Source of the DNA: a virus
Length of the DNA: 20,750 nucleotides
Strand: one strand, 5' to 3'
Virus record (IMG/VR): IMGVR_UViG_3300010157_000305
Span: 1 to 20,750 of that record
The notes beneath the pieces were generated by a model that had not been told where the DNA came from, made no database searches, and saw only the letters and a list, made by a program, of their open reading frames with translations. Within the stretch, counting starts at the first letter, position 1. Every line of letters begins with the position of its first letter. The position numbers were made by a program, and so were the translations under genes. Shown in pieces: positions 1-20,750 of this stretch.

Positions 1-117
1 AGTGACTTTGATGAAGACGACGCTCCTGTAGCAACTGCTCCTGTGGCAAAACCTGCTGGTGGTGGACAAAAGGCCGAAGACATTTTGGCTATGATCCGCG
101 CACGTCAACAGAAGTAA
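1..117 (+). CDS. C-terminal end of an acidic-tailed protein, possibly gp32-like ssDNA-binding protein (partial)
   Basis: Only the last 38 codons and the TAA stop are in the window. They show an acidic patch (SDFDEDDAP), an Ala/Pro/Gly-rich linker, and a short basic helix-like end (AEDILAMIRARQQK). T4-type gp32 proteins end in an acidic, flexible tail that recruits partner proteins, and the next gene is uvsX, a functional partner of gp32. That makes gp32 a reasonable guess, but no OB-fold or zinc residues are visible here. Another acidic-tailed phage protein is equally possible on this evidence. Confidence 0.35.
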   Translation, partial: SDFDEDDAPVATAPVAKPAGGGQKAEDILAMIRARQQK

Positions 118-133
118 TCATAATTACGACTTC

Positions 134-157
134 ACACAAGAGAGAAATCTCTTGTGT
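134..157 (+). terminator. 10-bp hairpin with GAAA tetraloop between the gp32-like gene and uvsX
   Basis: Bases 134-143 (ACACAAGAGA) pair perfectly with 148-157 (TCTCTTGTGT) around a GAAA loop, a stable GNRA-type tetraloop. A pyrimidine-rich run (CTCTTTCTCTC) follows instead of a clean T tract, so it may be a weak or attenuating terminator, or a stabilising 3' end for the upstream message. The 118-182 gap otherwise holds only the uvsX ribosome binding site. Confidence 0.45.
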
Positions 158-182
158 CTCTTTCTCTCAACATAGGTGATAT

Positions 183-1241
183 ATGGGTAAACCCTTCGAT
201 GTAAGCAAATTTAGACGTGAAATTACAAAAAGTATTGACGGCCTTTCAATTGGCTTCAACGATCCAACAGACTGGATCTCTACAGGCAACTTTGCCTTGA
301 ACTATTTGATCTCAGGAGACTTTAATCGTGGCATTCCACTGGGCAAGGTCACTGTGTTTGCCGGCGACTCTGGCGCGGGTAAAAGTTACATCTGTTCAGG
401 CAACATTGTCAAGAATGCACAAGAGCAAGGCATCTTTGTGGTGCTAATCGACAGTGAAAACGCTCTTGATGAAGACTGGCTCAAGGCACTTGGTGTTGAT
501 ACCAGTGAAAGCAAATTGCTTAAACTTAGTATGGCCATGATTGATGACGTGGCCAAAACAATCTCCACATTCATGAGCGACTATAAAGCACTGGCCGAAG
601 GCGAGCGTCCCAAAGTCATGTTTGTGATTGACAGCCTGGGCATGTTGCTCACACCTACTGATGTAAACCAATTTGACGCAGGCGAGATGAAGGGCGACCT
701 GGGTCGCAAGCCCAAAGCACTCACTGCCTTGGTTCGTAACTGCGTTAACATGTTTGGTAGTTACAATGTGGGCTTGGTGTGTACCAATCACACATATGCC
801 AGTCAGGACATGTTTGATCCGGATGACAAAATATCAGGCGGTCAAGGCTTTATCTATGCATCAAGCATTGTGGTAGCCATGAAGAAAATGAAACTCAAAG
901 AAGATGAGGATGGCAACAAAGTGTCTGAAGTAAACGGTATCCGTGCCGGTTGCAAAGTTATGAAAACACGCTATGCCAAGCCCTTTGAAGGGGTGCAGGT
1001 CAAGATTCCGTACACAACAGGTATGAGTCCGTATTCTGGATTGGTTGACTTAATTGAGAAAAAAGAAATGCTCAAGCGTGAAGGCAACAGTCTAGTGTTT
1101 ACCACAAGTGACGGCGAAGTTATCAAGAAGTTCCGTAAAGCATGGGAAAAGAATGACGACTCGTGTCTGGACAAAGCAATGGCAGACTTTGGAAATCAGA
1201 AAGCCGAGGTAAGTACTCCGGAGGAAACAACTGATGAGTGA
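183..1241 (+). CDS. uvsX: UvsX, RecA-like recombinase
   Basis: ATP-dependent strand-exchange protein that coats single-stranded DNA and drives recombination-dependent replication and repair in T4-like phages. The 352-residue product has Walker A GDSGAGKS at residues 61-68, a LIDSEN segment near 88-93, Walker B VMFVIDS near 145-151, and the L2-like region KISGGQGFIYASS followed by a KTRYAKPFEG segment, all in RecA/UvsX order. It is shorter than T4 UvsX (about 390 aa), as in cyanophage versions. The ATG at 183 is preceded by AGGTGAT at 174-180, a good ribosome binding site. The C-terminus is acidic (STPEETTDE). It overlaps the next gene by 8 bp (ATGAGTGA). Confidence 0.96.
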   Translation: MGKPFDVSKFRREITKSIDGLSIGFNDPTDWISTGNFALNYLISGDFNRGIPLGKVTVFAGDSGAGKSYICSGNIVKNAQEQGIFVVLIDSENALDEDWLKALGVDTSESKLLKLSMAMIDDVAKTISTFMSDYKALAEGERPKVMFVIDSLGMLLTPTDVNQFDAGEMKGDLGRKPKALTALVRNCVNMFGSYNVGLVCTNHTYASQDMFDPDDKISGGQGFIYASSIVVAMKKMKLKEDEDGNKVSEVNGIRAGCKVMKTRYAKPFEGVQVKIPYTTGMSPYSGLVDLIEKKEMLKREGNSLVFTTSDGEVIKKFRKAWEKNDDSCLDKAMADFGNQKAEVSTPEETTDE

Positions 1242-1503
1242 AACAATAGCCAGTGAAATTTGGGGTGAACTCAAGCGTTTTGTAAACACAGTAGATCGTG
1301 CCGAAGCCGCTGAAACGGTGATACAGATCTTGATGGACAATGATTCAGACGTGGAAGATATTCGTGCGGCATTTAAAGGGGACGCTGATATCAAACGTGC
1401 GTTGACTGCATACCTTGACAACGACAAGGACTATGTGGAAGAAGATGACGAGGAAGAGCCCGAAGACGAAGATTACAACGAAGACGAAGACTGGGAAAAT
1501 TGA
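1234..1503 (+). CDS. Small acidic conserved phage protein downstream of uvsX
   Basis: The 89-residue product has an ordered helical first part (about residues 1-62, with the segment DIRAAFKGDADIKRAL) and a strongly acidic tail (EEDDEEEPEDEDYNEDEDWEN). I recall similar small acidic proteins near uvsX in marine T4-like phages, without a known function. It starts inside the end of uvsX with an ATGAGTGA overlap, suggesting translational coupling and perhaps a role with UvsX. The acidic tail could mimic DNA or contact a basic partner; that is inference. It ends with TGATG, sharing one base with the following radical SAM start. Confidence 0.8.
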   Translation: MSETIASEIWGELKRFVNTVDRAEAAETVIQILMDNDSDVEDIRAAFKGDADIKRALTAYLDNDKDYVEEDDEEEPEDEDYNEDEDWEN

Positions 1504-2696
1504 TGAATCAATTGACTGATTTTGATCAGACAAAAGATTTTTATTGTTCGCAAAAATTCTGGTGGCTGTCAGTAGATTTAGAAAAATTAAAAACCATGAG
1601 TTGTTGTGCGGCAACTCCTGCAAAGATCAATTTTGATCACATCAATCAAAATCCAGGGGATATTTTTAATTCGCCCGAAATAACAGCAGAACGACAACAA
1701 ATGCTGATGAATCAGCCAGTGTCCAGTTGTTTGTCGACTTGTTGGGTACCGGAATCAAAATCTCAAGTGAGTAGACGAATCTCTATGAAAAGTCACTTGC
1801 CCACTCATACAGCAACGTCAACTTCACCAGAGGTATTGCACATTGTTGTAGGGTCTGACTGTAATATGACCTGCATTTACTGTTGCAAATATTACAGTTC
1901 TGCCTGGACCAGGGATATCAACAACCACGGTGCTTACTCGATTGCCACCTCAGATGATAGATACATTCTGAATGATACTGATCGAGTGCTTATGAAACTC
2001 AGTCAGAAAGATATAAAAAACAATCGCTTTAATGACAGTTTACTCCACGAGATATCACACCTGGCAGCATCCCCAATGCTCAAAGAAATTGTTGTCACTG
2101 GTGGCGAACCTTTTTTATATCTGGGATTAGAAGAGTTGGTTTCAAAATTATCCGGCTACGGGATTCCTATAAAAATTTACTCTGGACTTGGTGTAAACAC
2201 AGAAAGATTTCTTAAAGAAATTGTCAAAATTGCCAAGTTTGCAGAAATAAAATTGGCAATCAGTGCAGAATCAACTGGCCGGCTGTATGAACTATTACGA
2301 AATGGTAACACTTGGAATCAATTTGAAAAAAATATACAAACTCTCAAACAACATGATGTTCCTTACAGTTTCCATGCCACAGTATCTAATTTAGCACTGT
2401 TAGGCATTGATGATTTTATCAATTATGCTGGAGATGTTGAAATTTTGTGGAGCCCTTGCTCCGATCCTGATTTCTTTTCAGTGAACATTCTTGATGATCA
2501 AACAAAGTCAAAATTAATAGAACAAATTTCTCAGTATCCTTTGCAACTTCAAGACATAATTAACACAGTATCCAATACATTTGTGCCCAGTCAAAAGAGT
2601 GGTCTTAATGTGTATTTGAAAGAATTTACAATGCGTAGAAATATTGATTTGAAATCTTTACCGTCGCATTTTGTCGACTGGCTAGAACAACAATGA
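1503..2696 (+). CDS. Radical SAM enzyme with N-terminal twitch/SPASM-like region (first of pair)
   Basis: The 397-residue product has the radical SAM 4Fe-4S motif CNMTCIYC (Cys120, Cys124, Cys127) and the SAM-binding GGEP at 200-203. Before it lies a cysteine-containing region (C15, CC34-35, C76, C80) with the FC..K.W/FNSPE/C...C spacing of a twitch or SPASM domain, which would hold an auxiliary cluster. In most SPASM enzymes that domain is C-terminal; here it is N-terminal. I choose ATG 1503, which overlaps the upstream TGA as TGATG; an in-frame TTG at 1500 is less likely. It overlaps the second enzyme by ATGA. Substrate unknown: peptide or RNA modification are both possible. The sequence is visibly AT-richer than uvsX, suggesting later acquisition. 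Confidence 0.88.
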   Translation: MNQLTDFDQTKDFYCSQKFWWLSVDLEKLKTMSCCAATPAKINFDHINQNPGDIFNSPEITAERQQMLMNQPVSSCLSTCWVPESKSQVSRRISMKSHLPTHTATSTSPEVLHIVVGSDCNMTCIYCCKYYSSAWTRDINNHGAYSIATSDDRYILNDTDRVLMKLSQKDIKNNRFNDSLLHEISHLAASPMLKEIVVTGGEPFLYLGLEELVSKLSGYGIPIKIYSGLGVNTERFLKEIVKIAKFAEIKLAISAESTGRLYELLRNGNTWNQFEKNIQTLKQHDVPYSFHATVSNLALLGIDDFINYAGDVEILWSPCSDPDFFSVNILDDQTKSKLIEQISQYPLQLQDIINTVSNTFVPSQKSGLNVYLKEFTMRRNIDLKSLPSHFVDWLEQQ

Positions 2697-3964
2697 AATC
2701 AGTTTTTCCTATCAACACAGACACAGCCTGCCAACTCAAGTGGACCTGGAGTACTATTTTTCTCAACAATGGCACAACCAGTTCCTGTCACAGAGTGGGT
2801 CGACACCCAATAGCACTGGAAAACTTTGATGACTTTCATAATACTCCCGAAAAACTAGAACAAAGAAATACAATGTTACAAGGACAATGGCCACAGCCGT
2901 TGCCTTACATGACTCCCAACGAAGGATGTCGTTATTGTGAAAAGATTGAAGCAGCCGGTGGTCAAAGCGATCGTCAATTTCATTTACAAGTGCCCGGACT
3001 AGTTCCACCAGAACTGGAACAAGATCCAACTGCCGTTAGAGTCACTCCCAGGATCTTGGAAATTTTTATCAACAATACCTGTAATTTGTCTTGCACTTAT
3101 TGTACACCATTTAATAGCAGTCAAATTCAACAAGAAAATCAAAAATTTGGTAGATTTGAAAAAAATGGACTGGTGATAGAATCCAAAAATATTGATAAAA
3201 ATCAAACTGCACTATACACTGAAAAGTTTTTTGCCTGGCTAGAAATCAACCATTTGCAATTGAAAAGATTACACTTGCTCGGCGGAGAACCGTTGTATCA
3301 AAAAGAGTTTTTTCGTTGCTTGGAATTTTTTACTAACAATCCCAACCAAGATTTAGAATTTAATATTGTGACCAATTTGATGTATGCTCCTGATAAATTT
3401 GAATCTGTGGTACAGCAGTGGAAGAACATGGTAGCAACAAGAAAAATCAAACGATTTGATATCACTGTGAGTTTGGACTGTTGGGGTCCTGAACAAGAGT
3501 ATGCTAGATATGGTCTTAAACTTGATGTGATTGAAAAAAATATCCAAACACTAATAAATAATCCTTGGATATATTTCAATATCAACAGTACCCTTAGTCC
3601 GCTCACTATAAAAACTTTTCCGGCACTGCTGGAAAAAATAAATCACTGGAAGCAACGACGCCGAATAAATCATCATTTTCAAACAGTCTTCGTGCCAGAG
3701 CATCATAATCCGGACATATTTGGACCAACATTTTGGAATCAAGATTTTGAGCATGCATTGAGTGAGATTGCCCAGGGCAATTGGCAAGAAAATATTTTTT
3801 ACGAGCATCTTAAAGGAATTCAGTTGCAAATTCAAAATAGTTGCGTCAACAAAGAAAAGATATTACAATTACACACACATCTCGACGAGTTGGATCGTAG
3901 AAGAGGTACAGACTGGAGACAATTGTTTCCTTATTTAGAAAATTGGAACAATCATGTGGTATAG
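2693..3964 (+). CDS. Radical SAM enzyme with N-terminal twitch/SPASM-like region (second of pair)
   Basis: The 423-residue product has CNLSCTYC (Cys130, Cys134, Cys137) and GGEP at 197-200. Its N-terminal region carries C13, C32 and a GCRYC pair (C79, C82), again laid out like a twitch/SPASM auxiliary-cluster domain placed ahead of the radical SAM barrel. The product differs clearly from its upstream neighbour, so this is an old duplication or two separate enzymes, not a recent copy. The start overlaps the upstream stop as ATGA and the end overlaps the next gene by 11 bp, so all are probably translated from one message. AT-rich like its partner. No precursor peptide gene is obvious nearby; the substrate is unknown. 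Confidence 0.88.
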   Translation: MKSVFPINTDTACQLKWTWSTIFLNNGTTSSCHRVGRHPIALENFDDFHNTPEKLEQRNTMLQGQWPQPLPYMTPNEGCRYCEKIEAAGGQSDRQFHLQVPGLVPPELEQDPTAVRVTPRILEIFINNTCNLSCTYCTPFNSSQIQQENQKFGRFEKNGLVIESKNIDKNQTALYTEKFFAWLEINHLQLKRLHLLGGEPLYQKEFFRCLEFFTNNPNQDLEFNIVTNLMYAPDKFESVVQQWKNMVATRKIKRFDITVSLDCWGPEQEYARYGLKLDVIEKNIQTLINNPWIYFNINSTLSPLTIKTFPALLEKINHWKQRRRINHHFQTVFVPEHHNPDIFGPTFWNQDFEHALSEIAQGNWQENIFYEHLKGIQLQIQNSCVNKEKILQLHTHLDELDRRRGTDWRQLFPYLENWNNHVV

Positions 3965-4406
3965 TCGTGTAGTTGCTGGTCTTGGCGCTGTGCCTGATTT
4001 TATCAGTCATTATGAGCGCGAACTTGACGACGCCAAACGAGACTGTAAAATTTCGGGCATGGTTGAAAAGAACATCACTGCTTTGCCGGGCATAACCGAA
4101 CATCGTTTCAATCAACTGCAAGAGATTGAGGCTGTGTTAAATTATCTCAATATTCAACTGCGTAAAATACGTAGAAAACACTTTCAAAAGTACCTGGAAA
4201 ACTATGCTCGTGCGCTGACCTCAAGAGACGCTGAAAAGTATGTGGACGGTGAAGACGAAGTGATTGATTACGAAACTATCATAAACGAAGTGGCATACTT
4301 GCGCAATCGGTGGCTGGGCATTCTCAAAGGCCTGGACACCAAACAGTGGCAAATGGGTCATGTGGTACGACTAAGAACAGCAGGCATGGAAGACATACAG
4401 GTGTAA
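3954..4406 (+). CDS. Conserved T4-like phage protein, possible UvsY-like recombination mediator
   Basis: The 150-residue product begins MWYSRVV and is almost all charged helix, with LPGITEHRFNQLQEIEAVLNYLN, a basic stretch LRKIRRKHFQKYLENY, and an ending LGILKGLDTKQWQMGHVVRLRTAGMEDIQV. I recall close relatives in marine T4-like phages as conserved proteins of unknown function. The size (T4 UvsY is 137 aa), the basic helix containing aromatic residues, and the C-terminal layout resemble UvsY, the loader that helps UvsX displace gp32. This comparison is from memory of patterns, not an alignment, so UvsY-like is a hypothesis. It lies in the uvsX unit, behind the radical SAM pair. Confidence 0.8.
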   Translation: MWYSRVVAGLGAVPDFISHYERELDDAKRDCKISGMVEKNITALPGITEHRFNQLQEIEAVLNYLNIQLRKIRRKHFQKYLENYARALTSRDAEKYVDGEDEVIDYETIINEVAYLRNRWLGILKGLDTKQWQMGHVVRLRTAGMEDIQV

Positions 4407-4427
4407 ATTGGGAAGATATTTCAGCCT

Positions 4428-4448
4428 AACAGCGGCCAGTCTGTTTTT
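4428..4448 (+). terminator. Weak terminator-like hairpin after the uvsX unit
   Basis: AACAG (4428-4432) pairs with CTGTT (4441-4445) over an 8-base loop, followed by further T residues to 4448. The stem is only 5 bp, so termination would be partial. Its place, 22 bp after the stop of the upstream gene and just before a late promoter, fits a unit boundary. Confidence 0.3.
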
Positions 4449-4456
4449 GCTAAAGA

Positions 4457-4464
4457 TATAAATA
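4457..4464 (+). promoter_or_regulatory. Late promoter, exact T4 consensus TATAAATA
   Basis: TATAAATA matches the T4 late promoter recognised by the gp55 sigma factor with the sliding clamp. The start of transcription would fall near 4470, giving a short leader with ribosome binding site GGGAG at 4471-4475 before ATG 4484. Confidence 0.85.
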
Positions 4465-4483
4465 CATCAAGGGAGATGACAGT

Positions 4484-5026
4484 ATGAGTACAAAACAAAT
4501 TAGATTATTATGCCTAGTAACTGCCACAGATGGTGTGGCAGCACAATTGACAGTGTCGATTAACGGAGTCGAGAAATTTTCTGGACTAGTGAATCAAACA
4601 ACACTTGCTCCAAACGCAATTTATACAGTTCCACTGGATACCACTCAATTTTCAATTGTGACACTTGATCAAATGGTAGATGACATGACATCCCCACCCC
4701 AATGGGCCAACGTTAACGAGTATGGTCAGTATTGGTCAACAGGACCTTACGAATTTTCGGCCACTGTAACCGGGGGTGATATGAGCATAAGTTTAATGCA
4801 GTCCAACTATAATGGTTTTTGGGAAAGCCCTCATGACTGGGTGTCAGGAACTGCTGATTTTGACTCAGGAATTTACTGTGCTTCGCAACCACTGTGGGAT
4901 GGCGTGGCAAATCCAGACAGAATTCCCTGGCCAGAAGACCCAGCCTCAGGGCCCTGGCAGATATCTATATCAGATAACCAAACAATGACTTGCCAAATTG
5001 GACTAACCAAATATAACATTGCCTAA
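4484..5026 (+). CDS. Unknown beta-rich protein expressed late, possibly virion or glycan-binding
   Basis: The 180-residue product is not recognised. It looks like an all-beta domain: alternating hydrophobic strands (QLTVSINGVEKFSGLV, FSATVTGGDMSISLM), many Gly/Asn/Ser turns and numerous Trp (WANVN, WSTGPY, GFWESPHDW, LWDGV, PWPEDP). That pattern resembles carbohydrate-binding or virion decoration domains, but I see no diagnostic motif. There is no signal peptide or membrane segment. It has its own late promoter, ribosome binding site and strong terminator, so it is a one-gene unit, typical of accessory virion genes. Late expression supports a structural or lysis-stage role; the glycan-binding idea is a guess. 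Confidence 0.75.
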   Translation: MSTKQIRLLCLVTATDGVAAQLTVSINGVEKFSGLVNQTTLAPNAIYTVPLDTTQFSIVTLDQMVDDMTSPPQWANVNEYGQYWSTGPYEFSATVTGGDMSISLMQSNYNGFWESPHDWVSGTADFDSGIYCASQPLWDGVANPDRIPWPEDPASGPWQISISDNQTMTCQIGLTKYNIA

Positions 5027-5081
5027 CTGGTATAAATTTAAAATCAAAGTATTACCAGTAAAAACTACTACTTTTGCAATA

Positions 5082-5104
5082 ACCCTGCCCTGTGCAGGGT
5101 TTTT
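5082..5104 (+). terminator. Rho-independent terminator after the 4484 gene
   Basis: ACCCTGC (5082-5088) pairs with GCAGGGT (5094-5100) over a 5-base loop, followed by TTTT. It is a strong GC-rich stem with a T tract, 56 bp after the stop codon and just before an early promoter, so it separates the late cassette from the next unit. Confidence 0.85.
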
Positions 5105-5113
5105 CTTTGATAC

Positions 5114-5142
5114 TTGACCATCAATTGCCCTATTGCTACAAT
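5114..5142 (+). promoter_or_regulatory. Early sigma70-like promoter (TTGACC-17-TACAAT)
   Basis: TTGACC at 5114-5119 and TACAAT at 5137-5142 are separated by exactly 17 bp. Only a short leader with AAAGGA before ATG 5174 follows. This should be read by the host polymerase early in infection. Confidence 0.8.
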
Positions 5143-5173
5143 AGTGGCATACAAACAAAAAAAGGAATACAAA

Positions 5174-5395
5174 ATGAATATCAAACTCAAAGCCGCATTA
5201 CAGACAGCAGGGGCCCTTGCTGTGATTTGTACCGTAGCAGTTGGTCTACAATTTTTGTTAGCAGGTTTGACCGCAGATGAAATCTCTAAAATTCTGTCAG
5301 TAGGAAGTATTACATTGTTGATATTTTGCATGTATCAAGTGGTATTGAGTCGCTTGGAATACAGTCAGACTGTTGATGAAATTGTCAAAAAGTAA
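5174..5395 (+). CDS. Small membrane protein with two transmembrane helices
   Basis: The 73-residue product has a basic N-terminus (MNIKLKAALQ), a hydrophobic segment at about residues 10-31 (TAGALAVICTVAVGLQFLLAGL), a short polar turn (TADEISK) and a second segment at about 40-59 (ILSVGSITLLIFCMYQVVLS), then a charged tail. It is a likely inner-membrane hairpin. The ATG at 5174 is chosen because AAAGGA lies just upstream; longer reading from 5114 would use a non-ATG codon inside the promoter. Being the only gene between a strong early promoter and the next one, it is expected early, which fits a host-takeover or superinfection-exclusion role better than a holin. Function not known. Confidence 0.7.
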   Translation: MNIKLKAALQTAGALAVICTVAVGLQFLLAGLTADEISKILSVGSITLLIFCMYQVVLSRLEYSQTVDEIVKK

Positions 5396-5409
5396 TACTT
5401 TCTGCGTAG

Positions 5410-5438
5410 TTGACCAATAATTCAAAATCCACTATAAT
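5410..5438 (+). promoter_or_regulatory. Early sigma70-like promoter (TTGACC-17-TATAAT)
   Basis: TTGACC at 5410-5415 and a perfect TATAAT at 5433-5438 with 17-bp spacing make this the strongest promoter in the window by consensus. A leader of about 28 bases containing AAAAGGG leads to ATG 5473. Confidence 0.88.
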
Positions 5439-5472
5439 ATAGACTTAGTAACACACAAAAGGGCTAGTAACC

Positions 5473-6498
5473 ATGAGTGCAATTTGCGTAAAGAACGGTA
5501 CATACCGTAACAAACCCGTCCGTAACCAAGAATTTGTTCTTGTAAGCGGTTTTCAAACTGGTGCCCGAGGTAACTATGTTACTGTCAAAAACAACGGCAC
5601 CTTCCCAAATTGCCCTGATACGATACGTATCAGCGTTGACAACATTCAAGATATAGAGTATACTAACGGCATGACAAAAGATAATACCGTACACTTTGAA
5701 AAACAGGTTTTGACAGCAGAGTCGGACGAGGATGCAATGACACGTATCCGCGAGCGTTTTGACATTCTTACAGAAATGACCAAAGCCGCCACAGCCGGTG
5801 ACATACGTGCCATGATTGTGAGCGGCCCTCCGGGTGTTGGCAAGAGTTTTGGTGTGGAGCAAGAGATTGAAAAGGCCTGCTTGTTTGACAAGATATCCGG
5901 TAAGAAACTTCGTGCAGAAGTTGTCAAAGGCTCAGCCACACCCATTGGCCTGTTCCAGACACTTTACAAATACTCTGATGCCAATTGCGTATTAGTATTT
6001 GATGACTGTGACTCAATTTTGCTAGATGACGTGGCTCTTAACTTGCTGAAGGGCGCACTGGACTCCGGTAAGAAACGAACCATTTCGTGGTTGAGTGAGT
6101 CAAGTGCCCTGCGCCGCGAAGGCATTCCGGATCGTTTTGAGTTCAAAGGTTCAGTTATTTTCATTACCAACTTGAAGTTTGATCAAATGAAATCGCAAAA
6201 ATTGCGTGATCACCTGGATGCTTTGCAAAGTCGTTGCCATTATTTGGACTTGACACTTGACTCACAGCGTGACAAGTTATTGCGTATCAAGCAAATTGCC
6301 AAAGATGGTGTGCTGTTTTCAGACTATGACTTTGATGAAGCCACACAAGACGACATCATTGACTTTATGCATACCAATAAAGATCGTTTGCGTGAATTGA
6401 GCCTGCGTATGGCTCTCAAGATTGCAGACTTACGCAAGATGTCAATGCTGAACTGGAAACGCCTGGCAGAAACAACTTGTATGAAGAGTGCCGCATAA
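5473..6498 (+). CDS. AAA family ATPase
   Basis: The 341-residue product has a ~65-residue N-terminal region with short beta segments (EFVLVSGFQTGARGNYVTVK), then an AAA module: Walker A GPPGVGKS at 118-125, Walker B CVLVFDDCD at 172-180, a sensor-I-like VIFITN near 228-233, and arginines in the following helices (DHLDALQSRCHYL) that could act in a ring. Similar ATPases occur in T4-like marine phages without a settled role. It is the first gene of an early unit with a strong promoter and followed by two tiny genes, so its high early expression suggests a replication, takeover or DNA-handling task. ATP hydrolysis is well supported; the substrate is unknown. Confidence 0.88.
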   Translation: MSAICVKNGTYRNKPVRNQEFVLVSGFQTGARGNYVTVKNNGTFPNCPDTIRISVDNIQDIEYTNGMTKDNTVHFEKQVLTAESDEDAMTRIRERFDILTEMTKAATAGDIRAMIVSGPPGVGKSFGVEQEIEKACLFDKISGKKLRAEVVKGSATPIGLFQTLYKYSDANCVLVFDDCDSILLDDVALNLLKGALDSGKKRTISWLSESSALRREGIPDRFEFKGSVIFITNLKFDQMKSQKLRDHLDALQSRCHYLDLTLDSQRDKLLRIKQIAKDGVLFSDYDFDEATQDDIIDFMHTNKDRLRELSLRMALKIADLRKMSMLNWKRLAETTCMKSAA

Positions 6499-6499
6499 T

Positions 6500-6673
6500 A
6501 TGGCAGGCAAAGCAAAATCAGTTTATCTAACTATCACACCCAAGGGCCAGATCCAATCGGTGTTTCGCAAGACATTTTTTGATGCCAAAGGGTACAATGA
6601 TTATGTCCGGAGTGAAGAGTTCAAGGCCAAATGGCCCGCTGATCAATTTGATGTTATAAAGGAAACCTACTGA
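6500..6673 (+). CDS. Small phage protein (57 aa)
   Basis: ATG at 6500 follows the ATPase stop by one base. The product MAGKAKSVYLTITPKG... is basic at the start and has a compact mixed pattern (VYLTITP, SVFRKTFFDAKGYNDYVRSEEFKAKW). A GTG at 6488 would add four residues overlapping the ATPase and is less likely. No function is recognised. It shares TGATG with the next gene, so the three genes form one operon. Confidence 0.7.
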   Translation: MAGKAKSVYLTITPKGQIQSVFRKTFFDAKGYNDYVRSEEFKAKWPADQFDVIKETY

Positions 6674-6780
6674 TGTACGAAATTTATGAAGGTGATTTTT
6701 TGTTGTTCACAACCACGGATACAGAAGAAGCGGACTATTACCGGATTGAAGGATATATTGTGCGCGAGATTGGTGTGTAA
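6673..6780 (+). CDS. Tiny acidic protein (35 aa)
   Basis: A 35-codon gene starts in a TGATG overlap with the gene before it and ends 12 bp before a terminator stem. The product (MYEIYEGDFLLF..., ending IVREIGV) is acidic and rich in Tyr and Glu. The tight overlap and the terminator right after it support a real gene; nothing in the sequence indicates function. Confidence 0.55.
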   Translation: MYEIYEGDFLLFTTTDTEEADYYRIEGYIVREIGV

Positions 6781-6791
6781 TACTCCAGATC

Positions 6792-6827
6792 AGGATCGCC
6801 AACTCTTACTAGCCCGGCGATCCTTTT
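6792..6827 (+). terminator. Rho-independent terminator, first of a tandem pair
   Basis: AGGATCGCC (6792-6800) pairs with GGCGATCCT (6816-6824) over a 15-base loop and runs into TTTT. It closes the AAA ATPase operon. Confidence 0.75.
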
Positions 6828-6829
6828 AC

Positions 6830-6863
6830 AACAGGTACCCTTAAAAAAGGTACCTGTTTTTTT
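6830..6863 (+). terminator. Rho-independent terminator, second of a tandem pair
   Basis: AACAGGTACC (6830-6839) pairs with GGTACCTGTT (6849-6858) over a 9-base A-rich loop, and the T run extends to 6863. Only six bases after the first stem-loop ends, so early read-through into the next gene should be almost nil. Confidence 0.88.
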
Positions 6864-6865
6864 GA

Positions 6866-6873
6866 CGTAAATA
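6866..6873 (+). promoter_or_regulatory. Late promoter-like element (CGTAAATA)
   Basis: CGTAAATA differs from the late consensus TATAAATA in its first two bases. It lies 4 bp before ATG 6878, so transcription would start at or beside the start codon. Support is mainly its place directly behind the tandem terminators, since the gene needs some promoter. Confidence 0.4.
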
Positions 6874-6877
6874 CTTC

Positions 6878-7690
6878 ATGCAAATAGTCTTTTCCAATGG
6901 CAAAACTGTAGATTTACTAATGAACCAAACACCAGTGGCTTCTGTTTATCAAAAAATATATAAACATCTGCAAAATGTTACCGTTCCGTTTCGAGACTGG
7001 GACAGTCCTTTTTATTTTTATAATCATTCTAGGCAACAATTGGTCAACAAATTGATCATGTATGCAAAAAAAGTAGATGTGCCGATTGATCGAGAGCGTT
7101 GCCTAGCACAAGATCAAGATCATTTCAATGCCTTGCACGTAGTCTATGAGAACAATTGCGACAACGGACCATACTGGGCAGACTTCCATCGTCACCTTCA
7201 CATGTGCGAAAAAAGTCATGCGAACCAGACTGTGATGCAGAAAACTTTGAAAATTGACTACAACGAAAAAACTGGCCTTTTAGAAAAACCATTTGATCGA
7301 CAATGGCTTGCGGATGCACAATCAAAGATCTCAGCAGGTGATGCTTTTGTATGTTGGCAAGAGTTAGGAAAGACACCATACGCCTATTGGTCTGACTATG
7401 AACCCAACGACATCTTTCGAATGCAACAGGTGATCAAACCCTGGACAAAATTGCGCCCTAATATTTTTGTTGCATTGGAAGATATAGATCTAGAAAAAGA
7501 TCCAAAAGAACTTGCAGAATTTGAGAGTTGGTGGAGCCAATACAGTCAAGAACTTTGTGAATATTGGAACATTCCATCATGGACTTCGAGTGATATGTTT
7601 AAATGTTTGGTGCTCGGAAAGGTGTCGGATGTTGATACAATTATCATGTTATTAAAAAACAATATCAAGCCAATTCAGGTATTGCTATAG
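6878..7690 (+). CDS. Hypothetical phage protein (270 aa)
   Basis: The product is not recognised. It is a soluble, aromatic- and charge-rich protein with no signal peptide, membrane segment or nucleotide-binding motif. Notable parts are a His-rich middle (FNALHVVYENN, FHRHLHMCEKSHANQ), which could bind a metal, and Trp-rich stretches (FRDWDSPFYFYNH, WWSQYSQELCEYWNIPSW). The ATG at 6878 has no Shine-Dalgarno sequence and sits 4 bp after a late-like element, so it may be translated from a leaderless message. It is isolated by terminators upstream and a separate uvsW promoter downstream, so it is its own unit. Its AT-richer sequence is consistent with an accessory gene. Confidence 0.75.
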   Translation: MQIVFSNGKTVDLLMNQTPVASVYQKIYKHLQNVTVPFRDWDSPFYFYNHSRQQLVNKLIMYAKKVDVPIDRERCLAQDQDHFNALHVVYENNCDNGPYWADFHRHLHMCEKSHANQTVMQKTLKIDYNEKTGLLEKPFDRQWLADAQSKISAGDAFVCWQELGKTPYAYWSDYEPNDIFRMQQVIKPWTKLRPNIFVALEDIDLEKDPKELAEFESWWSQYSQELCEYWNIPSWTSSDMFKCLVLGKVSDVDTIIMLLKNNIKPIQVLL

Positions 7691-7691
7691 G

Positions 7692-7720
7692 TTGCATTTC
7701 TCAACACAATCAACTAAAAT
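7692..7720 (+). promoter_or_regulatory. Early-type promoter (TTGCAT-17-TAAAAT) for uvsW
   Basis: TTGCAT at 7692-7697 and TAAAAT at 7715-7720 with 17-bp spacing. The -10 box ends 7 bp before ATG 7728, so the message would start at or next to the start codon. Each box is imperfect, but the same geometry occurs before two other genes in this window. Confidence 0.55.
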
Positions 7721-7727
7721 ACACACA

Positions 7728-9197
7728 ATGAAACAATGCACAATACAAATTAAAGACGAAGTAAACATCAAGTTGGAAGGCTTGGATTTGGATGTACGCC
7801 GAGCATTGGTCACTGCTTTCAAATACGAAAACCCAGCCGCACGTTACATGCCAGCAGTAAGGTTGGGACGTTGGGATGGCAAGGTTGCATACTTCCAGTT
7901 AGGTGGTAGCACCTACACAAATCTCTTGCCCGAAATTGTTCCCATACTTGAGAAGTTTGATTACGACATTGAACTGGATGATCAAAGAGAGTACTCGACC
8001 TCATTTGAGTTTGATCAAGTGGGCAAAGACTCATTTGCACATATCACGTGGCCCAAGGGACACCCTGCTGTTGGCGAGCCTATAGTCATGCGAGACTACC
8101 AGGTTGAGATTGTGAATAACTTCCTGGCTAATCCACAATGTCTCCAAGAAGTAGCCACAGGTGCAGGTAAAACCATTATGACAGCGGCCCTGTCAAATGC
8201 TGTGGCGCAATATGGTCGCTCAATCGTAATTGTGCCCAACAAGAGTCTAGTGACACAAACAGAAAAAGACTACATCAACATGGCTCAAGATGTGGGTGTT
8301 TATTTTGGCGATCGCAAAGAATATGGGCGCACACATACAATTTGTACTTGGCAAAGTCTAAATGTGTTATTAAAGAATACCAAGTCCGGTGTGGGCGAAG
8401 TGACCATCGGCGAGTTCTTGGAAGGCGTGGTATGTGTTATTGTAGACGAAGTACACATGGCCAAAGCAGATGCTCTTAAAACTCTCTTAACAGGCGTAAT
8501 GTCAAGGGTGCCAATTCGATGGGGTTTAACCGGAACCATCCCCAAAGAGAAGTTTGAAAGCCAAGCCCTATTGGTCAGCCTTGGTCCTGTGATTGGTCGC
8601 TTGAGTGCCAATGAACTGCAACAGCAAGGTGTGTTGGCCAACTGTCATGTGAACATTGTGCAGTTGGTTGATCATGTGGAGTATAAAGAGTACCAAAGTG
8701 AACTCAAATATCTCTTGGAAGAGTCGGGCCGATTGGACACCATGGCCGACCTCATACGCCGGGTAAACGAAACAGGCAACACATTGGTGCTTGTGGACAG
8801 GGTAGCCGCAGGGCATGCCTTGGTAGAGCGACTGGGTGATCGTGCTGTGTTTGTATCCGGTGCGACCAAAGCAAAGGACCGCCAAGATGAATACGACGAA
8901 GTTGCTGACTCAGCAGACAAAATTATTGTGGCCACATATGGTGTTGCCGCTGTGGGTATCAATATTCCGCGAATTTTTAATTTGGTTCTCATTGAACCCG
9001 GCAAAAGTTTTGTCCGTGTTATCCAGAGCATTGGACGTGGCATAAGAAAAGCCGAAGACAAAGATCACGTGCAAATTTGGGATATAACTTCAACCTGTAA
9101 ATTTGCCAAACGACATCTAACCAAACGCAAACAGTTTTATCGAGAAGCCAACTATCCATTCAGTTCAGAGAAACTTGAGTGGATGAAAATTGCTTGA
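7728..9197 (+). CDS. uvsW: UvsW, superfamily 2 recombination helicase
   Basis: The ATP-dependent helicase unwinds branched DNA and R-loops and helps regress and restart forks in T4-like phages. The 489-residue product has the UvsW N-terminal DNA-binding region (RLGRWDGKVAYF, residues 45-56), Walker A ATGAGKT at 143-149, DEVH at 240-243, motif III-like GLTGTIP near 266-272, a GVAAVGIN motif V near 405-412, and motif VI QSIGRGIR at 433-440. The length matches T4 UvsW (about 500 aa). The start is ATG 7728; the longer frame from 7692 would begin with TTG inside the promoter. No Shine-Dalgarno sequence is present. Confidence 0.95.
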   Translation: MKQCTIQIKDEVNIKLEGLDLDVRRALVTAFKYENPAARYMPAVRLGRWDGKVAYFQLGGSTYTNLLPEIVPILEKFDYDIELDDQREYSTSFEFDQVGKDSFAHITWPKGHPAVGEPIVMRDYQVEIVNNFLANPQCLQEVATGAGKTIMTAALSNAVAQYGRSIVIVPNKSLVTQTEKDYINMAQDVGVYFGDRKEYGRTHTICTWQSLNVLLKNTKSGVGEVTIGEFLEGVVCVIVDEVHMAKADALKTLLTGVMSRVPIRWGLTGTIPKEKFESQALLVSLGPVIGRLSANELQQQGVLANCHVNIVQLVDHVEYKEYQSELKYLLEESGRLDTMADLIRRVNETGNTLVLVDRVAAGHALVERLGDRAVFVSGATKAKDRQDEYDEVADSADKIIVATYGVAAVGINIPRIFNLVLIEPGKSFVRVIQSIGRGIRKAEDKDHVQIWDITSTCKFAKRHLTKRKQFYREANYPFSSEKLEWMKIA

Positions 9198-9222
9198 CTT
9201 CTACTATAAAATAATATACACT
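9194..9222 (+). promoter_or_regulatory. Early-type promoter (TTGACT-17-TACACT) for the 9229 operon
   Basis: TTGACT at 9194-9199 overlaps the last codons of uvsW; TACACT at 9217-9222 follows after 17 bp. Six bases separate the -10 box from ATG 9229, so a leaderless start is predicted. An AT-rich spacer offers other -10 choices (TATACA at 9215), so the exact box is less certain. Confidence 0.6.
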
Positions 9223-9228
9223 AAAAAC

Positions 9229-9729
9229 ATGCGAATACTTACCCTCGAAAATAGATTCTACAATCTTGATCATCTGCCTGAACAGGTAGAAGACATGAGA
9301 TTTGCAATCTTGGACAATTCAGATCCGGCCAATCCAGACTATCACTATATTCCACTGATCTTTTTGGAAAGTTTCAATGCACCTGCTCTGGTGCTACAAA
9401 TAGGCACCAATAGAATACGAATGCCAGTGGACTGGCAGATCTTGATTGGAGAACCTGATGTGGGCGATCTAGAAGTATTGCCACTGACATCAATAAATGA
9501 TCGAGGATTCAGGGCGTTTCAGTTCAATCCACTGAGTAGTTTCCGTCCCTCCTTCCCTAACATAGAAATCGTAGACGTGTATCAAGAAGTGGCCTGGTAT
9601 GCACCCAAACTCAAGAACGGCCAAATGTTGTGTGTACCCATAGACGACAGTGAGACTCCGGACTGTGTGTACTTTGTGAAAGACGTCAGCCGCAACTGCG
9701 AGATTGTGGACTACAATAAAGCGTGGTAG
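9229..9729 (+). CDS. Conserved T4-like phage protein of unknown function (166 aa)
   Basis: The product has a beta-rich pattern with ALVLQIGTNRIRMPVDWQILIGEPDVGDLEVLPLTSINDRGFRAFQFNPLSSFRPSFPNIEIVDVY and ends with PKLKNGQMLCVPI...PDCVYFVKDVSRNCEIVDYNKAW. I recall relatives with the VPxDWxI and F.AF.FNP segments in marine T4-like phages but no function. ATG 9229 is preferred over TTG 9190, which lies in the end of uvsW and inside the promoter. There is no Shine-Dalgarno sequence. It leads an operon that continues through at least 12673. Confidence 0.82.
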   Translation: MRILTLENRFYNLDHLPEQVEDMRFAILDNSDPANPDYHYIPLIFLESFNAPALVLQIGTNRIRMPVDWQILIGEPDVGDLEVLPLTSINDRGFRAFQFNPLSSFRPSFPNIEIVDVYQEVAWYAPKLKNGQMLCVPIDDSETPDCVYFVKDVSRNCEIVDYNKAW

Positions 9730-9732
9730 ATA

Positions 9733-10044
9733 ATGGGGAAACTCAAGCCAGGTGCCACTCTCATTTACGAACGTGCTGACGGTATTGTATATGCTCGTGA
9801 GTCAGGTGCTGACCCTAGCACACGCCAGGTAGTGGGATATGAGAGCGGTCGTGAATACGATCCCATAACTGGTCATCGAATCGACTATGATTCAAGAACA
9901 AACGATGGTAGACCCTTGCGTGATCATATTCAGGAAGACAAACTGTGGGGAGAAATACGCCGAGCGGCCAGAACCAATCCCACTTTACAAGACGCACTGG
10001 AACGTGCTATAATGATCTATCAATTGAGCAAAGAACATGAGTGA
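9733..10044 (+). CDS. Conserved small T4-like phage protein (103 aa)
   Basis: It begins MGKLKPGATLIYERADGIVYARE and has a C-terminal helical part LWGEIRRAARTNPTLQDALERAIMIYQLSKEHE. I recognise the GKLKPGATLIYER opening as typical of a conserved small protein of cyanophage-type phages, function unknown. It starts 3 bp after the upstream stop and ends inside the start of the methyltransferase gene in an ATGAGTGA overlap. The sharp predicted split between a beta N-terminus and a helical C-terminus suggests an adaptor-type protein, but this is inference. Confidence 0.8.
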   Translation: MGKLKPGATLIYERADGIVYARESGADPSTRQVVGYESGREYDPITGHRIDYDSRTNDGRPLRDHIQEDKLWGEIRRAARTNPTLQDALERAIMIYQLSKEHE

Positions 10045-10045
10045 T
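10037..10045 (+). repeat. 9-bp direct repeat ATGAGTGAT, left copy
   Basis: It contains the ATG of the methyltransferase gene and the TGA of the gene before it. An identical copy is at 10632-10640. Recombination between the copies would delete the methyltransferase gene exactly and rejoin the flanking genes in the same overlap. Confidence 0.7.
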
Positions 10046-10639
10046 ATTAATAACAACGGGGACGATGTCTGGCAGTATATTAGTGATCATTTTTTACATT
10101 TGTGTAAAAATAAATCAGTATTAGAAATTGGCCCGTTTGATGGATGGATCAGTGAATGCATTATGGATCATGATCCTCGTAGCCTGACACTGATTGAGGC
10201 ACGTGAACAGTCAGTTGCGTTACTTAGATCAAATCCTAAACTAAAATCATGCCGTATTTTGTTAGGGGACATGCACCACGACTTAAATCAAATTGGTCCA
10301 ACCGAAGTGGTTGTGGTAATGGGAGTTATCTATCACAGTCATGCGCCACTATTATTTTTAGAAGAATTGGTTAATAACTGCAATCCTCAAACAGTAATAC
10401 TTGATAATCCAGGGAAGATTTTAAATTGGTTTGAAGAAGAAGTCAACAGTCCTGGTATGAGACACATTACAACTGATAGAAAAACTTGCGGAATTGTAAT
10501 TACTATACCAGAAGAAATAATACTTACCGCAATGAAACATCTTGGCTACCGGTTACATAAAAAACATGTATTGCCACAAACTCTTAGTTTGAAATCAAAT
10601 TCAGTGCCTGTATATCATTTTGAAAAAAATAATGAGTGA
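10037..10639 (+). CDS. Class I SAM-dependent methyltransferase-like protein
   Basis: The 200-residue product has the SAM-binding motif I VLEIGPFDGW at 28-37, the acidic post-I strand TLIEA at 51-55, a GDM.HDL segment near 77-82 and the motif IV-like strand VVVVMGVIYHSHAPL at 91-105. These fit the Rossmann methyltransferase fold; the GVIYHSH segment resembles small-molecule or tRNA-uridine methyltransferase-like enzymes more than DNA methyltransferases, which would show DPPY or PCQ motifs. Substrate unknown. The gene is AT-rich compared with its neighbours and is bounded on both sides by the same ATGAGTGAT sequence, each forming the stop/start overlap, which suggests a cassette added to an existing operon. 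Confidence 0.8.
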   Translation: MSDINNNGDDVWQYISDHFLHLCKNKSVLEIGPFDGWISECIMDHDPRSLTLIEAREQSVALLRSNPKLKSCRILLGDMHHDLNQIGPTEVVVVMGVIYHSHAPLLFLEELVNNCNPQTVILDNPGKILNWFEEEVNSPGMRHITTDRKTCGIVITIPEEIILTAMKHLGYRLHKKHVLPQTLSLKSNSVPVYHFEKNNE

Positions 10640-10640
10640 T
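10632..10640 (+). repeat. 9-bp direct repeat ATGAGTGAT, right copy
   Basis: It contains the ATG of the following 148-aa gene and the TGA of the methyltransferase gene, identical to 10037-10045. Confidence 0.7.
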
Positions 10641-11078
10641 CGACTAAACATTGCCAACGAAATGCGTATGTTTGATCGCAAGGTCAGAACATTCTATGAC
10701 GAGTTGACTCCTGAAGAAAAGAAAAAGTTTTCAAACTATCTTATGATACGCTGGGGTTCGGCTGTGGAAGGTTCGCGTGAACTGCAGGAGTTCTATGTTA
10801 TTTCTTGCAACGAGCGATTGAACAAACACTTCTTTGATGTGGCCAAGCATCCTAGACTGCAATGGCTCATGGCCACAAGTGTAAGTCCAGGATTGGGTAC
10901 ACCGAGGCATCCCTGGATTGCTCCTCGAAAGAAAGAAGCAGGACTCAGTGCCAAACGCAAGGCCTTGGTAGCCATGTACCCAGACTACAAAGATGATGAA
11001 ATAGATGTGATGGCACAAATAACCACACAACGAGAAATAGACGAGTACAACAAGCAAGCAGGCAATGAAAAGAAATGA
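10632..11078 (+). CDS. Conserved phage protein, possible gp62-like clamp-loader small subunit
   Basis: The 148-residue product is helical, with LNIANEMRMFDRKVRTFYDEL, a NERLNKHFFDVAKHPRLQWLMATSVSPG segment, and a C-terminal MYPDYKDDEIDVMAQITTQREIDEYN. The basic-aromatic core (HPRLQWL) followed by a YPDYKDDEID helix resembles the pattern in cyanophage gp62 proteins, which join gp44 to load the sliding clamp gp45. The match is from memory and partial, and neither gp44 nor gp45 is in the window, so I do not assign the symbol. ATG 10632 is used; a TTG at 10620 would add four residues and is unlikely. It overlaps the zinc-finger gene by 4 bp. Confidence 0.75.
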   Translation: MSDRLNIANEMRMFDRKVRTFYDELTPEEKKKFSNYLMIRWGSAVEGSRELQEFYVISCNERLNKHFFDVAKHPRLQWLMATSVSPGLGTPRHPWIAPRKKEAGLSAKRKALVAMYPDYKDDEIDVMAQITTQREIDEYNKQAGNEKK

Positions 11079-11749
11079 CATTCACGTGCAAGTATTGCAA
11101 AAAAACATTTGCTAGAGAAACATCAATAGCAGTTCATGCATGTGAACCCAAACGTCGGCGATTGGCCAAAGACGAAGCAGGTGTGCGTATGGGGTTCCAG
11201 GCCTATATCAAGTTCTATGAAACCATGCAAGGCTCGGCTAAAAACAAAACACATGAAGATTTTTGTGACTCACCATACTACCGAGCATTTGTAAAATTTG
11301 GCAACTACTGTGTAAACACTCGAGTGGTGGCTCCGGATCGTTTCATGACATGGTTGCTGAAAGCACAAAAGAAAATTGACCACTGGTGCAGTGACAACAT
11401 CTACACAGAATATCTCGTGGAGTATCTGCGTGTGGAAGCAGTGGCAGATGCTCTGGCACGAGCAGTAGAATACAGTATGCGTTGGGCAGAGGAGACAGGC
11501 AATCCTGCGCATGATTGGATGAGATATGGCAATACCAATGCACTATGTTATGCTGTCACAGCAGGACGTATCTCACCCTGGGTGATTTACAATTCAGAAT
11601 CAGGACAAAAGTTTCTAAGTGAACTGAGTACAGAACAAGTGGCCATGATCTGGCCCTACATTGACTCTGATGCTTGGCAAAAGAAGTTTGCTAACTACCC
11701 AGCGGATCAAGAGTACGCCAAAGAAATATTGAAACAGGCAGGATGGTAA
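11075..11749 (+). CDS. Conserved T4-like phage protein with N-terminal zinc finger
   Basis: The 224-residue product opens with a zinc-finger-like motif, Cys5-x2-Cys8 then His21-x-Cys23 (CKYCKKTFARETSIAVHAC), followed by basic KRRR. The rest is helical, with GFQAYIKFYETMQGSAK, DSPYYRAFVKFGNYCV, KKIDHWCSDNIYTEYLVEYLRVEAVADALARA and GRISPWVIYNSESGQKFL. I recall strongly similar proteins in cyanophages, all of unknown function. The finger plus basic patch suggests nucleic-acid binding, and its place among replication-type genes agrees. It begins with a 4-bp overlap and is followed one base later by the next gene. Confidence 0.85.
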   Translation: MTFTCKYCKKTFARETSIAVHACEPKRRRLAKDEAGVRMGFQAYIKFYETMQGSAKNKTHEDFCDSPYYRAFVKFGNYCVNTRVVAPDRFMTWLLKAQKKIDHWCSDNIYTEYLVEYLRVEAVADALARAVEYSMRWAEETGNPAHDWMRYGNTNALCYAVTAGRISPWVIYNSESGQKFLSELSTEQVAMIWPYIDSDAWQKKFANYPADQEYAKEILKQAGW

Positions 11750-11750
11750 C

Positions 11751-12107
11751 ATGATCAAAGCAATTCACGCCAGTGGTCGTTACATGCAAGTGATAGGCGG
11801 CAGTGCCAGCACTTATGTAAATGCCAATCCAGGTGCTCAAGGTGTTGGTAACTTGCGTTTCAACACCAGTCTCCAACGACTGGAAGTATATGATGGCAGC
11901 AGTTGGCAGGAACTGAACATGCCACATGCCTCCGTGGGGTTGAACCCAGCCGCTGAGGCAGTAATCGAATGGGCACAACGACAAATGACAGAAGAAAAAA
12001 GACTTGAACAATTGGCCCAAGAACATCCTAGTGTGGCAGATGCCTTGGAAGCAGTTCAGCAAGCACAAGAAAGAGTTAGAATAGTGGCAGCATTGGTACA
12101 AGAATGA
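11751..12107 (+). CDS. Conserved T4-like phage protein, two-part (118 aa)
   Basis: The first half is beta-rich with a fibre-like pattern (GRYMQVIGGSASTYVN...GNLRFNTSLQRLEVYDGSSWQEL). The second half is a charged helix (AAEAVIEWAQRQMTEEKRLEQLAQEHPSVADALEAVQQAQERVRIVAAL), a probable coiled coil. The LEVYDGSSWQEL segment is typical of repeats in phage tail-fibre and capsid-decoration proteins, so a virion role is likely though not proven. Relatives occur in cyanophages. It starts one base after the zinc-finger gene and overlaps the next gene by 4 bp. Confidence 0.8.
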   Translation: MIKAIHASGRYMQVIGGSASTYVNANPGAQGVGNLRFNTSLQRLEVYDGSSWQELNMPHASVGLNPAAEAVIEWAQRQMTEEKRLEQLAQEHPSVADALEAVQQAQERVRIVAALVQE

Positions 12108-12673
12108 GCGCAGACATTGACATTGACTTCGCCAACAGAGAGGATATACTGAAACTGATTCAGCACACTCCGGCACGGCAAAGCAACGGTCGCCGACACA
12201 ACTCAGGTGTGTATGTTACCAACATACCAAGAGATCCGGTTAACAACTGTGCGGCCTTGGACTACGAAACTGCTGAATCTCGTGGATACTTCAAACTGGA
12301 CTTCTTGAACATGAGCGTGTATCAGTTAATAAAGGATCCTGCACACTATGAATCAATGTTGATCAGTCCACCACCTTGGGAGCGACTATGGACTGATTGT
12401 GAATGGGCCCGGCAATTGGTACACGTGGGCAACTATACTGATTTGCTGGCATATATGAAACCAGATTCAATACCCAGGATGGCGGCCTTTATATCTATTA
12501 TTCGTCCAGGCAAAGCACACTTACAAACCCGACCTTGGGCCGAAGTGTTTGCGTCAGTTTGGGACGGAGATGACTCACAAGGTTACACATTTAAAAAGGC
12601 ACATGCTGTCAGTTATGCGGCTCTTGTGTCTTTACACATGAACTTAATCAACACGCCTGACCAGAGTAATTGA
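12104..12673 (+). CDS. Miniature DnaE-like (DNA polymerase III alpha related) protein
   Basis: The 189-residue product carries a run of C-family polymerase palm motifs in the right order, much closer together than in DnaE (about 1,160 aa). ADIDIDF at residues 3-9 matches PDFDVDF, which holds two catalytic aspartates; HNSGVYVT at 32-39 matches H.xGVVI; GYFKLDFLNM at 61-70 matches GLVKFDFLGL with the third aspartate (Asp66); AFISIIRPG at 128-136 matches ALYRPG; and YTFKKAHAVSYA at 161-172 matches FNKSHAAAYA. I recall cyanophage relatives. The PHP, thumb, finger and beta-binding parts are absent, so independent polymerase activity is doubtful. Its last 30 bp overlap the end of the opposing minus-strand gene. 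Confidence 0.82.
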   Translation: MSADIDIDFANREDILKLIQHTPARQSNGRRHNSGVYVTNIPRDPVNNCAALDYETAESRGYFKLDFLNMSVYQLIKDPAHYESMLISPPPWERLWTDCEWARQLVHVGNYTDLLAYMKPDSIPRMAAFISIIRPGKAHLQTRPWAEVFASVWDGDDSQGYTFKKAHAVSYAALVSLHMNLINTPDQSN

Positions 12674-13030
12674 TTTACGTTTGCTCTTCTTGCGAGCAAT
12701 GTCATTCAAACTGCAAATTGGGCCATGCAGAATTTCCAGATCTTTGTTGGCAAACGTTCTCAATGTGGGACGAAACGGATCCCACTCTCCACGCAAGAAT
12801 ATGTTGATGGGTATGCTTCTATTGCTTTCCCACCACCAGGTGTTGGCCAAGTCTATAAATCTGCGTTTGCTGTCCTGATCAGTCACTGCCCCAAAGTCGT
12901 AGATGGTTGTAATAGCATCATCACGATTTTGTACTATGCCCACGTATTCGTTGCTGGCGTACATGCACAAGGTTATAAACGGATATTTGTCTGCTAATTT
13001 TTGAAATAAGTCACTGCCCATAAGTTTCAT
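12644..13030 (-). CDS. Conserved T4-like phage protein, sole minus-strand gene
   Basis: The 128-residue product starts MKLMGSDLFQKLADKYPFITLCMY and includes NEYVGIVQNRDDAITTIYDFG, ANTWWWESNRSIPINIFLRGEWDPFRPTLRTFANKDLEILHGPICSLNDIARKKSKRKSITLVRR. I recall clear relatives in cyanophage-type genomes, function unknown. The very basic C-terminus suggests nucleic-acid contact. Reality on this strand is supported by an exact late promoter TATAAATA whose expected start point is one base before ATG 13030; a second ATG is at 13021. No ribosome binding site is seen. It meets the DnaE-like gene tail to tail with a 30-bp overlap. Confidence 0.85.
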   Translation of the reverse strand: MKLMGSDLFQKLADKYPFITLCMYASNEYVGIVQNRDDAITTIYDFGAVTDQDSKRRFIDLANTWWWESNRSIPINIFLRGEWDPFRPTLRTFANKDLEILHGPICSLNDIARKKSKRKSITLVRRVD

Positions 13031-13036
13031 TCGGTT

Positions 13037-13044
13037 TATTTATA
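13037..13044 (-). promoter_or_regulatory. Late promoter TATAAATA on the minus strand
   Basis: The reverse complement of 13037-13044 is the exact T4 late consensus. Counting it as -13 to -6 places the transcript start at about 13031, directly at the ATG of the minus-strand gene. Confidence 0.82.
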
Positions 13045-13057
13045 CGCTGTGCTTTTA

Positions 13058-13065
13058 GGTAAATA
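13058..13065 (+). promoter_or_regulatory. Weak late promoter-like element (GGTAAATA)
   Basis: GGTAAATA keeps the TAAATA core and is 9 bp before ATG 13075. It lies back to back with the minus-strand late promoter, so the 44-bp intergenic gap may fire in both directions. Confidence 0.35.
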
Positions 13066-13074
13066 TTTGCTACC

Positions 13075-14166
13075 ATGTACTCAACCACAGCCTACGTTTA
13101 TCAACAGATCCAGAGAATTTTGCTAATAGACACTTCGGGCGTGGGTGATGTATTTGTCCGGAGGTGGGATCCAGTGTACTCAAAAAAACTAACAATCAAC
13201 AAAGGCGTGGACAATGTAATCTTGTTCGAGTTTGTGAATCAAGATCAAAAGCCAGTGAACATCACCGGTAGTGATCTCATGTTCAGACTGATCAATCTGC
13301 AGGGCGATGTGCAATTGCTTGAAAAGCCCATGGTCATACTCAATGCCCTAACTGGTCGTGCCAAAGTCACACTGTCAGCAGGGGATACCACAGCACTTCC
13401 CACAGAGCCTGCCAGTTACAGCATAGACAGAATCAGTGGCAATCTAACAGAAGCAGTGTTTGTGGATGCTCAAGCACAGGCCCGTGCCGATGTGGACATT
13501 CAAGACAGTGTGCTACCGGCATTTGTGCCCAGCCACACAGTGACCATTCCTACCATATATGGTCCTGAAATTTATCTAAATCCGGTCACAGCCGGCAACT
13601 ACCCTGACTGGGCACTGAACCCACCCAGTGCGGGCAACACAACTCCTAACCCTGAGCGTTATACCAGTTTTGTACCCACCATTGGGTCAAGTCAAACCAC
13701 GTTTCAGTTGACCATGGATACATTTACTGGCAACGTCAAAGCCCAGGCTGCCGAAACTTATCAAAGCATCTGGTACGATGTCAGCAACATCCATACCTAT
13801 CTCAGTCATACTGGTCAAGACTATATCAATGTGCTGGGCTATCATCCACTGTTGCGACTGGCCATCAACAGTTATTCGGGTGCGGAAATTGTGAGCATGG
13901 CCACAGCCAATGCCACAGTGGCCAATGGTGTGGTCACTGGAATCACAGTGGTCAATTCTGGAAATGGTTATTTGGCACCACCCAAGGTGTCCGTCATAGG
14001 CTTTGGTGCAGGTGCCGTGGCCACAGCAAATATTACCGGAGGCGAAGTAAGTGCCATAAATGTAGTTAACGGAGGCACTGGCTACGTGCCCGGACCGGCA
14101 AATCCAACCAACCCTGTGCAGATAGTGATTTCAACCGGCGCAATCGTAGACATAGTTTGTAGATGA
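13075..14166 (+). CDS. Probable virion protein with Ig-like N-terminal region and C-terminal beta repeats
   Basis: The 363-residue product begins with a polar-beta domain containing LTINKGVDNVILFEFVNQDQKPVNITGSDLMFRLINLQGDVQLLEKP..., which has the look of a baseplate BppU-type N-terminal domain: a material-property domain with linear 'supply-and-limit' strands. The middle is Pro/Thr rich. The end carries two tandem units, GVVTGITVVNSGNGYLAPPKVSV and GEVSAINVVNGGTGYVPGP, typical of phage tail-fibre or adhesin repeats. This supports a tail or baseplate component exposed on the virion. It overlaps the SGNH hydrolase by ATGA, so the two are probably made together late in infection. The exact part is not known. 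Confidence 0.72.
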   Translation: MYSTTAYVYQQIQRILLIDTSGVGDVFVRRWDPVYSKKLTINKGVDNVILFEFVNQDQKPVNITGSDLMFRLINLQGDVQLLEKPMVILNALTGRAKVTLSAGDTTALPTEPASYSIDRISGNLTEAVFVDAQAQARADVDIQDSVLPAFVPSHTVTIPTIYGPEIYLNPVTAGNYPDWALNPPSAGNTTPNPERYTSFVPTIGSSQTTFQLTMDTFTGNVKAQAAETYQSIWYDVSNIHTYLSHTGQDYINVLGYHPLLRLAINSYSGAEIVSMATANATVANGVVTGITVVNSGNGYLAPPKVSVIGFGAGAVATANITGGEVSAINVVNGGTGYVPGPANPTNPVQIVISTGAIVDIVCR

Positions 14167-14894
14167 AATATAAAAAAATTGTGGGATTTGGCGACTCCTG
14201 GATATACGGAGATGAGTTAATCGATCCTGAGTTGATAAAACAGCATCCAGATGCTCATACCTGTTGGCACCAAAACGATGCCTATCGCAACAGTCATAAC
14301 TTCCTGGGACTACTAGAAAAACACTATAATGTGCCCACGGAAAATTTTGGCATACCTGGAGGAAGCATGCAGAGTTCAATCTGGACCTTTCTTTGGTGGT
14401 TGAAGCATGAACCCTGCCCTGAAGATTGCCTGGTTCTGGTAGGACATACCGATTCGGACCGATTGAGTTTTTACGATCCTAATCATCGCAGTTACGGCAA
14501 TGCTCCTCCCTGGGACAAATTTGTGCATTCAACCTGGGTTGAGTATGGGTCCAGCACAGTGCCAGAAGATTTTCAACACATGATCAAACAGCAATTGGTA
14601 CTGACCAATTGCCCTGAATTGGCCAGCCTCAATTATCAACAAACTTTGTTGTTCTTTGATGGCGTGGCAAGTCGCCGGGGCCTGCCCATAATGCAGTTCA
14701 ATATCATGCCAGCCGATGTTGAAATGAATCTCCCTACAGAGATTTGGCCTGGATTTGCGACCACTTTGTGGTTTCGCGATCACCCAGGCAACCAACAGCA
14801 GGAACTGATTTGTCCTGGACACCATCCCAACGAAATTGGGCATCGAATGATTGCTGACAAGTTGATTTCTACCATAGATTCTGCTACAATGTAG
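14163..14894 (+). CDS. SGNH/GDSL-type hydrolase
   Basis: The 243-residue product has block I FGDSW with the nucleophile Ser12, a block II-like NFGIPGGS at 61-68, a block III-like VGHTDSD at about 93-99 and block V HPNEIGH near residues 221-227, giving the catalytic histidine. Members are esterases or deacetylases of lipids, polysaccharides or peptidoglycan glycans. No signal peptide is seen. Because it is translationally coupled to a probable virion protein, it may deacylate host surface glycan as part of the particle; this is inference. Block III reads GHTD, where classical members have GxND, so the asparagine is replaced by Thr. Its end contains the early-type promoter of the primase gene. 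Confidence 0.82.
   Translation: MKYKKIVGFGDSWIYGDELIDPELIKQHPDAHTCWHQNDAYRNSHNFLGLLEKHYNVPTENFGIPGGSMQSSIWTFLWWLKHEPCPEDCLVLVGHTDSDRLSFYDPNHRSYGNAPPWDKFVHSTWVEYGSSTVPEDFQHMIKQQLVLTNCPELASLNYQQTLLFFDGVASRRGLPIMQFNIMPADVEMNLPTEIWPGFATTLWFRDHPGNQQQELICPGHHPNEIGHRMIADKLISTIDSATM
14862..14890 (+). promoter_or_regulatory. Early-type promoter (TTGATT-17-TACAAT) for primase
   Basis: TTGATT at 14862-14867 and TACAAT at 14885-14890, with 17-bp spacing, lie inside the end of the hydrolase gene. The -10 box ends 6 bp before ATG 14897, so a leaderless message is predicted. It frees the primase-helicase pair from the late transcription of the gene before it. Confidence 0.65.
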
Positions 14895-14896
14895 CA

Positions 14897-15892
14897 ATGC
14901 TTGATATTGTTGGATATTGGAGACAGGGAAGAAAAGTAAAGACAAGCCCACAGGGCTGGCTGTCAGGCAATGCAGTCTGCTGTGTACACAATGGACATAC
15001 GGCTGACACAAGAGGCCGTGGCGGACTTAAAGTGTCAGATCAAGGATGGAGTTATTCATGCTTCAACTGCGCCTACACAGCCAGTTTTGTACTAGGACGC
15101 ACAGTCAGTTTCAAAGCCCGACGTTTGCTAGGATGGATGGGCGTGCCAGACAACGAGATTGACGTGCTCAATCTTGAAAGTCTGCGGCATCGTAGCATAC
15201 ACGGTATACTAGAAGATCGTCAACGAGTATTCAACACACTCAGTGCTATCGAGTTTGAAGAGTCAGATGATTTTCCACCATTCTCAGAAGTGGTCACTCC
15301 GGAACATCCACTGTACTGGAACTACATTCGCAAAAGAAAAGTACCAGAAGATTTTCCTGTAATGACCGCAATCAAGAATGATGGCGTTCATTGGGTGAGA
15401 CCGTTTGTGTTGATTCCATTCACATACGATAACCGGGCAGTAGGGTGGTGTACTAGATTTTTGGATGACAAACAACCCAGGTATATCAATCACTCACAAC
15501 CAGGCTATGTGTTTGGTACAGATCTACAACATGCCGACTGGCAACATGTACTTGTGACGGAAGGCATTTTTGACGCACTGTCGATTAGCGGCTTGTCGGT
15601 AATGCACAATACCATTAGTGATGCACAAGCAAGATTGATTCGCAGTTTTGGACGTGAAGTTACGGTGGTACCTGATCAAGATACAGCAGGCGTAGAGTTA
15701 ATTGACCGTGCTATGGAACTGGGATGGGCAGTGAGCATACCTGAGTGGCCCGAGGGTTGCAAAGATGTCAATGATGCTGTGATAAAACTAGGGCGACTGG
15801 GTGCCTTGCTGACTATTATGGCCGCAAGAGAAACTAGTAAAATTAAGATAGAAATAAGGAAAAGACAACTTGTTAAAAGATTACTCGCTTGA
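14897..15892 (+). CDS. 61: gp61-type DNA primase
   Basis: The enzyme makes the RNA primers for lagging-strand synthesis and works with helicase gp41. The 331-residue product has an N-terminal zinc-binding module (Cys28-x2-His31 and Cys55-x2-Cys58), then a TOPRIM catalytic core: EGIFDALS at 222-229, VPDQDTAG at 258-265 and KDVNDAV at 289-295. The ATG at 14897 follows the hydrolase stop by two bases and has no Shine-Dalgarno sequence. It overlaps the helicase gene by 23 bp. The primase directly before its helicase partner agrees with the assignment. The number 61 follows the T4 name; the zinc residues being CxxH...CxxC instead of four cysteines is worth noting. Confidence 0.92.
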   Translation: MLDIVGYWRQGRKVKTSPQGWLSGNAVCCVHNGHTADTRGRGGLKVSDQGWSYSCFNCAYTASFVLGRTVSFKARRLLGWMGVPDNEIDVLNLESLRHRSIHGILEDRQRVFNTLSAIEFEESDDFPPFSEVVTPEHPLYWNYIRKRKVPEDFPVMTAIKNDGVHWVRPFVLIPFTYDNRAVGWCTRFLDDKQPRYINHSQPGYVFGTDLQHADWQHVLVTEGIFDALSISGLSVMHNTISDAQARLIRSFGREVTVVPDQDTAGVELIDRAMELGWAVSIPEWPEGCKDVNDAVIKLGRLGALLTIMAARETSKIKIEIRKRQLVKRLLA

Positions 15893-17315
15893 AGTCCAAC
15901 GACTATTTCTAGAAATGATGTTGGAAGACGCCACAAGTTATGTGCGGGTTCAAAACATCTATAACGCACAAAACTTTGATCGGAGTTTGAGACCTGCGGC
16001 CGAGTTCATCAAAGAACACACTGACAAACACAAGACCATGCCCGACAGGTCACAGATCTCTGCAACCACAGGCATCAAACTTGCGCCAGTGCCGGACTTG
16101 AATGAAGGGCACTTTGACTGGTTCATGGGCGAGTTTGAAGCATTTACTCGACGTCAGGAACTGGAACGTGCAATTTTGAAGTCAGCAGACTTGCTGGAAA
16201 AGGGCGAGTTTGAACCAGTTGAAAAACTCATCAAAGATGCTGTACAGATATCACTCACCAAAGACATGGGCACAGATTACTTTGCAGATCCCAAGGCCCG
16301 TATTGAAAAATACTTCAACTCAGGTGGCCAAGTGTCAACAGGTTGGACACAACTGGATAGATTGTTGTATGGTGGTTTTAGCCGAGGTGAACTAAACATC
16401 TTTGCTGGCGGATCAGGATCAGGCAAGTCGTTAGTAATGATGAACATTGCGCTAAACTGGTTGCAACAAGGACTCAGTGGCGTTTATATTACACTAGAAC
16501 TTTCAGAAGAACTCACAAGTTTACGAACCGATGCCATGCTCACAAACATGAGCACCAAGGACATTAGGCGTGATATGGACACTACAGAACTCAAGGTCAA
16601 GTTGGTGGCCAAGAAGTCAGGCAACTATCAAGTGAAAGGCCTGCCAGCACAAAGCAACATCAATGACATTCGTGCTTATTTGAAAGAGTATCAAATTCAA
16701 ACAGGCAAGCGAGTAGACTTTGTGATGATTGACTATCTAGACTTGCTGATGCCTGTGAGTGCCAAGGTTAGCCCCAACGACTTGTTTGTGAAAGACAAGT
16801 ATGTGAGTGAAGAACTACGCAATTTGGCCAAAGAACTGGCAGTATTAATGGTCACTGCATCACAGTTGAATCGATCAGCAGTGGAAGAAGTTGAATTTGA
16901 TCACTCGCATATTTCAGGTGGTATCTCCAAGATTAACACAGCAGACAACGTGTTTGGTATCTTTACAAGCCGTGCTATGAAAGAGCGTGGCAAATATCAA
17001 ATTCAATGTATGAAAAGTCGTAGTTCAACCGGTGTCGGACAAAAGATCGATTTGGAATACAATATTGAAACCATGCGTATCACAGATGAAGGTGGAGACG
17101 AAAAGGACAACTTCCGTGGCGGTGCCAAGCCCAGCATTATGGATTCGATCAAGGCCAAAAGTCAAGTCAAAATCACTGAAGAAGGCGAGGCTAGTACACC
17201 ACCCTGGGAACGAGCCCGGCCCCGAGAAGACTTTGATCTAGAAGCACCCAAGGTCACAGCAGATGTGCAAAGTGCTAAGTTAAAACAGTTACTGGGGCAA
17301 ATTAAACAATCGTAA
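15870..17315 (+). CDS. 41: gp41-type replicative DNA helicase (DnaB family)
   Basis: The hexameric helicase moves 5' to 3' on the lagging strand at the phage fork. The 481-residue product is close to T4 gp41 (475 aa). The first ~130 residues are helical and form the primase-contact collar; the RecA-like core has GWTQLDRLLYGGFSRGEL, Walker A GGSGSGKS at 180-187, YITLELSEEL, Walker B VDFVMIDYLDLL near 282-293, and VTASQLNRS. I keep the TTG start at 15870 because AAGGA lies 9-10 bases upstream and the next ATG (15915) would cut into the first helix. It starts inside the primase gene, suggesting coupled translation. The acidic, Pro-rich tail is unconserved linker. Confidence 0.93.
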   Translation: MLKDYSLEVQRLFLEMMLEDATSYVRVQNIYNAQNFDRSLRPAAEFIKEHTDKHKTMPDRSQISATTGIKLAPVPDLNEGHFDWFMGEFEAFTRRQELERAILKSADLLEKGEFEPVEKLIKDAVQISLTKDMGTDYFADPKARIEKYFNSGGQVSTGWTQLDRLLYGGFSRGELNIFAGGSGSGKSLVMMNIALNWLQQGLSGVYITLELSEELTSLRTDAMLTNMSTKDIRRDMDTTELKVKLVAKKSGNYQVKGLPAQSNINDIRAYLKEYQIQTGKRVDFVMIDYLDLLMPVSAKVSPNDLFVKDKYVSEELRNLAKELAVLMVTASQLNRSAVEEVEFDHSHISGGISKINTADNVFGIFTSRAMKERGKYQIQCMKSRSSTGVGQKIDLEYNIETMRITDEGGDEKDNFRGGAKPSIMDSIKAKSQVKITEEGEASTPPWERARPREDFDLEAPKVTADVQSAKLKQLLGQIKQS

Positions 17316-17359
17316 TATACATTGTTAATTGCGTAATGGTTTGTCCAACGTCAATAACC

Positions 17360-17367
17360 GATAAATA
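17360..17367 (+). promoter_or_regulatory. Late promoter (GATAAATA)
   Basis: One base off the T4 late consensus and in the gap between the helicase gene and the next gene. The predicted transcript start is near 17373, with AAAGG close by, ahead of ATG 17389. The 17316-17388 gap holds nothing else that I can see. Confidence 0.75.
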
Positions 17368-17388
17368 ACTCAAAGGTCACTGACTCAA

Positions 17389-17637
17389 ATGCAAAAACGC
17401 ACCAGAAGTTTGTTAGAAGAATTAGACTCAATGTATGTTGAGCGAGAGCGCCATCTAGTGATAGAAAGCCGTGCCAGTAATGTGATAGCCAGTGCTATCA
17501 ATCTGCTGGAGCAAATCGACGCGGTATTTCCGCCTGAGCAAGCAGAAAATCTCACTCGTAAATTGCTCAATGCTATTCGCACTAGAGATGCTGGCCGTTT
17601 TGAAAGAACAGTGAGACGTACCCATGCAGATTCATGA
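17389..17637 (+). CDS. Conserved small T4-like phage protein (82 aa)
   Basis: The product (MQKRTRSLLEELDSMYVERERHLVIESRASNVIASAINLLEQIDAVF..., ending RRTHADS) is a helical, basic protein. The RTRSLLEELDSMYVERE opening and SNVIASAINLLE segment are familiar from a conserved small protein in T4-like marine phages, function unknown. It follows a late promoter and overlaps the next gene by 14 bp, so it is probably made late, perhaps as a small morphogenesis factor or chaperone (inference). Confidence 0.8.
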   Translation: MQKRTRSLLEELDSMYVERERHLVIESRASNVIASAINLLEQIDAVFPPEQAENLTRKLLNAIRTRDAGRFERTVRRTHADS

Positions 17638-18637
17638 ACTGACTCAAAAACAACCTGTAAATGAAATACTGGGTGCCATCAAAAATGTAGTGTCAGCAGT
17701 TGGTCAGCCAGGTGGATTAAAATCTTTGGGGTCGCATTTGATACCAGGTGCCTACAGCAATATTGCTGCCGCACAACAAGGTGACTTTGCCAAGCGCATG
17801 CAGTCAGTGCAAAACACTGGTCTTATGAAACAGGCAGCCGCCAATATTCAAAGTCAATGGGAGCAATATCGCCAACAGGTCAGTCCTATGACACAGATTG
17901 CTCCACAACAACAGGCACAACAACAAAAATTGAAAAGTCAATTGTTGGCTAAAAAAGTTGCTGGAGGCCCTGCTGCCTCTAAACTTCCATTACCCGGCTC
18001 GTCGGCAGCGCCAGCACCAACAACACCTGCAGCCACTCCGGCAACAAGTACCCCAGTAACTGTTGGCAAAGGTCAACAACCACTGGATCCTAACAATTCT
18101 CAAGATGCCGCATTGCTTGCTCGAATTCAACAGGCAGCCGCAAAACAGCCCGGAGTGACCAAAGAAAGTATTCAACTGGCCGAAGCCGCTGGTGTCACTC
18201 AACTGACCGACTGGTATAAACAAAAAGTAATTCCCCCCAGTTATACGGCTCTTGCCGCAGAATATCTAAAAAATCCCACCATTCAAGTTGCACTCAAGAA
18301 AATTGCAACAGCCGAAACCCAGCCCGATGCCGCTAGACAACAGGCACAGACCACAGGGTTTCAGGAACTAATGGCAGCCACTGCCGTAGTAAGTCAACAG
18401 ATCACTGCAAAAAATCCGCAGACGACCACTGCTACAGCCAACTCCAATGGTGCAGCCAGAACTGTACCAATTGCCACCGGATCGCGTACTGCTAGAGCAA
18501 ACTTGGTCAAAGCAAGTGGAGTGAGTACTGCCCAATTGGATGCCATAGTCAAGATAACAAGCGCACTAGGAACAGTGACCAGCAGTGACCCTAATACCGT
18601 TTTGTACCTCCAGGCACTAGGATTCAACGCACGATGA
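17624..18637 (+). CDS. Q/A/P-rich late protein, probably virion-associated
   Basis: The 337-residue product has a short N-terminal motif (MQIHELTQKQPVNEIL), a Gly-rich amphipathic region, a glutamine-rich stretch (QQQAQQQ), an Ala/Pro/Thr linker (SSAAPAPTTPAATPATSTP) and a helical C-terminal half with ARIQQAAAKQPGVTKESIQLAEAAG. Low-complexity linkers between small helical parts suggest a flexible scaffold or internal virion protein. I do not recognise the family. It begins inside the upstream gene and ends with an ATGA overlap into the NTase-ligase-like gene, so the three form a late operon. Confidence 0.72.
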   Translation: MQIHELTQKQPVNEILGAIKNVVSAVGQPGGLKSLGSHLIPGAYSNIAAAQQGDFAKRMQSVQNTGLMKQAAANIQSQWEQYRQQVSPMTQIAPQQQAQQQKLKSQLLAKKVAGGPAASKLPLPGSSAAPAPTTPAATPATSTPVTVGKGQQPLDPNNSQDAALLARIQQAAAKQPGVTKESIQLAEAAGVTQLTDWYKQKVIPPSYTALAAEYLKNPTIQVALKKIATAETQPDAARQQAQTTGFQELMAATAVVSQQITAKNPQTTTATANSNGAARTVPIATGSRTARANLVKASGVSTAQLDAIVKITSALGTVTSSDPNTVLYLQALGFNAR

Positions 18638-20559
18638 AACTACTCGAAGGTGGCAACGTATTCAAAGATGCCGACGGCCAGCCACTTACACAACGCATCA
18701 ACCAGACAGATGTACCCAGCACCGTAACCTGGCTGGAACAACTCACCGGACTGGAGTTCCCACGTGAGCGTTGGCTGGGTAGTACAGGCAAAGTCGCCAC
18801 TTCGGGCGATCTGGATCTGGCCGTGGATGCCAGCGAAATCTCAAAAGATCAATTGGCCACACGACTCGAAGCCTGGGCCCGCACACATGGTCAAGATCCT
18901 CGGAACTGGGTCAAAAAATCAGGTGAAGTACACCTGCGTACTCCCATCACAGGCAGACCCGATCTTGGTTTTGTACAAACAGACTTTATGTTTTTTCCTA
19001 ACCTGGACTGGGGCACATTCTACTACAATCAGACATTTCCGTCGGCCTACAAAGGCATGCACCGTGCTGTGCTAATGAGTAGCATAGCCAAACAACTGGG
19101 ACTCAAGATAGGTGCCAATGGCATGTTGAGTCGTGCAGACAACAAACTTGTGAGTCAAGATCCTGACTCGGTGGCCAAAACCATCTTGGGCTCAAAAGCC
19201 ACCCGGGAAGATCTAGGCAACGTGGAAAGCATCTACTCATTCCTGGCCCAGGACAAAGATCGCGAAACTAAATTAAAAGACTTCCGTGAGTACCTGGCCA
19301 AAGAAGGTCTTAAAGAACCTGGGCAACTGGAAGAAAGCAGTGATGTCTACTTCCTGGCACGACTGCGTGATCGTATTGTGAATCAGGGCATGTATGCTCT
19401 AGTAGAGGCTGCCGCACCGGCTCCTGCTGCCGCACCTGTGGGTGGCAAGGCCAAGGGTATTGAACATCTTGAAGATTATGTATTTAGAAATGGTACAGCC
19501 GGCGTCAAAACAGCCTTGGCCATTGTGGATAACTTTCAAGACAATTCCAAGACCGCAAGTGTCAAGTGGGATGGCATGCCTGCTGTGATATTTGGCCGCA
19601 AGCCCGACTCAGGAGAGTTTGTGCTCACAGATGGCGCAGGATTTGAGGCTGTGGGTTATGATGGTTTGTTTACCAGCCCTAGAGCCATTGCTGGCAACAT
19701 GGCACAGCGTGATGCCAATGCCGTGGCCAAAGGCAATGTGGCCAACAGAGTTCAAACACTATTACCAGTGTATCAAAAGATTTGGCCTCTCCTGGAAGCC
19801 GCAACTCCCGAAAACTTCCGGGGCTATGTCAAGGGTGACTTGTTGTATACTTCAACACCTCCTGTGGTAGCAGGCAATGTGGAATTCAAACCCAACACAG
19901 TGGAATATCGTATTCCGTTAAAGAGTACGCTAGGCACACGAATTGCCAACAGTGAAGTTGGTGTAGCAGTACACACCATGTATGAGGATGCTGGCGCTGC
20001 CAAGCAACCGCTTGCCAGAGTCAAATTCAACCCTGTGCCAGGCCTACTGTTGATTGAACCCATCTATGCCAAACCTGTGGAAGTTCAAAATCCTTATGTG
20101 AAGAAGATCAAGAGTTTGTTGAAGACCATGGGTCCTGCCATTGACACACTATTCAATCCTGCAGAACTACGGGCGGCCAAAATCACTGATCTAGCCAAGT
20201 TGTGCGTGGACTACATTAACCGACGTATCAATCCTGAGTATCCTGCTTACACTGGAGACTTTGCAGATCTAGTGCCAGGCTTCATGGACTATTTGAAATC
20301 AACTCAAACTCCGCAGAAGTTCCGCAACATCACAGAGTACCTGCGCAGTCCCACTTCCAACGAAGGTGCCTTGGCCGCTGCCTTTGTGTTGTTTGAACTG
20401 CTACACGATTTGAAACTGGACCTGCTGGGCAAACTGGATGCACAGGTTCCCGGCAACGAAGGCTGGGTGTTTGCCACTCCTGCAGGCTATGGTAAAGCAG
20501 TAAATCGCTTTGATTTCACCGCTAGAAACCGTCAGCGAAACAACCCCTCAACTGCCTAA
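18634..20559 (+). CDS. Pol-beta-type nucleotidyltransferase fused to a KxDG ligase-like domain
   Basis: The 641-residue product begins MKLLEGGNVFKDADG. Residues 49-65 give GSTGK...SGDLDLAVD, the pol-beta superfamily signature hG[GS]-x(8-13)-DhD, with Asp59 and Asp61; a third acidic strand VQTDFMFF (Asp117) follows. After an Ala/Pro linker (about 257-270), KWDG at 311-314 matches nucleotidyl-transfer motif I of ATP-dependent ligases (KxDG, candidate Lys311), with a possible motif III GYVKGDLLY at 397-405. Ligase motifs IV and V are not clear, so ligase activity is unproven. I recall cyanophage relatives of unknown function. It lies in a late operon, which is odd for a nucleic-acid repair enzyme; packaging or virion-linked RNA/DNA end processing are possible. 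Confidence 0.8.
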   Translation: MKLLEGGNVFKDADGQPLTQRINQTDVPSTVTWLEQLTGLEFPRERWLGSTGKVATSGDLDLAVDASEISKDQLATRLEAWARTHGQDPRNWVKKSGEVHLRTPITGRPDLGFVQTDFMFFPNLDWGTFYYNQTFPSAYKGMHRAVLMSSIAKQLGLKIGANGMLSRADNKLVSQDPDSVAKTILGSKATREDLGNVESIYSFLAQDKDRETKLKDFREYLAKEGLKEPGQLEESSDVYFLARLRDRIVNQGMYALVEAAAPAPAAAPVGGKAKGIEHLEDYVFRNGTAGVKTALAIVDNFQDNSKTASVKWDGMPAVIFGRKPDSGEFVLTDGAGFEAVGYDGLFTSPRAIAGNMAQRDANAVAKGNVANRVQTLLPVYQKIWPLLEAATPENFRGYVKGDLLYTSTPPVVAGNVEFKPNTVEYRIPLKSTLGTRIANSEVGVAVHTMYEDAGAAKQPLARVKFNPVPGLLLIEPIYAKPVEVQNPYVKKIKSLLKTMGPAIDTLFNPAELRAAKITDLAKLCVDYINRRINPEYPAYTGDFADLVPGFMDYLKSTQTPQKFRNITEYLRSPTSNEGALAAAFVLFELLHDLKLDLLGKLDAQVPGNEGWVFATPAGYGKAVNRFDFTARNRQRNNPSTA

Positions 20560-20573
20560 GATTTTACCAATTT

Positions 20574-20581
20574 CATAAATA
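20574..20581 (+). promoter_or_regulatory. Late promoter (CATAAATA)
   Basis: CATAAATA keeps seven of the eight bases of the T4 late consensus. Taking it as -13 to -6, transcription starts near 20587, immediately before a small hairpin. Confidence 0.8.
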
Positions 20582-20587
20582 AGAGTA

Positions 20588-20599
20588 GGGCGAGAGCCC
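20588..20599 (+). other. Short 5'-leader hairpin with GAGA (GNRA) tetraloop
   Basis: GGGC (20588-20591) pairs with GCCC (20596-20599) around a GAGA loop. It begins one base from the predicted transcript start and ahead of the ribosome binding site AGGAG (20608-20612), so it would cap the late message without hiding the start region. Confidence 0.5.
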
Positions 20600-20619
20600 A
20601 TTTATTAGGAGATTTTAAA

Positions 20620-20750
20620 ATGGCAGTATTTACAAAAACAAATGGCACGATGCAACCAGTATTCCACATGGATACAGGCAACGGCAACATTGGCGGCACA
20701 GCAAACATTGCGGCAACAGGCTCAGTTAACTTTCAAGGTCCAAAACTTGA
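20620..20750 (+). CDS. Late conserved phage protein, probably virion (N-terminal part)
   Basis: The first 43 codons are visible: MAVFTKTNGTMQPVFHMDTGNGNIGGTANIAATGSVNFQGPKL, running off the window. The Gly/Asn-rich pattern and strong expression signals (late promoter, 5' hairpin, AGGAG eight bases before ATG) suggest an abundant virion protein. I recall similar MAVFTK.NGTMQPVF openings in cyanophage proteins of unknown function. The final base of the next codon is missing. Confidence 0.8.
   Translation, partial: MAVFTKTNGTMQPVFHMDTGNGNIGGTANIAATGSVNFQGPKL

Follow-up and report, generated by a model that had tools for sequence, protein, structure and literature searches.

A split, minimal form of the bacterial DNA polymerase III alpha subunit (Pol III alpha) was described computationally from the group 2.2 jumbo phages, in which it accompanies a B-family replicase (Iyer et al. 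2021, PMC7824862). In one such jumbo phage, CBB, a 'truncated' Pol III alpha of 172 aa had been reported beside a gp43 polymerase, the B-family enzyme CBB_263 (PMC5259590). The literature searched contained no bench follow-up of the split enzyme. Here we describe a new member, encoded by an uncultured phage whose genome is represented by a fragment of 20,750 nucleotides (the window; IMG/VR record IMGVR_UViG_3300010157_000305). As the split system and the same conclusion were published in 2021, the finding adds a member and a sharper anatomy, not a new kind of enzyme; what is added is the exact break point, the missing thumb and fingers segment, the conservation of the steric gate, strict synteny and data on selection.

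The window protein, designated C-half, has several features in common with the published system. It matches PHROG 11778 over its full length and sits amid jumbo-phage gene content; it is a short C subunit that begins at the DxD strand, bears the metal-binding aspartates and has no further Pol III alpha domains (PHP etc.) attached; and its relatives carry a separate N subunit (PHROG 11127, here N-half) together with a B-family polymerase. It differs from the members of Iyer et al. in that its sequence is new and comes from an uncultured phage.

Anatomy of the C-terminal half

The C-half gene, whose start overlaps the 3' end of the preceding ORF by 4 nt, and its motifs are as follows:

12104 to 12673, plus strand: C-half (189 aa, ATG start, PHROG 11778), predicted C-terminal, metal-binding subunit of a split minimal Pol III alpha
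12113 to 12130, plus strand: DIDIDF, residues 4-9; D4 and D6 correspond to E. coli D401 and D403, D8 to D405
12197 to 12208, plus strand: HNSG, residues 32-35; corresponds to E. coli HAGG 511-514, which follows the thumb; the intervening thumb is gone
12293 to 12301, plus strand: KLD, residues 64-66; D66, the third catalytic Asp, corresponds to E. coli D555, and K64 to K553
12503 to 12514, plus strand: RPGK, residues 134-137; R134-P135 corresponds to E. coli R639-P640 of the fingers
12590 to 12616, plus strand: FKKAHAVSY, residues 163-171, the steric-gate helix; H167 corresponds to E. coli H760

A sequence-only reading of the window had picked out this frame for five C-family signatures in DnaE order, and all five are present: ADIDIDF (residues 3-9, within an N-terminus that reads MSADIDIDF), HNSGVYVT (32-39), GYFKLDFLNM (61-70), IIRPG (132-136) and FKKAHAVSYA (163-172). 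The compression that it had estimated between the first and third signatures (about 57 residues, against about 150 in DnaE) is borne out by measurement, with 60 residues separating D6 from D66 and 152 separating D403 from D555 in E. coli DnaE.

A search with the single C-half sequence returned no match in Pfam or in the PDB, and Pol III alpha was reached solely through family profiles and structure comparison. PHROG 11778, annotated 'DNA polymerase', matches residues 3-183 (E 9.7e-47). A profile of 79 family members recovered nine PDB entries, all of them Pol III alpha chains, in which the DxD, third-Asp, RP and K-x-H motifs align in order; the E-values are weak (best 0.005), and the argument rests on motif order and exclusivity. 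We discarded an hhalign comparison of the family with an alignment of two DnaE sequences, as it put the DxD motif in the wrong place. The AlphaFold model of C-half (pLDDT 91.3, pTM 0.83) superimposes residues 1-188 on residues 460-841 of Taq Pol III alpha, with a Z of 9.8 and 3.1 A over 183 of the 189 residues (VIA-align), and its alignment begins at residue 399 of E. coli DnaE and at 969 of PolC. The top eleven structural matches are all C-family enzymes, followed by an unrelated chain at Z 3.5, and Foldseek agrees. Since both profile and model match Pol III alpha, C-half is, in its predicted structure, a C-family palm with the three catalytic aspartates in place and a portion of the fingers that includes the steric-gate helix; the palm homology proposed from sequence thus holds in profile and predicted fold alike.

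With the DnaE enzymes of E. coli and Taq, C-half shares the palm fold, the aspartates equivalent to D401, D403, D405 and D555, an HAGG-like motif, the RP motif and the K-x-H steric-gate helix, all in the same order, and some 44 residues from W92 to R134-P135 align without net loss. It differs from DnaE in being thumbless, the 108 residues from D403 to H511 of E. coli being reduced to 26 between D6 and H32, and in having fingers that are 88 residues shorter between RP and K-x-H (R639-K758, 119 reduced to 31). The PHP domain gave no match in either half, and both halves also lack the HhH, OB and C-terminal domains of DnaE. The sequence-only reading had supposed thumb, PHP domain and fingers all to be gone; the first two are, whereas the fingers are retained in part together with their steric-gate helix. 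The core fold is shared with PolC as well (structural match to residues 969-1304), at Z 6-7 as against 9-10 for Taq and M. tuberculosis DnaE. The D405 position, which is Asp in DnaE-type enzymes and Asn in PolC (PMC3919608), remains Asp in C-half, unlike PolC. E. coli H760 is the presumptive steric gate against ribonucleotides (PMC8485763), and D431/R432 of mycobacterial DnaE1 adjoin the template backbone (PMC12641269). The latter pair is matched by position by C-half residues 11 and 12, which are D in 21/25 and R in 22/25 members of a set made non-redundant at 70%; the window protein has N11 at the mostly-D position.

The partner half and the point of division

In most relatives, C-half starts 2 to 5 residues ahead of the DxD motif and so lacks the helix that carries the GS motif (GRGS). 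A second gene, at another place in the same genomes, encodes that part of the palm as a protein of its own, N-half, of which the 'truncated' CBB protein is an example:

L084:20975-21490 (phage CBB): N-half, 172 aa; PF07733 (34.5 bits) and PHROG 11127

PF07733 is the sole Pfam match above cut-off in N-half, and a profile of 27 N-half proteins matched exclusively Pol III alpha in the PDB. The CBB protein ends ...GLGRGSSVSSYCLYLIGLHLVDSIKYELDVNEFLKW, corresponding to a stretch of DnaE. The N-half model (pLDDT 80.6, with the first 75 residues less confident) aligns with Pol III alpha over residues 76-172, at best with Z 12.4 and 2.1 A; the first ~75 residues, for which there is no structural match, may serve to dock or to hold DNA. 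The N-half alignments end at residue 455 of Taq, 393 of E. coli, 413 of M. tuberculosis and 964 of PolC, and the two halves abut at E. coli 393|399, Taq 455|460, M. tuberculosis 413|418 and PolC 964|969. The same boundaries emerge independently from the N-half and C-half profiles. These abutting ranges make the halves adjacent and non-overlapping, and place the break after the GS helix and before the DxD strand, inside a single nucleotidyltransferase fold; unlike in DnaE, the phage palm is thus divided between two proteins. The sequence-only reading, which held that most of the palm was gone, had offered a choice between a reduced enzyme and a domesticated palm. As the GS-motif part of the palm is the product of a separate gene, the premise fails and the choice was wrongly framed: C-half is better described as one subunit of a split enzyme.

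The halves travel together. When C-half records were compared by accession, N-half was also found in 59 of the 60 listed phage records, the sole exception being PP728206, a 109-kb record. Among the larger IMG/VR contigs, seven carry both halves, in no case close together, and no fused form occurs among the fetched loci; of the relatives with long contigs, the closest (142.9 kb) has them 96 kb apart. A 262-kb contig (G015) has only C-half and a 192-kb contig (G028) only N-half, and both may be fragments. Pairwise distances in the one half follow those in the other (Mantel r 0.97 over 18 pairs and 0.82 over 11 divergent pairs, with no control gene), as expected from plain vertical, joint inheritance. 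Neither N-half nor a B-family polymerase was found in the 20.7-kb window, a genome fragment, and the presence of N-half in this phage is therefore inferred from its relatives. The sequence-only expectation of a B-family gp43 as main polymerase agrees with what the related phages carry, namely CBB_263 in CBB and a Pfam DNA_pol_B match in five of the seven contigs with both halves.

Other short or broken forms of Pol III alpha surfaced in these searches. Frames of 420-563 aa in three marine contigs gave weak N-half profile matches and were rejected as fused forms, since they encode another Pol III alpha, which is a single chain and lacks the PHP domain. In these marine C-half contigs this second, less reduced short Pol III alpha is encoded downstream of the DnaB helicase; the example at L266:9427-11082 (also L267 and L268, at contig edges) is about 551 aa long and matches PF07733 (146.7 bits) and the fingers family PF17657 (58.8 bits), and the nearest phage record for this type is LR756508, a 484-kb uncultured phage. 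A tblastn match in Bacteroides phage BS-TP1 was likewise rejected as a mini-polymerase, being a PHP-containing Pol III alpha fragment with the GS motif (gp3, L163:2825-4558). Its homology stops after FERFLLPER, very close to where the mini-polymerase is split, and about 75 intein-like residues follow, the intein reading being a guess.

Distribution, gene neighbourhood and conservation

By tblastn with a query coverage of at least 80%, C-half was found in 63 phage records, chiefly of jumbo myoviruses (RaK2, GAP32, CBB, 121Q, PA5oct, Atu_ph07, Phosso and SCTP-2), and at least 590 IMG/VR stretches encode it. The closest named relative of the window protein is that of Sinorhizobium phage Phosso, at 42% identity. 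A scan of a genome collection yielded five scattered MAG contigs, with bacterial and archaeal labels, and one ordinary full-length DnaE, from which the family appears to be phage-specific; a cellular origin was considered and rejected, the five contigs being read as probably wrongly binned phage contigs.

Both halves belong to T4-like replication neighbourhoods, as their flanking genes indicate. Around C-half, the conserved neighbours in the window are:

7692 to 9197, plus strand: UvsW-type helicase; upstream of C-half in all 35 loci with sufficient flank
12644 to 13030, minus strand: PHROG 11637 gene, 128 aa, no assigned function; convergent with C-half
14897 to 15892, plus strand: DnaG-type primase (T4 gp61-like); downstream of C-half in all 35 loci with sufficient flank
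15870 to 17315, plus strand: DnaB-type replicative helicase (T4 gp41-like); downstream of C-half in all 35 loci with sufficient flank

Of the 177 C-half loci whose downstream flank measures 1.4 kb or more, 174 have the PHROG 11637 gene in that flank, on the strand opposite to C-half, and its product is a possible functional partner of C-half. Downstream of N-half, for its part, come a GroES-like gene and a clamp loader of the gp44 type, in 40/40 loci.

Several other genes of these neighbourhoods deserve mention in their own right. The GroES-like co-chaperonin gene (L125:6762-7163) stands directly after N-half (L125:6001-6516) and is kept in all 40 loci, and in the same relative's N-half locus a radical-SAM-like protein with a CxxxCxxC motif (L125:8623-9738) adjoins the clamp loader. 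In the window, two adjoining radical SAM domain proteins (1500-2696 and 2693-3964, plus strand) are encoded between UvsX and a UvsY-like gene, and a methyltransferase-like protein (10037-10639, plus strand; DUF1698/Methyltransf_23 just below the Pfam cut-off) is encoded amid the replication genes.

Conservation of C-half is strict where catalysis would require it. In 210 of 210 sequences, some only about 31-37% identical to the window protein, D4, D6, D8, H32, G35, K64, D66, P120, A127, I133, R134, P135, K137 and H167 are invariant, so that the catalytic triad (D4, D6, D66) is kept as the sequence-only reading had stated, along with D8 and the RP and K-x-H motifs. A suspected stop codon in one member (contig G026) gave way, on direct reading, to a continuous frame with the full motif set. 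Against close relatives, C-half shows a dN/dS of 0.05-0.11, indicative of purifying selection, and in N-half the G-x-GRGSS-x-x-S motif is kept in 27/27 sequences.

Proposed activity and alternative readings

Taken together with the sequence comparisons, the models suggest that C-half forms the C-terminal subunit of a minimal Pol III alpha that lacks a thumb and is encoded by two genes, and we consider it probable that the pair is an active DNA polymerase. N-half, a protein of about 172 aa whose gene lies at a distance of tens of kilobases or more, would contribute the GRGSS helix, the part of the pol-beta-like nucleotidyltransferase fold that is predicted to bind the triphosphate. C-half would contribute the metals, the strand with two Asp, the third Asp, the Arg of the template groove, the RP motif and the helix of the steric gate. 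The halves would probably join into one active site, at a junction that corresponds to the short connection from FERFL to the PDxDxDF strand of DnaE, and so joined would probably add dNTPs to a primer. The most likely role would be short synthesis, such as extension of RNA primers, gap filling or repair, beside the T4-like B-family replicase. As thumb, PHP domain, C-terminal domains and a large part of the fingers are missing, such an enzyme would probably be distributive. It is a possible, if somewhat doubtful, extension of this proposal that the pair, with about 189 + 172 aa acting in trans, is the smallest known working C-family polymerase and is dedicated to extending primers or filling gaps beside that replicase.

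What counts against an active polymerase is the difficulty of accounting for how DNA would be held when the thumb and most of the fingers are missing; the same losses, which would weaken DNA binding, lend some weight to a domesticated, non-catalytic palm whose halves, assembled or separate, would serve a structural or regulatory function such as DNA or dNTP sensing or docking to the gp43 replisome. The related phages, moreover, already possess a competent B-family polymerase. We nonetheless regard this as unlikely: domesticated palms usually lose their metal ligands, whereas here the entire catalytic set is invariant in all 210 sequences, including a steric gate needed only for dNTP selection. 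That invariance, combined with purifying selection, argues for catalysis over a purely structural role, though short of proof.

Catalysis need not mean templated synthesis, as many enzymes use the pol-beta-like fold to add one or a few nucleotides to ends in repair or tailing, and the absence of a thumb would favour short additions. An active nucleotidyltransferase of this kind nevertheless sits poorly with the retention of the steric-gate His and of the template-groove Asp/Arg after the DxD strand, and with the placement of both halves' genes among replisome genes, and it seems quite improbable. Activity of the 189-aa C-half alone, as a stand-alone reduced polymerase, would draw on its possession of all three catalytic aspartates; we give it hardly any credence, as the GS-motif helix is missing from the chain and present as a separate, co-occurring gene.

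If the paired halves do form an active polymerase, the C-family catalytic core would work without PHP domain, thumb and most of the fingers, would tolerate a cut inside its nucleotidyltransferase fold, and would place two unrelated polymerases, one of the B family and one of the C family, in a single phage replisome. The exact break point and the conserved residues now at hand ease the design of a two-protein reconstitution.
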